Of a DNA stretch of 60,937 bases, positions 1 through 60,937 are shown in pieces (within the stretch, counting starts at the first letter, position 1; each line of letters starts with the position of its first letter). The stretch lies in IMG/VR virus record IMGVR_UViG_3300035670_000217, positions 1 to 60,937 of that record; one strand, 5' to 3'. This stretch comes from a virus. The notes below the pieces were generated by a model that was given only the letters and a program-made list of their open reading frames with translations, ran no database searches and had not been told where the DNA came from. Made by a program: the position numbers and the translations under genes.

Positions 1-127
1 GCAAGGACGTAGGCCCCGCCTACATAACCGGGACCCTACGATTTTATCAGCCCTACGGCGTGAGCAGCGGCATCCTGTGCCGCGCATGCAAGTTGAAGTT
101 CCTGACCCGTTACCTCAATGAACTCCG
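1..127. repeat. Terminal direct repeat, left copy
   Basis: Bases 1-127 are identical to 60703-60829. The match stops exactly at base 127 (C at 128 versus A at 60830). An exact 127-base end repeat is what a de Bruijn assembler with a 127-mer leaves when a circular graph closes. The sequence after each copy differs, so a real alternative allele is present as well. Confidence 0.9.
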
Positions 128-167
128 CCGCCAAGCCGAGGAGGCCTCCAATGACCAAGGTCGCTGA
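1..167 (+). CDS. 3' end of a small cysteine-containing phage protein (partial at window start)
   Basis: Frame 3 is open from the first base to a TGA at 165-167. It encodes the C-terminal 54 residues of the same protein whose full version lies at 60597-60854, including the CRAC motif and the ending LNELRRQAEE. This copy diverges after RRQAEE and ends in ASNDQGR instead of GE. Function is unknown; cysteine pairs in the full version suggest a zinc-binding fold. If the genome is circular, this is the 3' half of the gene at the right end. Confidence 0.7.
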   Translation, partial: KDVGPAYITGTLRFYQPYGVSSGILCRACKLKFLTRYLNELRRQAEEASNDQGR

Positions 168-378
168 CCCATGCCCGCGCTGCGGAGAGCGCGTGGTGTG
201 GATTGTCAACGATGTCCCTGGGCTCTACATGCAATGCGACCGCTGCAAGGCGATGGGGCCTATCGCCCCCACGTCACCAATGGCCAGGGAGGCGTGGCAG
301 AGATGGCGGGGGATGGAGATGGCTCGACAGGAAAAGGAGGGCGGGAATGGCCAAGCCGACCCCGGTCACGCCGGCTGA
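151..378 (+). CDS. Small zinc-ribbon protein, Lar-like
   Basis: This 75-residue protein begins MTKVADPCPRCGE and has two CxxC knuckles (CPRC and CDRC) about 20 residues apart, then a segment ending in EAWQRWRG. That arrangement, with a C-terminal EAWxxW segment, is typical of phage restriction-alleviation (Lar)-type and related zinc-ribbon proteins. The ATG at 151 was chosen because it starts just before the conserved region. The gene overlaps the preceding partial gene by 17 bases and the next gene by 32. The Lar assignment rests on motif pattern only. Confidence 0.65.
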   Translation: MTKVADPCPRCGERVVWIVNDVPGLYMQCDRCKAMGPIAPTSPMAREAWQRWRGMEMARQEKEGGNGQADPGHAG

Positions 379-838
379 CCGTGTGCTGGTTTCCGAGCTA
401 CTCGAGCGCGGAATGTCGATGCGCGAGATTGCCGAGAAGCTGGGCTACACCCACGGGCAGGTGAGGGGCGCCGTCGAGCGTTACCGGCTTAGGAAGACGC
501 CGGCCCCGCTGGGCACGCCCAAGTTCAACCCCGAGAAGAAGGCTCGGCTGCTGGCTATGGCCAAGCAGATGGTGATGGAGGGCAAGACCCTGCCCGAGAT
601 CGCCGAGGAGATCGAGCGGGTCAGCGGCAAGAAGATCGCCAGCAACACGGTCAGGGAGTGGCTGCCGGACCACCTGACCCCCAAGGTGCGCGAGAACGCC
701 ATCGCCGCCATCGCCCGACATAGCCGCGCCAGGGGCGCCAAGCAGCGAAGTCGGCGCAAGGCCCTGGAGGAGGAGAATCGCCGCCTTCGTGACGAGGTGA
801 GGATCTTGAGGGCGAAGCTGGCGAGGTCTCAGGCGTGA
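347..838 (+). CDS. Helix-turn-helix DNA-binding protein with C-terminal coiled coil
   Basis: This 163-residue protein has an N-terminal HTH-like stretch (about residues 8-42; MSMREIAEKLGYTHGQVRGA) and a second one (about 72-108; KTLPEIAEEIERVSG then ASNTVREWL). It ends in a basic heptad-rich segment (about 128-160; KALEEENRRLRDEVRILRAKL). Two HTH units plus a leucine-zipper-like tail suggest a dimeric DNA-binding regulator, but no specific family is recognised. The ATG at 347 follows a GGAGGG ribosome binding site, and the ORF ends in a GTGA overlap with the next gene. Confidence 0.7.
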   Translation: MAKPTPVTPADRVLVSELLERGMSMREIAEKLGYTHGQVRGAVERYRLRKTPAPLGTPKFNPEKKARLLAMAKQMVMEGKTLPEIAEEIERVSGKKIASNTVREWLPDHLTPKVRENAIAAIARHSRARGAKQRSRRKALEEENRRLRDEVRILRAKLARSQA

Positions 839-1104
839 CCACCAAGTACCGGATCACCTTCGCCGATGGTAAGCAGGCGACCATGCTGGACCCTGGTGGC
901 GCCGAGATCGAGGCGGTCAGGGCCAGCGTCGAGGCCAGGTTCGGCAGGGACAGGATCAAGCACATCGAGAGGACGGACCAACATGACATCAGCGAATCGC
1001 CGGGCGCGGCGAATGAACCGCAAGGAGCTGGACACCATCATGAGTCGGGCGGCCAAGCGCCTCAAGGTGATGGTGTGGCGCGGCTGGATCACCCGGGACG
1101 GTGA
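835..1104 (+). CDS. Hypothetical small protein (3' part may be spurious)
   Basis: A GTG at 835 overlaps the previous stop in a GTGA junction. The first 45 or so residues (MTTKYRITFADGKQ, later RIKHIERTD) look like a genuine small phage protein. The last 38 codons overlap the next gene in another frame and have the composition of a shadow. Proteins of this look usually end near residue 50, so loss of an earlier stop or a frameshift is possible. Function is unknown. Confidence 0.5.
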   Translation: MTTKYRITFADGKQATMLDPGGAEIEAVRASVEARFGRDRIKHIERTDQHDISESPGAANEPQGAGHHHESGGQAPQGDGVARLDHPGR

Positions 1105-1411
1105 CCGGATTGACCACTTCGGGCTCTGGAAGCACCACCCCTTCACCAAGCCGGGCGACAAGGACGGGCTCGAGAGCTATGCCGAGTGCGCCCCCTTCCT
1201 CTGGACCATCGAGGCGCGCATCGAGTGCGAGCGCCAGGTCGGCGACAAGCTCGAGCGCTACGCCCCCGACGCCCTGGAGGCCTTGCCAAGCCAGGTGATG
1301 ACCTGGGAGGAGATGAAGGTCTGCGCCCTGGATCTCATGGCCGATCTCGAGCGCCAGGTGAACAGCCGGCACATCATCGACCGCCATTTCGTGATTCGCC
1401 CGAGGACGTAA
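983..1411 (+). CDS. Hypothetical protein
   Basis: This 142-residue protein starts MTSANRRARRMNRKELD, with basic residues at the N-terminus and a Trp-rich centre (VMVWRGWITRDGDRIDHFGLW). The ATG at 983 has a GAGAGGA site about 9 bases upstream; the ATG at 1013 is an alternative. It overlaps the tail of the preceding ORF and is followed within 3 bases by the next gene. No family is recognised. Confidence 0.65.
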   Translation: MTSANRRARRMNRKELDTIMSRAAKRLKVMVWRGWITRDGDRIDHFGLWKHHPFTKPGDKDGLESYAECAPFLWTIEARIECERQVGDKLERYAPDALEALPSQVMTWEEMKVCALDLMADLERQVNSRHIIDRHFVIRPRT

Positions 1412-1413
1412 CC

Positions 1414-1734
1414 ATGATGATGACCCACCCCACCACCGGCGAGGCCATCGAGGCGAGCGAACTGGCCAAAGAGGTCGGCATCAAGGCGGCGACCCTCGAG
1501 CGGCGCTGGTACAACGGGGATCGCGGCGAGCGCCTGGTGCGCCCCGTTAATCCCAAGCTGGCCAAGCTGCGCGCCATGACCGAGGAGGAGAAGGCCAAGC
1601 TGCGCGCGATGGCCGAGAAGGTCGAGCATCGCCAGCGCGACCGGGTGCGCCAGACGCCGGAGTGGGCCATGCTGACGGCGCCACGCCTGGGCGACTACGC
1701 CCACCACTACGCCCAACTGAGGAACTCGAGATGA
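1414..1734 (+). CDS. Hypothetical protein with HTH-like N-terminus
   Basis: This 106-residue protein begins MMMTHPTTGEAIEAS. The segment ASELAKEVGIKAATLERRWYNGDRG resembles a helix-turn-helix used to read DNA or to sense unusual start contexts. Two near-identical stretches follow (AKLRAM at about residues 49 and 62). It ends in an ATGA overlap with the next gene. No specific function is assigned. Confidence 0.65.
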   Translation: MMMTHPTTGEAIEASELAKEVGIKAATLERRWYNGDRGERLVRPVNPKLAKLRAMTEEEKAKLRAMAEKVEHRQRDRVRQTPEWAMLTAPRLGDYAHHYAQLRNSR

Positions 1735-2180
1735 CCGACACCCACCACCATGCCGCCCTGCAACGCGCCGGCAGCGCCCTGGGGCTGGAGGCCGGCGATG
1801 ACCTGCACAAGAAGGTCGTGCCGGCGATCAACGCGCTCAAGGCCCACAATCAGGTGCTGCGCGCCCTATGCGCTCACGCCCTCGCCAAGTCGGACCATGA
1901 CGACATGGAGGGCATGATCGAGGCGATGAAGCTGGCGATCAGGCTGACGCCGGAGGAGGTGCTGGCCAACCTGGAAGCCGAGTTCGACGAGCTCACCCGG
2001 CGCCAGGCCACGCCGACCATGGAGATGATCATCCAGGCGGTGCATGACGAGGCCGGGCGCTGCGATGGCGAGCTCACCAGTCCGATCTTCATCCGCGTGG
2101 ACCCGCACGACTACGACGCGCTGTGCGACGAGGAGGCGGCCCGGGAGGCGACTACTCAGAAGCGCGAGTCGTCAGAATGA
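1731..2180 (+). CDS. Hypothetical protein, last plus-strand gene
   Basis: This 149-residue, mostly helical acidic protein (MTDTHHHAALQRAG at the N-terminus) is translationally coupled to the preceding gene by ATGA. It is the last gene of the plus-strand unit. Its final 29 bases overlap the convergent Rz1-like gene on the minus strand, with no obvious intervening terminator. No family is recognised. Confidence 0.65.
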   Translation: MTDTHHHAALQRAGSALGLEAGDDLHKKVVPAINALKAHNQVLRALCAHALAKSDHDDMEGMIEAMKLAIRLTPEEVLANLEAEFDELTRRQATPTMEMIIQAVHDEAGRCDGELTSPIFIRVDPHDYDALCDEEAAREATTQKRESSE

Positions 2181-2412
2181 TCGCCTCAAGGCGCTCGACG
2201 TGGGCCTGTAGGCGGGCGTCGCGCTCGACCAACCCCTGGTAGGCGGCATCGCTCAGGCACTGTAGGTCGCCGGCCTGGAGGGTCGGCAGGGTCGGCCGGT
2301 CGGGAAGCGGCAGCTCGACCGGCCGGTACTCAGTGGTCGTCGCGCATCCCGCGCTCGAAGTGATCGCGGCGACCATCGCGAGCGCGATCCACGGCCTTTT
2401 CCACCTCGACAT
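2152..2412 (-). CDS. Rz1-like outer-membrane spanin lipoprotein
   Basis: This 86-residue protein has an N-terminal signal (MSRWKRPWIALAMVAAITSSAGC) ending in a lipobox-like SSAGC at about residue 23. A proline-rich stretch (ELPLPDRPTLP) follows. These are hallmarks of o-spanins, which with the i-spanin fuse inner and outer membranes at the end of lysis. Its start lies inside the upstream i-spanin gene in another frame, the usual Rz/Rz1 arrangement. It marks the host as Gram-negative. Confidence 0.85.
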   Translation of the reverse strand: MSRWKRPWIALAMVAAITSSAGCATTTEYRPVELPLPDRPTLPTLQAGDLQCLSDAAYQGLVERDARLQAHVERLEAIILTTRASE

Positions 2413-2620
2413 CACCTTTCTCCCTTGCGGTTTCGCTGGCCTTGTCCGCCTCCTGGCGCGCCTCGATGCTGGCCTCGGCGCTGTCGGCCCGGCGCGCCTG
2501 GCGCTGGGCCTTCTGCTCGGCGCGGTCCTTCTGGCGGCGGGTGACCTCAAGCATCACCCCGAGCACGGCCAGCAGGGCGCCCAGGGCGGCCGACAGCCAC
2601 TTCCACAGCCTACCCATCAT
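2330..2620 (-). CDS. Rz-like inner-membrane spanin
   Basis: This 96-residue protein has one N-terminal transmembrane helix (LWKWLSAALGALLAVLGVML) followed by a charged coiled coil rich in A, E, R and K. That fits the i-spanin Rz. The second half overlaps the Rz1-like gene in a different frame. It starts at tandem ATG codons inside the end of the holin gene. Together holin, endolysin, Rz and Rz1 form a complete lysis cassette. Confidence 0.82.
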   Translation of the reverse strand: MMGRLWKWLSAALGALLAVLGVMLEVTRRQKDRAEQKAQRQARRADSAEASIEARQEADKASETAREKGDVEVEKAVDRARDGRRDHFERGMRDDH

Positions 2621-2825
2621 CACGCCCCGGCAGCTTCTGCTTGAGCACCCTGACCACGCCCACGCCAAGGGCGCACACGGTCGATGCCGCGGCGAACGCC
2701 CCGTCGGGCAGGGTCGACTCCCATAGCGGGAGGGACGCCTCCAAGGCGGCGAAGACGGCGGAGATAACTGCCAGGCGCACCGACCATAGCCGGTGCCACT
2801 GCTTGGCATCATCGGTCAGCTTCAT
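2610..2825 (-). CDS. Holin-like small membrane protein
   Basis: This 71-residue protein has two hydrophobic segments (LAVISAVFAALEASLPLW and AAASTVCALGVGVVRVL), a charged N-terminus and a basic C-terminus (KQKLPGRDDG). Size, topology and position between the endolysin and Rz genes indicate a holin that permeabilises the inner membrane. The ATG overlaps the endolysin stop (ATGA), so the two are translationally coupled. Confidence 0.82.
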   Translation of the reverse strand: MKLTDDAKQWHRLWSVRLAVISAVFAALEASLPLWESTLPDGAFAAASTVCALGVGVVRVLKQKLPGRDDG

Positions 2826-3619
2826 GGGCTTGCCTCCAGGGCGGCGCTATGGCGGTCGTAGGCCGCCTGCATCCGCTTGTCATAGGCATTCTTGGCGAAT
2901 GCCGGCCCGTTGTAAAGCCTCGCCACGGTGGGCCAGTCCAGGCGCTGTAGGGCGCGGTGCAGGCCGGGCTCGGCCTTGATGAAGCGCACGAAGGCATCGA
3001 GCTGCCGGCCCTCGCTCTCGCGCATGGCATCCATGAAGGCGCTGGCGCTGGTGTAGCCGAGGCGCTCCCAGTGGAAGCCCATGATCTGGAACAGGCCCCA
3101 GCTCGCGCTCTCGATGGCGGCGTCCGGGTGGATGCTCCAGGCCAGGCCGATGCGCGGCCACTCGCGGGCGTTGCCCTGGTAGCCGCCGGCGGCGGTGTTG
3201 ACGACATCCGGGTAGGCCAACTGCCAGGGCGCCGGGTTGATGCCGTGGTGGACCAGGCGCCGGCGCATGATGTGGCGCTCGAACAGGATGACCACCCGCT
3301 CGTCGGGCAGGAAACCGCTGCCGCGACTCTCGACTTCGTTGATGGCCATCACCGCGGCCAGCTCGACACCGAGATCCTGGGCAGCTTTCTCCAGGTCCGC
3401 CTGGCGAAGCAGCTTGCCAGTGTCCTTGGCGGCCAGGGCAGCCAGGGTCTTGGGGCCGGCAATTCCGTCGGCCACCAGCCCCGCCTGACGCTGGAAGGCG
3501 CGCAGTGCGGCATCGGTGGCGGGACCGAAGATGCCGTCGGCGGTCAGCTTGGCGCCGTGCTCATTCAGGGCGCGCTGTAGCGCCGCGACGTTTTCCCCGC
3601 GATCCGGGATGCGCATCAT
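2822..3619 (-). CDS. Endolysin: peptidoglycan-binding domain plus N-acetylmuramidase
   Basis: This 265-residue protein has an N-terminal PG-binding type 1 repeat (about residues 8-62; NVAALQRALNEHG, DGIFGPATDAALRAFQ). The remainder matches the N-acetylmuramidase (DUF3380) family, with INEVESRGSGF carrying the probable catalytic Glu, FERHIMRRR, and ESASWGLFQIMGFHW. It cuts peptidoglycan after holin triggering. A strong AGGAGG site precedes the tandem ATG codons. The start overlaps the upstream membrane-protein gene. Confidence 0.92.
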   Translation of the reverse strand: MMRIPDRGENVAALQRALNEHGAKLTADGIFGPATDAALRAFQRQAGLVADGIAGPKTLAALAAKDTGKLLRQADLEKAAQDLGVELAAVMAINEVESRGSGFLPDERVVILFERHIMRRRLVHHGINPAPWQLAYPDVVNTAAGGYQGNAREWPRIGLAWSIHPDAAIESASWGLFQIMGFHWERLGYTSASAFMDAMRESEGRQLDAFVRFIKAEPGLHRALQRLDWPTVARLYNGPAFAKNAYDKRMQAAYDRHSAALEASP

Positions 3620-3897
3620 CGAAGATTCCTCCTAGCGGATAGCATTTTGACGTGGAAGATGATGTTCAGTAGCACCACGAGATCAAACAGGTGCCAGGCG
3701 TTGGCGGTGATTGAGGCGTAGGGAGACTGCTGGGCCATGTAGTGCGAATTGATCATCAGCAGGTAGACCACAAGCACCAGGCTATCGCCGACGATCGGCT
3801 CGGCGCAGCGCCGGGGTGGCATGGCCTTGAGGGCGTAGATCACCATCACCAGGCCGATGACGGCGATCACCATGTTGACGTAGCCGAAAAAGCTCAT
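3616..3897 (-). CDS. Three-helix membrane protein of the lysis region
   Basis: This 93-residue protein has about three transmembrane segments (VNMVIAVIGLVMVIYAL, SLVLVVYLLMINS, HLFDLVVLLNIIFHV). It sits just upstream of the endolysin, in an overlapping chain with its neighbours. It may be a second holin or an antiholin-like regulator, but no family match is certain. It starts with ATG four bases before the stop of the preceding gene. Confidence 0.65.
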   Translation of the reverse strand: MSFFGYVNMVIAVIGLVMVIYALKAMPPRRCAEPIVGDSLVLVVYLLMINSHYMAQQSPYASITANAWHLFDLVVLLNIIFHVKMLSARRNLR

Positions 3898-4235
3898 TTG
3901 CCTCCCCTCCAGACCGAGAGGATCGCGCGCAGCGAGCCCGCTGGGTCTTCTTTGAATCGGCGACCGAGGTTCAGCAGGCCGAGGAACAGGTGATCCGCTT
4001 GCAATACCACCAGGCCGAGAATGACCCCCTTGGTGCCCGCGCCGAGCGTTTCGTCGGGAATATCGGAGAGGTAGAGGTTCATGAGGCCGCCGACCAGGAC
4101 GGCCACCGACATGTGCCTGACCCAATCCCGCCAGCTCGCCTTGGCCTCCGACCACATCATCTTGACGAACACGACGCCGACGATGATGACCCAGAAAGCG
4201 CCGTACTCGGCCACAAGCCTCTTGAGGTCATCCAT
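3894..4235 (-). CDS. Holin-like membrane protein
   Basis: The protein (113 residues from the ATG at 4235) has an N-terminal hydrophobic helix (FWVIIVGVVFVKMMW) and two further ones (MSVAVLVGGLMNLYLS; TKGVILGLVVLQADHLFLGLL). An AAAGGAG site lies about 9 bases before this ATG. An upstream in-frame ATG at 4268 also has a GGAG site, so 11 extra residues are possible. Topology fits a phage holin or lysis-accessory protein. Confidence 0.65.
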   Translation of the reverse strand: MDDLKRLVAEYGAFWVIIVGVVFVKMMWSEAKASWRDWVRHMSVAVLVGGLMNLYLSDIPDETLGAGTKGVILGLVVLQADHLFLGLLNLGRRFKEDPAGSLRAILSVWRGGK

Positions 4236-4332
4236 TCCGCGCCGCTCCTTTGTTTCTGAGTCGGGCATAACGGCTCCATACTGGTGAAGCACCACCCCTG
4301 TGTATCTCCCCAGCTCTCTGGCTGGTTGAAGG

Positions 4333-4352
4333 GACTACCCATCAGGGTAGTC
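4333..4352. terminator. Hairpin between the giant gene and the lysis genes
   Basis: GACTACCC and GGGTAGTC form a perfect 8-bp stem around an ATCA loop in the short non-coding gap after the giant gene (minus strand). No U-tract follows, so it may be a weak terminator, a processing site or an RNA-stability element rather than an intrinsic terminator. Confidence 0.4.
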
Positions 4353-4456
4353 GAGGTGGGCGGAACAACCCGATTACGCGCCGCCCTCGCGCCGAGAGGA
4401 AGACCATCGCCGCACCGGATCGGGTGCCAGCCACGACGATAGCCTGATAGTACCAC

Positions 4457-7400
4457 CTACCTGCCGCGGGTTCCTTCGTAGATCGGCAGCACGTTGTAGT
4501 TCTCCAGGAACTGTTCGTCGCGCTCCCAGCGATCCCGCGGGCGGGACTCGATCACCGCGTCGACGCCATCCAGCATCCGATTGAGGCGGCTGTTGATCAT
4601 CTGCGGCGTGATCTCGATCTCATTGCCCGGGTTGCGCTCGTTGTAGGCGTCGAGCTTGGCCCACTCGGCGTCGATCCTGGCCTCGAGCTGGGCTGCGCGC
4701 TCGGGGTTCTGGTTGCGAATCGCGTCGGCCTCGACCCGCGCCAGGCGGTTGGCGAAGCGCGACCGCACCCCGGACTGGCGGCTCATGTCGCGCCCGCTGC
4801 GGTAGAGGTAGTCCTGCACGTCGGAGACGATCGTCGGCTGGACGCCGAAGGACTTCCACCACAGCGCCGATGTCGGGATCTGGTCCGGGCGAAGCAGCAG
4901 GTCGCCTCGGGAGGTATAGGCCCCCTCGGTGCGCCAGCCCTGGGCAATGACCGGGTTCTTGATGAAGTTGGGCATCAGCTCGGCGACGGCGCCGACGCGA
5001 TCGCCGGCTTTCTCGCGCCGCCAGGCCCGCTGGGGACGGCCCACCAGGAGATCCGCCGGGATGCCCAGCGCGTCCTGCACGGAGCTGGTCCCGGGCAGGA
5101 TGTTCTGGAGGCCGATGCGGCGGCTCATGTCTATGCCCAGCGGGTAGAGCCCGCCCTTGTCAGCCACCTCGGCGATCCATTGCCGGCCGGTCTTCTCGAA
5201 GATCCACTCGCGAAGATTGTGACGCACGTCCTCGTCCTCGTCCGTGATCCACCTCCAGAGATCCTCGTAGAGCTGGCGAAGGTGATCGAGCCCGGGCGCG
5301 CCCCACACCCCGGAGAGCGCCACGATCGCCGCCACCGAGGCCGCTGCCATCATCTTGCCGTCGCGACCATGGAGGGAGGCCCAGCGATACCAGGCCTGCA
5401 GCGAGTTCAGCACGAAGGACATGAACTGGAAGATCGGCGCGCCGTGGCTGCGCAGCATCTTCGAGCGGTTGGCCTTGCCCATCATGAACTGCGACTCGTT
5501 GACGATGAACGTCGCGAAGTTCTCGGGGCTCCAGTGCTGGCCGAGCATAGTGTGCTTGGCCAGGGCATTCTTCGCGAACACCTGATTGGCCTTGGCCTGG
5601 ACGCCCTTCGCCTTGGCCATCCGCACCGCGGCGATGAAGGTTACCAGGCGGTTCATCCGCTCGACGTAGGTGTAGCTGGCGGCCACGAAGTCGATGGTGC
5701 GCTCGAGCTTGGCGGCGGCACTGCCGTCGCGGCGCCCAGAAAAGCCCATTACCTCGTGGGTGAACTGCGGCGCGAACATGCCGTCGTCCCACGCGGCCTG
5801 CACCTCGGCGCGCACGTCCGCCGGCGCATCGGCGGGGTCGAACATCTGCAGCATCATGTCCGCGGAGCCGCGCAGCCCGCCGCGCTTCCAGCCTTCGCGG
5901 GCCTGGTCGATGAAGCTGGTCATGGCCAGCGCGTCCTTGTAGGCGCGCGCCACCTCTGCCGCCGCCCTGGCCTGGCCGCCGGCCTGGGACAGGATCGGCA
6001 TGGTCATGATCGGCACCTGGGTCGCGTTGAGCGCCGCGGTGGAGACGTTGCCGGCGATGTAGAACAGGAAGCCGGTCTGGCGCAACACCGCATACTCCTC
6101 GGCAGGGTCGTTCACATAGCGCTGGTAGTCGTGGGCATACCGGCGCAGGCGCTCGCCCTTCACCCCGGAGATGGCGTCCTGCCAATCCTTCTGGTGGTGA
6201 CGGCGCGACAGGTAGCCGGCCATGCTGGCCATGTAGTCGGCGATCGATCGCTCGAAGTCGTCGGTGTAGCCGGGCACGTTGTCTGACTGGAAGAAGTGGC
6301 GACGGAAGCCGCGGCCCTGCATGGCCTGGGCAAACTCGTCGCGCACGCGGTCCCACGTCTCGTTGTCCAGGTGCGCCAGGTCGGCCAGGGAGTCCAGGTC
6401 AGCCAGGTTGATCTGGTTTTCCTCGCGGGCTCGCTGGGTGTCCAGCACCGAGATGGTGCGGTTGGCACCACCCCAGCGCTCCTTGACCTCAGCCAGGCGA
6501 CGGCGAACCTCGGGGATGGCGGCCTCGGCCTTGGCGCCGCTCTTGCTGGCCTTCCACAGCGCCAGGCGATCGCGGTAGCCGGTGATCTCCACCTTCTCGC
6601 TGTAGACGGTGCGGGTGGTCTCACGCTGCAGCGCCTTGCGCTGGCCCTGGTTGATCTGCCAGCCACCCTCCAGCTCGTTGTAGGTGGCGCCGATCTGGCC
6701 CATGAAGCCGGCCATGTCGTCGGGCACCCCGCGGGCGATCCAGCCGCCTTGCGGATTCTTGACGTACTGGATGTCGGTCAGCGTCTCGCGCACGGTGATC
6801 GCGAAGCGCCCGTAGCGGGACAGCGGGACGTAGCCGGCACGCTTGGCCTGCTCGATCTCCTCGGCCATCTGCGCCATGTTGCGCAGCCGCTCCTGCTGGG
6901 CCTGGGGCATGTCGTCGGTGATCGAGTCGAGCATAGCGCCCGCCGGATCGGTCAGGCCGGTGAACTCGGCCAGGCCCATGTCCAGCAAGGTCTGGTCACG
7001 GAACAGGTCGAGGGCATCGTCGAACATCTCGCGGAGCTGGGCGTAGGCCTCGCGCTCCACCTTGGACAGCTTGATCACCTCGCCCCGCTTGCTGAGGGCC
7101 GTGTTGAGCGGCTCCCGGCGACGCACCGGGTTGCCTGCGGCGTCGTGGACCACCACGGTCTTGAAGCCCGGGTTCTTGATGCCGGCGCGGAGTTGGAAGT
7201 CCGTGTAGCTCTCGTTGAGCAGGCGGCCCAGCTCGAGCACGCGGTTGACCCTGGCGCGGCCTTCGCCGGTCAGCTCCTTGTAGGCCCGGAACTTCGGGTA
7301 CATCTCGGCGATGATCTGGTCCCGGAACTGGTTCTGGCGCATCGCGGTGGTGAAGACCGGGGTGAACTGCTCCTCCATGCTGGCGATGGTGTAGGGGTGA

Positions 7401-10400
7401 TGGGTCCAGTAGGTGATCCGCCCGATGTCCCGGGTCACGCCGCTATCGAAGTCGGCGACGAAGGACTCAGGCTTGACCGACAGGGCGCGCTGGGCCTCGG
7501 CCACGGCGCGCCGCACCTCCTGGCGCCGCACGTCCTCGGGGACCGGGTTGCCCTCGGCGTCGACCATGCCGCCCTCGTCCGCCCGGGCGGTCACGGCCAG
7601 GGCCGGGCTGGCGGCCATCTCGCCGTTGCGCAGGGCGGCAGCGGCCAGGGCGCGGAGCTGTGCCGGGCTCACCTGGCCGAGTTGGATGCCGAAGGTGCGC
7701 ATCGCCCACGCCTTCACGCGGCCCACCATGTCGTTGACCCACGCCTTGAGGGTGCGCGGCGCAGCCTCGTAGGCCTCGATGGCGTAGGCGCCGAACTCCT
7801 CGATGCGGCGCTGCTCGCCCATGGCGTCGCCGGCGGCCTCGGCGGCCTCGATGCGCTGGCGGGCGGCGGCGAAGAAGTCACCGGCGGCCCCGGGGCTGCG
7901 GCTGTACTGGCGGTACAGGGCGGCCAGGCGGCCCTGCAGCTCGTTCCAGGCCTTGGTGCCGATCAGCGGGCGCGCGCCGGCATGGAAGGCCTCGTGCAGC
8001 AGGGCCGGCAGGATCGTCTCTGGCGTCAGGTTGCGGGCGACCAGGGTGATGGTGCCGTCTGCATCCACGTAGGCCTGGGTGCCGCGCGGCAGGTTGGCCG
8101 GAACGTGGTTGAGCACCTGGATCTTGCCGCTGGCGATCATGGCGTCGGCGGCCTCGCCCAGCTCTGACTGCATCAGGCGCTGGACCACCTCGGCATCACC
8201 CATCCGCGGCGTCCGCTCACGGTTGGCGGCCACCGATCTGGCGGTCGCGGAACGCATCTGCGCGCGGGCCGCTGCCGGCTCCTGGATCGCGCCGGTTACC
8301 TCCAACTGCCCTTCAACCAGCTCGCCGCGCAGCACGACCGGGCGGTTGTCGCGGTCGCGCACCGCCTCCAGGGCGATGAAGCCATCCTGGTTGGAGACCG
8401 CGCCGGTGGTGGTGTAGGCCTCGCCGTCGACCTCGTAGGTGCGCACGCCGGTCGATTCGCGGTTCTCGAAGTTGCCGAGCTTGCGATTGCGCTCGGCAGC
8501 GATATAGCGGTTCTCCCGCTCACCCCGGGCAGTGTCGGCGTGGTACTCGGCGAAGGCCACCTGGATCGCGTACCACTGCTGAAGCTCGGCCAGCTCGTTG
8601 ACGCGACTCTCGTCGACGCTCTGCTCGGCGACCTCGGCCTCACGCGGCTGGCGGCGCTCCAGCTCGGCCAGGTACTGGCGCTGGCTGTCGAGAGCGAGGG
8701 CCAGCTCGCGGGTCAGGTGGGCGGGCTCCAGGGCGGCACGGAAGCTGCTGGAATCCTCGGGCTTGGCCGCGGTGTGGCCGACGCTGAAATGACGTTCGCC
8801 GGTGGCCTCCAGGTAGAGGTTGGTGTTGATCACGTCCTTGCCGTAGCCAGGCGCGCGCTCCAGGGTCAGGTTGATGGTGCCGAGCTTCACGCTGACCCGC
8901 TTGGACATGTCCTTGGGTCCGGCGGCCACGTCGGCTAGGGCCTTCTGCCACAGCCGGGCGTAGGCCGACTTCTCCACCACCTCCTTGCTGAAGATATGCG
9001 GGCGGCTCGGGCGGGCAGGCAGTGGCGGCAGCTTGGTGTCACCGCGGGCAACGGCCTTCTCGCGCTTGGCCTCGGCCAGTGGCAGCTTGGCCTGGTAGTC
9101 GGCATAGGCCTCCTCGAAGGCGGCCATCGCCTCGGCCATGGCGGCGTCATGCTCGGCCACGCTGGCGGTCTCGCCGGCAAAGGAGAGATCGCCCAGCGCC
9201 TGGGGCTCCAGGCCAGCAATGGTCGCCTCGAGCTTGGCCTTGCGCTCGGGGTAGTCGCGCAGGAAGCGCTTGGCGTTATCGACGGAGATGGCGCGGCCAC
9301 TGGTCTCGGCGCGCGCCTCGGTGAGATCCCGCTCGGCCTCGAGCTTGAGGCGGAACACCGGGTTGCCGGTGGACGAGGCCATGAACTCGGCATACTGGTC
9401 GGCATCGCCTTCCGCCTCGCTCATGCTGTCGAGGCCGCCGATGCGGAACTGCTCGATGGCGCCAGCCTTGCGCTCCAGGATCTGCCACATCACGGTGTCG
9501 CTGGTGCCGTTGGTCGAGTAGGCGTGGATCTCCACCTCGAAGCCGTCGGGGTCGCGCTCGTAGAGCTTGTTGCCCTGGCGAATGATGCGGCCCTCGCGCT
9601 GCTCCACGTCAGAGGGGCGCCACGGGGCGTCCAGGTGGTGCAGGGCGACCAGGCGCTCCTGGACGTTGGTGCCGGCCCCCATCTTCGGGGTAGAGCCGAT
9701 CAGCACGCGCACCGCGCCGGCGTTGACCCGGGCGAACAGGCGCTGCTTCTTCTCGGGGGTGTTGTAGTCGTGGATGAACGCGATCTCCCCGGCGGGGATG
9801 CCCATCTCGATCAGCACTTCGCGCAGGTCGTCGTAGACCGAGAAGCCGGTGTCGGCGGTCTGCATCTCGACCTCGAACTCCTGGGCCTGGGCGAAGAACG
9901 CCTCGATCTTCTCCAGCTTGTCGCCGGCCAGGGCCGGGTCGGCCATCACGTCCTCGGAGAGCGCCACGGTCTGCTTCCACTGCTCCATGAACGGCAGGTC
10001 GCGCATGGCCTTCATGCGGGCGCGCGCCACCTTGTCGTTGAACAGCAGAGTCAGGGCGTCGCGGACGATCTTGCGCGCGTTCTTGCCGGCCTGCTTGGCC
10101 GGGGTGGACAGGTCGCTGAACACGAGCTGGGTGCCGCGGTCGTCGCTCCAGCGGTCGTAGATGTCCTTGATGCGCCGAGCCGAGCGCATCACCTTGCCGT
10201 TGTCGTCGCGCGCCGCCTGGGGGTCCACGGTGCGGATGTCGAGGGACATCTTGCGCGCATCGGAGAGCACCCACAGCGGGTTGTCGATCTTGGCGTACTC
10301 GGGATCTTGCTTGTTGGCCTCGATTCCCTGCATCCGAGCCACGAGGTAGTCCATGAACTCGGCCTGCTGCGGGGTGATCGCCGAGGTATCGAGCTGGCGG

Positions 10401-13400
10401 CCTCCGGCAGCCACCTTGGGCACCGGGAACTCGGTGCGCTCGTTGGCGCCCGTCTCGGCGTTGCTCTGGGCCTTCTCCTCGGCGTAGAGCCGCTTCAGGT
10501 CGTCCATGGTGATCACGTCGGCGAACTGGCGGTAGAGCTGCGACAGCGACTCCAGGTTCGACAGGCCAGCCAGCACGCGCCGCGGCTTGATCTTCTGGGT
10601 GGCGGTGTACTCCATCCGCGTCTCGGTGACGGCGTAGGCGCCGGCCCAAGCGTCGTAGTGATCCAGACCGCGCGCCTGCAGCTCAGGCGTGGCCAGGTAG
10701 CTCATGACGGTATACAGCTCGACCAGGGAGTTGGAGACCGGGGTACCGGTGGCGAAGGCCACGCCGCCCTGGCGCTCCTGGATGCCGCGGACCTTCACAT
10801 AGAGGTCGAAGGCGCGCTGCGAGCCCTTGGGGTCGTTCATACCGACCACGCGCTCGGAGCTGGTGGCGTACTCGAGGTTCTTGAACTCGTGCGCCTCGTC
10901 GACGGCCAGGTAATCGACGCCCATATCCTCCAGGGTGATGCCGATGTCATCCCGGGAGCGCTCGGCCAGCTTCTTCAGGCGGTCGTCGTAGCTGTCCAGC
11001 TTGTTCTGCATCTGGCGCATGGTGCGCTTGCTCTCGCCGGCCAGGCGGGCGTCCTCCATGGCCTGCTCGAGGAGCTTCTTGCGCTCCCGGATCACGTTCT
11101 GGGTATCCGATTCGCCGGGCTCGATGAAGCCGAACGAGGAGTGGCCCACGATCACCGCGTCGTAGTCGCCGGTGGCGATCCTGGCGAACAGCCGGCGGCG
11201 GTTCTTCTTGGTGAAGTCGTCCGGGGTGGCCGCCAGGATGTTGGCGCCGGGGTAGAGCTGGTAGAAGTCGCTGGCCCACTGCACCACGAGATGGTTGGGC
11301 ACCACGACCATCGGCTTGCGGGACAGGCCGAGGCGCTTGCGCTCCATGATCCCGGTGATCAGGGTAAAGGTTTTGCCGGCGCCGACGACATGATCGGTCA
11401 GCACGGCCTGGCTCTGGATCATCCGCCAGGCGGCGTTCTTCTGGTGGCGGCGCAGCTTGACCGCCGGGCTCTGGCCCACGGTCTTGAGGTACTTCTCGCC
11501 GTCCCACGTCCGCTCCCGGTGGGTGTTCATCTTGCGGTTGAAGGCGTCGACCACCTGGGCCTGGCGCTGGGCGTCGGAGTAGGCCCACTCGCCGAACACC
11601 TTGGCCATCCGCTCGGCCAGGGCCGTGACCCGGGTGCTGGCGGCCTTATCGACGTAGCGCTCGTCGCCCCTGCCGCGCCACACGGTCAGGCTCTTGCCCG
11701 AGGTGGCGGCGTTGAACAGGGTAATGATGTCCGCGTCGGGATCGTTGAACTGCACCCCGAGGTCGGTCAGCTCGCCGGTGACGCCACGCCCCTTGATCAT
11801 GCCCACGGTGTCGATGATGTTGACGGTGGCGCCGCGCACGCCCAGCGCCTCAAGGAAGCCCTCGAAGATATCGGTGGGCATCCAGGTGCCGCGCATGGAG
11901 GGGGTGATGCGCTCGGCGGTCAGCGGGGCAGGCTGCACCGCCTCCAGGGCGCGAGCATTGGCCTCCAGGCCCAGCGCCAGGGCCTCGTCGAGCTTGCGCT
12001 TCACGTTGCCCGAGAGGTACGCCTCGGCGTGCTCGTAGGCCTCGATGGCAGGGTCGTAGAAGATCGCCGGGGCGTCGCCAGTGGAGAGATCCTCGATCAG
12101 CGCCTTGATCGGCTGGCCGGTGAGGTCGGACATGTAGGCCAGGTCCAGCTTGCCGCGCTCGGAGAGCGAGATGGTCAGGGCGTCGCGAGGCGAGTCGGCG
12201 CTGGTGATCTCCCGGTAGGGGTAGGCCACGCGCTGACTCATGATCGCCGCCTTCTTGGCCGACGACTTCTTCGGCTTCACGCCCATCACCTTGGCTTCGG
12301 CAGGCTTGATGGCCGGCTGGTAACCGGACTCCAGGCCCACCTCAACGCCGATATCGCCAGCCAGCAGCTTGATGTTGTCCGGGTCGGAGATCAGGCCATG
12401 ACTGGCCACGAAGGCGTCGTAAGCCTGGTTCAGCTCCTGGCGCAGGGTGTCCATAGCCGGATCGTCCGACTTCTCGGCGCGGATCAGGGCCAGGGTCCGG
12501 TTGCGCAGGTCCATCAGCTTGCGCAGGGTGTCGTAGCCCTTGCGGCCAAGCTGCTTGCGGCCCAGCGTGGCCTCCATGGCGGCCAGGCCTTCGTCGAAGC
12601 GCCAGGCGAAGGTGGCGGGCTCGCTGATCGCCTCGCGGATGTCGAGGATCGCCTGCTCGGCCTTGGTCGGGCTGGCCTTGGGCTCGCCCTTGGCGTCCAG
12701 GGCCAGCTCGGCGACCTCCAGGAAGGCGGCCACCTGGGCGTCCGTCGGCATGGCGCCCTCGCTGTCGCGCAGCGCCTTGGCGGCATTGATCGCCTGTTCC
12801 CACTGGGCCGCCTGCTCGCGCCAGTAACTCTCCGGGGTGATCTCCTCGATCACCGCGTTGCCGCTGGGGTCGTCAAGGTCGCGGCGCAGCAGCCTACCCT
12901 CGGGGTCGAGCATCATGCCGCCCACGGGGAGGTCGCTCACGTTGAGCATCGCCGCCCCCACGTCCTTGTCGACGTTGGTCTCGGCCATGATGCCCTCGAG
13001 GTCGGCCCAGTCCTCGGCCAGGATGCGATCGACCTCGGCACCGATGTCGCGCCCGTCGCTCTCGACGGTGTACTCCTGGCCGTCGCCGCGGTACATGGAG
13101 CCGCCCATGCTGCTCTTGCCGAGGATGTGCTGGGGGTTCTCCTGGAAGTAGCGGTTGACCCGCATCTTCACACCATCGACCTCGATCTCGCCGTTCACGT
13201 CGAGCCAGGCGGCGTTGGCGTCGCCCACCTCGTCGGCGCGCAGCTTCTGCAGGAACACGATGTCGGTGGTGACCGAGGTGCCGGCGTTCTGCTCGAAGGC
13301 GTCATTGGGCAGCCGGATCGCACCGAGGAAGCGGAAGTGCTTGGCCAGGTAGTCGCGGGCCTCGGGGTTGGCGGTATCCAGGAAGCGATGGGTCACCACC

Positions 13401-16400
13401 ATCTGCATCACGCCGCCGGGCGCCAGGTGGTCGCCGGCCTTGCCGATGATGTAGTTGTGGATGCGCATCCCGTCGAGATGGCCGTGCTGCTTGCTCTTGT
13501 CGCGAATGCGCAGCTCGCCGAACGGCGGGTTGCCGATGGCCAGCCGGAACACGCCGTTGGCGAACGGGGCGTCCTGGAAGCCGGTGGCGGCCAGCACGTT
13601 GGCCTCGGGGTACAGCAGGCTCGCAATGGCGCCGGTCACGCTGTCCAGCTCGGCGGCGTGCCACTCGGTGGCGGCGGCGAGATCCGCCGGCTGCAGGCCG
13701 AGGAAGTTGCCGGTGCCGACGGTGGGCTCTAGGGCGCGGCCTCCGGTGAAGCCGAAGTGCCGGGCGGCGCGCCACATGGCGTCGACCACCCCCTTGGCGG
13801 TGTAGTGGGCATCCCGGGTGGAGCGGGCCGCGGCCTCGTACTCCTCGGGCGTCAGCAGGGCGCGCAGCTCGGCCTGGGCGCGGCCATACATGTCGGTGGC
13901 GCCGCGCTTCTTCACGTCGAACACCGACTTGAGCCCACCCCAGCCGACGTAGCGGGCCAGCACAGCCTGCTCTGCCGGGGTCGCGAAGCGTCCCTCGCTG
14001 ACGATCTCCTTCATCAGGCGGATCGCCTCGAGGTTGCCGCTGATCTTCTGGCCGGTGGTGCCCTCGCCGAGGCCCAGCTCGTCGGTGATGACGAAGTTGC
14101 CGGGGTTCTCGCCCTCTAGCTGGTGGGGCCGGTCCTCAGTGCGTCCATGGGGTTTATTGGCGGGCGATTTTCCGGCTCGGGGGTCAGAACGTCGTCCTCC
14201 GGCCCCGGGGGCGGCACCAGGGCCAGCGCCCTCGCCTCGGTCCACGCCGTCGGCTCGTCCAGACCGATCGCTATCAGGCTGTCCATCTCCGACCGTGTTA
14301 TCCGGGCGAGCGCCATCGACTGGCGCTGGATCTGCTCCGGGTTCAGCTTGCGCACCTGAGTGCGGTGCTGAGTCCACCAGTGATTCAGTATCTGGGTCTG
14401 TATCTGCTCCAGGGTCACGGGGCATCTCCTCTCGAGGAATCGGCGGCGCCACACCGGGGTCGCGACGATCAATCAGGTTGCTTTGCAGGTGGTCGGCCAG
14501 CGGGCCGATCTCGGCGTCGTTGATCGCCACCTGAGTATCGTCCTTGAGGAACTTCTTCGCACCCTTGACCTTGGCGCGCACCACCGCGACGAACAGCTCG
14601 CGGGGCATCCCTTCGGGACGGTGGAGGATCGTCTCGTAGGCGGTCACCGGCTCGTCGCCGAAGGCGCGGCTCTCGTAGCTGCGCGTCTCGATCTCCAGGT
14701 TGTAAGGGGCGCGGCGCTCCAGGATGAAGCCCTTGCCCTCCGGGACCACCACATAGACGCCCAGCAGGTCGTTGTCCTTGATGAACTTCTCGGCGACCCG
14801 CTCGGTTCGCCAGCGCTGCCGGCCCTCGGGGCGCAGCACCGAGTCGGTCGGGCGAGGCGCCGGCTGGTCACCGCGCTCGGGGCGAGGCTGTGACGGGGCA
14901 TCGGCGCGCTGGAGGTTCTGCTGCTGCACGTTGAGCTTGCGGTGCAGGAACTCGGCGCCCATCTCGATCTGCTCGGTGTACTCGTCGTCGGCCTGGGGGT
15001 CGGCGAGCTGCTCCTCCTTGAGGCGGCGACCCTCCAGGACATCCTGCTCGGTCAGCTCTGGCTTCCTGGCCAGCTCGCGCAGCTTGGCGATGCGTGCCGC
15101 CTGGCGGGCCTTGGGGCTGCCGCCCTCGGTGGCGGTGCTGGCGCCGGAAGTCATTCGCTCGAGATCCTGGCGCAGCTCGGCCAGTAGGGTCTCGATGTCG
15201 CGGATCTTCGACTCCAGGCGGGCATCGGTGACCATACCCTGCTCGTCGCGGATGGCAGCCAGCTCGGCCCAGTCCTCGCGCAGTTCTGTCATGCGCTCGC
15301 GGATGCCCTCGGGCGTGCTGGTGTCGTAGGTGCGGCTCTCGCCGACGCGGCGACCTTGCTGGGGCGGCGTCTCCGCAGGCGCGTCAGCTTCGGGCGCAGC
15401 CTCGGCGCTGGCGATGACCTCCTCGCTGACCACCGCGGAGGTGGGCGCGTCCTCCTCGGCAGCCGGCTCTGCCAGCATGGCCTCATGCTCGCGCTTGGCG
15501 GCGTCCACCGGGGTCATGCCTTCGGTGTCCAGGCCAGGGTAGTTGCGCGCACCCTCGTAGAAGGACAGCAGGTAGGGCTTAACCTCAGTCCCAAGGTCGT
15601 CGATCATCGCCTTGGCGTAGTCGGAGAAGCGGCGCACACCGGACTCGATGTAAGCGCCGGCGATGGTCATGCCGTCGACCAGCATCTCGGGGTCCAGGCC
15701 GGTGTTGATCTGGCCCAGCTTGGCCTTGAGGCGGGCGCGGGCGGCGGCCACCTTGTCTTCGGTGAAGATGGTGTTGCCGGCGAACTGGCCGACAGGCTCC
15801 TGTCGATCAATCGGCGATTCTTCGACACGTTCGGCGGACGTGTCCTCGGCGTCGACAGGTTGCCCCTTCACCTGAATGGGGTCTCCTGGCGACCAGCCTG
15901 CCGGCGCCTCCTGGGCGGCCATGTTGCGAAGTTGGCGCAGGCGTCTCTCGGCAGCCCGCAATTTGGCCACGTTCTCCTCGGTCTCGGGTTCTCGGCGCAG
16001 GCGCATGACGCGGCGCTTCTGTGTCGCGATCTTGGCGCTCACCGCATCCTGGTACTGGGGCGTGAAGTCCGCAGGCGTCGCGACCGGCGCGCTGCGCTCA
16101 ATGGCCCAGCCGCCGTAGATCTGCACCACGCGACCCTCGATGCGCCGGTTGCGCATGGCGTTCTGCGCCTTCTCGAAGCTCGCGAACGGGGTGTTGCGGG
16201 TGGTCAGGATCAGGTCGCGGTCAGGCGCGGCCGCCGGCGTCACCTCGGCAGTGCCCGGGGTGGCATCGGTGTCCTGGGCGACCACCTCACGGTTGTCGCG
16301 GGAGGGGGTGGGCTCCTCGATGGGCTGGCCCTGTTGCTCGCCGCGCAGCCGGTCCACACGGATGAAAGAACGGCCATCCTTACGGAAGGCGTAGGGGTCG

Positions 16401-19400
16401 ATCTCCTTGGCCTCGGCCAGCGGGATGTCGCGCAGGACGCCGGTCAGCTCCCTGCCCTTGCGGGTGGTGTGCCGAACCAGGGGCTCGCCGGTCGGCGCCG
16501 TCTCCTCCTGCTCGGACTGCTCCATGAAGGCCTCGCCGTCGACCATACGGGCCTCACGCTCGGCCTGGGCGCGCGCCAGCAGCTCGGCCATGTCGCTGCC
16601 GCGGGCCAGGGTTTCGCCGGTGGCGGCGTCCACCGCGGCGAACGAGACGGCATCACCGAACCCGCTCTCACGGAACTCGATGGCGGCATCCGGGGTGCGC
16701 CACAGACCAGGGGAGGAAGGGTCGCGCTGGAAGTCCGCCGGGGCGTCGGCGAGCGGAGCGCCGGCGCGGGCCTGGCGCTGAGTGTCGGACAGCTCGGCAT
16801 GACGAACCCGCGCAGCCTCCAGGAATCTCGAGCGCTCCGGGTTGATCTGCAGCGCGTTGTCGGCGGTCGCCTGATCGGAGAACTCGGCGGCGATCAGGTC
16901 TTCCACGTCCTGGGTGGTCTCGGCCTGCTTCAGGAAGTCGATGCGCTGCTGGACCCGCTGTACATAGTCCTCGGGCAGTCCTACCCCTTCGGCGGCGACA
17001 TCAGCAGGCTGATCCAGACCAGGGCTCTCACCGTCACCAGTAGCATCTGTCGCTTCACCAGCCTCCACCACCGCCATAGGAGGAAGACCGATAGCGCCAG
17101 GATCGCCAGTAGATCCAGGAGTCGATTCACGAGGAGCCTCCATCTCGGCCTGGGCGTCCATCTCTCGCCCGGCATCGGCCACCTGCCCACCGTCGCGCAC
17201 CACGGTCACGCCGTCGGCGTCGGTGTAGGTGTACATACTGCCGTCGTCGCCCAGCACGCGGATGCGGAATCCGCCCTGGCCGTCTTCGGTATAGCTCTCC
17301 ACGGTCCCGGCAATGTCGCCGGTGCGCGTCGCCACGCTGACCCGCTCGCCATGCACCGCTTCGACCATAGCCTCGGTCTGCGCCTCGCGCATGACGCCCT
17401 CGAGCGGGCCGGACGGGGCGCCCTCGGCGCTCTCGGTCAGGTGGCCGTCAAGGATGGCGTCGGGAGTGCGGGCCGCCACCACCTCCTTGAGGGTGGTCGG
17501 GTAGTTCCAGGGGTCCAGCGCACGGGCCGCCATGATGTCGGGCGTGACCAACGATCCGCCGGACGCCTCCAGGGGCGTCTGGTTGCGATTGCGGAGGGCG
17601 CCGGGCACCCCGCGGGCACCGCTGGCCAGGTTGATGCCGATCGCGATCAGCGCCGAGGAGGAGCCGCCGATCACCGCCTGGTACAGGGTGTCGTCCCACA
17701 GACCCTTCTCCTCGTTGTAGGACATCTCCACGAAGTTCTGGATCACCGCACCGGCGCCCTCGGCGACGAACTCGGCGCCGAATGACTCCAGGATGTGGCG
17801 GATCTGGCCGACGGCCTTGCCGCGCACGTTGGACGGAATGCGCTGCAGGAGCACCGCAACCGGCGCCACCTGCACGATGCCGCCCGGGATACCGGCCATG
17901 GCCACGCGCAGCGCCTCGTCCTCACTGAGGCCGTAGTCGATGGCCCGCTGGTAAGCCTCGGCAGCGCCGGCAGGGCCGGCCAGGGCGGACGCGCCGGCGA
18001 TCGAGGCGGCGGCCTGGATGGCGGCGGTCGAACCCTTGGTCATCAGGGTGGTCAGCCAGCCCGGGCCGAGGTAGACCAGCATGGAGCCCACGCCGGCGGC
18101 GATGTCGGTGGCCACCCCCTGGTACTCCGGGTCGGCCTGCCAGGACTCGGCGATCTCGCTGAGGTCGGCACCCATGCCGCGCAGCCATTCCGCTACCCGG
18201 TTGGGTTCGCGCTCGGCCCACGCCACCACGGCGTCATGGAACTCGCTCTCGCGCTTAACCATGTCGCGCGCCCACGGCTGGACGGCGCGCAGGATCTCCT
18301 CGTCGGAGCGCCCCGCTTGCTCCATCATCCGCAGCGTCTCGGCCATCCGCAACCGGGTGGTGTCGAGCCCCTTGGCGGCGTCGAGCATCTGGCGGTCGGC
18401 CTCGACGTTCTCGAGCTGCTGGAGGATCAGGCCGGAGCCCTCGATGGTGCCGGCGACCGCCGAGGCAGCGCCCGAGCCCCCGGACTTGCTCAGGTTCTCG
18501 ACCCAGCCCAGCAGGGTGCGCTCGGAGGACGGGCGCGGCGCGGCGCCGGTGTAGCCGTCGATGAAGTCGGGCTTGTCGAAGTCGCGGCCAAACTGCTGAG
18601 CGACCTCCTGGGGGTTCTCCCGGGCGCGACGGGCCTCGCCGGCGGCGTCAACACCGAGGATGCCAGATGGGCGCGGTTCACGGGGCGCACGCGGCTCCCC
18701 CTCACCGGCGCGGCGACTCAGCACCTCGCGCTCGCTGGCCGGGGTCTGCAGGAAGTCCTTGGCGGCACCGAGACCCTGGCGCACGAGATCCAGCACGGTG
18801 CCGGTGCCCATGGTGTTGGGGTCGTTGTACTTGGGAGCGGCGCCCGACAGGGCATCCACCTCGGGCGGGGCGTTCGGGTCGCGGGCCAGCTCGCGGATCT
18901 GCTCGAGACTCAGCTCGTCGGCGTCACCCTCGATGCGGGACCGGGCTTCCGGCCGCTCGCTGCGCCGGCGCTCGGGAGCCTGCTGCACGCGCTCCCACTC
19001 GGCGCGCAGGTGCTCCTGGGCCTGGTTGAAGGCGTCGGCGCGCCGCTGGTAGTCGTCACGCTGGCGCTCGAACTCGGCCAGGCGCTCGTTGAGGGAGCCG
19101 AGGTCGCGGTTGAAGGCCTCCACCTCCTCGGGGGTGGAGATCGACGCGCGGCGCTCCTCGAACTGGGCGACCAGGGTCTCGATCTCGCCGGCCTGAGCCT
19201 CCAGGGCGGTACGCGCCTCCTCACTGGGGCGGGCGAACTCGTCGAGGCGCTTCATCTCGGCCTCGATGGAGCCCAGCAGCTCGGTGCGCTCCTGGGTGGT
19301 GAGATCCTCGAACTCGCCGGCGGTGAACGGCTGCTCGCCCTCGGCGGCCACCTCGGCCTCGGCCATGGCCTCCTGGGGTGTGCGCAGACCCTCGGCCTGG

Positions 19401-19945
19401 TTGTAGATCTCTCGGGCCTTGCCGGTGACCACCTCGGCGTACTCGCGGGTCTTCGGCCCCCACATCGAACGGTTATCCCCTCCATGGTGGGCCATGATGG
19501 CCTCCTCCATGGAGTAGCCCTTGTCCAGTCGCTCGCGAAGCTGGCGGGCGGCGGCATCGACGGACTGGGCCGGGTCGAGCGGATTGATCCCTACGCGACG
19601 GGCGGTGTCGTCGATGTACTGCATCATGCCCTTGGCGCGCCCCCACTGGGTCGGCTGGCCGATCGCGTCAGGGCGGTAGCTCGACTCCTGCTGGGCCAGG
19701 GCCATCAGCACGTTGGCCGGCACGCCGTAGCGCGCCGATGCCTCCAGGAACAGCGGAGTGAATTGCTCGGGCGGCATCAGGTTGCCGCTGGGCGCCTGTC
19801 GGGGCGACAGGCTGGAGAGGTCAGGGCCGCCGGCCTGGCGACGGGCACCCCCCACCTGGGAGAGGTCAGGAAGCTCGAGGGCGCGACCGCGAATCTCGTC
19901 GGTCACCGAATCCAGCGGGTTGCGGAAAAAGGGGTTGTTCGCCAC
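4457..19945 (-). CDS. Giant polyvalent internal virion protein (lytic transglycosylase, methyltransferase, helicase, zinc peptidase)
   Basis: About 5162 residues, a quarter of the genome. Order: SLT-type lytic transglycosylase at about 55-190 (catalytic Glu in LAQQESSYRP, near residue 87); long coiled-coil and hydrophobic regions (about 640-790); several linkers; DNA adenine-methyltransferase-like domain (EPTVGTGNF near 2073, GNPPFGE near 2138) preceded by ARYVGWGGL; SNF2-like helicase (VGAGKT near 2854, VDEAHEF near 3015, QREGRIIRQG near 3449); HEAFH zinc-peptidase motif near 3984; PLSRYGRF (PLxRFG-type) near 4371; C-terminal hydrophobic segment after about 4820. Known large polyvalent phage proteins are packaged and ejected with DNA, where such domains degrade the wall and counter host defences; that role is inferred. 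GTG at 19945 is preferred because GAGGA abuts the ATG at 19951. Confidence 0.9.
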   Translation of the reverse strand: MANNPFFRNPLDSVTDEIRGRALELPDLSQVGGARRQAGGPDLSSLSPRQAPSGNLMPPEQFTPLFLEASARYGVPANVLMALAQQESSYRPDAIGQPTQWGRAKGMMQYIDDTARRVGINPLDPAQSVDAAARQLRERLDKGYSMEEAIMAHHGGDNRSMWGPKTREYAEVVTGKAREIYNQAEGLRTPQEAMAEAEVAAEGEQPFTAGEFEDLTTQERTELLGSIEAEMKRLDEFARPSEEARTALEAQAGEIETLVAQFEERRASISTPEEVEAFNRDLGSLNERLAEFERQRDDYQRRADAFNQAQEHLRAEWERVQQAPERRRSERPEARSRIEGDADELSLEQIRELARDPNAPPEVDALSGAAPKYNDPNTMGTGTVLDLVRQGLGAAKDFLQTPASEREVLSRRAGEGEPRAPREPRPSGILGVDAAGEARRARENPQEVAQQFGRDFDKPDFIDGYTGAAPRPSSERTLLGWVENLSKSGGSGAASAVAGTIEGSGLILQQLENVEADRQMLDAAKGLDTTRLRMAETLRMMEQAGRSDEEILRAVQPWARDMVKRESEFHDAVVAWAEREPNRVAEWLRGMGADLSEIAESWQADPEYQGVATDIAAGVGSMLVYLGPGWLTTLMTKGSTAAIQAAASIAGASALAGPAGAAEAYQRAIDYGLSEDEALRVAMAGIPGGIVQVAPVAVLLQRIPSNVRGKAVGQIRHILESFGAEFVAEGAGAVIQNFVEMSYNEEKGLWDDTLYQAVIGGSSSALIAIGINLASGARGVPGALRNRNQTPLEASGGSLVTPDIMAARALDPWNYPTTLKEVVAARTPDAILDGHLTESAEGAPSGPLEGVMREAQTEAMVEAVHGERVSVATRTGDIAGTVESYTEDGQGGFRIRVLGDDGSMYTYTDADGVTVVRDGGQVADAGREMDAQAEMEAPRESTPGSTGDPGAIGLPPMAVVEAGEATDATGDGESPGLDQPADVAAEGVGLPEDYVQRVQQRIDFLKQAETTQDVEDLIAAEFSDQATADNALQINPERSRFLEAARVRHAELSDTQRQARAGAPLADAPADFQRDPSSPGLWRTPDAAIEFRESGFGDAVSFAAVDAATGETLARGSDMAELLARAQAEREARMVDGEAFMEQSEQEETAPTGEPLVRHTTRKGRELTGVLRDIPLAEAKEIDPYAFRKDGRSFIRVDRLRGEQQGQPIEEPTPSRDNREVVAQDTDATPGTAEVTPAAAPDRDLILTTRNTPFASFEKAQNAMRNRRIEGRVVQIYGGWAIERSAPVATPADFTPQYQDAVSAKIATQKRRVMRLRREPETEENVAKLRAAERRLRQLRNMAAQEAPAGWSPGDPIQVKGQPVDAEDTSAERVEESPIDRQEPVGQFAGNTIFTEDKVAAARARLKAKLGQINTGLDPEMLVDGMTIAGAYIESGVRRFSDYAKAMIDDLGTEVKPYLLSFYEGARNYPGLDTEGMTPVDAAKREHEAMLAEPAAEEDAPTSAVVSEEVIASAEAAPEADAPAETPPQQGRRVGESRTYDTSTPEGIRERMTELREDWAELAAIRDEQGMVTDARLESKIRDIETLLAELRQDLERMTSGASTATEGGSPKARQAARIAKLRELARKPELTEQDVLEGRRLKEEQLADPQADDEYTEQIEMGAEFLHRKLNVQQQNLQRADAPSQPRPERGDQPAPRPTDSVLRPEGRQRWRTERVAEKFIKDNDLLGVYVVVPEGKGFILERRAPYNLEIETRSYESRAFGDEPVTAYETILHRPEGMPRELFVAVVRAKVKGAKKFLKDDTQVAINDAEIGPLADHLQSNLIDRRDPGVAPPIPREEMPRDPGADTDPDTESLVDSAPHSGAQAEPGADPAPVDGARPDNTVGDGQPDSDRSGRADGVDRGEGAGPGAAPGAGGRRSDPRAGKSPANKPHGRTEDRPHQLEGENPGNFVITDELGLGEGTTGQKISGNLEAIRLMKEIVSEGRFATPAEQAVLARYVGWGGLKSVFDVKKRGATDMYGRAQAELRALLTPEEYEAAARSTRDAHYTAKGVVDAMWRAARHFGFTGGRALEPTVGTGNFLGLQPADLAAATEWHAAELDSVTGAIASLLYPEANVLAATGFQDAPFANGVFRLAIGNPPFGELRIRDKSKQHGHLDGMRIHNYIIGKAGDHLAPGGVMQMVVTHRFLDTANPEARDYLAKHFRFLGAIRLPNDAFEQNAGTSVTTDIVFLQKLRADEVGDANAAWLDVNGEIEVDGVKMRVNRYFQENPQHILGKSSMGGSMYRGDGQEYTVESDGRDIGAEVDRILAEDWADLEGIMAETNVDKDVGAAMLNVSDLPVGGMMLDPEGRLLRRDLDDPSGNAVIEEITPESYWREQAAQWEQAINAAKALRDSEGAMPTDAQVAAFLEVAELALDAKGEPKASPTKAEQAILDIREAISEPATFAWRFDEGLAAMEATLGRKQLGRKGYDTLRKLMDLRNRTLALIRAEKSDDPAMDTLRQELNQAYDAFVASHGLISDPDNIKLLAGDIGVEVGLESGYQPAIKPAEAKVMGVKPKKSSAKKAAIMSQRVAYPYREITSADSPRDALTISLSERGKLDLAYMSDLTGQPIKALIEDLSTGDAPAIFYDPAIEAYEHAEAYLSGNVKRKLDEALALGLEANARALEAVQPAPLTAERITPSMRGTWMPTDIFEGFLEALGVRGATVNIIDTVGMIKGRGVTGELTDLGVQFNDPDADIITLFNAATSGKSLTVWRGRGDERYVDKAASTRVTALAERMAKVFGEWAYSDAQRQAQVVDAFNRKMNTHRERTWDGEKYLKTVGQSPAVKLRRHQKNAAWRMIQSQAVLTDHVVGAGKTFTLITGIMERKRLGLSRKPMVVVPNHLVVQWASDFYQLYPGANILAATPDDFTKKNRRRLFARIATGDYDAVIVGHSSFGFIEPGESDTQNVIRERKKLLEQAMEDARLAGESKRTMRQMQNKLDSYDDRLKKLAERSRDDIGITLEDMGVDYLAVDEAHEFKNLEYATSSERVVGMNDPKGSQRAFDLYVKVRGIQERQGGVAFATGTPVSNSLVELYTVMSYLATPELQARGLDHYDAWAGAYAVTETRMEYTATQKIKPRRVLAGLSNLESLSQLYRQFADVITMDDLKRLYAEEKAQSNAETGANERTEFPVPKVAAGGRQLDTSAITPQQAEFMDYLVARMQGIEANKQDPEYAKIDNPLWVLSDARKMSLDIRTVDPQAARDDNGKVMRSARRIKDIYDRWSDDRGTQLVFSDLSTPAKQAGKNARKIVRDALTLLFNDKVARARMKAMRDLPFMEQWKQTVALSEDVMADPALAGDKLEKIEAFFAQAQEFEVEMQTADTGFSVYDDLREVLIEMGIPAGEIAFIHDYNTPEKKQRLFARVNAGAVRVLIGSTPKMGAGTNVQERLVALHHLDAPWRPSDVEQREGRIIRQGNKLYERDPDGFEVEIHAYSTNGTSDTVMWQILERKAGAIEQFRIGGLDSMSEAEGDADQYAEFMASSTGNPVFRLKLEAERDLTEARAETSGRAISVDNAKRFLRDYPERKAKLEATIAGLEPQALGDLSFAGETASVAEHDAAMAEAMAAFEEAYADYQAKLPLAEAKREKAVARGDTKLPPLPARPSRPHIFSKEVVEKSAYARLWQKALADVAAGPKDMSKRVSVKLGTINLTLERAPGYGKDVINTNLYLEATGERHFSVGHTAAKPEDSSSFRAALEPAHLTRELALALDSQRQYLAELERRQPREAEVAEQSVDESRVNELAELQQWYAIQVAFAEYHADTARGERENRYIAAERNRKLGNFENRESTGVRTYEVDGEAYTTTGAVSNQDGFIALEAVRDRDNRPVVLRGELVEGQLEVTGAIQEPAAARAQMRSATARSVAANRERTPRMGDAEVVQRLMQSELGEAADAMIASGKIQVLNHVPANLPRGTQAYVDADGTITLVARNLTPETILPALLHEAFHAGARPLIGTKAWNELQGRLAALYRQYSRSPGAAGDFFAAARQRIEAAEAAGDAMGEQRRIEEFGAYAIEAYEAAPRTLKAWVNDMVGRVKAWAMRTFGIQLGQVSPAQLRALAAAALRNGEMAASPALAVTARADEGGMVDAEGNPVPEDVRRQEVRRAVAEAQRALSVKPESFVADFDSGVTRDIGRITYWTHHPYTIASMEEQFTPVFTTAMRQNQFRDQIIAEMYPKFRAYKELTGEGRARVNRVLELGRLLNESYTDFQLRAGIKNPGFKTVVVHDAAGNPVRRREPLNTALSKRGEVIKLSKVEREAYAQLREMFDDALDLFRDQTLLDMGLAEFTGLTDPAGAMLDSITDDMPQAQQERLRNMAQMAEEIEQAKRAGYVPLSRYGRFAITVRETLTDIQYVKNPQGGWIARGVPDDMAGFMGQIGATYNELEGGWQINQGQRKALQRETTRTVYSEKVEITGYRDRLALWKASKSGAKAEAAIPEVRRRLAEVKERWGGANRTISVLDTQRAREENQINLADLDSLADLAHLDNETWDRVRDEFAQAMQGRGFRRHFFQSDNVPGYTDDFERSIADYMASMAGYLSRRHHQKDWQDAISGVKGERLRRYAHDYQRYVNDPAEEYAVLRQTGFLFYIAGNVSTAALNATQVPIMTMPILSQAGGQARAAAEVARAYKDALAMTSFIDQAREGWKRGGLRGSADMMLQMFDPADAPADVRAEVQAAWDDGMFAPQFTHEVMGFSGRRDGSAAAKLERTIDFVAASYTYVERMNRLVTFIAAVRMAKAKGVQAKANQVFAKNALAKHTMLGQHWSPENFATFIVNESQFMMGKANRSKMLRSHGAPIFQFMSFVLNSLQAWYRWASLHGRDGKMMAAASVAAIVALSGVWGAPGLDHLRQLYEDLWRWITDEDEDVRHNLREWIFEKTGRQWIAEVADKGGLYPLGIDMSRRIGLQNILPGTSSVQDALGIPADLLVGRPQRAWRREKAGDRVGAVAELMPNFIKNPVIAQGWRTEGAYTSRGDLLLRPDQIPTSALWWKSFGVQPTIVSDVQDYLYRSGRDMSRQSGVRSRFANRLARVEADAIRNQNPERAAQLEARIDAEWAKLDAYNERNPGNEIEITPQMINSRLNRMLDGVDAVIESRPRDRWERDEQFLENYNVLPIYEGTRGR
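14116..14418 (-). CDS. Putative overprinted gene inside the giant gene (100 residues)
   Basis: In another frame of the same strand, a GTG at 14418 has GAGAGGAG ending 7 bases upstream and opens a 100-codon ORF. The product starts with TLEQIQTQILNHWWTQ, continues with helices rich in Q, R and L (ITRSEMDSLIAIGLDEPTAW), and ends in a Pro-rich tail. It reads like a real protein, whereas the giant frame here is a D/P/G/A-rich linker (about residues 1843-1943) using rare GGA, CGA, CCA and TCA codons. Function is unknown. Confidence 0.65.
   Translation of the reverse strand: MTLEQIQTQILNHWWTQHRTQVRKLNPEQIQRQSMALARITRSEMDSLIAIGLDEPTAWTEARALALVPPPGPEDDVLTPEPENRPPINPMDALRTGPTS
16981..17130 (-). CDS. 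Putative overprinted small membrane protein inside the giant gene (49 residues)
   Basis: A GTG at 17130 preceded by GGAGG (6-base spacing) opens a 49-codon ORF in the same alternative frame as the other nested ORF. It encodes a strong transmembrane helix (LLDLLAILALSVFLLW), a basic patch (RWWRLVKRQ) and a second hydrophobic stretch (ALVWISLLM). Over this stretch the giant frame is a low-complexity linker with many T-ending codons (ACT, GAT, CCT, GGT), unlike its normal G/C-ending usage. It could be an accessory holin-like peptide; this is inference. Confidence 0.6.
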   Translation of the reverse strand: MNRLLDLLAILALSVFLLWRWWRLVKRQMLLVTVRALVWISLLMSPPKG

Positions 19946-19977
19946 GAGCATTCCTCACGTCATTTTCAGGCAGTCTA

Positions 19978-21144
19978 TCAGTTCATGTCGCTCCACGTCG
20001 GCTGGCCGGGCAGGCCGCCAGCCGCGGGATTGGGCGTCCTGGGAGCATCATCGTCCGCACCCCTCACCAACTCCACCATTTCGTTGATGCGCTGCTCCTG
20101 CTGCTCGGGCGTCAGGGCGCCGAATCGGCGGTCCCCGCTGAAGCTCTCGACGATGCGCAGGCGCAGGTCGCGATCGCTGATCTGCTGACGATTGGAGTCA
20201 GAGCCGATGATGCGCGGGATCATCGCCGCGATCTCGCTGTCGCTGTAGCCCCACTCGCGCAGCACAGCGGCGGCCTCGTTGGCCTTCTGGCGCAGCCCCT
20301 CGGTGTTCTCCATCTGGCGAAGCTGGGAGCGGTGGGTGTCCTGCTCCAGGCTCTGGCCGTGGCGCATCTGGTCGCGTTGCAGCTCGCGCTGGAACTTGAG
20401 GTCGTCCTGGGCAGCACTGGCCCGCGCGGCGGCGGCAGCCTCGGACTGGCGCATGGTGACCTCGAACGCCTGGGGTGGCGACAGCAGGCCGATGCCCATC
20501 TGGTAGAGATCTTCGGTGCCCTCGAAGGTCTGCTCGAACTCCTCGCCGTCGCGCTCGAAGACCATGGTGATGCTGCCGCCGTCATTGACGCGGTGCGATT
20601 TCACGGTCACCCCGTCATCCATGTAGCCGGGCGAGTTGTAGGCCTGAGCCAGGGAGTCGGCAAAGGCCTTGGTGTCGCCACGCTGGGCGGCGCGCAGGGC
20701 CGATGCCCAGTGCTCCATGCCGCGCCGGGTCTGGCTGTCAGAGATCCACTGGTTCCACGCCTCGGCCTTCTCGATGTTGCCCTGGGCCAGGAAGGTCTCA
20801 CCGATCTTGGGCGCCGCGTCGCGCATGAAGTAGTCCATCACCGAGCCCATGCCGCGCTCGGCCCGGCCACGGGCCTCCTCGGGACTGGCGAATTGCTTGC
20901 CGTCCACCTCGTAGCCGGTGGTCATCTCGCCCATGAAGCCCTGGGCGCCGTCGAGACCCTGCTGGCCGATCCTGGCACTGATGTCGCCCTCGCGGGCCTG
21001 TCGAGCGCTCTCGATGCCCTGCTTGGCCTGGCGGCGGATCTGGCCCTGGTCGCGGATCTGGGCAAGTTGCTGGCCGGTTTGCAGGCCAGTGTTGAGGCCC
21101 TGGGAGAAGGCCCCGAGGCCGATACCGAAGTTTGCGAAGCTCAT
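19978..21144 (-). CDS. Internal virion / DNA-ejection protein
   Basis: This 388-residue protein is rich in Q, A, R and E. It has an N-terminal Gly/Ala-rich segment (FGIGLGAFSQGLNTGLQTGQQ) and long helices (QSEAAAAARASAAQDDLKFQRELQRDQ). Lack of a recognisable enzyme fold, high helix content and position between the giant protein and another internal protein fit the ejection-protein class of podoviruses. AAGGAG precedes its ATG, which overlaps the upstream stop. Confidence 0.7.
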   Translation of the reverse strand: MSFANFGIGLGAFSQGLNTGLQTGQQLAQIRDQGQIRRQAKQGIESARQAREGDISARIGQQGLDGAQGFMGEMTTGYEVDGKQFASPEEARGRAERGMGSVMDYFMRDAAPKIGETFLAQGNIEKAEAWNQWISDSQTRRGMEHWASALRAAQRGDTKAFADSLAQAYNSPGYMDDGVTVKSHRVNDGGSITMVFERDGEEFEQTFEGTEDLYQMGIGLLSPPQAFEVTMRQSEAAAAARASAAQDDLKFQRELQRDQMRHGQSLEQDTHRSQLRQMENTEGLRQKANEAAAVLREWGYSDSEIAAMIPRIIGSDSNRQQISDRDLRLRIVESFSGDRRFGALTPEQQEQRINEMVELVRGADDDAPRTPNPAAGGLPGQPTWSDMN

Positions 21145-22574
21145 GCGGGTGCTCCTTCAAGATCGCTGGCCCGACGGTTGCCGGTGCCGATGTTCTCCAG
21201 CATGGCGCCCAGCTCCTGGATGGCCTTGGTGTGCAGCCCGAGCATGTCCTGGACCGGGATCGTCTTGCCGTCCCCCTGGCCGGTGGCCGCCTGAAAGTCC
21301 TCGGCGTAGGGGCCGATGTGGCTACCGCCGTCGCCCATGCCGGGCTTGTAGTCCCACGCCTCCACCGGCAGGCCGGCGATAGCCGCCAGGGCGCTGCCCT
21401 CGACGGGGCGCTTGTTGGTCTTGGCGTCCTTGGAGGACATCATGTAGAGCCCGGCGGCAGTGCCGGCCATGCTGCCGACGCCACCCCAGAAGCCGGCGCT
21501 CCCCTGGGCCGCGGCCTGTTGGTTGGCCGACCACGCCTGGAGCTGGTTGCTGTACTGCTGGTTGAGCGTCGAGGCCATGCCGGCCTGGCCCGCCATGGCG
21601 CCCTGGAAGCCCTGGCCCATGATGCCGACGCCCGCCATGGAGCTGCCGAATGCCTGCTGCTGGCCCGCCAGCACCGAGTTGCCGACATTGACCGCGGCGC
21701 CGGCGGCGCCAAGCCCGGAGCCCTGGGCGGCGCCGGCGGCCTGGCCGGAGGCGGCCCCGAGTCCGGCAGCGCCGAGCGCGGCGTTGTACTGGCCGGCAGC
21801 GAAGCCAGCGGAACTCATGGCCATGTTGGAGTTGAGGCCCTGCTGGCTAGCGGCCTGGGCCTGGGCGCCGAGCCCATACTGGGCGACGTTCTGGCGCATC
21901 CCGACGGCCTGGCCGCGGATGTTGTCGCGCGCCTGGTTCTGCGCCCCGGCGGCTGCCAGGGCGGTCTGCTGGGCGATGGCGTTGTCGATGGACTGGAAGC
22001 GACCGGAGGCCGGGTTGAGCCCCATGCTGGCCATCTGGCGCTGCTGGGCGAGCTGCTGGCCCGAGGCGCTGCTGATCACGTCGGCACGGGCCTGGGCGGC
22101 CTGCTCGGCAAGACGCTCGTCGCTGTCCCAGCCCATGGCGTCTTCGCGCATCCGGTCCTCGACCGGGCGGCTGGCCTCGCGCTGGCGCTCCACCTCGGCA
22201 CGGTCGGCGTCGGCGCGCTCCTGGGCGGTTCCTCGCTGCTCCAGCGCCCACTCCCGATCGGCCATGGAGGCATCGCGATCCTCGCGCGCCCAGCCCAGCA
22301 TCTCCTCCTGGAGGCCGAGAGAGCGCTCGCGGTCCTCGGTGGCCCACGCGCGATCCTGGTTGGCCCACTCGAGCATCTGCTCGTTGATGGCGAGCTGCTG
22401 ATTACCGATCTGCGTGGTCAGGGCGTCGATCTTCACCTGGCGATCGGCGGCATTGCTGGCCTCGACCTTGGCAAACTCGAGCCACTGCTGGCCCAGCTCA
22501 GCCTGCATGAGCGCCGCCTTGCCGATATTCTCGTCTGGCTTCGGTGCCGCCGGCGTGCTGCTTTTCTTACCCAT
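21141..22574 (-). CDS. Structural/ejection protein with C-terminal S74-type chaperone-like domain
   Basis: 477 residues. The first 150 are coiled coil (repeated RDASMADREWALEQ-like motifs). The middle (about 200-375) is a Gly/Ala/Gln-rich low-complexity, helix-prone region. The C-terminus (from about 379) contains SSKDAKTNKRPVEG, LPVEAWDYKPG, HIGPYAEDFQ and HTKAIQEL, a spacing typical of the intramolecular chaperone (peptidase S74) domain of tail fibres. Whether it self-cleaves is unclear because the usual SD dyad reads SK-D. AGGAGG precedes the ATG. Confidence 0.72.
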   Translation of the reverse strand: MGKKSSTPAAPKPDENIGKAALMQAELGQQWLEFAKVEASNAADRQVKIDALTTQIGNQQLAINEQMLEWANQDRAWATEDRERSLGLQEEMLGWAREDRDASMADREWALEQRGTAQERADADRAEVERQREASRPVEDRMREDAMGWDSDERLAEQAAQARADVISSASGQQLAQQRQMASMGLNPASGRFQSIDNAIAQQTALAAAGAQNQARDNIRGQAVGMRQNVAQYGLGAQAQAASQQGLNSNMAMSSAGFAAGQYNAALGAAGLGAASGQAAGAAQGSGLGAAGAAVNVGNSVLAGQQQAFGSSMAGVGIMGQGFQGAMAGQAGMASTLNQQYSNQLQAWSANQQAAAQGSAGFWGGVGSMAGTAAGLYMMSSKDAKTNKRPVEGSALAAIAGLPVEAWDYKPGMGDGGSHIGPYAEDFQAATGQGDGKTIPVQDMLGLHTKAIQELGAMLENIGTGNRRASDLEGAPA

Positions 22575-22992
22575 GTCGGGCCTCCTTCGGAATCCAAGGG
22601 CATCGCGCGCGCGTCATGCCCAGCACTATCATATCGCCTTCCGGCGTGGCGTCCTTGAGCCGACCCTCTACCTGGAAGCCTATGCCAAGATCGAGTTTCA
22701 GGGCGGCTCGATTCCCCTCCTCCACCAACGCGGTCACTCGACGCAGCCCGCACTGCAGGAAGGGGTAGGCGAACACCCTCACCAGGAAGCCCCGGGAGAG
22801 CCAGCGGCGGCTGCCGTCACTGGCCACGTGGATGCGGCAATCCCAATCGGTGAAGCCCTCGTAGACCACCGCGGCCACGATCCTGCCCTCCTGCTCGACC
22901 CCGATCGCCTGGGCGTCCTCGAAGAAGCTGCAGCCAAGGATGGGGGCGGCGAACGCCAGGAGGTCTTCGCGGCGCTCGTAGGTGGGCGTCAT
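22567..22992 (-). CDS. GNAT-like acetyltransferase-fold protein (T7 gp13-type position)
   Basis: This 141-residue protein has the pattern of a GNAT fold: GVEQEGRIVAAVVYEGF (beta strands), a central helix LVRVFAYPFLQCGLRRVTALVEEGN, then LKLDLGIGFQVEGRLKDA. In T7-like and related podoviruses a similar small protein lies in the internal-core region. The coding end overlaps the next gene. The start at 22992 follows closely on the stop of the upstream gene. Enzymatic activity is not established. Confidence 0.7.
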   Translation of the reverse strand: MTPTYERREDLLAFAAPILGCSFFEDAQAIGVEQEGRIVAAVVYEGFTDWDCRIHVASDGSRRWLSRGFLVRVFAYPFLQCGLRRVTALVEEGNRAALKLDLGIGFQVEGRLKDATPEGDMIVLGMTRARCPWIPKEARHG

Positions 22993-22993
22993 G

Positions 22994-23572
22994 TCACAGG
23001 CTCGCGTAGAAGGTGCAGGAGACGGAAAACCACGAGGCATTGCCTGTGTGGGTGATTACGTCGCCGTTTGGGCGCACGTCGAGGCGCGCCGCGCCGAGCC
23101 CATTGGTGCTCGGGAAGAATATCTGACGAATGCGTGGCCGAAAGCCGGGCGGCAGATTGAAGGCTGGGGTGTTCACGCCGATAGTGCCGTTGCGAATCAG
23201 CCCCTCGATCACCACCAGACCGCTGGCCAGCCGGCGGTAAGCGATCGGGCCATATTCGCCACCGTAGTCCTCCCAGCCGTTGATCAGGGTCGGCGTGCGC
23301 CAGCCGCTGTCGCGCTCGGCGATCTCGTTGAGCGCGTCGCGCACCTGCATCAGCGAGCCCCAGCGCACCGCGTGGTCGGCCTCGGCGCCACGGACCCCGA
23401 ACAACACCTCCAGGCGCTCCTTCATCAGGTCCATGTCCTGAAGCCGGCGCCCGAGGTACTGGTCGATCACCCGGGCCATGGCGCGCTGCGCCTCCTGATC
23501 CTGGGCGCCGCCAATGCTGCCACGCCTGGCTTGCTGGATCGCTGCCTCGGTTCGCTCGAATCCTCTCGCCAT
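22994..23572 (-). CDS. Tail-fibre-like structural protein with C-terminal beta-sandwich
   Basis: 192 residues. The N-terminal half is helical (ERTEAAIQQARRG, RVIDQYLGRRLQDMDLMKERLE). The C-terminal half (from about 95) has NGWEDYGGEYGPIAYRRL, VVIEGLIRNG, PAFNLPPGFRP and ARLDVRPNGDV, the pattern of a beta-sandwich knob seen in phage fibre tips. Location beside the tail nozzle gene suggests a tail accessory or receptor-contact role. Confidence 0.6.
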   Translation of the reverse strand: MARGFERTEAAIQQARRGSIGGAQDQEAQRAMARVIDQYLGRRLQDMDLMKERLEVLFGVRGAEADHAVRWGSLMQVRDALNEIAERDSGWRTPTLINGWEDYGGEYGPIAYRRLASGLVVIEGLIRNGTIGVNTPAFNLPPGFRPRIRQIFFPSTNGLGAARLDVRPNGDVITHTGNASWFSVSCTFYASL

Positions 23573-23573
23573 C

Positions 23574-25322
23574 TCAGACCCCCATCAGCTCGGCGCCGCT
23601 GGTCGCCAGCGTCACCTGTTCCACCGGCATGTCGCCGGTGACCTCGATCTCCCAGCGACTGGCCTTGAAGCCCGAGGGCAGGCGGGCCATCCGCCCGAAG
23701 CGCGACACCGTGGCCACCAGCTTCTCGTCGGCCCACACGTTGACCGCCACATCGCGAGCAATACTCGGCACGATCGGCAGGAGGTCGCCCCCGATCGGCG
23801 CCATGTTGATCGCCGCGCCATTGATCTCGCCGCCCAGCTCGTCGTCGCCGGCGTACCAGGTGTCTCGCTCCTCTTGCACCTCGTCGACCAGCTCCTCCAA
23901 GGCGCGCAGCTCGTCGTCGCTCATGTCCTGGCGCACCTCGAGGAGGAGGGCGCCAAAGTTGGTCGGGCGCGGCATGACGAAGGTCTTGCTGTGCCACACC
24001 TGCTGGGCATTGGGTCGGCCTGGGGCATCCCACTGGTACACCGAGCCGTTGTCCAGGTAGTAGAGCGCCCCGGTCTCGATGTCGTAGAAGAAGCTGCGCG
24101 TCTGGACCTCGGTACGGATGATGAACGGCTGCTGGCCGGTCAGGTCGAGGATGAAGGTGCCGCGCTGCTCCTGCTGGTTGCGATCGACGTAGACGAAGCT
24201 GGCGTAGTAGCGCCCGTCGTACTGGCCGGCAACGAGCTGGCCGGGGTTGATCTCCTGCCAGTCATCGCGACTGAACAGCGACTCGGTGACCACCCTGGCG
24301 CCGCCCTGACTGACCACCACTAGGCCGTCGTGCGAGGAGTAGACCACCGCATAGCCCATGTCGACGATGCTTTTGCGGCAAATGCACGGCAGGTTCAGCT
24401 CGAGCTTCTCCAGGATCATCGACTCGGGGCTAGTGCCACTGGCGACGTATGGGTTGCCGGTAGTCAGCACCGCCAGGCTGGTGCCGAACGCGCCCAGACC
24501 GACGATCGGGTAGTCCACCGTCAGGGTGTATATCTCGGGCCAGGCATGAGGCCGATAGGGCTCGGAGAAATACAGGGTCTTGCCGTCGAAGGCCGCCATC
24601 ATGCCGTTGGGCATGGCGGTCAGCCCCGAGAGCCCTGCCGGTGGCGGCGACCAGAAGGTTGACGGCACGGGCTCGAAGAAGTCGCCCACCGGGATGTTGT
24701 CGGTGAAGTTGCCGGTCCCGACCGCGCGCTCGGCGATGAAAAAGAGCTGTGTGCCGCCCTGGCCGGTCTGGCTGCGGTAGATCCGCTGGTGGGTGATGCC
24801 GCGCCCCGAGATTCCGGACTGGAAACCGGAGAGCGTGACCGTCTGCCCCGGGCGCCACTGCACCTCGTCGCTGATCGGCGAAGGCATCGACTCCTCGCCG
24901 AACTCGGTGACCAGGGTGTAGACGTAGAGCCGGGTCACGAGGTCGCCGGTGCCGGTGCCCGAGACGCTGGCCGACAGCTTGGTGGTCGGTCCGGGCAGCG
25001 CCAGGTCGTAGACATCGCCGTTGACGCGCATCTTGGGGGCGCCGTCGCCGGTGTAGTAGAGCCGATCCTGGGCCACCGGGCCGGGCGCGGCGTGGACCAG
25101 CGACGACCAGGCCAGCCAGTCGTTGTTGTGCCGGTAGATCGTCGCCGAGTCACCCTCGGGCGGGTCATCCAGGGTGACGATGCGGCGCGACAGTCGAATG
25201 GGCTCCAGGCCGCCATCGGTCAGCCGGGTGTTGGCGCAGAACTGCGCCGACATGTCCGGCAGCAGCCGCGGCAGCAGCTTAGGGATCTCGCCGGAAAACC
25301 CGATCAGCTTGAGGGTGGCCAT
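23574..25322 (-). CDS. Tail nozzle protein (podovirus tubular protein B-like)
   Basis: 582 residues, rich in beta strands. It begins LKLIGFSGEIPKLLPRLLPDMSAQFC and has repeats resembling propeller blades (ALPGPTTKLSASVSGTG, YTLVTEFGEESMPSP, GITHQRIYRSQTG, MAAFDGKTLYFSEPYRPHAWP, VVYSSHDGLVVVSQ). This pattern is common in nozzle or needle-adjacent proteins of short-tailed phages. Its size and place between adaptor and internal proteins agree. AAGGAG precedes the ATG. Confidence 0.8.
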   Translation of the reverse strand: MATLKLIGFSGEIPKLLPRLLPDMSAQFCANTRLTDGGLEPIRLSRRIVTLDDPPEGDSATIYRHNNDWLAWSSLVHAAPGPVAQDRLYYTGDGAPKMRVNGDVYDLALPGPTTKLSASVSGTGTGDLVTRLYVYTLVTEFGEESMPSPISDEVQWRPGQTVTLSGFQSGISGRGITHQRIYRSQTGQGGTQLFFIAERAVGTGNFTDNIPVGDFFEPVPSTFWSPPPAGLSGLTAMPNGMMAAFDGKTLYFSEPYRPHAWPEIYTLTVDYPIVGLGAFGTSLAVLTTGNPYVASGTSPESMILEKLELNLPCICRKSIVDMGYAVVYSSHDGLVVVSQGGARVVTESLFSRDDWQEINPGQLVAGQYDGRYYASFVYVDRNQQEQRGTFILDLTGQQPFIIRTEVQTRSFFYDIETGALYYLDNGSVYQWDAPGRPNAQQVWHSKTFVMPRPTNFGALLLEVRQDMSDDELRALEELVDEVQEERDTWYAGDDELGGEINGAAINMAPIGGDLLPIVPSIARDVAVNVWADEKLVATVSRFGRMARLPSGFKASRWEIEVTGDMPVEQVTLATSGAELMGV

Positions 25323-25331
25323 GACTGCTCC

Positions 25332-25823
25332 TTAGCGCTGGTCGGCGCCCACGAAGAAGGCGTCGATCTGCTCGTCGCTCAGGCCGAGGCCCTGCTTGCC
25401 GAGCGTGATCAGCCACTCGTTGTCGCGCTCGAAGTCCTGGGCATCGTCCCAGTAGATCTGCACCATGCGGCGCGTCATCTCGTCCTCGATGGCGTCGATC
25501 GCCGGCTGCACCATGTCCAGCAGGCCGGCCGCCAGGAGTTCCTGCTTGGCCTGGCGACGAGTGACCGAGGCCGGCACACCGCCCGCGATGCGCCCCTCGA
25601 CCTCCAGCCTGGCTTCGGCCTCGGTCAGGATCGCCTCGACCGTGGCGCGAAGCTCCTCGGGGAAGGGCTCGGGGCCATTGAAGGGGTCGCGCTCGACCCA
25701 CTCACGATCGCCGTCGATTTCGTAGTGGATAATGCCGGCGGCCGCCAGGGCGCTAACGTCCAGGCTCACCCCGAGGTCCTTGCGGGGGAACACCAGCCCT
25801 TCGGGCACAAGGATCTGCTTCAT
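25332..25823 (-). CDS. Tail-fibre-associated small protein
   Basis: 163 residues. The C-terminal half (RRQAKQELLAAGLLDMVQPA, VQIYWDDAQDFERDNEWL, LGLSDEQIDAFFVGA) matches a motif set often seen in small genes located directly downstream of phage tail-fibre genes. A role as fibre chaperone or connector is inferred. The N-terminus starts KQILVPEGLVFPRKD. Function is unproven. Confidence 0.6.
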   Translation of the reverse strand: MKQILVPEGLVFPRKDLGVSLDVSALAAAGIIHYEIDGDREWVERDPFNGPEPFPEELRATVEAILTEAEARLEVEGRIAGGVPASVTRRQAKQELLAAGLLDMVQPAIDAIEDEMTRRMVQIYWDDAQDFERDNEWLITLGKQGLGLSDEQIDAFFVGADQR

Positions 25824-25831
25824 GGGTCACC

Positions 25832-26893
25832 TCAGAGCTTCATGATGTAGGCAAGAGCGTAGTAGGGCGGGCGGTTCTCGTGAGAGTTACCGCTACCGGC
25901 GTTGCCCACGGTCATGGTGTGGGTATGGCCACCATCAGACGAGATACTGTGATTGTGGTCCGCCGCCGCGCTGGTGGTGAAGGTGTGGGTGTGCGCGCCA
26001 GCGGCGGTCACGCTCACGGTGTGGGTGTGGGCGCCGCCGCTGTTGATGCTCAGGGAGTGGGTGTGGGCACCGGCGCTACCTATACCAGATATAGCGTTAT
26101 CGCTGCCTCCATTGGCGTATATGGATGTTGTGGTACTCGTACTAAGACGACGACCGGAACTCCAGGTACTCGTACCAGCCGTGTAGCTGGATAGCCCATG
26201 CGTATGCGCCCCCGCACTGCTCGCAGTCCCCGAATGGGTGTGCGCCCCCGCCGATCCGGTGCTGGCAGTATGACCGTGAGACCCATCGCTCGCAGTGGTG
26301 CCGGTATGGCTGTGACCACCACCATTGCCGGTCGATCCGCCATGGGTATGCGCGCCCGCGCTGGCTGTCGTCGCCGTGTGGTTGTGCGTCGGCATTTGCG
26401 CCGCGGTCAGCGTCACGCTGTCGGCACCACCAGTTGCCCCAACGGCATACGTACTACCCGCGCCCACCACGAAACGATTACGCAGGTCAGGGGTTCCATT
26501 GGCGCCGTTACACAGTGCCCAGCCAGCAGGGATATTGGCGATGGAGCCGGACCACATCACGATCACGCCCTGGAACGTCTCGATCGCATCGGCCTTAAGT
26601 TGGGAGAGCGAGCCCGAGGTAATGCGCAGCTCGACGCGATCGCCGGGCGACCACTCGAGGGCCGTGGTCGCCTCCTGGGCGCGGGCCACGGTCAGCACGT
26701 CGCCGGAGCGCGCGGTGCAGCGCATGATCTCTACCGCGCCACTGGCCTTGATCGCGGTGATCGGGAACCAGTCGCCGCCGGACGGCGAGGGGAAGCGCGC
26801 CCCCTGGCCCGACTGCAGGCTGATCGTGGTCTGTGCCGGCGATACCGAGGAAGCCAGTCGCCCGGTCGCGTTGTTCGCAAAAAGTACGGCCAT
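25832..26893 (-). CDS. Tail fibre with collar domain and His-x-His metal-binding repeats
   Basis: 353 residues. Residues about 105-150 carry the tail-collar pattern (IVMWSGSIANIPAGWALCNG, PDLRNRFVVGAG). From about 170 on, HxH motifs recur (GAHTH several times, HNH, HSH, HGH), 11 by eye, spaced by T/S/A/G-rich linkers, and the protein ends HENRPPYYALAYIMKL. HxH motifs of phage fibres such as T4 gp37 coordinate iron in a trimeric needle. Base composition drops at 26080-26180, where the repeat pattern is broken by a Y/S/T-rich insert. Confidence 0.88.
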   Translation of the reverse strand: MAVLFANNATGRLASSVSPAQTTISLQSGQGARFPSPSGGDWFPITAIKASGAVEIMRCTARSGDVLTVARAQEATTALEWSPGDRVELRITSGSLSQLKADAIETFQGVIVMWSGSIANIPAGWALCNGANGTPDLRNRFVVGAGSTYAVGATGGADSVTLTAAQMPTHNHTATTASAGAHTHGGSTGNGGGHSHTGTTASDGSHGHTASTGSAGAHTHSGTASSAGAHTHGLSSYTAGTSTWSSGRRLSTSTTTSIYANGGSDNAISGIGSAGAHTHSLSINSGGAHTHTVSVTAAGAHTHTFTTSAAADHNHSISSDGGHTHTMTVGNAGSGNSHENRPPYYALAYIMKL

Positions 26894-26903
26894 GGTGGAC
26901 CCC

Positions 26904-27197
26904 TCAACAGCTCATGACACGGACCCGGAAGCACACGGTCTTGATGCGCCCCTGGTCGGTGGTGATGGTGGTTTCGACGGTGTAGGAGGCGCCGGCGGTT
27001 CCGCCGTTGAGCCACACCTTGACCGCCTTCTGGTCGTTGAACACGCCGACCGACTCAACCTGGAGGGCTTCGTCGGGGCCGCCCACCACGGACGCCTCTG
27101 CCTCGATCAGAGTGTCCTCGTGGGTCAGCCACTCGGCGAAGCTCACGTCGTAGTCTAGGCGATCCTCAGCGCCCTTGCGGACGGTGCCAATTCTCAT
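26904..27197 (-). CDS. Fibre-tail adaptor-like protein
   Basis: 97 residues. The central strands (AEASVVGGPDEALQVESV, VKVWLNGGTAGASYTVETT) and the DQGRIKTVCFRVRV ending resemble the small Ig-like fibre-tail adaptor proteins found beside collar-type fibres. It overlaps the upstream gene by ATGA-type coupling. A connector between fibre and tail is the likely role. Confidence 0.65.
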   Translation of the reverse strand: MRIGTVRKGAEDRLDYDVSFAEWLTHEDTLIEAEASVVGGPDEALQVESVGVFNDQKAVKVWLNGGTAGASYTVETTITTDQGRIKTVCFRVRVMSC

Positions 27198-27865
27198 TCG
27201 CGAACCCTCTCCGGTTGAACCTCGATCTCGCGACTATCGCGATCTGGCTCGAACTCCCGCGACTCGTCGTAAACGCCCAGCGCGGCAAGCCTTTCTGGCG
27301 ACATCATAGCGCGGGATGGCGGCGGCTGCGCGTAGATGCCCGGGATTCTCGGTCTGGCCAGCGGCGAGACGATGCCGCCCGCCCGGATCACGCCGAGCCC
27401 CTCGTTGTACAGGTAGGTCCAGACATAGGGGGACAGGCGCGGCCTTACGCGCAGCTTGGCGATGCCGCCGGAGTCGACCCCGCCCGAGACGGTCACATCG
27501 CCGATCACGTCGATGCGGACCTCGGCCACTCCCTCGCTGGACGGGTTGAGGGTCAGCTCGCCCGGCAGCGCCAGACGGATCTCGGCCACGCCGTCACTCG
27601 ATGGGCTGATGGTCGGCGACGCCTGGCCAGACAGGCGAGCCCCGGCCACTCCCTCGCTGGACGGGTTGGCGGTGCCATCGCCCTCGGCGGTGATAATGAT
27701 CCCGGCAATCGCGGTGCTGGCGAAGATGTTGCCGCGAACCTGGGGATTGCCCTGCGCGTCGACACGAATCGTGGCGATCGTCTCTGGCAGGTAGACGGGT
27801 TCGGCTGGCGTCTCGTTGATCGCCAGCTCGTTGATCGGCGCGCCGTTGAGCGTGCCCTCGAACAT
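27194..27865 (-). CDS. Repetitive structural protein, unknown function
   Basis: 223 residues. Residues about 60-145 consist of roughly 20-residue beta repeats (ANPSSEGVAGARLSGQ, ISPSSDGVAEIRLALP, LNPSSEGVAEVRIDVI, then GGVDSGGIAKLRV). The repeats are visible in DNA too: a 26-bp sequence at 27523-27548 recurs at 27643-27668. The C-terminus is proline- and charge-rich. It lies in the tail-fibre cluster and is probably a virion component, with a repeat number that could vary. Confidence 0.6.
   Translation of the reverse strand: MFEGTLNGAPINELAINETPAEPVYLPETIATIRVDAQGNPQVRGNIFASTAIAGIIITAEGDGTANPSSEGVAGARLSGQASPTISPSSDGVAEIRLALPGELTLNPSSEGVAEVRIDVIGDVTVSGGVDSGGIAKLRVRPRLSPYVWTYLYNEGLGVIRAGGIVSPLARPRIPGIYAQPPPSRAMMSPERLAALGVYDESREFEPDRDSREIEVQPERVRE
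27523..27668. repeat. Direct repeats within the repetitive structural gene
   Basis: A 26-base stretch beginning CGGCCACTCCCTCGCTGG occurs at 27523-27548 and again at 27643-27668, exactly 120 bases (40 codons) apart. A diverged copy lies midway between them. Reading frame is conserved, so unequal recombination would change repeat number without breaking the protein. Confidence 0.75.
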
Positions 27866-27869
27866 CCCC

Positions 27870-28289
27870 TTACTCCACCTTCACGCCGAGCTTGTCGGTG
27901 TCCGCCACGAATACCTGGCTGGGACCGATCGCGCGCGGCGTGGTGAGTTGGCCCGAGGTCAGGAAGGTGCCGGCAGCGCTGGCATCCCAGATACCGAAGT
28001 GGGTGATAGTCACATCACTGGCGCCATCGAACACCGGGAAGATCATCTGCTTCTGGTTCCAGGTGATGCCCTCGACATCCGGCGCCGACCAGGCGTTGGC
28101 CATGGTGTCGCCCTCGAGGGAGTCGCGACGCACGTAGCTGGGCCAGGCGGCCAGGGTCACCTCGTTGGCGCCGGTCTGCCCCGGGTCGGCGGTGTGCAGC
28201 GAGATCCACAGCTCGGCAGGGGCCGCGAACGGCTGGCCGCGCATCAGCGCGTTGATGATGTTCTCGACGGTATGGCGTGATGCGCTCAT
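27870..28289 (-). CDS. Conserved phage structural protein (fibre/adaptor-like)
   Basis: 139 residues. The pattern NIINALMRGQPFAAPAELWISLHTADPGQTGANEV followed by ITHFGIWDASAAGTFLTSGQL is a widespread phage virion protein with a jelly-roll-like fold, often placed near tail-fibre genes. The specific role (decoration or fibre attachment) is not known. Confidence 0.65.
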   Translation of the reverse strand: MSASRHTVENIINALMRGQPFAAPAELWISLHTADPGQTGANEVTLAAWPSYVRRDSLEGDTMANAWSAPDVEGITWNQKQMIFPVFDGASDVTITHFGIWDASAAGTFLTSGQLTTPRAIGPSQVFVADTDKLGVKVE

Positions 28290-28300
28290 GGGCTACGTCC

Positions 28301-28912
28301 TCAGAAGAAATGGGGCTTGGTGCGCACCGGGGCGCCCTGCTGTCCCTTCATGTTGCTGTTGAACAGCTCGTCCAGGCGGCGCTGGAAGCGTGCCAGGTGG
28401 AACTCGGCGAGCCCCGGGTTGGCCCACTGCCCGGGAGTGGCGAACAGCTCGCCCAGCGCCCCGTCGGCGATCTCGCGCACATAGTGGGTCACCAGGAAGT
28501 CCGGCACCACCACGGCCTTGTCGGACGGCTGCAGCACCAGGCTGAGAGTCAGCAGGCCATCTCCGCCCGGAACCACCTTGACGGTATCGGGCGAGAGCTG
28601 GGTGATCCAGCGCCCCTCCGAGGCGTCCATGTCTCGCCAGCGCGGCACCTGCTCGTCGAGCCAGGCCAGCGACACCGGGCGGAGCTGGTTGCCATTGAAG
28701 CGCGCGCTCTCGATCTCGAAGATCGCCGCCGGGCCGATCGCCACCATGGGCTCGCACTCACCGGAGACGCGGAACTCGTCCTCGTCGCGCCACATCCGGG
28801 TGCGCTGGCAGAACTCGATGGCGGCCTGGCGGATGGCGTCATGGACCATTGGGCGGGGCACGCCCGGCACGCGCGGCAGGATGCGCGCCAGGAACTCGTC
28901 CATCGACTTCAT
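28301..28912 (-). CDS. Head-tail adaptor / tail tubular protein A-like
   Basis: 203 residues. Begins MDEFLARILPRVPGVPRPMVHDAIRQAAIEFCQRTRMW, then beta segments, and ends with LAEFHLARFQRRLDELF. This helix-beta-helix plan is shared by podovirus adaptor proteins that sit under the portal. ATG overlaps the previous stop (ATGA). It pairs with the neighbouring 207-residue adaptor-like gene. Confidence 0.7.
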   Translation of the reverse strand: MKSMDEFLARILPRVPGVPRPMVHDAIRQAAIEFCQRTRMWRDEDEFRVSGECEPMVAIGPAAIFEIESARFNGNQLRPVSLAWLDEQVPRWRDMDASEGRWITQLSPDTVKVVPGGDGLLTLSLVLQPSDKAVVVPDFLVTHYVREIADGALGELFATPGQWANPGLAEFHLARFQRRLDELFNSNMKGQQGAPVRTKPHFF

Positions 28913-29532
28913 GCGTCACCTCCGGCGTTGGGCGAGACGGCCATGGAAGACTGGTTCTGCACGCCCAGCTCGTTCTCGAAGGCCTGGAAGAACACCATGC
29001 CGGCCTGGCCGTTGGCGAACTCGGAATCCTTGAGGAAGGCGCGATGGCAGACGAAGTTGACCACTGCGTTGATGTACTCGCGACCCAGCGCCAGCTCGTC
29101 GCCCTGGGCTACCTTGGGCGGCACGCGGGCCACCAGGGCCTCCACCTGAACTCCCTCGGCAGCCGGCGGGTAGACGTAGAAGGTCGTCCGCTTGCGGTCG
29201 TCGAAGGTGTAGTGGATCAGGCGGGTCACCGGCGGCATGTCGTACCAGCCCGGGGCCGAGGTCTCGAGCTGGTAGCGATCTGTCCGCTGGATGGCAGGGC
29301 CACCGGCGTTGCGCACCACGTCCATGACCTCGACGGCATCCGGGATGCGCTGCACCGCGCCGGCCGCCAGGGTCACGTCCTCGACGTGGGCTCCCGCCAT
29401 GGGCCGACGCACCACGATCGCGGCAGCGGCGTCGTTGATCCAGTCCACCAGCTCGCCGATCTCCCAGCGAACGTGGTCCTCGTCAAGCAACAGCTCGCCG
29501 CAACGGCGCAGGATGTCGGCCACGGGAATCAT
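28909..29532 (-). CDS. Phage adaptor protein (DUF6682-type)
   Basis: 207 residues. Starts IPVADILRRCGELLLDEDHVRW and contains LVDWINDAAAAIVVRRP, RYQLETSAPGWYDMPPV and an all-helical C-terminus (YINAVVNFVCHRAFLKDSEFANG). This matches the podovirus adaptor family annotated as DUF6682. It should form a ring between portal and tail nozzle. Coupled to flanking genes by short overlaps. Confidence 0.72.
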   Translation of the reverse strand: MIPVADILRRCGELLLDEDHVRWEIGELVDWINDAAAAIVVRRPMAGAHVEDVTLAAGAVQRIPDAVEVMDVVRNAGGPAIQRTDRYQLETSAPGWYDMPPVTRLIHYTFDDRKRTTFYVYPPAAEGVQVEALVARVPPKVAQGDELALGREYINAVVNFVCHRAFLKDSEFANGQAGMVFFQAFENELGVQNQSSMAVSPNAGGDA

Positions 29533-29885
29533 GCTTCACCAGCCTCCAGACGGTCCTGGATGGTCTCGGCCTTCATGCGCGGGTGAGGGGTCTTGCCGAA
29601 GGTCTCGGTGTACGCCTCGCGCAGGGCCTCCAGGTCGAGATCCTCGGCGGGGGCAAGGGCTTCCCCTTCGCCATCGACTACCGGCTCCTGGGCGGGCTCC
29701 TTGGCGGGCTCGGGCGCATCCTCGACCGCGGCGTAGGCGCCGATCGACAGCAGGCGCTCGATATGGGCGTCATTGGTGACCTCGGCGACGTGCAGGCCAT
29801 CACCGCGATCCTGGAAGTGGTAGCGCTCGCTCCCGAGGGTCACAAGGCTGCCACCGGGGCGCTTGATCTTGCAGCGAATCAGCAT
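29529..29885 (-). CDS. Small hypothetical virion-module protein
   Basis: 118 residues. The N-terminal half is beta-like (IRCKIKRPGGSLVTLGSERYHFQDRG) and the C-terminal part is acidic, Pro/Ala/Glu-rich (AKEPAQEPVVDGEGE), ending in a helix. It lies between the capsid-decoration-like gene and the adaptors, so it may be a head-completion component. No family is recognised. Confidence 0.6.
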   Translation of the reverse strand: MLIRCKIKRPGGSLVTLGSERYHFQDRGDGLHVAEVTNDAHIERLLSIGAYAAVEDAPEPAKEPAQEPVVDGEGEALAPAEDLDLEALREAYTETFGKTPHPRMKAETIQDRLEAGEA

Positions 29886-29906
29886 GAGGGGTTCCTCTCT
29901 TGGAAG

Positions 29907-29930
29907 TAGGGCGGCCCGAGAGCCGCCCTA
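29907..29930. terminator. GC-rich hairpin downstream of the 142-residue gene
   Basis: TAGGGCGGC and GCCGCCCTA form a perfect 9-bp stem with a CCGAGA loop, in the non-coding gap after the minus-strand gene that stops at 29953. No U-tract follows in either direction, so it may be a factor-dependent terminator or an RNA-processing/stability hairpin separating head and tail genes. Confidence 0.5.
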
Positions 29931-29952
29931 GTCGTTGCCGTTACCGATGGGC

Positions 29953-30381
29953 TCAGTGAACGCCAGCCGCGGCGTACTGCAGCAGCAGGACCACGGTGCC
30001 GGCGCCCGCCCCGGAGAGGGTCAGGCCGATAGCCACATCGGTCTCGCCGGCCTCCAGCAGGAACGCCTCGGGCGCCACGAGGCGGGACACTCCGGCCGCG
30101 GCGCCGCCGAACATCTCGGTGCCAACGGTGGAAACCTCGGTGACCTCACCGGGGGCGGCGTCGATCAGGCCGACATTGGCGGTGACGGCAGCCAGATCGG
30201 GAGCGATCAGGGTGGCGTCAACGACGCGGCAGTAGGCGGGCAGGATGCCCAGCTCCACCACGTCGCCGCCAGTCACCAGGCCGGCGTCGATGGTGTAGCG
30301 CACCGCGACGACGTTGCCGGCCTCGGCGGCATAGGGCGCCTGCAGGCGGCCTTTTGCATGCTCAGATTGGATCAGTGCCAT
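29953..30381 (-). CDS. Possible capsid decoration protein
   Basis: 142 residues, Ala/Gly/Val-rich and strand-rich (VVAVRYTIDAGLVTGGDVVELGIL, LTLSGAGAGTVVLLLQYAAAGVH). It directly follows the major capsid gene in transcription order, the common position for a decoration or cement protein. The function is inferred from position and composition only. Confidence 0.6.
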   Translation of the reverse strand: MALIQSEHAKGRLQAPYAAEAGNVVAVRYTIDAGLVTGGDVVELGILPAYCRVVDATLIAPDLAAVTANVGLIDAAPGEVTEVSTVGTEMFGGAAAGVSRLVAPEAFLLEAGETDVAIGLTLSGAGAGTVVLLLQYAAAGVH

Positions 30382-30412
30382 TGGTCATTCTCCTCAGCGT
30401 GGAAGTCGATCA

Positions 30413-30433
30413 AGGGGCCGGCTAGCGGCCCCT
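30413..30433. terminator. Hairpin downstream of the major capsid gene
   Basis: AGGGGCCG and CGGCCCCT form an 8-bp stem around GCTAG, directly after the capsid stop codon on the minus strand. Only TTGATC follows, so this is a weak or attenuating terminator at best. It could set the level of downstream tail genes relative to capsid. Confidence 0.5.
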
Positions 30434-30443
30434 GCCGGCGTTA

Positions 30444-31550
30444 CTAGGCGATCGCGTTCGGATCGGCAGCCGCAGTGTCGAGCGACAGCACGCCGAAGTC
30501 CTGGTTGTTGAAGCGGGTCTTCTTGAAGCCGAAGATAGACCCGGCGGCCACGGTGGGCTCGTTGTCGTAGTCCTTCATCTTCTCCTTCCAGGACCAGCGC
30601 ATGCCGCCGCTGGTGCCGTAGGCCACAACACCAGCCTGGCGACCCATGAACAGCGCGCGGCCCGCATGGACATCACCGCCGGCGCCATAGTCGTTGAAGC
30701 GGATGGCGTTGCGGTGCTTGTGCAGGACCACGTTGTTGATCATGCCCAGACCACCCTTGAAGATCGGGTTGTTGCGACCTTCAGCCGCAGCCGCCGCCTT
30801 CTGGATGTCGAGCCAGCCCTGGCCGCCCTCGGACATGCGGAGGTCGTGGGCCTGGAACGGGGACATGACGGTGACGTAGTGATCCTCGCCGTCGATGGAC
30901 ACCGGCACCATGTTGGCAGACTCGGGATCTTGCGCCTGCAGCATGGTCGCCTTGACCTCGGCGCGCTCGATCAGCTCGCGCGACATCTTGTCGGCACTGG
31001 TCAGGGTGTCCTTGCTGGTGGCGCTGCCGCCATACAGCAGGTGACCGGCATCCGGGGCCTGCAGCGGGTTGCCGGCACGGCCAGCCCACGAGAGCGGGAA
31101 GTTGAAGTCCGGGTTGATGCCGCGGGCGCCAGACAGGTAGATGAACATCATCTCGTCCATGAACATGGACCAGTAATCGGACAGGCGATTCTTGGCAGTC
31201 TGGCGGAGGTTGATGCTGGTGCGCTTGCGGGTCATCTGGCCGCCGGCGGATACCGCGTGGCGGGTCTGGTCGATCATCACCTCGTCGGTGAAGAAGCGCA
31301 GTTGCTCCTCTTTGCCCTCGAGGCGAGCGTCGCCCTCGGTGGCCTGGCCGCGGAGCTGCACGGAGAGGTCGAAGGAGATGCGGTCACCAGGGGAAGTCTC
31401 CAGCTCGGTCTTGCGCTGGATCACGGCGTTGTCGCCATCGCCGATGAACTTCTTCTCGAAGTAGGACTTCTTCGCCTGGTCTACGGCCAGAGCCGCCGAC
31501 CACTTCTTCTGAGTCTTGGGATCGTTTTTCCCGAAAATAGTCTGTGCCAT
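30444..31550 (-). CDS. Major capsid protein, N4-gp56 family
   Basis: 368 residues. Begins MAQTIFGKNDPKTQKKWSAA, then YFEKKFIGDGDNAVIQRKTELETSPGD, ISFDLSVQLRGQ and MFMDEMMFIYLSGARG, the pattern of N4 gp56-type HK97-fold capsid proteins. It follows the scaffold and CsrA-like genes and has its own promoter-like sequence upstream. ATG 31550 has a weak GAGG site about 8 bases away. Confidence 0.9.
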   Translation of the reverse strand: MAQTIFGKNDPKTQKKWSAALAVDQAKKSYFEKKFIGDGDNAVIQRKTELETSPGDRISFDLSVQLRGQATEGDARLEGKEEQLRFFTDEVMIDQTRHAVSAGGQMTRKRTSINLRQTAKNRLSDYWSMFMDEMMFIYLSGARGINPDFNFPLSWAGRAGNPLQAPDAGHLLYGGSATSKDTLTSADKMSRELIERAEVKATMLQAQDPESANMVPVSIDGEDHYVTVMSPFQAHDLRMSEGGQGWLDIQKAAAAAEGRNNPIFKGGLGMINNVVLHKHRNAIRFNDYGAGGDVHAGRALFMGRQAGVVAYGTSGGMRWSWKEKMKDYDNEPTVAAGSIFGFKKTRFNNQDFGVLSLDTAAADPNAIA

Positions 31551-31615
31551 AGGAGTGGCCTCGCTGAATGTGAGTGTTCACGATTCGCTCGGCACTCCTG
31601 CGCCTTGCTGCGTGC

Positions 31616-31644
31616 ATTATCGAACAGTAATAGGCATTGCACAA
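31616..31644 (-). promoter_or_regulatory. Putative sigma70-type promoter for the capsid gene
   Basis: On the minus strand TTGTGC (31639-31644) is separated by exactly 17 bases from GATAAT (31616-31621), about 65 bases before the capsid start. The gap between the CsrA-like gene and the capsid gene is AT-richer than its surroundings. Independent transcription of the capsid gene would suit its high demand. Confidence 0.5.
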
Positions 31645-31657
31645 CCTCGCGGGCGGG

Positions 31658-31861
31658 TCAATACCGACGATCCACCCCGCCCAGTCCGGCCATAGCCGCG
31701 ATCTTGGCCGGGGCGCCATCCACCTTGCGGATGGGGATGCTCTTGTCGGCCTCAAACGACAAGCGAGCGATCTGGCCCGACTTCTCCTCCAGGGTCAGCA
31801 CGACACCATCGCCGATGGTAACGGACTCCCCCGGCCTGACCTCGAGCTTCAACACGCTCAT
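31658..31861 (-). CDS. CsrA-like translational regulator homologue
   Basis: 67 residues. SVLKLEVRPGESVTIGDGVV, LEEKSGQIARLSFEADKSIPIRKV follows the CsrA/RsmA plan (LxLxRxxGExxxIGDxVxxxV, then RxxxxAPxxVxVxR): five short strands, a GE(S/T) turn, IGD, and Arg at the position of CsrA Arg44. It lacks the basic RR of CsrA strand 1 and has a 20-residue extension. It lies between scaffold and capsid genes. It could bind GGA motifs in host or phage mRNA; this is inference. Confidence 0.68.
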   Translation of the reverse strand: MSVLKLEVRPGESVTIGDGVVLTLEEKSGQIARLSFEADKSIPIRKVDGAPAKIAAMAGLGGVDRRY

Positions 31862-31883
31862 GGAGCATCCCCCTCCTGGTGGG

Positions 31884-32861
31884 TTACTGGCTCAGGTATT
31901 CCTCGACGAGCCGCGGATTGGTGGCGGAAAGGCGCGCCAGCTCGGCCTCCAGCTCCAGGCCATCCAACTTGTCGAGCTTGGCGAAACGCCCACCCTCGTC
32001 TGCCGCCGTCATGTCGCTGGCCGGCACGTTGGCCAGGGTCGGCGGCACGTTGCGGCGCTCGGCCTTCTTGGCCTTCTTGGCGGGCTCCTGCTTGGGCTCC
32101 TCGATCGCCTCCTTCTTGCCCATAGGGATGTCGGCGGCGATGTTCTCGTGGGCCTTGGCCAGGATCTCGGCGCCGGTCATGCGCTGCGCCTCCTCGGTCT
32201 GGGCCAGGGTCTTTACCTCGATGTCCAGGAGGCGATACATCCGTTCGGACTGGCGGTAGTCCGGGTGGTCATCCAGGAAGCCGTTGACGGTATCGATCCA
32301 CTCCTGCTTGGCGCGGTTCTCCTCCATCTCACGGGCCAGGTTGGCCTTGAACACCTGCTGCTCCAGCTCCTGCTTGCTGGCCTGGGTCTCCTTGACGGCC
32401 TGACGGTACTCCTGGGTGGTCAGCTCGCCGTCGTCGAACTCGCTGTCGAGCTGGGTCAGCTTCTCGTCGAACTCGCGCAGCTTGTCCTCGTAGCCCTCCG
32501 GGAGGTCGGCGTTCAGCAGCGGGGCAGGCTGTTGGGGCTTCGCGGCAGGCGCCGGCGCGGGCTCCTCCTCGGGCTCCTCCTGGGCAGGCTCGTCCTCCGG
32601 CTTGTCGTCACCGGCCTTGGCGTCGTCCTCTCCAGCATCATCGCCCTCGGCAGGATCGCCCTCGCCATCGTCGTCATCAGCGCCAGCATCGCCGTCATCG
32701 GGCTCCTCCTCGTCTTCCTCCTCGTCTTCGTCATCGTCCCAAGGGTCGACGGGCTCCTCCTCGTTCTCGGCGTCGTACTCCGGGCCGAGTTCTTCCAGGG
32801 CGCGGCGCTCGTCCTCGGTCAGTAGGGCGAGTTCTTCCTCGGTCAATATGCTTCCAGCCAT
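31884..32861 (-). CDS. Capsid scaffolding protein
   Basis: 325 residues, very acidic. Residues 30-120 are a D/E/P-rich stretch, followed by coiled-coil helices (REFDEKLTQLDSEFDDGELT, VKETQASKQELEQQVFKANLARE), typical of scaffolds that guide capsid assembly and then exit. The ATG at 32861 is preferred over the one at 32867 because GGAGGA has correct spacing only to the former. It lies between the portal region and the capsid gene. Confidence 0.82.
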   Translation of the reverse strand: MAGSILTEEELALLTEDERRALEELGPEYDAENEEEPVDPWDDDEDEEEDEEEPDDGDAGADDDDGEGDPAEGDDAGEDDAKAGDDKPEDEPAQEEPEEEPAPAPAAKPQQPAPLLNADLPEGYEDKLREFDEKLTQLDSEFDDGELTTQEYRQAVKETQASKQELEQQVFKANLAREMEENRAKQEWIDTVNGFLDDHPDYRQSERMYRLLDIEVKTLAQTEEAQRMTGAEILAKAHENIAADIPMGKKEAIEEPKQEPAKKAKKAERRNVPPTLANVPASDMTAADEGGRFAKLDKLDGLELEAELARLSATNPRLVEEYLSQ

Positions 32862-32863
32862 GA

Positions 32864-33151
32864 TCATTCCTCCGGGATTGTGACGGGTTGCGGCTGGGCC
32901 ACGGCGCGCACCAGGGCCATGAAGCCGCGTTCGATATCGGTCTTGGCCATGGCGTGCCAGCGCGGCGCCTCGGCGAAGTCCTGGCGGTCGCGCTCCTCAC
33001 GGCCACGGTTGCGGGCGACCTCCAGCTCGATCTTGACGCTGCCGACCAGGCTGAGGATCTCGGCCTCGGCGGCCTTGATGCGACGGATCAGGTCGATCTC
33101 GTCCTGGGTGAGATCCCGGTAGCCCGGGATCTTGCGGTGTTGGTTCTCCAT
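32864..33151 (-). CDS. acb2: Acb2/Tad1-type cyclic-nucleotide sponge (anti-CBASS)
   Basis: 95 residues. HRKIPGYRDLTQDEIDLIRRIK at the N-terminus and GFMALVRAVAQP near the C-terminus are the signature ends of Acb2 family proteins, which form a helical hexamer that sequesters cyclic di- and trinucleotides made by CBASS (and, for some members, Thoeris signals). The internal APRWHAMAKTDIERGFMAL matches the family's C-terminal helix. Located in the head module between scaffold and portal. Activity is inferred from family resemblance. Confidence 0.85.
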   Translation of the reverse strand: MENQHRKIPGYRDLTQDEIDLIRRIKAAEAEILSLVGSVKIELEVARNRGREERDRQDFAEAPRWHAMAKTDIERGFMALVRAVAQPQPVTIPEE

Positions 33152-33165
33152 CCTGCCTCCTCTCG

Positions 33166-35430
33166 TTACATCGGCTGCTCAGGGGCGGGCGCCCCGAACT
33201 CCTGGGCTTGCGCCTGCAGGCCTTCCATCACGGCCCCGGCGCGCTGCTGCATCTCCTGCTCGGCGGCCGCCTGCTGCTCGGCGCGCATCTGGTCCTCGGC
33301 CTGGGCCTGCTGGCGGGCCTCGATCTCGGTGCGGGACAGGTAACCGGCCTCCCGCAGTAGCTTGTCGGCCACGCGCAGCACCTGGGGCGACAGCATGGCC
33401 ACCTGGGCGCTCTCCATGGCGGTCTTCTGGGTGTCGACGTTGGTCCCGGCGAGCTGGGCGGCAATGCGCTGGGCCTCGGCCTCGGTCTTGCCGGCCTTGG
33501 CGAGCTGCTCGCGGAGCTGGGCCTCGAGCATCTGCTGCTGCATCTGCTGCTGGTACTGCTGCTGCTCCATGGCCGCGATCTCCTCCGGGGTCAACTCGGT
33601 GGCGTCCGGGTCGCGCTGGCCGCTGATCTGGCGGATGCGCTTCACGATCTCGTCGCGGTTCGGCACGTCCATCGCCTCAACGATCAGGTCAAGCATGACG
33701 ATGGCGACCTCGGGCGGCATCCGGGTGACCATCTCCATGAGCTGATCGGCCTGGGCCTGGCGCATGGTGGCGCGCCACTCGTCCTCGGAGATCACGAAGT
33801 CGGCCTTGGTGCGGTGGATGTCGTGCTCGGGCAGGCCGTCGTTGACCTCAACGAAGTCGGCGCTGCCACGCTGGTTGGTGATGCGGAACACCTTGTGCTC
33901 GGTGAAATACTGCTCGACCAGGGAGAGCTGGTTCTCGCCCTGGATCTGCAGGGCCAGGCGCATGTTGTCGAACAGCTTGGCGGTGGACATCATGCCCTGC
34001 TGCTGACGGTTCTCGATGGCCCTGCCCGACTGGGCGTTGGTGGTGCGCCCCATCAGCTCGTCGGTGACGCCGGACACCTGCTGAATCATCGCAATGTTGC
34101 GGCCCATCATGTCCAGGTGGGATTGCTCCAGCCCGCGGTCGGCGTTGATCTCCAGCGCCTTGCCGGGGTTCTTGATGATGATCCCGTCCGGGCGGGCGAC
34201 CTCCTCGGCGTACTCCTGGAGGTCATCGACCGCGCCCTTGTCCATGATGGTCTTGTTGGTGGCCATGATGTACTGGGCCTTGGAGGCGCGCTTGTTGATG
34301 TCCTCCTGGATGTCGCGCAGGCCGCGGATCACACCGTAGGGCAGTCCATCGCGGTCACGGCGATAGCCCCAGATAGGCGTGAAGGGAAAGCGGTTGTGGC
34401 GGTAGGGTGACTCGCCGAGATAGCACATCCCCTTGGTGGTCATGATGGCGCAGTGCATCCGCATGTGGAGCTTCTCGGCCACCACGGAGCTGCCGGCCTC
34501 GACGCTGGCGGCCATGTCTGGGTTGCTGGGATCGAACACGTCGCCCGCGAAGTCGCCGGCCACGATCTTGGGCGCACGGGTGGGCCGGCGGAACCAGACT
34601 TCGATCAGGCGCACGCGGCGGCGGTGGTAGCCAGGGTCCGTCATGCCGTCCAGGCGCATATCCAGCGACATCTCGGCCTGGTCCATGGCTTCATCAGCGT
34701 CGCGCCCGATACCGTCGGTGCCGTAGGCGCTCTCGGCGCTGGCCGACTCCTCCAGCATCTGCTCGCGATCGGGGAACAGGGCGATCGCCACGTCCAGGTC
34801 GACCCACTTGGTGCGAGTCACATAGCGCGAGTCGCTGAGGTCCAGCTCGGTGCTGGCGCTGTCCCACATGACGTTGCGCCAGCTCTCGTAGCGGCTGTAT
34901 ACCGGCTCGCCGTCGTCGTCATCCTGCACGCCGTCCTCGACCCAGCCCACGCCGACCTTCACCGCGTCCTCGAAGGCACGGGAGCGGTGGAAGGGGGTGC
35001 GGTTCACGTCGGACAGGTACTTGAGTAGGGCGGTCTTCTGCTCGGCGGGCTTGGCGTCCTCCTTGCCGCGGGGCAGCACCTTGAAGTCGATGCGGCCGCG
35101 CTTCTCGGAGCCGATGATCCAGTTCACGCTCTGCGAGATCACGTTGTAGACCATCGGGGCCTGGCCACGCTCGCGCAGGATGGCGGCATCCTCGTCGGTC
35201 CACTGGATGTGGTCGTAGAAGTCGGCGTCGATCGCCATCTGCGCCCGGTTCTCGTACTGCCGGTCGATCTCCTGGCGGTAGTAGCTCAGGAGCTTGCGGT
35301 GCAGCTCCTCGTTCTCGGCGCTGTCCAGCTCATGCTCGGGCGCGTCGTCTTCCTCCTCCTCGAAGCCGGGGTATTCGCCGGTGTTCTGGGCGGGGTCAGG
35401 GCGCTTGATGTGGCGTTCATTCTCGAACAT
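33166..35430 (-). CDS. Portal protein (P22-like)
   Basis: 754 residues. After an acidic N-terminal region come YRQEIDRQYENRAQMAIDADFYD, YNVISQSVNWIIGSEKRGRIDFKVLPRG, WVEDGVQ, and SGRAIENRQQQGMMSTAKLFDNM, the P22-type portal pattern. The C-terminal 150 residues are a Q/A/M-rich helical barrel region (QQQYQQQMQQQMLEAQ). It forms the dodecameric DNA channel and docks the terminase. GGAG precedes the ATG at about 8 bases. Confidence 0.9.
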   Translation of the reverse strand: MFENERHIKRPDPAQNTGEYPGFEEEEDDAPEHELDSAENEELHRKLLSYYRQEIDRQYENRAQMAIDADFYDHIQWTDEDAAILRERGQAPMVYNVISQSVNWIIGSEKRGRIDFKVLPRGKEDAKPAEQKTALLKYLSDVNRTPFHRSRAFEDAVKVGVGWVEDGVQDDDDGEPVYSRYESWRNVMWDSASTELDLSDSRYVTRTKWVDLDVAIALFPDREQMLEESASAESAYGTDGIGRDADEAMDQAEMSLDMRLDGMTDPGYHRRRVRLIEVWFRRPTRAPKIVAGDFAGDVFDPSNPDMAASVEAGSSVVAEKLHMRMHCAIMTTKGMCYLGESPYRHNRFPFTPIWGYRRDRDGLPYGVIRGLRDIQEDINKRASKAQYIMATNKTIMDKGAVDDLQEYAEEVARPDGIIIKNPGKALEINADRGLEQSHLDMMGRNIAMIQQVSGVTDELMGRTTNAQSGRAIENRQQQGMMSTAKLFDNMRLALQIQGENQLSLVEQYFTEHKVFRITNQRGSADFVEVNDGLPEHDIHRTKADFVISEDEWRATMRQAQADQLMEMVTRMPPEVAIVMLDLIVEAMDVPNRDEIVKRIRQISGQRDPDATELTPEEIAAMEQQQYQQQMQQQMLEAQLREQLAKAGKTEAEAQRIAAQLAGTNVDTQKTAMESAQVAMLSPQVLRVADKLLREAGYLSRTEIEARQQAQAEDQMRAEQQAAAEQEMQQRAGAVMEGLQAQAQEFGAPAPEQPM

Positions 35431-35441
35431 GAGCGGGGCTC

Positions 35442-35861
35442 CTACTGGTGATCCAGGATCTCGACGGTGGTGCTGCGCCCACTCTCGTCGGTAATAGTGG
35501 CCTCGGCGCCGACCCGGGAGCCGAAGGAGGGGCGTTCCGGCAGGGCCACGAGATCGTCCAGGTGGTCGTAGATCGCGTCGGCGATCTTGCGCACATTGAA
35601 CATACTGTCGGTCCAGCCAAAGCCCTCGCAGAAGCGCATGGCGGCGCGCAGGAGGTATCGGGGGTTATCGTAGCGATAGGCGGCACTCAGGGCCACCACG
35701 GCGGGCTTGACGGTACCGACGGACTGCCGGCGAGCGGGGACGATGGCCAGGCACGGCTCGCTGTCGTCGATGCTTGGGCCGACCCAGGTGCCATAGACCA
35801 CGAGATCGCCGACGGGCTTGTACCAGGCATAGCGGGTGAGATCCAGAACGTGGCCGGTCAT
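35442..35861 (-). CDS. Hypothetical protein of the packaging module
   Basis: 139 residues. Contains LTRYAWYKPVGDLVVYGTWVG, CLAIVPARRQSVGTVKPAVVAL and VRKIADAIYDHLDDLVALP. Such small proteins between terminase and portal genes are common, but no specific function is known. The start at 35861 closely follows the exonuclease gene. Confidence 0.6.
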   Translation of the reverse strand: MTGHVLDLTRYAWYKPVGDLVVYGTWVGPSIDDSEPCLAIVPARRQSVGTVKPAVVALSAAYRYDNPRYLLRAAMRFCEGFGWTDSMFNVRKIADAIYDHLDDLVALPERPSFGSRVGAEATITDESGRSTTVEILDHQ

Positions 35862-35871
35862 ACGGGCTCCA

Positions 35872-36321
35872 TCAGCAGTCGGTCATAAGGGTAAGGTAGG
35901 AGGCGCGCAGGGCTCGCGCATCCTCGAGGGCGTTGTGCGGCAGCGCGGACGCGACCGCATCCAGGTCGCGACGTATCTCGATGGTCAGGGGCGGCGTATC
36001 GACGCGCAGCCCGGGGCCGGTGATCAGGGCGCGACAGAAGTGCTCGACATCCTCGGGCCAGTCGGCGATCAGGTGGATGGCCTCGAACTGAGCCAGGAAG
36101 CCAGCCAGGCGGCTCGCCAGCTCCATCGGTCCCGTGACTCCCTCGACCTCCTCGCCGACCACAGGCAGGACGTGGTAGCGCACCCACGGGTCGGCCTCCT
36201 CGAACAGCGGGATGCCGACATACAGCTCCTCGCCGGACATCGCCACCAGCGCCATGGTGATCAGCGAGCCCCGGTAGCCGTTCCACTCGCAGTCCACAAA
36301 GATCTCGGTCGCCTTGCTCAC
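35872..36321 (-). CDS. DEDDh-type 3'-5' exonuclease-like protein
   Basis: 149 residues. The motifs FVDCEWNGY (DxE, strand 1), HLIADWPED (second Asp) and LPHNALEDARALRASY (HxAxxD) are those of RNase H-fold DEDDh exonucleases. The GTG start at 36321 overlaps the terminase stop (GTGA) and is preceded by GGAGG. Placement beside the terminase is conserved in several phages. Substrate (DNA or RNA) is unknown. Confidence 0.8.
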   Translation of the reverse strand: MSKATEIFVDCEWNGYRGSLITMALVAMSGEELYVGIPLFEEADPWVRYHVLPVVGEEVEGVTGPMELASRLAGFLAQFEAIHLIADWPEDVEHFCRALITGPGLRVDTPPLTIEIRRDLDAVASALPHNALEDARALRASYLTLMTDC

Positions 36322-38744
36322 ACGGTCCTCCAGGAGCCTCGGCGCTTGAGCCGCTGGGCTGAGTTGACGTTGATCAGGCCAGACGCATACGCCTGGGCCA
36401 GTTGTCGGAGGGCGTCGGCCGCCTCCGAATGTCCGCCAGTCTTGTCCGGCAGGTTGCCCCACGCGCCCTGCTGGGTGTTCCACTTGCGGCGGTACAACTC
36501 CAGGTGCTCGATGCCGGCCTTGGTCTTCTCCTCGTCGAACCAGAGCAGCGGGAACATGTCGCGGGTCTGCTGGATACCCCAGTTCACATCCTCGATCCGC
36601 GGCACGGTGACGAAGTTGGCCCCGGGCATCAGCTCCTCGAGCATCTGCTTGGGGCTCTTGTTCACGTTCTGGCCCTGGCGGATGTGGTCGGCATCGTGAG
36701 GCAGGTAATGGGTGTCCCAGACGAGGCCGCGGGCCTGGAGCCACTGCACCGCATGGCTGTAGGGCTCGCCCCATGCCTCGTAGAAGTCCACCAGGCGCCA
36801 CTCGTTGCCGATCTTCTGCACGACCCAGATCGCCGTGCCGTCGCTGTTGCCGATATCCCAGCAGGTGTAGCAGGGCACGCCGGGCTCCAGCGGCAGTCGG
36901 GGCAGGATGCGGCCCTGCTTGCGGGCGTTGGTGAACTGCTGGGCGTAGTAGGTGCCTCGCGTCGACTGGTGAAAGGCCTCTTCAGGGGTCGACGGGTACT
37001 CCTGGAACATCATCTCCTCGTCGCCGGAGAAGTCGCCGTCCCGGGTGGCGCAGTACCACGAGCGCTGCTCGTCGTCGATCACCACACCGAGCTTGGCCTC
37101 GAGCCCATCGAAGTAGTCGTGATCGCGCTTGGTGACCAGCACGGTGCCGGCGGGGGCCCGGTAGTTGGGCTCCTCGAACCAGGGGAAGAAGTGAAGCTTG
37201 TAGTCCTTGCGGGTCAGCGGCGTTCCCTGCTCCTGTAGCGCCTTGGCCCGCATGGTCATGTTGTAGAAGTGGCCCTCGCGACCCTCGGCGGTGGACTCGA
37301 TGAAGATCACGCCGTTGGCCGGCACGGTGGGAATGGAGCCGGTCACGACTTCCTGGGCGCGCTTGGGGAAGTCGGCGCAGATCTTGCCGAACTCGGAGAC
37401 ATGGAGGTACTGCAGAGTCCCGGAGCGCATGGAGGTCGACACCTGGATGCTCGATCCCGTGTGGGCGAACAGCAACTCGTCGGCGCTCTCCCGCTCCAGC
37501 GGCATGGCCCGTCGCACATGGTCGGGCAGGTTGTCGTAGGCGAACTTCACCTTGTCGCGGAACAGTTTTTTAGCGATGCCATCGGTCTGGGCGATCATGC
37601 CGGCCCGCACATTGGGCCGGAACAGGCAGGCGTCCAGGAACATGATGGCGATGAATGTGGTGTTGTGAGACACCAGGCCCTCGGCGATGTAGGTGCCGGT
37701 ACTGGTCTGGAGGTCAACCATTTCCTGCTCGCCGATGTACTCGATGCCGGTGACCTCGACCCACGCCACGCCAGCGCCACGCTTACCGGGCAGCTCGCGG
37801 CCCTCCCAGAAGCGCCGACCGATGAAGCGGCTTGGCCTGGTGGTCCCGATCAGGCGGAAGATATCGTCCATGCGGGTCAACGCCAGCCTCGGCACCGCTT
37901 CGCTGCCGTGTTTGCTCTCGCGCAGACCCTCGTCCTCCTCGATCCGGTAGGCGTATCCGCGTTCATCAAGGTAGCGGTGGGCGCGCGCCCACACGGGGCC
38001 GACCACCTGGCTCACGCTCAACTGGCAGCCGGCCCTATTGCCGTTGGAGATACTGCCTTCACCGTCCAGCATCCCGCCGAACCACCCATCTTGATAGTCG
38101 GGCTCGCCCCACGGGGTGGTGATGGATCTAACCTTGGTGCCGACAGTGATCTTGCCAACCACCTGATTGCCCTCACCGCTCAGGCTGCGCCACTTGGCAT
38201 CCGTGGCGGCCTTGCGAGTCAACCATGGGTGGCGGTCGGTGCAGATAACCTCTCGCCCGTCGCTCAGGGACACGCGGTAGGCGTGACGCATGACGCGCCC
38301 GGCATGCTCGACCGTGGCGGTGCGCATCTTGCGCGCCTTTCCTCGACCGCCAGGTGGATGCTCGTCGACCGACACCACCTCTTGGCCAGGCTGGATATCG
38401 CCGATCGGCACCCAGCGAAGGTCCGCAGTCAGGACTCGCGTAGAGGGGTCCAGGCACATCCCGAGCTGACGAGCCTTCAAAATTATATTGCGGTACCAGA
38501 ACGAGGCGATCAGGCGGCGCTGGGCGCGATTGGGCACGAAGGTGGCGACCAGGCCGGGGTCGCTGTCGTCCTCGCCGTCGCCCTTGATCAAAATCTTGTA
38601 GAGATGGCTGATTCGGTAGGCGGGCGAGCGCATGGCCAGGGTCATCTCGGCCTCGGTCTGAGCCTCGAAGGTATAGGGATCGGCCTTGAGGGCGGCGACG
38701 CGCTCCTCCGGCACTGCGGCGGTGATGTCCTGGGCGGCGCTCAC
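36318..38744 (-). CDS. terL: Terminase large subunit interrupted by an intein
   Basis: 808 residues before splicing. The ATPase Walker-A-like motif reads KARQLGM before the intein and TTFIAIMFLD after it. Walker B-like and nuclease parts follow (GVIFIESTAEGREG, CYTCWDIGNSDGTAIWVVQKI, HDADHIRQG). The intein is residues 97-361 (265 aa), so splicing leaves about 543 residues, the normal TerL size. GTG start overlaps the upstream stop. It packages DNA into the prohead. Confidence 0.92.
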   Translation of the reverse strand: MSAAQDITAAVPEERVAALKADPYTFEAQTEAEMTLAMRSPAYRISHLYKILIKGDGEDDSDPGLVATFVPNRAQRRLIASFWYRNIILKARQLGMCLDPSTRVLTADLRWVPIGDIQPGQEVVSVDEHPPGGRGKARKMRTATVEHAGRVMRHAYRVSLSDGREVICTDRHPWLTRKAATDAKWRSLSGEGNQVVGKITVGTKVRSITTPWGEPDYQDGWFGGMLDGEGSISNGNRAGCQLSVSQVVGPVWARAHRYLDERGYAYRIEEDEGLRESKHGSEAVPRLALTRMDDIFRLIGTTRPSRFIGRRFWEGRELPGKRGAGVAWVEVTGIEYIGEQEMVDLQTSTGTYIAEGLVSHNTTFIAIMFLDACLFRPNVRAGMIAQTDGIAKKLFRDKVKFAYDNLPDHVRRAMPLERESADELLFAHTGSSIQVSTSMRSGTLQYLHVSEFGKICADFPKRAQEVVTGSIPTVPANGVIFIESTAEGREGHFYNMTMRAKALQEQGTPLTRKDYKLHFFPWFEEPNYRAPAGTVLVTKRDHDYFDGLEAKLGVVIDDEQRSWYCATRDGDFSGDEEMMFQEYPSTPEEAFHQSTRGTYYAQQFTNARKQGRILPRLPLEPGVPCYTCWDIGNSDGTAIWVVQKIGNEWRLVDFYEAWGEPYSHAVQWLQARGLVWDTHYLPHDADHIRQGQNVNKSPKQMLEELMPGANFVTVPRIEDVNWGIQQTRDMFPLLWFDEEKTKAGIEHLELYRRKWNTQQGAWGNLPDKTGGHSEAADALRQLAQAYASGLINVNSAQRLKRRGSWRTV
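37662..38456 (-). mobile_element. Intein with LAGLIDADG-like endonuclease in TerL
   Basis: 265 residues, from Cys97 (CLDPSTRVLTADLRWVPIGD) to the terminal VSHN, with Thr as +1 extein residue. Splicing blocks A (CLDPSTRVLT), B (CTDRHPWLT), F (EMVDLQTSTGTYIAEGLVSHN) are present, fitting class 1 chemistry. WFGGMLDGEGSISNGN is a LAGLIDADG-like motif, so an endonuclease core, possibly degenerate, sits inside. Insertion is at the P-loop of the packaging ATPase. Confidence 0.85.
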
Positions 38745-38884
38745 TCCTCGGCTCCTCGCTTGTAGCGCCGGATCGCCCGGCGGTAGCGCCAGCGGTCGTA
38801 GACGTGATGGCCGGCGGCGACGATCAGGATAATGGCGACGATCAGGCTGGCGAGCCCATCGGCGAGTTGCCAGGCGGTGGTCAT
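38741..38884 (-). CDS. Small transmembrane protein
   Basis: 47 residues with one helix (LASLIVAIILIVAAGHHVY) and a basic tail (RWRYRRAIRRYKRG). ATG overlaps the preceding stop and its own stop overlaps the GTG of terL. Tight coupling to terminase genes suggests a co-expressed but non-essential accessory peptide. Function is unknown. Confidence 0.6.
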   Translation of the reverse strand: MTTAWQLADGLASLIVAIILIVAAGHHVYDRWRYRRAIRRYKRGAEE

Positions 38885-39129
38885 CGTCTGGGCTCCATGT
38901 CGGCTACCTCGCTCTCCAGGGCGGCGAATGCCTGGCGCTCGGCCTGCTGGGCCTGCTTCCAGACCAATGTGGCCAGTGCTACGCGAAAAGCGCGGGTCAT
39001 GGTCCCGCGACCATTCTCGATTTCGCGTAGAGAGCGCTCCGATGTGCCGAGGAGGGTCGCCAGGCGTCCTCTGCTCCACCCCATCTCGCCCCGGATCTTA
39101 GCCACGTCAGCCTTGTTCATCGCTGCCAT
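38881..39129 (-). CDS. XRE-type helix-turn-helix regulator
   Basis: 82 residues from the ATG at 39129 (an upstream TTG extends the ORF). KADVAKIRGEMGWSRGRLATLLGTSERSLREIENGRG is a clear XRE/Cro-type HTH. It is located within the terminase operon, suggesting control of late or early gene expression. It is one of few candidate regulators in the window; it could bind the dyads at 42.7-47.2 kb, but nothing proves it. Confidence 0.75.
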   Translation of the reverse strand: MAAMNKADVAKIRGEMGWSRGRLATLLGTSERSLREIENGRGTMTRAFRVALATLVWKQAQQAERQAFAALESEVADMEPRR

Positions 39130-39130
39130 C

Positions 39131-39394
39131 TCACGTTTTCGTTGATGCGCTCGTCGTGCGGTCGTCAATTATGACGGCGGATTCGGCGCTCTCCCGACAA
39201 TTGTGCGCGATCGGAGTCGCAGACGCCAGGATCTCGGCCACGGCCTCCGACCAGCGCTCACGGGAGTTGCACTCGCCTCCGACGGTGACGGCCACGCGGT
39301 AGCAGGCTGGGCAGAAGGTGCGCTCAGACCTCCCGTGGGCCGCCCTGACGGTCATCGGCTTGGCCTGGCACCAGGGGCAGGGAGGAACGCTCAT
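39131..39394 (-). CDS. Small zinc-finger-like protein
   Basis: 87 residues. Two CxxC pairs (CPWCQAKPMTV and CPACYRV) about 24 residues apart suggest a zinc ribbon. The C-terminus is Ser/Thr/Ala-rich. The ATG overlaps the terminase small subunit stop (ATGA). The function is not known; the layout recalls the Lar-like gene at 151-378. Confidence 0.65.
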   Translation of the reverse strand: MSVPPCPWCQAKPMTVRAAHGRSERTFCPACYRVAVTVGGECNSRERWSEAVAEILASATPIAHNCRESAESAVIIDDRTTSASTKT

Positions 39395-40170
39395 TCGCGC
39401 TCCTGGGGCTGCTCCTGGGGCGTCAGGGCCTGCTCGTCTCGCCTGCCGCCTGTCGCGATCGCCTTCACCAGGGCCGCCAGCGGGTCGTCCTCCTTGATGC
39501 CGAGGTTCAACTTGGCGTCCAGGATGCCGAGATGCTTGGCGACGTTCTCCAGTGCCTTGGCCTGATCCTGGGTCTTGACCTCCATACCCTCCTTGGTGGT
39601 CTTGATTCCGGCGTACAGGGCGCGCGCCTGGGGGCTAAGCCGGCGGGTGTCGGCCACAAACACGCCGGCCTCGCCCTCTCCGTCGCACTTCGGGCAGTCG
39701 GGATGCGGGTCGGCGCTGCGGAGATAGCCGTAACCTCCATCGTTGCTGGGCGCCTTGCGCGGCGTCTCGGCGGCCTCGGACTGGCGACAGGCTTCCTGCC
39801 ACTCCTCCTCGTCAATCCACTGATAGCGATGATCCTCGCCGTAGCAGTAGCGGCACGCGCGGCGCCGATGTTGCACCAGCTCGTTAACGTCGGCTGTGGC
39901 GATCTCCCACCAGCGTCTCACGACAGTTTCGGCGCTGATCTCCAGCTTCCGCGCTATCTCGGCCTGCCGCGCCCGAATATAGGCCTCAACCTTCGGATTC
40001 CTGACGAGTTCGCAGCCTGATCGGTATTGATCCTTCGCCTTTCCGCCAGCGCGCCGGTAAGCAGGTCCGGCCTTGCCATCGACCAGGTATTCGTCAGCGA
40101 CGCGGCGCTGCATGTCTGTCAGTTTGGCGCCAAGGGCTTCGGCTGTTTGAGAGGGATCTACGTCAGGCAT
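39391..40170 (-). CDS. terS: Terminase small subunit
   Basis: 259 residues. N-terminal HTH region (KLTDMQRRVADEYLVDGKAGPAYRRAG, then NPKVEAYIRARQAEIARKLEI) is typical of TerS (Terminase_2-type). An unusual cysteine-rich insert follows (RYCYGEDHRY and CPKCDGEGEAG), perhaps a zinc site. C-terminal helices (KTQDQAKALENVAKHLG) complete it. It recognises the packaging start. ATG 40170 has GGAGGAG at 8 bases. Confidence 0.85.
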   Translation of the reverse strand: MPDVDPSQTAEALGAKLTDMQRRVADEYLVDGKAGPAYRRAGGKAKDQYRSGCELVRNPKVEAYIRARQAEIARKLEISAETVVRRWWEIATADVNELVQHRRRACRYCYGEDHRYQWIDEEEWQEACRQSEAAETPRKAPSNDGGYGYLRSADPHPDCPKCDGEGEAGVFVADTRRLSPQARALYAGIKTTKEGMEVKTQDQAKALENVAKHLGILDAKLNLGIKEDDPLAALVKAIATGGRRDEQALTPQEQPQERE

Positions 40171-40232
40171 GATCCGCTCCTCCTTCAAGAGTGTGGGTTG
40201 CGGACAGTATCGCGGGGCGGGGCTTGAAAGGC

Positions 40233-40262
40233 AAAACGCCCGGGGCTGGTGGGCTCCGGGCG
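40233..40262 (-). terminator. Intrinsic terminator upstream of the packaging genes
   Basis: On the minus strand CGCCCGG...CCGGGCG forms a 7-bp stem with a loop of about 12, followed by TTTT. It lies after the DUF3846 gene and its short ORF, and before terS. It separates the early block from late packaging genes. Confidence 0.65.
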
Positions 40263-40281
40263 CGGTGTGGCGGGTGGTGGG

Positions 40282-40341
40282 TTAGTGGGTGTCGGCGTTA
40301 CCGGGGATGGTGCTCGTTATCGCTTTCATGGCGAGGCTCAT
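40282..40341 (-). CDS. Possible 19-residue coupled peptide
   Basis: The ATG (40339-40341) overlaps the DUF3846 gene stop (ATGA) and opens MSLAMKAITSTIPGNADTH, stopping 20 bases before the terminator. Coding status is uncertain; the coupling and position argue for either a real leader-type peptide or chance. Confidence 0.3.
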   Translation of the reverse strand: MSLAMKAITSTIPGNADTH

Positions 40342-41120
40342 GCGGGCACGCTGAGGCAGGCGATGTACCGATCTCGGGCGACTTCCGGGATCAACGTGAT
40401 GCGCAGGGACACGGCGGCGTCGGTCTCGTCGTCCATGCCGATGGTCCACTCACTGAGGTCGGCGACGGCCAGGCCGACCTCCTTGGCGAGATCAATCATG
40501 GCGGGGAGGACATGCTCCAGCAGCACGCGGTGGGCGGTCGCGGCTTGCTCTGGGGCGTCCAGGTCGAACATGACGCTGGTCAGCAGCGTGGCGGTTGCCT
40601 CCTCGGCCTTCATCCGCGGATCAGAGGCGGTGTGTTCCAGGGCGGCGGCGATCTTCTCGCGGATGGTCTGGGCGTTGTCGTCCCAGCGGACTTGTTTCAG
40701 GTCGGGCATGGCCTGGTCGCTCTCCAGCTCCTCGGGGTAGTACTGGGCGTTCTCCTCCAGGGTGGTCATGGGTTTGAGCACGGGGGTCAGGGTGCCGTTG
40801 AACATCTGCAGGCTGCCGACGTAGAGGTCTCGGCGCAGCACGTCTGGATCAATGGTGGCGTCGGCGGTGTCGCCTTCCTCGTCGATGGCGGTGACCAGGA
40901 TGCGACCGAACAGGATGTCGCCATGCCAGGGGGCGCTGGCCGCCTGGGTGCCTTCCTTGACGGTCAGGGCGCCGTTGTCGTCGACCCACGCTACATGGCC
41001 AGGGGCGGGGCTGCCGGCGGCGGTGATGACTTCGCAGCCAATGGCGTCATACATGGCGGCCAGGGTGTTGTCGATCTCGATGGCGTTGATGCCTTCGGCG
41101 GTGATCAGTAGTGCTTTCAT
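40338..41120 (-). CDS. DUF3846-like protein with extra C-terminal domain
   Basis: 260 residues. The N-terminus (MKALLITAEGINAIEIDNTLAAMYDAIGCEVITA, VAWVDDNGALTVKEGTQ, HGDILFGRILVTAIDEEG) is the DUF3846 pattern common in phage early regions. A C-terminal helical and strand segment follows (DETDAAVSLRITLIPEVARD). Function is unknown. It ends just before the terminator that closes the early block. Confidence 0.75.
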   Translation of the reverse strand: MKALLITAEGINAIEIDNTLAAMYDAIGCEVITAAGSPAPGHVAWVDDNGALTVKEGTQAASAPWHGDILFGRILVTAIDEEGDTADATIDPDVLRRDLYVGSLQMFNGTLTPVLKPMTTLEENAQYYPEELESDQAMPDLKQVRWDDNAQTIREKIAAALEHTASDPRMKAEEATATLLTSVMFDLDAPEQAATAHRVLLEHVLPAMIDLAKEVGLAVADLSEWTIGMDDETDAAVSLRITLIPEVARDRYIACLSVPA

Positions 41121-41145
41121 GGGTGCTTCCTCTCTCGGTGAGGGC

Positions 41146-41310
41146 TTAGGGCAGGTTGTGGGTGCGGCGCTGGCGCTTGAGCAGCTCGCGCTCCCACTTT
41201 TGGCCGGTGTACGGGTACTCCCGGCGGGGTCGAACATCGTTGCGGGTGGCCAGCCACATGCACAGGGCGATCGGGGTGGCGACCAAGATCCAATAGAACA
41301 GCCAGTTCAT
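41146..41310 (-). CDS. Small membrane protein (54 residues)
   Basis: The ATG at 41310 overlaps the stop of the next upstream gene (ATGA). Product: MNWLFYWILVATPIALCMWLA transmembrane helix, then a basic tail with WERELLKRQRR. It has two or three aromatic residues at each membrane edge. Function is unknown, but the coupling supports it being real. Confidence 0.6.
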   Translation of the reverse strand: MNWLFYWILVATPIALCMWLATRNDVRPRREYPYTGQKWERELLKRQRRTHNLP

Positions 41311-41537
41311 GATGCCTTCCTCATGCCGGGGCAGCGCTCGTCGGCGATACCGCGGTAGTCGTGGTGTCCGTTGCGCTCGCTGGGCGGGATGCCTCGGGCG
41401 GCCTGGGCGTCATGGATTGCGACCATCTCGCAGTAGCGGCGCTCCTCGATCTGCTGGGCGTCGACATCGGCGGTGCCGACGTAGCCGAGGGCGGCGATGG
41501 TGGCGATTCCGGCGGTGATGGCGAGGGCTTTTCGCAT
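41307..41537 (-). CDS. Small protein with N-terminal signal or membrane segment
   Basis: 76 residues. MRKALAITAGIATIAALGYVG is a signal-like or membrane segment, then VDAQQIEERRYCEMVAIHD, Cys-containing and charged. The ATG 41537 has GGAGG at good spacing. It may be an exported or periplasmic factor, perhaps a superinfection or envelope function. No family is recognised. Confidence 0.6.
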   Translation of the reverse strand: MRKALAITAGIATIAALGYVGTADVDAQQIEERRYCEMVAIHDAQAARGIPPSERNGHHDYRGIADERCPGMRKAS

Positions 41538-41592
41538 GGCTCTGACCTCCAATAATTCTAGCAGAATCGGGGGCTTGGCGCCCCCTTTGGGC

Positions 41593-42012
41593 TCAATTTT
41601 GGATGGCTTCTGCCACCTGTTGTTGGGTCAGGCCGGAAGCTCGGGCGCGGGCCTGGATGTGTATGTCCCGGGCGGTGGTCATCTCGACGAAGGCGGGGCG
41701 CAGCATGTCGTCGCTGATCCCGTCGCGGGTGTCGATATGCCAGCCATAGATGGCGATCTCGCGCAGATAGGCGGGCTCCTGCCAGAGCCCCGCCAGGTTC
41801 ACGTTGCGCGGGTGGTTCATGGCATCCACCAGGCGAGTCAGCAGCGCGCCCCTGGCCTCGATGATCGTGCCGTAGTGCTTGCTGGCCTCGCTGGCGATGG
41901 CGTTCAGCTCGCGGGCCTCGCCCATCCGTCCGCGTGTCTCGGCGTACTCGATCAAGGCTTGCCAGGCGCGATTGATCTGCGCGTGCTCGGCGGGCTCGTA
42001 GAGTCGACTCAT
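41593..42012 (-). CDS. Hypothetical early protein
   Basis: 139 residues, mainly helical (QINRAWQALIEYAETRG, AREDNAIASEAS-like segments) with WQEPAYLREIAIYGWHIDTRD centrally. Ends with a possible HTH-like LTQQQVAEAIQN. Starts a few bases after the upstream gene's stop region with overlap (42009-42012). Function is unknown. Confidence 0.6.
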   Translation of the reverse strand: MSRLYEPAEHAQINRAWQALIEYAETRGRMGEARELNAIASEASKHYGTIIEARGALLTRLVDAMNHPRNVNLAGLWQEPAYLREIAIYGWHIDTRDGISDDMLRPAFVEMTTARDIHIQARARASGLTQQQVAEAIQN

Positions 42013-42233
42013 GACAGTACGCCTCCCATCTTCGCGGGGTCGCATCCGAGGTATTTCACGGCGGCCATGGCCTCCAGGCGGGCGTAGCGGCTGGGCTTGC
42101 CGCCCACGCTGACGATCAGCCTACCGCCACGGCTGTAGCGCCGCGCCAGGCGCGCCACGCAATTCAGGTAGCGGTCGTGGTTGGTGGTGGCCAGGCGCGA
42201 TGCCTGAGCCAGATAGCGGTCGTAATTGGTCAT
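42009..42233 (-). CDS. Small basic protein with DRYL repeat
   Basis: 74 residues. MTNYDRYLAQASRLATTNHDRYLNCVARLARRYS shows a tandem 'DRYLxxxxRLA' repeat, then SVGGKPSRYARLEAMAAVKYLG. Arg- and Tyr-rich, possibly nucleic-acid binding. It overlaps the next gene by four bases. Function is unknown. Confidence 0.55.
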   Translation of the reverse strand: MTNYDRYLAQASRLATTNHDRYLNCVARLARRYSRGGRLIVSVGGKPSRYARLEAMAAVKYLGCDPAKMGGVLS

Positions 42234-42260
42234 GGGGGCTTCCTCTCTCTCCAGGAGTGA

Positions 42261-42470
42261 TCAGTAGCGCTCGTCGGGGCCGTGGTAGGTGGCGACCGAG
42301 GCGCGATCCATCAGCGTCTCGGCGCGCTCGCGGGCCTGGCCGGTGAGGCCTTCGCGGTCGTTGAGGTCCAGCAGCTCGGCCAGCTCGATGCACTCGCCCG
42401 GGGTCAGTTGGTGGCCAGGGAAGGCGCGGTCGATCTGGGCGCGGGCGATGGCGGCTTTGATGGTGTGCAT
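42261..42470 (-). CDS. Hypothetical small early protein
   Basis: 69 residues (MHTIKAAIARAQIDRAFPGHQLTPGE..., LDLNDREGLTGQARERAETLMDRAS). Helical and acidic/basic mixed. Coupled to the upstream gene at 42473. No family is recognised. Confidence 0.55.
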   Translation of the reverse strand: MHTIKAAIARAQIDRAFPGHQLTPGECIELAELLDLNDREGLTGQARERAETLMDRASVATYHGPDERY

Positions 42471-42472
42471 GA

Positions 42473-42694
42473 TCACTCCCCCACTCCGGTCATGATTTCG
42501 GCCTCCCGGGCCTCCCGCATTCTCTGGATATACGCCAGGCGGTAATGCTGCGCGGCGGCAGAGTTCAGCACTGCGAACCCGTGTAGGCCGGCGCGGCGGC
42601 CTCGCTTGGCGTGGAAAAGCGCTATCTTCGCGCGCTCCAGGTGCAGGGCGGCGCTGTCGAGGTATTGCTGGGAGGTGTATCGGGCGGTGGTCAT
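42473..42694 (-). CDS. Hypothetical small early protein, first gene of a promoter-bearing unit
   Basis: 73 residues (MTTARYTSQQYLDSAALHLERAKIALFHAKRG...). Basic. It is the first gene after a promoter and a 21-bp dyad at 42736-42776, with GAGAGGAAG ahead of its ATG. That promoter probably drives the run of small genes down to the terminator at 40.2 kb. Confidence 0.6.
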   Translation of the reverse strand: MTTARYTSQQYLDSAALHLERAKIALFHAKRGRRAGLHGFAVLNSAAAQHYRLAYIQRMREAREAEIMTGVGE

Positions 42695-42735
42695 CGCTGC
42701 TTCCTCTCGTGTGGTGTTTCGGTGTTGCTGTCCAC

Positions 42736-42764
42736 ACTATAGCGGCTCACTCCTCATAGTGCAA
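42736..42764 (-). promoter_or_regulatory. Putative promoter of the 42.7-40.3 kb unit
   Basis: On the minus strand TTGCAC (42759-42764) and TATAGT (42736-42741) are 17 bases apart. The -35 hexamer lies in one arm of the 21-bp palindrome at 42756-42776, so a protein bound there would block RNA polymerase. Confidence 0.55.
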
Positions 42765-42776
42765 GCTTTGCACTAT
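42756..42776. promoter_or_regulatory. Operator-like 21-bp palindrome, site 1
   Basis: Perfect 9-bp arms ATAGTGCAA and TTGCACTAT around GCT. Two related sites lie at 44222-44242 and 47160-47180. It overlaps the -35 of the promoter above and the last codons of the upstream gene. It is a likely binding site for a dimeric regulator. Confidence 0.6.
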
Positions 42777-43321
42777 TGGTAGACATCTAATCCTTTGGTC
42801 AAGGGGGTCTCGGCGCCCTGGCTGGCGTCCAAGGCCTCGCGCTCCAGGCTCTTGATGTTGAGGGCCAGGCAGCCGTCCTCCCTGGCGATCTGCACCAGGC
42901 TCGATAGGATCGGCGCCCCGTTATCGGCCAGGGCCTCCAGGTCGGCGCGGGTGACGTTGATCGTCAGGCTGTCGCGAGAGCCCTCGGCCATCTGCGCCTC
43001 GAGCCACTGGCGCTCCTCCTTCGGCAAATGGAGGATGTGGAGATCCTCGATGCTGCGCGGAAACGTCTTCTTGCGGGGCTCGTACTTCACGTTGACCAGC
43101 GGATGCCGGACCACCTCCCCTTGGCTGTTCGTCCCCATCCAACCCTTGAGCATGACGACGCGCGGCTTCATGCCATGCCTGGCCATCATCTCCTCGACGA
43201 GCGTGGCAGCCTCCTGTCCGGCGGCCTCGCTGTGACGATCGGCGTCGACGGCTTGCGCCAGCTCGACGCGAACAGGGGTTTCGCCCATCCAGGCGACGCA
43301 TACGGCTTTGTAGGTGATCAT
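42773..43321 (-). CDS. Hypothetical early protein
   Basis: 182 residues. MITYKAVCVAWMGETPVRVELAQAVDADRHS, EEMMARHGMKPRVVMLKGWMGTNSQGEVVRH, and LTINVTRADLEALADNGAPIL suggest an alpha/beta protein of unknown function. It stops inside the dyad region. Phage early genes of this kind often modify host functions; no evidence here. Confidence 0.6.
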   Translation of the reverse strand: MITYKAVCVAWMGETPVRVELAQAVDADRHSEAAGQEAATLVEEMMARHGMKPRVVMLKGWMGTNSQGEVVRHPLVNVKYEPRKKTFPRSIEDLHILHLPKEERQWLEAQMAEGSRDSLTINVTRADLEALADNGAPILSSLVQIAREDGCLALNIKSLEREALDASQGAETPLTKGLDVYQ

Positions 43322-43330
43322 GATGTTCCC

Positions 43331-43696
43331 TCAGATACGGATGATGTGCGGGTGGCCATTCTCTAACGCTTCCATCGCGAGGTCGCGCGACGAAGGCTCA
43401 AGGTCGCTGGCGTCGCTGGGTCGCGCTAGGTAGAACCACTGCGGCCCCTCTGCGCCATCGTAGTAGTCGTCGATCCACTTCTCGACCGCACGAGGGGTCG
43501 CCGGCAGGGTCTGGCAGCAGTCATCCCAGCGGCCCCCGTCGCAGTCGATGCCTCCATACACGACGACGATCTGGCCATGCTCCTGACGCTCGGCGATCCT
43601 GGCGGCGCGGGCGGCGCGCTCGGCCAGGCGGTCGTCGATGGTGGCGGAGTATTCCTTGCACATCTTGGTGAGTTTGCGGCGCAGACGCGGGTTCAT
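43331..43696 (-). CDS. Hypothetical early protein
   Basis: 121 residues. A basic helical N-terminus (NPRLRRKLTKMCKEYSATIDDRLAERAARAARI) and a C-terminal part with IVVVYGGIDCDGGRWDDCCQTLP and RAVEKWIDDYYDG. The Cys pairs may bind metal. It overlaps its upstream gene by four bases. Function is unknown. Confidence 0.6.
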   Translation of the reverse strand: MNPRLRRKLTKMCKEYSATIDDRLAERAARAARIAERQEHGQIVVVYGGIDCDGGRWDDCCQTLPATPRAVEKWIDDYYDGAEGPQWFYLARPSDASDLEPSSRDLAMEALENGHPHIIRI

Positions 43697-44187
43697 GATG
43701 CGACCTCCTCGGTGTTGACGCGGATGACATCGGCCACGGTGATCCAGGTGGATTCATCGCGGATGCTGGCCATCTTGCTGGCGTAGATCCGGCGGCCGTC
43801 GACCTCCAGGGTGGCGTATTGGGTGTAGTAAGGGCCATGGAAGGCCTCGCCGATAAAGAACGTCGTCAGCGGGCCATTGCTGCGGATGCGCAGCGGCGGG
43901 AGGACGTTGAACGCCTGCTCCACCTGCTCCTCGGTGGCGCGCTGCAGCTCTCCCTTGGCCAGGATGTGCTCGCGCTCGAACGCCTCGAACTGGTCCCATG
44001 TCATCGTCACGACGGGCAGGGCGTCGGGCTCGTGAGTGCGATAGTAGCGGTCGGCAGCCTCGACGGCGCGCTTGATGGCGAAGGGGTCGCGCTCTAGGGT
44101 GTCGCCGTCCATTACGGTGTAGGCGCAGCAGTAGCGGGCATTGCTGGCGACGACCAGGCGGGCGTTGTTGTCGGTCAGATTCATCAT
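43693..44187 (-). CDS. Hypothetical early protein, first gene after promoter and dyad site 2
   Basis: 164 residues starting at tandem ATG codons (MMNLTDNNARLVVASNARYCCAY). Contains MTWDQFEAFEREHILAKGELQR and TTFFIGEAFHGPYYTQYATLEVDG. A GAGGAAG site and a promoter with an operator-like dyad lie upstream. No family is recognised. Confidence 0.6.
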   Translation of the reverse strand: MMNLTDNNARLVVASNARYCCAYTVMDGDTLERDPFAIKRAVEAADRYYRTHEPDALPVVTMTWDQFEAFEREHILAKGELQRATEEQVEQAFNVLPPLRIRSNGPLTTFFIGEAFHGPYYTQYATLEVDGRRIYASKMASIRDESTWITVADVIRVNTEEVAS

Positions 44188-44218
44188 GGCGGCTTCCTCT
44201 CGTTGGTGGCCTGAGTGA

Positions 44219-44247
44219 ACGATAGTGCAATATCTGCACTGTTGCAA
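44219..44247 (-). promoter_or_regulatory. Putative promoter with operator-like dyad, site 2
   Basis: On the minus strand TTGCAA (44242-44247) and TATCGT (44219-44224) have a 17-base spacer. The 21-bp element 44222-44242, with AGTGCA and TGCACT arms, occupies that spacer. It resembles site 1 at 42756 in length, register and arms. It sits directly after the terminator of the upstream unit. Confidence 0.55.
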
Positions 44248-44249
44248 GC

Positions 44250-44278
44250 GAAGAAAAGGGGCTCTCAGTGAGCCCCTT
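44250..44278 (-). terminator. Intrinsic terminator of the 45.1-44.3 kb genes
   Basis: On the minus strand a 9-bp stem AAGGGGCTC / GAGCCCCTT with a 5-base loop (44256-44278) is followed by TTTTCTTC. It lies 5 bases after the stop of the 271-residue gene. This is one of the clearest rho-independent terminators in the window. Confidence 0.85.
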
Positions 44279-44282
44279 GTGA

Positions 44283-45098
44283 TTACGAGTAGGTAAAGAT
44301 GCGCTCATTCTCGTCGAGCATCTGCTCCCACCGATCCACCGCGGAGCGGATGTCGCGCACCAGGTCGCGCTCGGTGCCTCCCTTGCTGGTGCCGCGAATC
44401 ACCTTCTTGAACACCTGCTCGCGCGGCCCTCCCCCGATCCCGTAGAAGTCGGACATGCGGTAGGGGTCCAGACGCACCTCGGCGTAGCCGCGTTGGCGGT
44501 CCACCTCGGTCAGGTCGATGCGCAGCACCATGCCGGCGTAGTGGGCGTCGGCGGCGGGCTCCACCATCCACTCCGGGGCGGCGACATCGGCCTTCTCCTC
44601 GAAGGCCTCCTCGATCTCCTCAGGCTCGCCGTGGTCCAGGCTGTCGATCATGGCGTCCTCGCGGGTGATCATGCTGCACGTCCAATCCCAGCCGGCGATC
44701 TCGGTGGAGCCCTGGGTGCGCCCCTCGAACAGCCAGGTGCCGGGGTGCTCGGCAACATCGGCGCCCCAGCCACCATCCTCGAGGGGGTTGGCGTACTCCA
44801 TGGTGCCGAAGATCCACATGCCATCACTGTTCTGCACCAGGATGCGGGCGCCGGCGGGCCAGTCCTCCGGGCGGTTCAGGCGTTCGCGGCGGGCCTGGCT
44901 CCACTCCTCGTGGGTGATGTAGTCGAAGACGGCGAAGCGCAGCACTACCTCGCCGCTACTGTCGGTACAGGACCACTCCACATCCTGGGAGGCGGTCGGG
45001 TGGTCGTCGTCCCGACTGGCGTACAGTGCCTCCTCGAGAGTGGTGGGCCACTGGGAGTGGTGGCGAACGAGGTAATCCAGGACGTCAGTACGGTTCAT
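44283..45098 (-). CDS. Hypothetical early protein
   Basis: 271 residues. Trp-rich acidic sequence with VLDYLVRHHSQWP, VVLRFAVFDYITHEEWSQARRERLN, GMWIFGTMEYANP and WTCSMITREDAMIDSL. The C-terminus (PREQVFKKVIRGTSKGGTERDLVRDI) is separate and more basic. No family is recognised. It is the last gene before the terminator. Confidence 0.6.
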   Translation of the reverse strand: MNRTDVLDYLVRHHSQWPTTLEEALYASRDDDHPTASQDVEWSCTDSSGEVVLRFAVFDYITHEEWSQARRERLNRPEDWPAGARILVQNSDGMWIFGTMEYANPLEDGGWGADVAEHPGTWLFEGRTQGSTEIAGWDWTCSMITREDAMIDSLDHGEPEEIEEAFEEKADVAAPEWMVEPAADAHYAGMVLRIDLTEVDRQRGYAEVRLDPYRMSDFYGIGGGPREQVFKKVIRGTSKGGTERDLVRDIRSAVDRWEQMLDENERIFTYS

Positions 45099-45333
45099 GT
45101 TGTCTCTCCAGGTATTCGGCCAGCAGCCGATCGCTGTCGGCCTCGGTCAGTTTGCGCTCGAGCCAGGGGGCGGGGCGGCCCCGGCGGTCCAGGATCGTGA
45201 ACTCGAACTCCTCGGGCTCGGGTGGGTCGGCGTCGCCATAGCCGGTGCCTGTGATTGCCATGGGGCGGTAGTCGGAGGCGTAGGTGACGCGGCAAATGGC
45301 AGGTATTCCTCTGATCCGAGTATGAAATTCCAT
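45085..45333 (-). CDS. Hypothetical small early protein
   Basis: 82 residues (MEFHTRIRGIPAICRVTYASDYRPMAITGTGYGDADPPEPEEFEFTILDR...). Beta-rich, ends in helix ADSDRLLAEYLERQ. The ATG at 45333 overlaps the HNH gene stop; GAGAGGT lies 8 bases upstream. It overlaps the next gene by 14 bases. Function is unknown. Confidence 0.6.
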   Translation of the reverse strand: MEFHTRIRGIPAICRVTYASDYRPMAITGTGYGDADPPEPEEFEFTILDRRGRPAPWLERKLTEADSDRLLAEYLERQHEPY

Positions 45334-45932
45334 CACGCGCACCTCTCGCGGTGAAACTCGGAAACCAGCATGCCATGATCGATGCAGAACCCATGCTCAG
45401 CCCGAAACTCAAGAGATGCCATCGCGGCCTCATCGATATGCTCGTACCGGCCAAGGAACTTGCACTTCTGACCAATCTTGCATTGCGCTTTCCACATGCC
45501 TCTTGCCTTGTCCCAAACGACACCGGGTATTCCCGTCGTGTTAGTGGAGCTAATCGACAGGTTACGGCTATTCAGGGAGCGAGATGATGCGCGCAAATTC
45601 ACCCACCGGTTGTCCGTTGCATCGCGATTCACATGATCGATCTCCTCGGGAAGAGGATCATTGGTCATCCAAATCCATGCCAGCTCATGTTCAGAGAAAG
45701 TTTTGCCATGGATTTTGATCTGACGGAATTGGTAGCCAAACCGGTTAGTCGATGTCGTTCCTGCCCGTTTCCCGAAAATCTTTAAATTGGTCGACTTCCA
45801 TATTCTTTCGCTCGTAAACCACCTCCTCCCACGCTCTTTCCATGTGAAGATGCCGGTATCAGGGTTGTAATCCAGGAGCTCTCGAACGGTTGCTTGACTG
45901 ATCCGAGGCATCCTTCTTGTCTTAGGTGTCAT
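45333..45932 (-). CDS. HNH homing endonuclease with AP2-type DNA-binding domain (paralogue 1)
   Basis: 199 residues. HNH core: HELAWIWMTNDPLPEEIDHVNRDATDNRWVNLRASSRSLNSRN. An AP2-like segment follows (GIPGVVWDKARGMWKAQCKIGQKCKFLGRYEHIDEAAMASLEFRAEHG). Such genes are free-standing mobile endonucleases. The DNA is clearly more AT-rich than neighbours. AGGAGG precedes the ATG at 45932, but an ATG at 46004 coupled to the MazG-like stop reads in frame, leaving a 24-residue upstream leader. Confidence 0.85.
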   Translation of the reverse strand: MTPKTRRMPRISQATVRELLDYNPDTGIFTWKERGRRWFTSERIWKSTNLKIFGKRAGTTSTNRFGYQFRQIKIHGKTFSEHELAWIWMTNDPLPEEIDHVNRDATDNRWVNLRASSRSLNSRNLSISSTNTTGIPGVVWDKARGMWKAQCKIGQKCKFLGRYEHIDEAAMASLEFRAEHGFCIDHGMLVSEFHRERCA

Positions 45933-46000
45933 GCTGCTACCTCCTGCTTGCGGCTGGCGGGTGTGGGCCGGCACGGGGCGGACGGGACGGTCGTCGTTCA

Positions 46001-46543
46001 TCATGATGCCCCCTTCATGGCGACGTACTCGGCCACGGTGTCGCGGTTGTTGGCGTTCCAGTCGCTGAAGCCGTCCGGGAAGCGGGCGGCGAGCTTGGCG
46101 ATATTCAGCTCCTGGACGCGCTCCAGGGTGTGACCCTCGATCTCGGCGGCCCGGGCGGCGAGCGCCACCAGGCTGACCAGCAGGCCGGCGGTGCCCTCGC
46201 CGGGATCCTTGCCGTAGACCAGCCACTTCTTGGCGCGTCCGGCGATGATCGACGCCAGGCGCAGGGCGCGCTCGGCGCAGGCTAAGGTGGTCGGCGCCAG
46301 CGTCGCCCCGCCATCGGCCACGGCGGCGGCGTACTCCTCGAACGGGTCCGTCCCAAGGGTCTCGCCGGCCAGGGCGATGAACCAGCACAGGTCGCCGATC
46401 TCCTCGATGGCGTGCAGCGAGCCGTTGGTCAGCAGCAGCTCGTAGGACTCGTCGACCAGGCCAAGGGCGGCGTGGGCGAAGTTCATCGCCGGCGTGGGCA
46501 TCGCCTTGGCGGTGCGCATGGCCAGCATGATGTAGTCGCTCAT
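46001..46543 (-). CDS. MazG-like nucleotide pyrophosphohydrolase
   Basis: 180 residues. NFAHAALGLVDESYELLLTNGSLHAIEEIGDLCWFIALAGET shows the ExxE (DESYELL) and EIGD motifs of the all-alpha NTP-PPase superfamily, including MazG. A second helical half follows (KKWLVYGKDPGEGTAG). Phage MazG-like enzymes may lower ppGpp or clean nucleotide pools. The start at 46543 overlaps the previous stop. Confidence 0.75.
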   Translation of the reverse strand: MSDYIMLAMRTAKAMPTPAMNFAHAALGLVDESYELLLTNGSLHAIEEIGDLCWFIALAGETLGTDPFEEYAAAVADGGATLAPTTLACAERALRLASIIAGRAKKWLVYGKDPGEGTAGLLVSLVALAARAAEIEGHTLERVQELNIAKLAARFPDGFSDWNANNRDTVAEYVAMKGAS

Positions 46544-46737
46544 GGGGTCTTCCTCGCGTGAACGTGGCGATGGGAGGCGAGCGCCATATTGACGACCTTG
46601 GCCTCCGAGGGTCGAATGGCGAACTCGCCGGACAGCCGATAGAACAGCCCGCGGCGGCTGATACCGATCATCTCGGCCATCTCCTCGGGCTTCATCTTCA
46701 GCTCGGCCATAGCGTCGCGCAGCTCGTCCTTTGTCAT
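46540..46737 (-). CDS. Small HTH protein
   Basis: 65 residues. MTKDELRDAMAELKMKPEEMAEMIGISRRGLFYRLSGEFAIRPSEAKVV matches a DNA-binding HTH (EMAEMIGISRRGLFYRLSG). It is coupled to the MazG-like gene by ATGA overlap. It lies close to two dyad sites and is a candidate regulator. Confidence 0.7.
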   Translation of the reverse strand: MTKDELRDAMAELKMKPEEMAEMIGISRRGLFYRLSGEFAIRPSEAKVVNMALASHRHVHARKTP

Positions 46738-46778
46738 GTTGGATCTCCGTGGTGGGCGCGACGGGCGCGCCCGATGGA

Positions 46779-47099
46779 TTACTCGGCGGGTGCCTCGAGG
46801 CTGAGTAGGCTGCTGATCCTCTCCTGCATGATCGCCACACGCCTGGCGGACTCGGCGCGCTCGCGCTCGATGGCGGCCTTGAGGCCATCAATCTGGGCAT
46901 TGACCAGCACTTCCTCGCTGGGGACTCTCACCTCGATGTCGCGCGCTTCCAGGTAGATGCGCACGTCGCCAGATTCCGTCGTCTCCACCTCGGGCTCGTC
47001 GTCGGGGCGGTAGTTGCGCGTGGCGATATGGTACTCGCCGCTCCAGGAATACTTGACCAGGTAGATGTGCAGCGTGGTCTTCAGGGTGCGGTTGCTCAT
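46779..47099 (-). CDS. Hypothetical early protein, first gene after dyad site 3
   Basis: 106 residues (MSNRTLKTTLHIYLVKYSWSGEYHIATRNYRPDDEPEVETTESGDVRIYLEARDIEVRVPSEE...) with a C-terminal coiled coil. Beta-rich first half. GAGGAAG lies before the ATG. It heads the unit following the terminator at 47190-47223. Function is unknown. Confidence 0.6.
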   Translation of the reverse strand: MSNRTLKTTLHIYLVKYSWSGEYHIATRNYRPDDEPEVETTESGDVRIYLEARDIEVRVPSEEVLVNAQIDGLKAAIERERAESARRVAIMQERISSLLSLEAPAE

Positions 47100-47159
47100 G
47101 TCGGTCTTCCTCATGGTAGATGGGCGCCGTCTCGGGTGGCGCCATTACACCTTAGCGCA

Positions 47160-47180
47160 TACGTGCAGACTTTGCACTAT
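47160..47180. promoter_or_regulatory. Operator-like 21-bp dyad, site 3
   Basis: The right arm TTGCACTAT is identical to sites 1 and 2's consensus; the left arm has GTGCA with a mismatch. 16 of 21 bases match site 1 by eye. No convincing promoter hexamers were found at this one. The region is the 137-base gap between dnaB and the next gene. Confidence 0.5.
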
Positions 47181-47189
47181 CCATGGCGC

Positions 47190-47223
47190 AAAAAAATTAC
47201 CCCCTTACGTGCGCAAAGGGGTA
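47190..47223 (-). terminator. Intrinsic terminator downstream of dnaB
   Basis: On the minus strand a stem of 6 bp (TACCCC / GGGGTA), extended by two pairs past a mismatch, is followed by ATTTTTTT. It lies 14 bases after the dnaB stop. It ends the replication operon. Confidence 0.85.
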
Positions 47224-47236
47224 TTTCCCAGGCTAT

Positions 47237-49639
47237 CTAGCCCCAGCGATCATCGGCATCCGGCGGCGGCTGGGCGTCGAGATAGCGACCGGCGGCGAGA
47301 GCTGCAAACTTTGCATGAGACAAGTTGGCGGCGACGCGGACGGTGGTGACGCTGCCCTCGCGGTTCTTGGCCACGCCGATCTCGGCAATGCCCTTGTCGG
47401 CGGTGTCCGGGTCGTACACCTCGTCGCGGTACAGGAACAGGATCACGTCGGCTTCCTGCTCGATGACGCTCGACTCCTTGAGGTCGGACATCATCGGGCG
47501 CTTGTTGGGTCGCTGCTCCAGGGCGCGGTTGAGCTGGGATAGCAGCACCACGGGGCAGTCGAACTCTTTCCCGACCGCGTTGAGCCCCTCGACGATCTCG
47601 CCGATCGCGCGGTCGTGACGAGCCCCATAGTCGCCCTCGGCGCGCATCTTCTGCAGGTAGTCGATCATCACCAGGCCGACGTGGCCATGCCGGTCGTGGA
47701 TCTCCTTCACTCGGGCGCGGACGTGGCTGACGGTCTGTGCCGGGCGGTCGTCGATGTAGAGCGGCGCATCCTTCAGCAGGTTCACGGCGTGGGTCAGGCG
47801 CGGCCAGTGCTCGTCCCGCATGTGGCCGGCGGGGTCTTTGATCGCCTGGATGGGGAGGTTGCCGACGTTCGCCAGTAGGCGCTCCAGGATCGCATCCTTG
47901 GGCATCTCCAGGCTGCCCATATATACCGGCGTGGGGATCGGCTTGAAGTCAGGGCCGATCCGCGACACCGCGGCCCCGGCGATCGTCACCAGGAACGAGG
48001 TGTTGTGGGTGACGATGAAGTCGTCCGTCACATACAGGTGATCAGGATGCGAGACGGCGATGCACTGCGCCTCCTCATCGCCGACATACTCCACGCTGGC
48101 GACATTGAGCCGCTTCTGCCGACCCTTCTTGTTCTCGATAACGCGGCGCGCCTTGCGCTCGAGGGTGATGGCGCCCCGGTAGCAAGGCAGGCAGATCGAG
48201 CAGGTGTAGTGCTCCCTGCCGTCGACCTTGTCACCCTCCGCGTTGCGGTAGCGCGGCGTCTTGGTGGCGATATTGCAGACGCCACCCAGCGACCTGACGA
48301 GATAGCGGACATCCTCGGCCAGCCCAGGGCTCGACGTGGAGTAGAGCACCGCACCGAACGTCTCCACCCATCCATCGTTGTCGATCAATCCCGCCAGCAG
48401 CGCCAGCCGATCCTGCCGCGACGCCTCCAGATAGGAGGTCGGGATTCGCTTCTCGAACGAGAGGCTGCCCCATAGGCCGATCTCCTTGAGCTTCTCGGCC
48501 AGGCGATTCTTGCCTGCCGTGCTGGGCAGGCTGTAAGTGCTCCGACCATCAAAGGTGGCGGATACCGCACCGCCCATGAGATCCAGCAGCTTGTCGACGT
48601 TCTCGCGGTCACCGGTGCTGATCCGCGGCGTGCTAGCGGTGGTGTTGCCGTTGGCGATCATCGCACCCACCACCCACGGCGGCAGAGGTAGGTCTTCGTC
48701 GCTGCCATGATCCCCCTGGTAGGCGTCGACCCACAACCGGTTCCGGTAGCGGGCCTTGCCCAGCATCTCGATCAGCTTCTCGGTCGACACCACACGAGGG
48801 GTCTGCCAGTCGCGGTAGTTGACTCGCCACAGGTGCTCGCCACAGGCCCGCGTGGAGCGCCCGTCAGAGAGCGTGACGCGGTAGATGGCCTTGCGCCCCT
48901 GCGGATAAACCCCGGTGACGAAAGAAGGCTTGCCATCCACGGACGCGAGTTCATCCCCTACCCGGACATCGCCCATGCGCACCCATCCGTGGCGCGCCAG
49001 CACCCTGGCATCCAGCGGCTGGGCTTTGCCCATGCTCGGGCGGGCGCCCACCACGGTCAGGCCACGGCGCAGCCCCATGATGGCCCGATCCAGGTCGCCG
49101 ATGCCGGTGGTCAGCCCCATCGCCTGCTCCTCGCCGTTGAAGCGGCGATCCAGGCGGTCGATCACCGGACCGAGGCTGGCGCCGGCGATCTCGAGGGTAT
49201 TGGCGCCGGCGCGCAGGCAGGCGTCGATCTTCGCCTTGCTGGTGCTCACCACCTCGTGCAGTGGGGTCTCCCGGCTGCGAGCCAGCTCTTCCAGCTCGAG
49301 GACGGTCTCAGCGATCGCGCGTCGCTGGGCCAGGTCAGCCACGACGTTGGCGTAGGTCATGGCGTGGTCGGCGTTCGGCACGGTGCGCGCGTAGTCGGCC
49401 AGGGCGGCGAGCCCGCCCACCTCCTCCAGCACCCCGGCGTGCTCCAGGCTCTCGGAGACGGTCACGATGTCCGCGGCCTGATCGCGACGAACGAGGGTCA
49501 CGATCGCGCTCCACACTGCGCGGTGGCTGGTGATCGCGAAATCCTCGGGGCGCACCACGGCGGCCACGTCGGGGACCACGGCGTTGTTGAGCATCACCGA
49601 GCCGATCAGCGCGGTCTCGGCGTCATGGCTGTAAAGCAT
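47237..49639 (-). CDS. dnaB: Replicative DnaB-type helicase interrupted by an intein
   Basis: 800 residues before splicing. N-terminal domain starts MLYSHDAETALIGSVMLN. The P-loop GARPSMGK is split by the intein and continues TSFLVTIAGAAV. The RecA-fold motifs follow (YMGSLEMPKDAI, GHVGLVMIDYLQKMR, DCPVVLLSQLNRALEQRPNKRP, IEQEADVILFLYRDE). The intein covers residues 206-546, leaving 459 residues, normal for DnaB. It unwinds DNA ahead of the phage replisome. Confidence 0.93.
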   Translation of the reverse strand: MLYSHDAETALIGSVMLNNAVVPDVAAVVRPEDFAITSHRAVWSAIVTLVRRDQAADIVTVSESLEHAGVLEEVGGLAALADYARTVPNADHAMTYANVVADLAQRRAIAETVLELEELARSRETPLHEVVSTSKAKIDACLRAGANTLEIAGASLGPVIDRLDRRFNGEEQAMGLTTGIGDLDRAIMGLRRGLTVVGARPSMGKAQPLDARVLARHGWVRMGDVRVGDELASVDGKPSFVTGVYPQGRKAIYRVTLSDGRSTRACGEHLWRVNYRDWQTPRVVSTEKLIEMLGKARYRNRLWVDAYQGDHGSDEDLPLPPWVVGAMIANGNTTASTPRISTGDRENVDKLLDLMGGAVSATFDGRSTYSLPSTAGKNRLAEKLKEIGLWGSLSFEKRIPTSYLEASRQDRLALLAGLIDNDGWVETFGAVLYSTSSPGLAEDVRYLVRSLGGVCNIATKTPRYRNAEGDKVDGREHYTCSICLPCYRGAITLERKARRVIENKKGRQKRLNVASVEYVGDEEAQCIAVSHPDHLYVTDDFIVTHNTSFLVTIAGAAVSRIGPDFKPIPTPVYMGSLEMPKDAILERLLANVGNLPIQAIKDPAGHMRDEHWPRLTHAVNLLKDAPLYIDDRPAQTVSHVRARVKEIHDRHGHVGLVMIDYLQKMRAEGDYGARHDRAIGEIVEGLNAVGKEFDCPVVLLSQLNRALEQRPNKRPMMSDLKESSVIEQEADVILFLYRDEVYDPDTADKGIAEIGVAKNREGSVTTVRVAANLSHAKFAALAAGRYLDAQPPPDADDRWG
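48002..49024 (-). mobile_element. Probable class 3 (WCT-type) intein in DnaB
   Basis: 341 residues. It starts with Ala (AQPLDARVLARHGWVRMGDVR) rather than Cys or Ser, and ends VTHN followed by Thr. Class 3 signature residues are visible: Trp66 right after block-B His64 (CGEHLW), Cys321 in block F (CIAVSHPDHLYV), Thr339 before the His-Asn. LLAGLIDNDGWVETFG is a LAGLIDADG motif, so a homing endonuclease is embedded. Confidence 0.82.
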
Positions 49640-50403
49640 CAGGCACGTCCTCTGTGGCTATCCCAATCGAAGGTGACGGCGCGCGCGGTGTCGCGCAGAC
49701 GGTCCCATCCGCGGCTGTCGAACCACGTCTTGAGCTGGGAGAGCGTCAAGTTGGTCACCAGGACGGTGGCAGTCATGTCGTCGTAGCGCCGGCTCAGGAT
49801 CTGCGACAGGAAGGCCACGTCATGCTCGGTTCCGCTGCCCTCGCCGATCTCGTCGATCACCAGCAGGGCAGGGGCGACCAGCTCCTCCAGGATGTCGCGT
49901 TCCGTCTCCTCCCGGGTGGTGTACATGGCGCGCACGCGGCGGAACAGGTTGGCGGCGATCACATAGCGGGCCGGCAGCAAGCGCTCGCGGGTGACGTGGT
50001 GAACCAGGGCGCAGGCCAGGTGGGTCTTGCCGGTGCCAGTAGTGCCCTGCAGCAGCAGCCCATCGCCCTTCAGCAGGCCATCGCCGGTGGCGTAGTCCCA
50101 CACGCGCATGAAGGCCACGCCAGCCGGATCGCCAGGGGTCGCATCGTAGCTGTCAAAAACGCTCTGTGCGTGGCGACGAGGGATACCCGCTACCCTGGCC
50201 AGGGCCTCCCCGCTATCGCGGCTCCTGGCGGCCTCCTCGTCGGCGAGAGCGGCATTGTCCATGGCCATCACAGCCTCGCGGGCGCAGACGGGGCAGCCTG
50301 TCCACTTCGGTTCGCCAAGGGTGATCAGGATCGCCTCGTAGTCGCCGTGGGTGGCGCAGTGCTCCGGGCGGGTCTGCACCACGCCCATGCCTCTGGTCAT
50401 CAT
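49639..50403 (-). CDS. DnaC-like helicase loader ATPase
   Basis: 254 residues. N-terminal Cys/His zinc-type region (HCATHGDY, TGCPVCARE), then AAA+ ATPase: Walker A GTTGTGKTHLACAL, Walker B LLVIDEIGEG, and VTNLTLSQLKTWF sensor-like segment. It loads DnaB at the origin. Overlaps the initiator stop (ATGA) and dnaB start. The order initiator-loader-helicase is that of lambdoid replication modules. Confidence 0.9.
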   Translation of the reverse strand: MMTRGMGVVQTRPEHCATHGDYEAILITLGEPKWTGCPVCAREAVMAMDNAALADEEAARSRDSGEALARVAGIPRRHAQSVFDSYDATPGDPAGVAFMRVWDYATGDGLLKGDGLLLQGTTGTGKTHLACALVHHVTRERLLPARYVIAANLFRRVRAMYTTREETERDILEELVAPALLVIDEIGEGSGTEHDVAFLSQILSRRYDDMTATVLVTNLTLSQLKTWFDSRGWDRLRDTARAVTFDWDSHRGRA

Positions 50404-51155
50404 CCGCGCGTCCTCCTCGGCTCAGGGGCTATGCGCCCGTCGCCAATCATCATCGGGTCGCCCTTGTGGTCCAGGCTGTTCAGGTCGTGCATCGGTCTGG
50501 CGGCTCGGGCAGGGGCCTGCTTGGCGAACTTGCTCGCGTTCCCGAGCCAGGTGTGCAGCGCACGCCCCCAGTCGACAAACATGCTCCCCTTGGCCAGATG
50601 GTAGTTGGTGAACTGCTCAAGCTCGTGGTCCAGGTCCAGGCCAAGCCGGTTCGCCTTCTCGCGGTGGGAGTCCTCTGGGGCGAAGTCGTCAGGCATGGCG
50701 TGCGAGCGCTTCTTCGCCTTCTTCGTCGCGGGCTCGCCGTCAGGCGGCAAAAGGGGTTGGTTATCTTCCTGGTTATCTTCCTGGTTATTACTTCCTGGTT
50801 TGTAGCTCACTGTGACCCCACCCCCCGGCTCACTGTGACCCCACCCTGGGTTCACTGTGACCCCACCCCCAGCTCCCTGTGACCCCACCTCTGTCAGATT
50901 GAGTCGGTACTGGTTCGGGAGGCTGACATCACCATTCTTCCTGCAGATGATCTCCAGGAAGCCGGCCTCCTCGAGCTTCTTGATGCACCGCTTGAGCGTG
51001 GCAATGCTCATGCCGCAGTCCCTGGCCAGGCGCTTGTGGCTGGGATCGCAGCGTCCGGTGTCGTGGTTGGTGCGGTTGGCGAGCATCATCAGGACCATCT
51101 TCTGGTTGCAGGGGAGATCCTGCTCGCAGGCCCATGTCATTGCCTGGAAACTCAT
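50400..51155 (-). CDS. Phage O-like replication initiator (winged-helix)
   Basis: 251 residues. N-terminal winged helix (ACEQDLPCNQKMVLMMLANRTN, HKRLARDCGMSIATLKRCIKKLEEAGFLE) binds origin DNA. The linker (VGSQGAGGGVTVNPGWGHSEPGGGVTVSYKPG) is encoded by four DNA repeats (ori). The C-terminal part (LFTNYHLAKGSMFVDWGRALHTWLGNASKF-like) resembles the DnaT-type domain. It recruits the loader encoded next. The origin lies within its own gene. Confidence 0.85.
   Translation of the reverse strand: MSFQAMTWACEQDLPCNQKMVLMMLANRTNHDTGRCDPSHKRLARDCGMSIATLKRCIKKLEEAGFLEIICRKNGDVSLPNQYRLNLTEVGSQGAGGGVTVNPGWGHSEPGGGVTVSYKPGSNNQEDNQEDNQPLLPPDGEPATKKAKKRSHAMPDDFAPEDSHREKANRLGLDLDHELEQFTNYHLAKGSMFVDWGRALHTWLGNASKFAKQAPARAARPMHDLNSLDHKGDPMMIGDGRIAPEPRRTRG
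50761..50890. other. Putative replication origin: four iterons plus AT-rich repeats
   Basis: Four 19-bp repeats of GCTCACTGTGACCCCACCC type start at 50805, 50828, 50850 and 50872 (spacing 23, 22, 22 bases, roughly two helical turns). Next to them, 50761-50800 is an AT-richer block with repeated GGTTATCTTCCT units, a candidate unwinding element. The layout (iterons inside the initiator gene beside an AT-rich tract) matches lambda ori. Confidence 0.75.
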
Positions 51156-51589
51156 GACACCACCCCCATAACACTCTTGGCCATGGAGATGCTCTTGAGA
51201 TAACCGGGGTCATGGAGAGACTCCTCGAACCAAAGGGGCCGAAACGGGCTTATAAAGCCTGGCGACAGGGCCTCCTCAACCATGTCCGTCAAGCTCTCCG
51301 ACTCGATCCCATAACCCCTGATCCATGTAACTATCTCAGCCAGAGGGGCGCGGAAGAACTCGCGGCGGTCGCTGACTCGTCTGTCAGCAAACGCCTGGTG
51401 CAGGCTGCTCTCAAGCTCCGCAGGGGAGTCAACCTCTGCGTAGTAGGCAACCTCGAAACTCTCAGGAACGCCGGTCGCCGAGGAAAGCTCCTCAGCCCTC
51501 TGGCGGGGAGAGCGAAGCGTCATGCCGATCTTGTAAATCCCGGGCATGCAGGGGTTGATCATCACATAGACGAATCCGTAGGTGAGCAT
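51152..51589 (-). CDS. T5orf172-type (GIY-YIG superfamily) endonuclease-like protein
   Basis: 145 residues. GFVYVMINPCMPGIYKIGMTLRSPRQRAEELSSATGVPESFEVAYYAEV is the T5orf172/GIY-YIG-like core (strand GFVYV, KIGMT, RxxEL). HQAFADRRVSDRREFFRAPL adds the conserved FF segment. It is a likely mobile or defence-related nuclease. Its stop overlaps the initiator start. It is inserted between the resolvase and the initiator and is flanked by inverted repeats. Confidence 0.8.
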   Translation of the reverse strand: MLTYGFVYVMINPCMPGIYKIGMTLRSPRQRAEELSSATGVPESFEVAYYAEVDSPAELESSLHQAFADRRVSDRREFFRAPLAEIVTWIRGYGIESESLTDMVEEALSPGFISPFRPLWFEESLHDPGYLKSISMAKSVMGVVS

Positions 51590-51611
51590 AACTACCTCCT
51601 TGGGTGTGGAG

Positions 51612-51679
51612 GCAGGTTGCGGTGCGCAAGGTGGGCCGGATATGATGTCCGGGCACCGTTTCCCTACGCTGCAACCTGC
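51612..51679. repeat. Inverted repeat upstream of the T5orf172-like gene
   Basis: GCAGGTTGC (51612-51620) and GCAACCTGC (51671-51679) are perfect inverted repeats bracketing a 50-base core that itself contains CCGGA/TCCGG. It may be a hairpin in the transcript or the footprint of the element's insertion. Confidence 0.5.
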
Positions 51680-51682
51680 CCG

Positions 51683-51718
51683 ACCCCTCCTAGCCCTGCC
51701 AGGCGATGATGGAGGGGT
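51683..51718. terminator. Stem-loop between the resolvase and T5orf172-like genes
   Basis: ACCCCTCC (51683-51690) pairs with GGAGGGGT (51711-51718), with an inner GCC/GGC element. T-richness lies only on the plus-strand side (TTTCTCGTTTCT), where no gene needs ending. On the minus strand it may attenuate read-through. Confidence 0.4.
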
Positions 51719-51733
51719 TTCTCGTTTCTGGGG

Positions 51734-52195
51734 CTACCACTCTAGCGTGAGCCGAGCACATTCGGCTATGCACATGGCGTCGGCCAGGCCGTCTTGCGGC
51801 ACCTTGCACTTGCCCGGGATCAGGTTCACCGCCGGATAGGCGCGCTGCACGAAGGCGATGGCGTCGGCCTTGTCCTTCTTCGTGCCCTTCAGCACCTTGG
51901 CTTTCCAGTCCTGGGGGCGCACCAGGCGCACCGAGTAGCCCATGACCTCCAGGGCGCCGGTGATCCTGCCGTGGTTGGTGCCCTGGGTGACGCCGGACTG
52001 CACCGACTGCCCGGGGCGGACGCCGAGGCGCTCGACCATGACGCACGCCACCTCGAGGGGTGGCGGCAAGGCGTCAACGAGCGCGCGCACGTCGACTTCC
52101 TTGCCTCGGTGCGGCAAGGGTATGGCCCACTGCTCCTCGCGGCTCAGGAGGGCCAGTCCGCCGGCTAGGCCGGGGTCGATTCCGCAGACAATCAT
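51734..52195 (-). CDS. RuvC-like Holliday junction resolvase
   Basis: 153 residues. IVCGIDPGLAGGLALL (catalytic Asp), VACVMVERLGVRPGQSVQSGV (Glu), WKAKVLKGTKKDKADAI and VPQDGLADAMCIAECA (final Asp) follow the RuvC plan. It resolves recombination intermediates or branched DNA before packaging. ATG 52195 has GGAGG at 8 bases. It overlaps the methyltransferase stop. Confidence 0.85.
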   Translation of the reverse strand: MIVCGIDPGLAGGLALLSREEQWAIPLPHRGKEVDVRALVDALPPPLEVACVMVERLGVRPGQSVQSGVTQGTNHGRITGALEVMGYSVRLVRPQDWKAKVLKGTKKDKADAIAFVQRAYPAVNLIPGKCKVPQDGLADAMCIAECARLTLEW

Positions 52196-53175
52196 GCCTC
52201 CACCTCCTTGAGTTCGGGTTGCCGGGCGCCGTAGTAGTCGAGAATCCATTGGATGCGATCGGGCACTAGCGCGGCATACTCGGGGTTGAGTTCGCCCAGG
52301 ATGGCGTTGCGGCCGTGAGCCAGCGCCACGCCGGCTGTCGTGCCGCTACCGCCGAACGGATCGAGCACCGTGCCGCCCTCGGGGCAGCCGGCCAGTATGC
52401 AGGGCTGAATCAGGTCCGGCGGGAAGGTGGCGAAGTGAGCACCCTTGTAAGGCCGCGTGGTCACGGTCCAGACGGTGCGACGGTTGCGCATGCCGGTGCT
52501 CTTGCGACGGCCCAGGCCGCCGTTGCCATTGGTGCTTTTCTTGTCAGGGTGCTCAGCCGGGCCGCGCTGGCGGCCACACACCTCGGGCTCCTTCACCGCC
52601 TCGGCGTCGTAGTAATACTTGGGCGACTTGCTCAGCAGGAAGACATACTCATGGGACTTGGTGCAGCGGTCGCGCACGCTTTCCGGCATCGGGTTGGGCT
52701 TGTGCCAGATGATGTCCTGACGCAGATACCATCCGTCTTGCTGGAGGGCGAAGGCCACGCGCCAGGGGATGCCGAGAAGGTTTTTAGACGGCACGCCGGG
52801 GTTTATCTTGACCGCTTTCCCTTCGTTCCCTCGCGCGTACTTGTCCCCGGCCTTCGGCCCTTTGCCGCCGTTCGTGGTAAGCGTGCTTTTGGACGACGGG
52901 TTGTTCCCGACCCCGCCAACAGAATTAGCGTAGCTATCTCCGAGGTTGAGCCATACCGTGCCGTCGTCGCGCAGCACTCGGCGCACCTCGCGGAACACGC
53001 GCACCAGCGCCTCCACGAACTCGTCAGGCGTGGGCTCGGCGCCAAGCTGACCCTCCACGCCGTAGTCGCGCAGACCGAAGTAGGGCGGGCTGGTGACGCA
53101 GGTATGCACCGACTGCTCGGGCAGGGTCTTGAGCGTCTCCAGGCAGTCGCCATGGAGAATCTTGAAATCAGGCAT
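52192..53175 (-). CDS. DNA methyltransferase, beta-class (N6-adenine or N4-cytosine)
   Basis: 327 residues. Motif IV TSPPYFGLRDYG lies near residue 30 and motif I VLDPFGGSGTTAGVALAHGRNA near 270, the order of beta-class amino-methyltransferases. It begins MPDFKILHGDCLETLKTL. No partner endonuclease is nearby, so it likely protects phage DNA from host restriction. Whether it targets A or C cannot be told from SPPY alone. Confidence 0.9.
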   Translation of the reverse strand: MPDFKILHGDCLETLKTLPEQSVHTCVTSPPYFGLRDYGVEGQLGAEPTPDEFVEALVRVFREVRRVLRDDGTVWLNLGDSYANSVGGVGNNPSSKSTLTTNGGKGPKAGDKYARGNEGKAVKINPGVPSKNLLGIPWRVAFALQQDGWYLRQDIIWHKPNPMPESVRDRCTKSHEYVFLLSKSPKYYYDAEAVKEPEVCGRQRGPAEHPDKKSTNGNGGLGRRKSTGMRNRRTVWTVTTRPYKGAHFATFPPDLIQPCILAGCPEGGTVLDPFGGSGTTAGVALAHGRNAILGELNPEYAALVPDRIQWILDYYGARQPELKEVEA

Positions 53176-53177
53176 CC

Positions 53178-53378
53178 TTAATCTCCCTCTCGTTCGTGGT
53201 GGCGGTCGGCCAGCATCTCGTCAGCGACGGCGCGGGCCGCCTGGCAGAAGTCGTAATGCCTCAGCGAGTAGTCCCGGTGCGCCGCCTGGTCGCCGACCTC
53301 CATGGCCTGTTCTGCAGCATCCAGGGCCGCCTTCGCCCTCGCCAGCCGCACGCCGGCGGCGCTGGTGATCATGATCAT
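53178..53378 (-). CDS. Small helical protein
   Basis: 66 residues (MIMITSAAGVRLARAKAALDAAEQAMEVGDQAAHRDYSLRHYDFCQAARAVADEML...). Two helices. Start overlaps the preceding stop (ATGA), which supports translation. Function is unknown. Confidence 0.55.
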   Translation of the reverse strand: MIMITSAAGVRLARAKAALDAAEQAMEVGDQAAHRDYSLRHYDFCQAARAVADEMLADRHHEREGD

Positions 53379-53722
53379 GGGGCAAAGTCCTCCAGGGTCA
53401 GGATGCCGCGCATCACCCGGTTGCGGATGGTGCGGGCCAGGGCGCGGCGCAGATACCACTCGCAATGCGCGTACTCGCCGGGCGGCCAGGCGCTGCTGGG
53501 GCCGTCCAGGACTCGATGACATTCACTGCAGGCATCTACGGCATTGGTGTCATCCACCTTCGAGCCGGTCCCCTTGTGCTCGCCAGGCAGGTGCGCCAGC
53601 ACGGTGGTCGCGGTGTCGTGAGTGCAGACGCCGAGGATCTCCAGCGTGCAGGGCTGCCCGGAGGCAGCCTTGCGGTACTTGCTGGAACGGATCTTGGCGG
53701 GGTTATGCTCCGGCGCCAGCAT
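53375..53722 (-). CDS. DUF1364 (YbcO-like) putative nuclease
   Basis: 115 residues. KYRKAASGQPCTLEILGVCTHDTATTVLAHLPGEHKGTGSKVDDTNAVDACSECHRVLDG fits DUF1364: Cys-rich zinc site with HxxG and CSxCH, an HNH-like fold. Lambdoid phages carry it in the nin region near recombination genes. It overlaps rdgC start. Confidence 0.85.
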   Translation of the reverse strand: MLAPEHNPAKIRSSKYRKAASGQPCTLEILGVCTHDTATTVLAHLPGEHKGTGSKVDDTNAVDACSECHRVLDGPSSAWPPGEYAHCEWYLRRALARTIRNRVMRGILTLEDFAP

Positions 53723-54641
53723 CGTCGCCCTCCTGGTTCAGCTCGGCGCGGGTCGGGCGGCGGTATTCCATCATCTCGCACAGCGAGGCCACGATCAGGG
53801 CGGCGTGAGCGGTGTTCATGGCCGCTTCCTGGCGCCAGTGGTGCAGGTCGTCGTCGACATCCTCCTGGGGGATCTCGCGCTCCGGCCAGTCAAAGCGCCG
53901 GAAGCGGAACTTGTCGGTCAGGTGGAAGTAGGCGCCGGCCAGCGACAGCTCGATCTTCTCCACCTGGAAGCCCTGGCCCAGCAGGTCGCGCACCTCCTCG
54001 TTGGCGATATCGAAGTCCTTGTAGGTCACCTTCTCGATCGGCTCACCCTCGGCCTTGCGGGCCAGCGTCAGGTTGTTGCCGACCTCGAAGCGCACGAAGC
54101 CGTCAGGATCGCCGTTGATGTGATTCACCAGCCGCGGCTTGAGCCCCTTGGTCCGACTGGTGACGTGGATGGTCTGCGTCTTCACCGACTCGCAGGCATG
54201 GATCAGCTCGCCGATCACGGCCTGGGCCACGGAGTCGCTGGTAGTGTCGACGAACAGCAAGGCCTGCTCCTCGTGGTAGTAGGCGCGCACATAGCTGGTC
54301 TTGATCAGCGCCACCTCGAGGAGGCCGGCCAGCACGCTCTCCTTGATGTCGGCCTTCTCGACCCGATTCGGGCGGCGACCGCGGTTCTCCTCGAACGCCT
54401 CGATCTCCTTATCGACCTCGGAGTTCACGATCGACGCCGGCACCAGGCGCTCATCGATCCGGTAGCGCAGGGCATAGCCTGCGTCGGGCAGGGGCTCGAC
54501 CAGATTCTCCCCCTTCAAGGCGACGAAGCCGCCGTTCTTGCGCTCCATGGAGTGCAGCTCGCGCCACGGGCGCTGCTCCAGGTGGGGGGTGAGATCCGCG
54601 GCGGAAGGCAGGTCGGCGGCAAAGACAATCGCGTTTTTCAT
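53703..54641 (-). CDS. rdgC: Recombination-associated protein RdgC
   Basis: 312 residues. RKNGGFVALKGENLVEPLPDAG, ALRYRIDERLVPASIVNSEVDKEIEAFEENRGRRPNRVEKADIKESVLAGLL and VDTTSDSVAQAVIGEL match RdgC, a ring-forming DNA-binding protein that inhibits RecA loading. Length is near the E. coli size. In a phage it could modulate host RecA or support recombination. It is positioned with resolvase, DUF1364 and SSB genes. Confidence 0.88.
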   Translation of the reverse strand: MKNAIVFAADLPSAADLTPHLEQRPWRELHSMERKNGGFVALKGENLVEPLPDAGYALRYRIDERLVPASIVNSEVDKEIEAFEENRGRRPNRVEKADIKESVLAGLLEVALIKTSYVRAYYHEEQALLFVDTTSDSVAQAVIGELIHACESVKTQTIHVTSRTKGLKPRLVNHINGDPDGFVRFEVGNNLTLARKAEGEPIEKVTYKDFDIANEEVRDLLGQGFQVEKIELSLAGAYFHLTDKFRFRRFDWPEREIPQEDVDDDLHHWRQEAAMNTAHAALIVASLCEMMEYRRPTRAELNQEGDDAGAGA

Positions 54642-54655
54642 GGTGGTGTTCCTCT

Positions 54656-55231
54656 CTAGGCGTTGGGCGCAGCGTGATAGTGCGCCAGTTCAAGGCCGTG
54701 GCCTTTGTGAAAGCCGTTTTCGGCTCGAAACTCGAGGACGGCCATGGCCGCCTCGTCGATCTCCTCGAACAGGCCGAGGTGAATAGCCTTTCTGTTCAGC
54801 GTCACGCCGGCCGCCCATTTCCCGGCACCCTTGTGCCAATGGACGCCGGTGACGCCGCTTCGGTTGTTGATATTCCTGGAGAGATTGTGCTGATTGGCCA
54901 GTGGCGTTGAGGAGGCTATGTTCACCCAGCGGTTGTCGGTGGCGTCACGGTTGTCGTGGTCGATATTTGCCGGGGGCTCCTCGCCAGTCATCCACATCCA
55001 GATGATGCGGTGCTCAAGGTGCTTCTTGTTAAAAACCGCAACCGACCTGCGCCTGTACCCGCTCTCACCTACAACCAGGCCACCTGCTCGCTTTCCAGCA
55101 AACCTGGAGTTCCAGGCAGAGCAGGCGTGTTGAGACGAGAACCACTTGAGCTCCCTTTCCCTCCAGGAGAGCACCCCTGTATCAGGGGCGTAGTCGAATA
55201 GCTCTCGGACGATCTCTGCGGTGATCTCCAT
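54656..55231 (-). CDS. HNH homing endonuclease with AP2-type domain (paralogue 2)
   Basis: 191 residues. LFDYAPDTGVLSWRERELKWF, HRIIWMWMTGEEPPANIDHDNRDATDNRWVN and NRSGVTGVHWHKGAGKWAAGVTLNRKAIHLGLFEEIDEAAMAVLEFRAENG match the gene at 45333-45932 throughout, with the same domain order. Located between rdgC and the DUF1367 gene. Some stretches are more AT-rich than its neighbours. Confidence 0.85.
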   Translation of the reverse strand: MEITAEIVRELFDYAPDTGVLSWRERELKWFSSQHACSAWNSRFAGKRAGGLVVGESGYRRRSVAVFNKKHLEHRIIWMWMTGEEPPANIDHDNRDATDNRWVNIASSTPLANQHNLSRNINNRSGVTGVHWHKGAGKWAAGVTLNRKAIHLGLFEEIDEAAMAVLEFRAENGFHKGHGLELAHYHAAPNA

Positions 55232-55240
55232 GCCGACCTC

Positions 55241-55822
55241 CTACGAGTAATTGAGGAGTTGTTCCGCTGCCGCTTCCGCGGCCTCCGGACTCTCGAAGTG
55301 CTGCTCCAATACCAGCGACCAACAGACCCCAAAGACCGCCCGGTAAAGCTCCCGGAAGGTGGCTTCATCCATGCTGGCAAAGGACCACGAAACGGGCTCT
55401 CGGCGAGGCCCTGCTGGCGTCATCACCTCCCGGTAGAAGCCGGCCTTTACCGTGATGAACGCCCGGAACGCCTCGAAGCTCTTGTCGATATCGAGAGTGC
55501 TTCGCTTGGCATTCAGGGCCTGAAGGAACTCGGTGGCGAGCTGGCAGCACGCCTCCTCGCTGACGCCTCGGCTGATCATGTAGTCCGTCAGGCGGATGAC
55601 GGTCGCCTTCTCCACCTCGGTAACCAAGGTGTCGGGCTCCCACATATCGAAGGTCATCTTCAACATGCTGAACACGAGCCGATGAAACGCCTCGTTGCGC
55701 GGCACGACCACCCGAGCCTTGAGGGGCTTGCCCTCGGGTAGTCCGCGAATGGCGTCCAGGCTCTCGTTGTCGGCGGCCACCAGCATGTCGCCGCGACGCT
55801 CAAGGCGCAGGGTCTTGGCCAT
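55241..55822 (-). CDS. DUF1367 family protein
   Basis: 193 residues. KPLKARVVVPRNEAFHRLVFSMLKMTFDMWEP and the C-terminal WSFASMDEATFRELYRAVFGVCWSLVLEQ match DUF1367, a lambdoid-type recombination-region protein of unknown function. It overlaps the upstream gene by about 23 bases. Neighbours: SSB, HNH, RdgC. Confidence 0.82.
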   Translation of the reverse strand: MAKTLRLERRGDMLVAADNESLDAIRGLPEGKPLKARVVVPRNEAFHRLVFSMLKMTFDMWEPDTLVTEVEKATVIRLTDYMISRGVSEEACCQLATEFLQALNAKRSTLDIDKSFEAFRAFITVKAGFYREVMTPAGPRREPVSWSFASMDEATFRELYRAVFGVCWSLVLEQHFESPEAAEAAAEQLLNYS

Positions 55823-56159
55823 CGTCGCCCTCCTCCTCGTCGAGTAGGTCGAGGAGATCCACCGGCCGCTTGAGGCCGAGGTTATCGTAGAGCCCGATGA
55901 TCGCGGCGGCCAGGGCGCGCTCGTTGGACGTGGCCTTGGCCACCTGGGCGCGGCGCGGGACCACGACCCACTCCAGGCCGGGCACGGTCTTGAGGTTCTC
56001 CAGGTTGGAGCGCGTCATCTCGATGCCGACGGCATCCTTGACGCTGGCCAGGATGGTCTTGGGTGACAGGCCGCGCAGGGCCTCCTGGTGCTGCTCCAGG
56101 TAGCGGCAGACCATCACCACCTCACTGGTCGACAGCATTCGCCGGGTGATCTTGCTCAT
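55800..56159 (-). CDS. Hypothetical protein next to SSB
   Basis: 119 residues. MSKITRRMLSTSEVVMVCRYLEQHQEALRGLSPKTILASVKDAVGIEMTRSNLENL suggests an HTH-like helical fold. The tail (DLLDLLDEEEGDDGQDPAP) is acidic like SSB tails. It may bind DNA or regulate. It follows the ssb gene closely. No family is recognised. Confidence 0.6.
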   Translation of the reverse strand: MSKITRRMLSTSEVVMVCRYLEQHQEALRGLSPKTILASVKDAVGIEMTRSNLENLKTVPGLEWVVVPRRAQVAKATSNERALAAAIIGLYDNLGLKRPVDLLDLLDEEEGDDGQDPAP

Positions 56160-56188
56160 GGGGCCTCCTCTCGTCGCAAGCTATTGAA

Positions 56189-56704
56189 TTAGAAGGGGAT
56201 GGTGTCATCAAAGTCGTCGAAACCGCCCGGATCGGGCGCGCCGTAGTTCCCCTGCTGCTGAGGCTGCTGACCGCCCTGGTACAGGTTGCGCCCCTGCTGC
56301 CCTATGCTCTGCTGCTGGGGCTGCTGGCCGCCGTAGCCGCCCTGCTGCTGAGGCTGCTGACCGCCCTGGGGGCTATCCAGCATCTGCATGTCGCGGATCT
56401 TGATCTCGGTGCTGTAACGGTCGGTGCCATCCTGGGCCTGCCACTTGCGGGTGTGCAGGCTGCCCTCGATGTAGATGCGACTGCCCTTCTTCACATACTG
56501 CTGGATGATCTCAGCGAGCTTGTCGAAGGCGTTGCAGCGGTGCCACTCGGTCTTCTCCTGGCGCTCCCCACTCTGCTTGTCCTTCCAGGTTTCCGTGGTG
56601 GCCAGGCTGAGGTTGGCTACGGCCACTCCTGAAGGCAGGAACCGCACCTCGGGGTCTTGGCCCACGTTGCCGATCAAGATCACCTTGTTGACGCCTCTCG
56701 CCAT
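56189..56704 (-). CDS. ssb: Single-stranded DNA-binding protein
   Basis: 171 residues. OB-fold: [60 protein letters not shown]. Then a Q/G-rich linker ([10 protein letters not shown]) and the acidic tip DDFDDTIPF that binds partner proteins. First gene of the minus-strand replication and recombination unit. Confidence 0.95.
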
Positions 56705-56749
56705 GATGGTATTCCTCTATCGTTGATGATGGATGTGCTTGCCAAGGGG

Positions 56750-56778
56750 AGAATAGCCAGCATTATCCGATACCGCAA
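56750..56778 (-). promoter_or_regulatory. Putative promoter for the ssb-led minus-strand unit
   Basis: On the minus strand TTGCGG (56773-56778) and TATTCT (56750-56755) are 17 bases apart, about 45 bases before ssb. This lies in the AT-rich divergent control region at 56705-56963, which holds no gene. Confidence 0.45.
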
Positions 56779-56838
56779 GAGCTGACTGGAATCCGGCGAT
56801 ACTCCTTGGTTATAGACACAACTGGACATTGGGAGACA

Positions 56839-56867
56839 TTGCACAGGGGTCTCGTTGGGTCTATGAT
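56839..56867 (+). promoter_or_regulatory. Putative promoter of the plus-strand unit
   Basis: TTGCAC (56839-56844), a 17-base spacer and TATGAT (56862-56867), about 100 bases ahead of the exonuclease ATG at 56964. The TTGCAC hexamer is the same as the -35 of the promoter at 42736-42764. It should drive recombination and accessory genes to the right end and beyond. Confidence 0.55.
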
Positions 56868-56963
56868 GTGTGACAGGTGGTAGCGCCGAGTGGCATCCAT
56901 CTACAACCAAGGCACAACCAGGAGCAACCATACCGCTCCATGACGCACCGAGAGGACTCACCC

Positions 56964-57968
56964 ATGATGGAATCCCTGAATCGCCAGTTCATCGACTTCA
57001 CCACTGAGGAGGCGTGGTTGGCTGACCGCGAGAAAGACCTCACCAGCACCGAGATCGCCGCCCTGTTCGGCGTCTCTCCCTACATGACCCACTACGAACT
57101 CTGGCACCGCAAGACCGGCCAGCTCGCCGTGGAGTTCGAGGGCAACGAGCGCACCAAGTGGGGCAACCGCCTGGAATCCGCCATCGCCCTGGGCGTGGCC
57201 GAGGATCTCGGCCTGGTGGTGGAGCCGTTCAAGGTCTACGCCCGCGTCGAGGATCGCCGCCTGGGCTCGTCGTTCGACTTCAAGATCACCGGCTTGGCCA
57301 AGGACTACACCGGCGAGGAGAACGACTACCGCGACCTGTTCCGCCGGCACGGCCCCGGGATCATGGAGGTCAAGAACGTCGACGGCCTGGTGTTCCGCCG
57401 GAGCTGGCTGCAGGACGGCGAGCTGGTCGAGGCGCCGCCGCACATCGAGCTGCAGGTGCAGCACCAGATGCTCGTATCCGGGCTCTCCTGGGCCTGCGTG
57501 GCGCCGCTGGTGGCCGGCAACACCCCGACCCCGTTCTATCGCGCCTACGACCCGAAGATCGGCGCCGCGATCATGAAGCGCGCAGAGGCCTTCTGGGCGA
57601 GCGTGGAGGAGGGCAAGGCCCCGACCCCAGAGTACGCCAAGGACGCCGACACCATCGCCACGCTGCTGCTGCAGGATGACGGCGAGAGCGTGGATCTCAC
57701 CGACAACGCCCGGTTCGCCGAGGTCTGCGCCGCCTACAAGGCGGCCAGCGCCGACGAGAAGGCCGCCATCGAGCGCAAGCGGGCCGCCAAGGGCGAGATC
57801 CTGGAGATCATGGGCACCGCTGCCACGGCCACCACCGAGGGCTTCAAGGTCAGCGCCAAGACGCGCAAGGGCAATCCGGGGAAGACCATCACGCCCGAGA
57901 TGGTCGGCGAGATCATCGGCGCCCGGAAGGCGACCCGCTATCCCACCATCACTCCAGTCAAGGGGTAA
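56964..57968 (+). CDS. YqaJ-like viral exonuclease
   Basis: 334 residues. STEIAALFGVSPYMTHYELWHRKTG, WGNRLESAIALGVAEDLGL (Glu), SSFDFKI (Asp), GPGIMEVKNVDG (ExK) and HIELQVQHQMLVSG follow the YqaJ (lambda-exonuclease fold) active-site pattern. With RecT it forms a two-component recombination system, replacing lambda Exo/Beta. GAGAGGA lies 7 bases before the ATG at 56964. The first gene of the plus strand. Confidence 0.88.
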   Translation: MMESLNRQFIDFTTEEAWLADREKDLTSTEIAALFGVSPYMTHYELWHRKTGQLAVEFEGNERTKWGNRLESAIALGVAEDLGLVVEPFKVYARVEDRRLGSSFDFKITGLAKDYTGEENDYRDLFRRHGPGIMEVKNVDGLVFRRSWLQDGELVEAPPHIELQVQHQMLVSGLSWACVAPLVAGNTPTPFYRAYDPKIGAAIMKRAEAFWASVEEGKAPTPEYAKDADTIATLLLQDDGESVDLTDNARFAEVCAAYKAASADEKAAIERKRAAKGEILEIMGTAATATTEGFKVSAKTRKGNPGKTITPEMVGEIIGARKATRYPTITPVKG

Positions 57969-57971
57969 GCC

Positions 57972-58850
57972 ATGAACGATCACACTCAGCACCAAGCGCC
58001 CGCCCAGCGCCCGCTGCCGCCGGCCCTGGCCTTCAAGCGCGACCTCGAGAAGTCGAACGACAAGTGGCGCAGCCTGCTTCCCGAGCATATCCGCCCGGAG
58101 AAGTTCGTTTCGGCGGCCATGTCGGCGATCAACCACAATCCCGATCTGCTGAATGCCGACAAGACCAGCCTGTTCAACGCCCTTAGCCAGTCGTGCCAGG
58201 ACGGCCTGCTGCCGGACAACCGCGAGGGCGCCCTGGTCATCCACAACACCAAGGTCAGCCGGCGCGGCGAGCCCGACATGTGGGTGGCCAAGGTGGCCTG
58301 GATGCCCATGGTCCGCGGCGTCCTCAAGAAGATCCGCCAGTCTGGCGAGGTCGCCACGATCACCCTGCAGGTGGTCTACCAGGGCGACGAGTTCGACTTC
58401 TGGGTGGACGACGAGGGCGAGCACCTCATGCACAAGCCGGCGTTCGACGCCGACCGCAGCGACGCCAACATCCGCCTGGCCTATGCCCTGGTGCGCATGA
58501 AGGACGGCGAGCTGCAGGTGGAGATCATCACCAAGGTCGAGCTGGAGAAGATTCGCAAGGCCAGCAAGACCGGCGCCAAGGGCTACGGCCCCTGGAAGGA
58601 CTGGTACGCGCAGATGGCGAAGAAGTCCGCCCTGCACCGCCTAGCGCCCAAGCTGCCGATCTCCTCGGAGCTGATCAACCTGATCCAGCGCGACGACGAG
58701 CTGTACGACTTCGACCAGCGCCAGGAACGCGACATCACGCCCAGCAAGCCCGAGCGTGGCCGTTCCTCGCGCCTGTCCCAACTGATCGACGACGAGGAGG
58801 AGAGCGATGCAAACGCAGACGCCGGAAGTGCCGTCCATGACGAGGGCTGA
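57972..58850 (+). CDS. recT: RecT-family single-strand annealing protein
   Basis: 292 residues. LAFKRDLEKSNDKWRSLLPEHI, FVSAAMSAINHNPDLLNADKTSLFNALSQSCQDGLLPDNREGALV, and AKVAWMPMVRGVLKKIRQSG match RecT. It anneals ssDNA resected by the adjacent exonuclease. It starts three bases after the exonuclease stop. The C-terminus is charged and disordered. Confidence 0.92.
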   Translation: MNDHTQHQAPAQRPLPPALAFKRDLEKSNDKWRSLLPEHIRPEKFVSAAMSAINHNPDLLNADKTSLFNALSQSCQDGLLPDNREGALVIHNTKVSRRGEPDMWVAKVAWMPMVRGVLKKIRQSGEVATITLQVVYQGDEFDFWVDDEGEHLMHKPAFDADRSDANIRLAYALVRMKDGELQVEIITKVELEKIRKASKTGAKGYGPWKDWYAQMAKKSALHRLAPKLPISSELINLIQRDDELYDFDQRQERDITPSKPERGRSSRLSQLIDDEEESDANADAGSAVHDEG

Positions 58851-59001
58851 ACTGGCGCAGCGGTGGGGGGTGACCGAGCGCACCCTCGCCCGCTGGAAGC
58901 GCCTGGGGCGGGCTCTCCCGCCCGAGGCTCGGCACCTGGGCAAGCGCCCGGTGCGCTACCTGATCAGCGATGTTGAGGCCTTTGAGGCCAGCATCCGATA
59001 A
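58807..59001 (+). CDS. Small HTH (MerR/excisionase-like) DNA-binding protein
   Basis: 64 residues. MTRAELAQRWGVTERTLARWKRLGRALPPEARHLGKRPVRYLISDVEAFE is a winged HTH of the MerR/excisionase type. It overlaps the RecT gene end by 44 bases; GAGGAGAG precedes the ATG at 58807. A start at 58837 is also possible. It may regulate the unit. No integrase exists to pair it with an Xis role. Confidence 0.72.
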   Translation: MQTQTPEVPSMTRAELAQRWGVTERTLARWKRLGRALPPEARHLGKRPVRYLISDVEAFEASIR

Positions 59002-59026
59002 GCACCACCACCGAGAGGAAGACCGC

Positions 59027-60055
59027 ATGACCACCGAGACACTGAACGTCGAGATCATCCGCGACGAAGAAGGCGTGAAGATCACCGAGTACAGCCGCAC
59101 CCTGGCGGCGCTGGACGCCCTGGAGAAGAAGCACAAAGGGGTGGTGTTCGAGGTATCCACCACCGCCGGCATGAAGGAGGCCAAGGCCGCCAGGAAACAG
59201 TTGCGGGATCTGCGCGTGGCCCTGGAGAAGAAGCGCAAGGATCTCAAGGCGCCGGTCCTGGACTACACTCGCGCCCTGGACGGCCAGGCGAAGACGATCA
59301 CCGCCAGGATCGAGGCCCTGGAGAGCCCGATCGACGAGCAGGTGAAGGCCGAGGAACAGCGCAAGGCGCGCGAGAAGGCCGAGGCCGAGGCCGCCGAGCG
59401 TGCTCGCATCGACGCCCATCGCCAGGTGATCGAGGAGATGCGCAGTGCACCGCTGGCGATGATCGGCGAGGCATCCGACACCATCCGTCAGGCGTTCCAG
59501 TCTCTCCAGGCGACCGATCTCACCGGGCTCGAGGAGTTCCAGTCCGAGGCTGCACTGGTCAAGGACGAGGCGGCCGGCAAGCTGCACGAGCTGCTGAGAC
59601 AGACCATCGAGCGCGAGGAGGCTGTCGCCCGGGAAGCCGAGGACCGGCGCCAGCGCGAGGCGAAAGAGGCCGAGGAGAAGGCAGCCAGGTCCGCCGAGCT
59701 GGAGGAGCTGGAGGAGCTGCGGCGCTTCAAGGCGCAGCAGGAGGCCAAGGAACTCGAGGCGCGCAGGATCTCCGCCGCGGTGCCGGCCACCGACAGCGAG
59801 CCCAAGCCCGAGCCCGTCGCTGCGCCCGAGCCAGAGCCGGCCCCGCAAGAGGCGTACTTCGACGTCACCGTGGAATGGTCGGGCTACAGCCGAGGGCGCT
59901 CCCTCTACCGCGTGATGGCCGCCGACGCCAGCGAGGCCGCGGATCGTTGGGCCGAGGGCGAACTGGTCGAGCGCACCGTAGTCCGCGACGACACCGAGGG
60001 GGAGGTGTTCCTCGTGGAGCCCAGCGACGCACTGGCAGCGGCGGGAGGTGTGTGA
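59027..60055 (+). CDS. Coiled-coil protein, DUF1351-like
   Basis: 342 residues. TAGMKEAKAARKQLRDLRVALEKKRKDLKAPVLDYTRALDGQAKTI is the typical start of DUF1351-like phage coiled-coil proteins found beside RecT. The middle is Arg/Glu/Ala-rich coiled coil; residues about 245-280 are Pro/Glu-rich; the end (YFDVTVEWSGYSRGRSLYRVMAADASEAADRW) forms a separate small domain. ATG 59027 follows GAGAGGAAG. Confidence 0.75.
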   Translation: MTTETLNVEIIRDEEGVKITEYSRTLAALDALEKKHKGVVFEVSTTAGMKEAKAARKQLRDLRVALEKKRKDLKAPVLDYTRALDGQAKTITARIEALESPIDEQVKAEEQRKAREKAEAEAAERARIDAHRQVIEEMRSAPLAMIGEASDTIRQAFQSLQATDLTGLEEFQSEAALVKDEAAGKLHELLRQTIEREEAVAREAEDRRQREAKEAEEKAARSAELEELEELRRFKAQQEAKELEARRISAAVPATDSEPKPEPVAAPEPEPAPQEAYFDVTVEWSGYSRGRSLYRVMAADASEAADRWAEGELVERTVVRDDTEGEVFLVEPSDALAAAGGV

Positions 60056-60597
60056 TGGCCCGTTATCAGCCAGGCAACTGCCCGGAGTGCAGAAGGCCGG
60101 TGGCCGCGAAGGCCGGGCATCCGCCGCCCAAGTGCCTCGACTGCGCGATGATCGGGATCGACCCACCGGCGCCGAGCGGCCACCGCACGACCCCTCAGGC
60201 CGCGCAAGGGGTGGCCGACAGGATGAAGGAGCTGGAGGCGCAGCGAGACGAGGCCATCGAGCAGCGCGACGCCCTGGCGGCGTCTGTGGAGCGGCTGAAC
60301 AACAAGCTGGGCGATATCAAGGATCAGCTCTACGGCCGAAACCTGCATGTTGCCGGTTGGCACCTGAACGGCGATCTAGAGCCGATGGATGCGTGGTTCA
60401 AGGACAACGATTGGGAGCCTGAATCAGAGCCCACAACCTCCCTCACCCGCCTCAAGGCCGAGTGGCAGGCGGAGGTGTTGGAGCGGTGCGCCAAAGGTGT
60501 CGCCGCATGTAAGCCGGGAGCCACCCCGAGGGGCATCAGTATTGCGATCAAGATGGAAGCTGAAGAACTCCGCCGCCAAGCCGAAGGAGGTGAGTGA
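60055..60597 (+). CDS. Zinc-finger-containing small protein
   Basis: 180 residues. CPECRRPVAAKAGHPPPKCLDC is a Cys4-type zinc element. Coiled coil about 55-90 (ERLNNKLGDIKDQL). The end EELRRQAEGGE is repeated at the next gene's end. ATG overlaps the preceding stop (TGATG). Function is unknown. Confidence 0.65.
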   Translation: MARYQPGNCPECRRPVAAKAGHPPPKCLDCAMIGIDPPAPSGHRTTPQAAQGVADRMKELEAQRDEAIEQRDALAASVERLNNKLGDIKDQLYGRNLHVAGWHLNGDLEPMDAWFKDNDWEPESEPTTSLTRLKAEWQAEVLERCAKGVAACKPGATPRGISIAIKMEAEELRRQAEGGE

Positions 60598-60854
60598 TGG
60601 GCGTTATTACGAGGACGATCAAGGATGCTACTTGTGACATCTGCATGGCTGAGTGCGGCGAGTATGACGGTGACATAGAAGTGCGCGTCAATAATGGCGA
60701 TGGCAAGGACGTAGGCCCCGCCTACATAACCGGGACCCTACGATTTTATCAGCCCTACGGCGTGAGCAGCGGCATCCTGTGCCGCGCATGCAAGTTGAAG
60801 TTCCTGACCCGTTACCTCAATGAACTCCGACGCCAGGCTGAGGAGGGGGAATGA
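60597..60854 (+). CDS. Small cysteine-containing protein (full version of the gene cut at the left end)
   Basis: 85 residues. GVITRTIKDATCDICMAECGEYDGDIEVRV and GILCRACKLKFLTRYLNELRRQAEEGE. Four Cys (CDIC, CRAC) suggest a zinc site. Bases 60703-60829 equal bases 1-127. ATG 60597 overlaps the previous stop, after GGAGGTG. It shows the gene-end motif ELRRQAE. Confidence 0.72.
   Translation: MGVITRTIKDATCDICMAECGEYDGDIEVRVNNGDGKDVGPAYITGTLRFYQPYGVSSGILCRACKLKFLTRYLNELRRQAEEGE
60703..60829. repeat. Terminal direct repeat, right copy
   Basis: Identical to bases 1-127. It ends 108 bases before the window end, so the right end has unique sequence beyond it: the continuation differs from that after the left copy. 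Confidence 0.9.
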
Positions 60855-60937
60855 ACCGCGCCCAACGCCGGGCCGCCGAGAAGGCCCAGCGACACAACCG
60901 CGCCGCCGGAATGGGGCGCGCCGGGGTGGATCGCTAC
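60851..60937 (+). CDS. 5' end of a small basic protein (partial)
   Basis: The ATG (60851) overlaps the preceding stop (ATGA) and follows GAGGAGGGGG. It opens MNRAQRRAAEKAQRHNRAAG, a start common in small phage proteins, and runs off the window. Only this alternative end carries it; the left end continues with the Lar-like gene instead. Confidence 0.55.
   Translation, partial: MNRAQRRAAEKAQRHNRAAGMGRAGVDRY

What the first reader, a model, noticed from the sequence alone, without database searches (positions are those of the whole stretch)
14116..14418. Overprinted gene nested inside the giant polyvalent gene
A same-strand alternative-frame ORF of 100 codons has a GTG start with GAGAGGAG at 7-base spacing and protein-like sequence (TLEQIQTQILNHWWTQ), while the giant frame here is a D/P/G/A linker with unusual codons (GGA, CGA, CCA, TCA). 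The linker looks shaped by the nested frame. I know of no description of such a gene inside this class of giant protein.
Basis: partly seen in the sequence, partly recalled or inferred. Interest (0 to 1): 0.85.

Follow-up and report, generated by a model that had tools for sequence, protein, structure and literature searches.

The report
Hidden gene inside giant phage gene
A small, previously unannotated protein gene lies in a second reading frame inside the giant DNA-protection gene of this phage; the same hidden gene sits at the same spot in dozens of other phages and in some plasmids, and selection mainly preserves the hidden reading frame there.

Summary
The finding is real. On the minus strand, GTG 14418 to TAG 14116 encodes 100 aa in the +1 frame of the 5,164-aa transglycosylase/DarB-like methylase-helicase gene (4457-19951), with GAGAGGAG 7 nt upstream. 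ORF length proves nothing here, but other evidence does. The codon GC pattern inverts over the overlap (giant-frame GC3 0.48 versus 0.90), while the nested frame looks coding. Homologs occur at the same place and frame, just before the methylase, in 96 of 104 loci from annotated phages, IMG/VR and GTDB. In a set chosen by methylase alone, 63 of 80 giant genes match strongly. Across 27 locus pairs the nested frame has pN/pS 0.30 and the giant frame 1.44 over the overlap, with giant-frame pS falling from 0.376 to 0.100. A Shine-Dalgarno motif precedes 75 of 80 starts (8% in controls). Plasmid relatives show the same architecture. The product is predicted as a four-helix protein without solved relatives. 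No held paper describes it. The nested frame is probably the older; the giant's linker was written over it. Function is inferred: most likely a co-encoded partner of the methylase-helicase module. A second nested candidate (49 aa, membrane segment) lies at 16981-17130.

The parts
4457..19951 (-). giant polyvalent gene, 5164 aa (N-terminal SLT transglycosylase; DarB-like MTase and SNF2-type helicase)
   Evidence: PHROG 10089 DarB-like antirestriction; Pfam SLT, Eco57I, SNF2, Helicase_C
14116..14418 (-). nested gene, 100 aa, GTG start, +1 frame of the giant gene; predicted 4-helix core (res. 1-66) plus disordered acidic/proline tail
   Evidence: family evidence
14426..14433 (-). Shine-Dalgarno GAGAGGAG, 7 nt before the GTG
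   Evidence: motif conserved at 75/80 homologous starts
14116..14420 (-). giant-frame linker overlying the nested gene (D/P/G/A/R/S-rich, low constraint in relatives)
13100..14100 (-). conserved MTase domain of the giant protein that starts directly after the nested gene (anchor used to find relatives)
16981..17130 (-). second candidate nested gene, 49 aa, GTG start, GGAGG at 17141-17137, one hydrophobic segment, +1 frame of the giant gene
   Evidence: the only other codon-GC inversion in the giant gene; no homolog found

Best explanation
This is a genuine overlapping gene. A small helical protein is translated from its own Shine-Dalgarno and GTG inside the mRNA of the giant polyvalent gene, in the +1 frame, over the disordered linker immediately before the DarB-like methylase-helicase dyad. 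[Shown computationally: coding constraint, conserved start and SD, conserved position and frame. Not shown: expression.] Selection keeps the nested protein sequence; the giant frame over it is mostly just kept free of stops so that ribosomes can run through into the methylase. [Shown.] The small gene is probably the older frame. The methylase gene's N-terminus was extended upstream over it (the state seen in plasmids) and, in phages, joined through that linker to further domains. [Inferred.] Because it is locked in cis to the dyad in phages and plasmids, the protein most likely acts as a partner of that dyad, for example an assembly/localisation or activity-control subunit, much as P1 Ulx aids DarB localisation. 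[Inference; I put this function at about 0.4. The stated confidence is for the coding-gene part.]
For: Position and frame: homologs in 21 phage records, all lying inside giant DarB-like/PLxRFG genes; 71 IMG/VR and 22 GTDB loci; 96/104 fully inside the giant frame, all shift +1. Giant genes retrieved by methylase only: 63/80 match the nested profile at i-E<1e-12. An SD-started +1 ORF of >=65 codons at the junction in 59/72, versus 14/421 control positions and 0/72 in the +2 frame. Selection: differences by giant codon position 50/25/25% in the overlap versus 20/14/67% downstream (nested position 3 is giant position 1); pN/pS nested 0.30, giant overlap 1.44, giant downstream 0.16. Plasmid pair L008/L199 gives 12/4/0 versus 10/6/54. 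Start: SD 75/80 versus 8.2%. Both frames used: giant frame open in all 77 distinct loci analysed, versus about 34% expected per locus under synonymous shuffling; no SD-provided internal methylase start (1/77). Window itself: codon-GC inversion, profile hit, alignment with closer relatives L115-L120, confident helix model. Standalone homologs without a giant gene nearby have stops in the corresponding frame (L093, L096, L101, L106, L109).
Against: No expression data. The window copy is divergent (about 25% identity to the core family), and its pN/pS could not be measured because no close relative was found. Overlapping-frame pN/pS values are biased, since constraint in one frame inflates the ratio in the other; the contrast, not the absolute value, carries the argument. 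The 96/104 count was collected with a nested-protein query and includes duplicate records between collections (86 distinct proteins); the methylase-only set is the unbiased one. P1 darB has no such ORF, so the dyad can work without it, which weakens the partner hypothesis. Homology between the phage and plasmid small-protein families is only suggestive (E about 0.003-0.009).
Confidence: 0.93

Rival explanations
1. Chance open frame in a GC-rich giant gene; the linker's odd codons are just a disordered-linker composition effect.
For: Long alternative-frame runs are common in this gene (up to 412 codons); the window copy has no close relative for its own rate test.
Against: Conserved protein family, start, SD, place and frame across many phage lineages; frame-specific substitution pattern; codon-GC inversion; control positions 3%.
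Confidence: 0.02
2. The three pieces are separate genes (upstream gene, small gene, methylase gene) and the open giant frame between them is accidental.
For: NCBI annotation of some plasmids shows a small gene followed by a shortened methylase gene; standalone homologs exist.
Against: Giant frame is stop-free in all 77 distinct loci analysed, versus about 34% expected each; SD-provided methylase starts near the nested stop in only 1/77 versus 14% in controls; other plasmid annotations and most phage annotations read straight through.
Confidence: 0.04
3. The nested frame is reached by ribosomal frameshifting from the giant frame, giving a shorter giant protein that ends in the helical domain.
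For: In the PBC5 record the upstream giant frame runs into the nested frame, and PHROG 938 carries the nested domain as a C-terminus.
Against: Own start and SD are conserved (75/80). In several phages the nested frame is closed two codons before the ATG (L010-L013, L018), leaving almost no room for a slip. PBC5's shift relative to its relatives looks like a single-base indel just upstream of the start, an old sequencing error or local mutation.
Confidence: 0.03
4. The nested protein is real but unrelated to the methylase-helicase: an independent early host-takeover or anti-defence protein that happens to ride in this linker.
For: A few homologs stand alone without a DarB-like gene in the flanking DNA held (L093, L096, L101, L106, L109). 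P1 DarB lacks it. Small helical phage proteins often act on host targets (general knowledge).
Against: Cis-linkage to the same domain boundary in phages of alpha-, beta- and gammaproteobacterial and cyanobacterial hosts and in plasmids is hard to explain without a functional tie.
Confidence: 0.35

Closest known systems
Embedded phage lysis genes Rz/Rz1 (Rz1 wholly inside Rz, +1 frame)
   Same: Complete same-strand nesting of a small gene with its own start in another frame; long invisible to annotation. Named for Bcep22-like phages in PMC9144972.
   Different: Unrelated proteins; here the host gene is a 15-kb polyvalent gene and the nested frame overlies a disordered linker.
Polyvalent proteins with the methylase-SNF2 dyad (Iyer et al. 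2017, PMC5512222); P1 DarB archetype
   Same: The giant gene belongs here: methylase plus helicase and a transglycosylase domain, DarB-like PHROG match.
   Different: That paper's main text contains no mention of overlap or a nested gene; P1 darB itself has no nested ORF.
P1 Ulx (17 kDa, listed as aiding DarB localisation; PMC9024508)
   Same: Small protein encoded next to a darB gene; possible functional analogue.
   Different: Encoded downstream of darB, not overlapping, and not similar in sequence (E=0.16).
Small 'hypothetical protein' genes before DEAD/DEAH-helicase or N-6 methylase genes of Pseudomonas/Burkholderia/Xanthomonas plasmids (e.g. WP_253595407.1)
   Same: Same position and +1 overlap with the open methylase frame; similar length and W..P..L..G pattern; same substitution shift.
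   Different: Sequence relation to the phage family only suggestive; sometimes annotated as a gene, with the methylase start trimmed.

Membership tests
Nested overlapping protein-coding gene | open frame wholly inside another gene on the same strand, different frame | tested here: met
Nested overlapping protein-coding gene | purifying selection on the nested amino-acid sequence | tested here: met
   (family level; pN/pS 0.30); not measurable for the window copy alone
Nested overlapping protein-coding gene | synonymous-rate depression of the host frame over the overlap | tested here: met
Nested overlapping protein-coding gene | own translation start signals, conserved | tested here: met
   window; 75/80
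Nested overlapping protein-coding gene | product detected in cells or virions | not testable with these tools
   no ribosome profiling or proteomics available
nested-protein family (HWK..P..L..G..EAW..R..L) | significant profile match at the conserved place and frame | tested here: met
   E=1e-4 among window ORFs; divergent member
DarB-like polyvalent protein (giant gene) | N6-methylase plus SNF2-type helicase dyad | tested here: met
P1 Ulx family | sequence similarity to Ulx | tested here: not met
   (E=0.16); downstream position in P1
Any Pfam / NCBIfam / PADLOC family | match above curated cut-off | tested here: not met
   only PHROG 938 C-terminus, which appears to be the PBC5 frame-shifted reading of the same domain

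The most novel reading that the evidence does not exclude
Methylase-SNF2 polyvalent genes of phages and conjugative plasmids commonly carry an overlapping companion gene at one fixed domain boundary. The giant proteins were assembled by extending reading frames over pre-existing small genes, so linkers of giant proteins are a general hiding place for older genes (this window carries a second candidate), and the companion is a required subunit of this anti-restriction machinery.
Probability: 0.35. Interest if true: 0.9.

Novelty: new variant of a known kind. Interest (0 to 1): 0.8.

Why it matters
DarB-like giant genes take up a fifth to a quarter of these phage genomes and have been annotated many times, yet every phage annotation examined missed a conserved gene inside them. 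That changes any knockout or domain-deletion study of the linker region, supplies a candidate missing partner of the methylase-helicase antirestriction module, and offers a clear natural case of a multidomain protein linker written over an older gene, with independent replicates for testing how dual coding evolves.

Tried and rejected
Single-sequence searches with the window product found nothing (Pfam, PHROGs, tblastn in phages and plasmids, viral patterns); only comparison with DNA next to related methylases revealed the family. ORF length as evidence: rejected. P1 Ulx as homolog: rejected. Structure search: no match below E 0.001 in PDB or BFVD. The best BFVD hit, Q8W6J4_2 (rmsd 2.0, TM 0.60), has the length expected for half of PBC5 orf33 and would be the same domain, but the tool gave no name. 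The +2 frame was used as a control and never carried an SD-started ORF of 50 codons or more at the junction. 'Separate genes' and 'frameshift' readings: see rivals. Literature: seven searches and several papers read by term; no description of this gene found. The 2011 Bcep22 paper (PMC3187461) is not held, so prior mention there cannot be excluded.

Full report
WHAT IS THERE. The window is a whole 60,937-bp IMG/VR virus record with podovirus-like structural genes. On the minus strand, 4457-19951 encodes a 5,164-aa protein with an N-terminal SLT transglycosylase and a DarB-like methylase-helicase. Inside it, in the +1 frame, GTG 14418 to TAG 14116 encodes 100 aa, preceded by GAGAGGAG with a 7-nt spacer. 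The reported ORF is therefore exact; only the strand needed stating.

CHANCE. Length means little: other alternative-frame runs in the same gene reach 412 codons. Composition is decisive within this one genome. The giant gene has GC1/2/3 of 0.70/0.46/0.90; over the overlap it is 0.85/0.66/0.48, while the nested frame reads 0.66/0.48/0.85, the normal coding signature moved by one base. Only two stretches of 5,165 codons invert like this.

RELATIVES. Database searches with the window product alone failed. Fetching DNA around related methylases and running tblastn locally showed the homolog in Itty13, LASTA and Atu_ph08, in the same frame and place. The LASTA protein then found the gene in 21 phage records (Klebsiella, Erwinia, Pseudomonas, Vibrio, Agrobacterium, Sinorhizobium, Ochrobactrum and Microcystis phages), always inside a DarB-like/PLxRFG gene and never annotated as a gene of its own. 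An alignment of ten reached 71 IMG/VR and 22 GTDB loci. Of 104 loci, 96 lie wholly within an open giant frame, all with the same +1 relation. Two run off contigs, five stand alone and one sits in a decayed giant. There is overlap between collections; 86 proteins are distinct. As a set not chosen by the small gene, the best 80 viral loci found by methylase alone give 63 strong profile matches. Most of the rest also have an SD-started +1 ORF of helical type at the same place, as do Burkholderia CSP3, Pseudomonas USP_25 and Pseudoalteromonas Y7; P1 darB does not. At the junction 59 of 72 distinct giants carry an SD-started +1 ORF of 65 codons or more, against 14 of 421 control positions and 0 of 72 in the +2 frame.

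SELECTION. In 27 locus pairs, differences fall on giant codon positions 1/2/3 as 20/14/67% downstream of the overlap but 50/25/25% inside it (the totals include a few duplicate pairs, one search is free of them), as expected if nested position 3, which is giant position 1, is the free one. Nei-Gojobori counts give pN/pS 0.30 for the nested frame, 1.44 for the giant frame in the overlap and 0.16 just downstream; giant-frame pS drops from 0.376 to 0.100. One pair (L040/L048) runs the other way. SD motifs precede 75 of 80 distinct starts against 8.2% of in-phase control start codons. The giant frame is nevertheless truly used: it is stop-free in all 77 distinct loci analysed although synonymous shuffling leaves it open only about 34% of the time, and the methylase almost never has its own SD-started start nearby (1/77 versus 14% in controls).

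THE WINDOW COPY. It is divergent but clearly a member: top of 1,044 window ORFs with the family profile (E=1e-4, next 9.7), aligned through L115-L120, and predicted with confidence as the same helix arrangement (residues 1-66 mostly above pLDDT 84). Its nearest relatives are 55-60% identical in the methylase, so no rate test specific to the window was possible.

PLASMIDS AND ORIGIN. Plasmid methylase-helicase genes show the same layout. The methylase frame opens roughly 15-60 codons before a small gene and runs through it, the small gene lying in +1; the substitution pattern shifts in the same way. Sequence similarity between the plasmid and phage small proteins is only suggestive; a second phage set (L146, L169, L188) looks like the plasmid family. 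Standalone homologs, the low constraint of the giant linker and the simple plasmid state favour the small gene being older, with the large frame extended over it and later joined to upstream domains. This is inference.

FUNCTION. No family, fold or paper gives one. The fixed cis-linkage to the dyad suggests a partner role; in P1 the small Ulx protein aids DarB localisation (PMC9024508), but Ulx is neither similar in sequence nor placed alike. I rate a partner role at about 0.4 and an independent anti-defence or takeover role at about 0.35.

KNOWN OR NEW. Nested phage genes are a known kind. I found no description of this one: the polyvalent-protein survey does not mention overlap, nor do the JC1, Atu_ph08 and LASTA papers in the passages searched. 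The library is partial and the 2011 Bcep22 paper was not available.

Noticed in passing
window 16981-17130 (-): Second candidate nested gene in the same giant gene: GTG start with GGAGG, 49 aa (MNRLLDLLAILALSVFLLWRWWRLVKRQMLLVTVRALVWISLLMSPPKG), one hydrophobic segment, at the only other codon-GC inversion of the gene. No homolog in seven related records.
   Followed up: partly
L205 codons about 699-757 of the giant frame; L111 codons about 45 and 639: Further codon-GC inversions in other giant genes, possibly more nested genes in other linkers.
   Followed up: no
L014/L021 (Sinorhizobium phage PBC5) around 5960-6000: Giant gene is split in the record: upstream frame enters the nested frame, consistent with a one-base indel; PHROG 938 and its 'endolysin' label carry this chimeric C-terminus.
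   Followed up: partly
L019 (Pseudomonas phage Itty13): The deposited annotation places three large genes on the opposite strand over the giant gene, apparently a GC-rich mis-annotation.
   Followed up: no
L106 5974-6762: Pseudidiomarina standalone homolog is an ORF of 262 aa, the family domain with a long C-terminal extension, near methyltransferase-HNH and AAA genes.
   Followed up: no
plasmid loci L008, L199: NCBI annotation trims the methylase-helicase start to downstream of the small gene, hiding about 130 N-terminal residues that other plasmid annotations include.
   Followed up: partly
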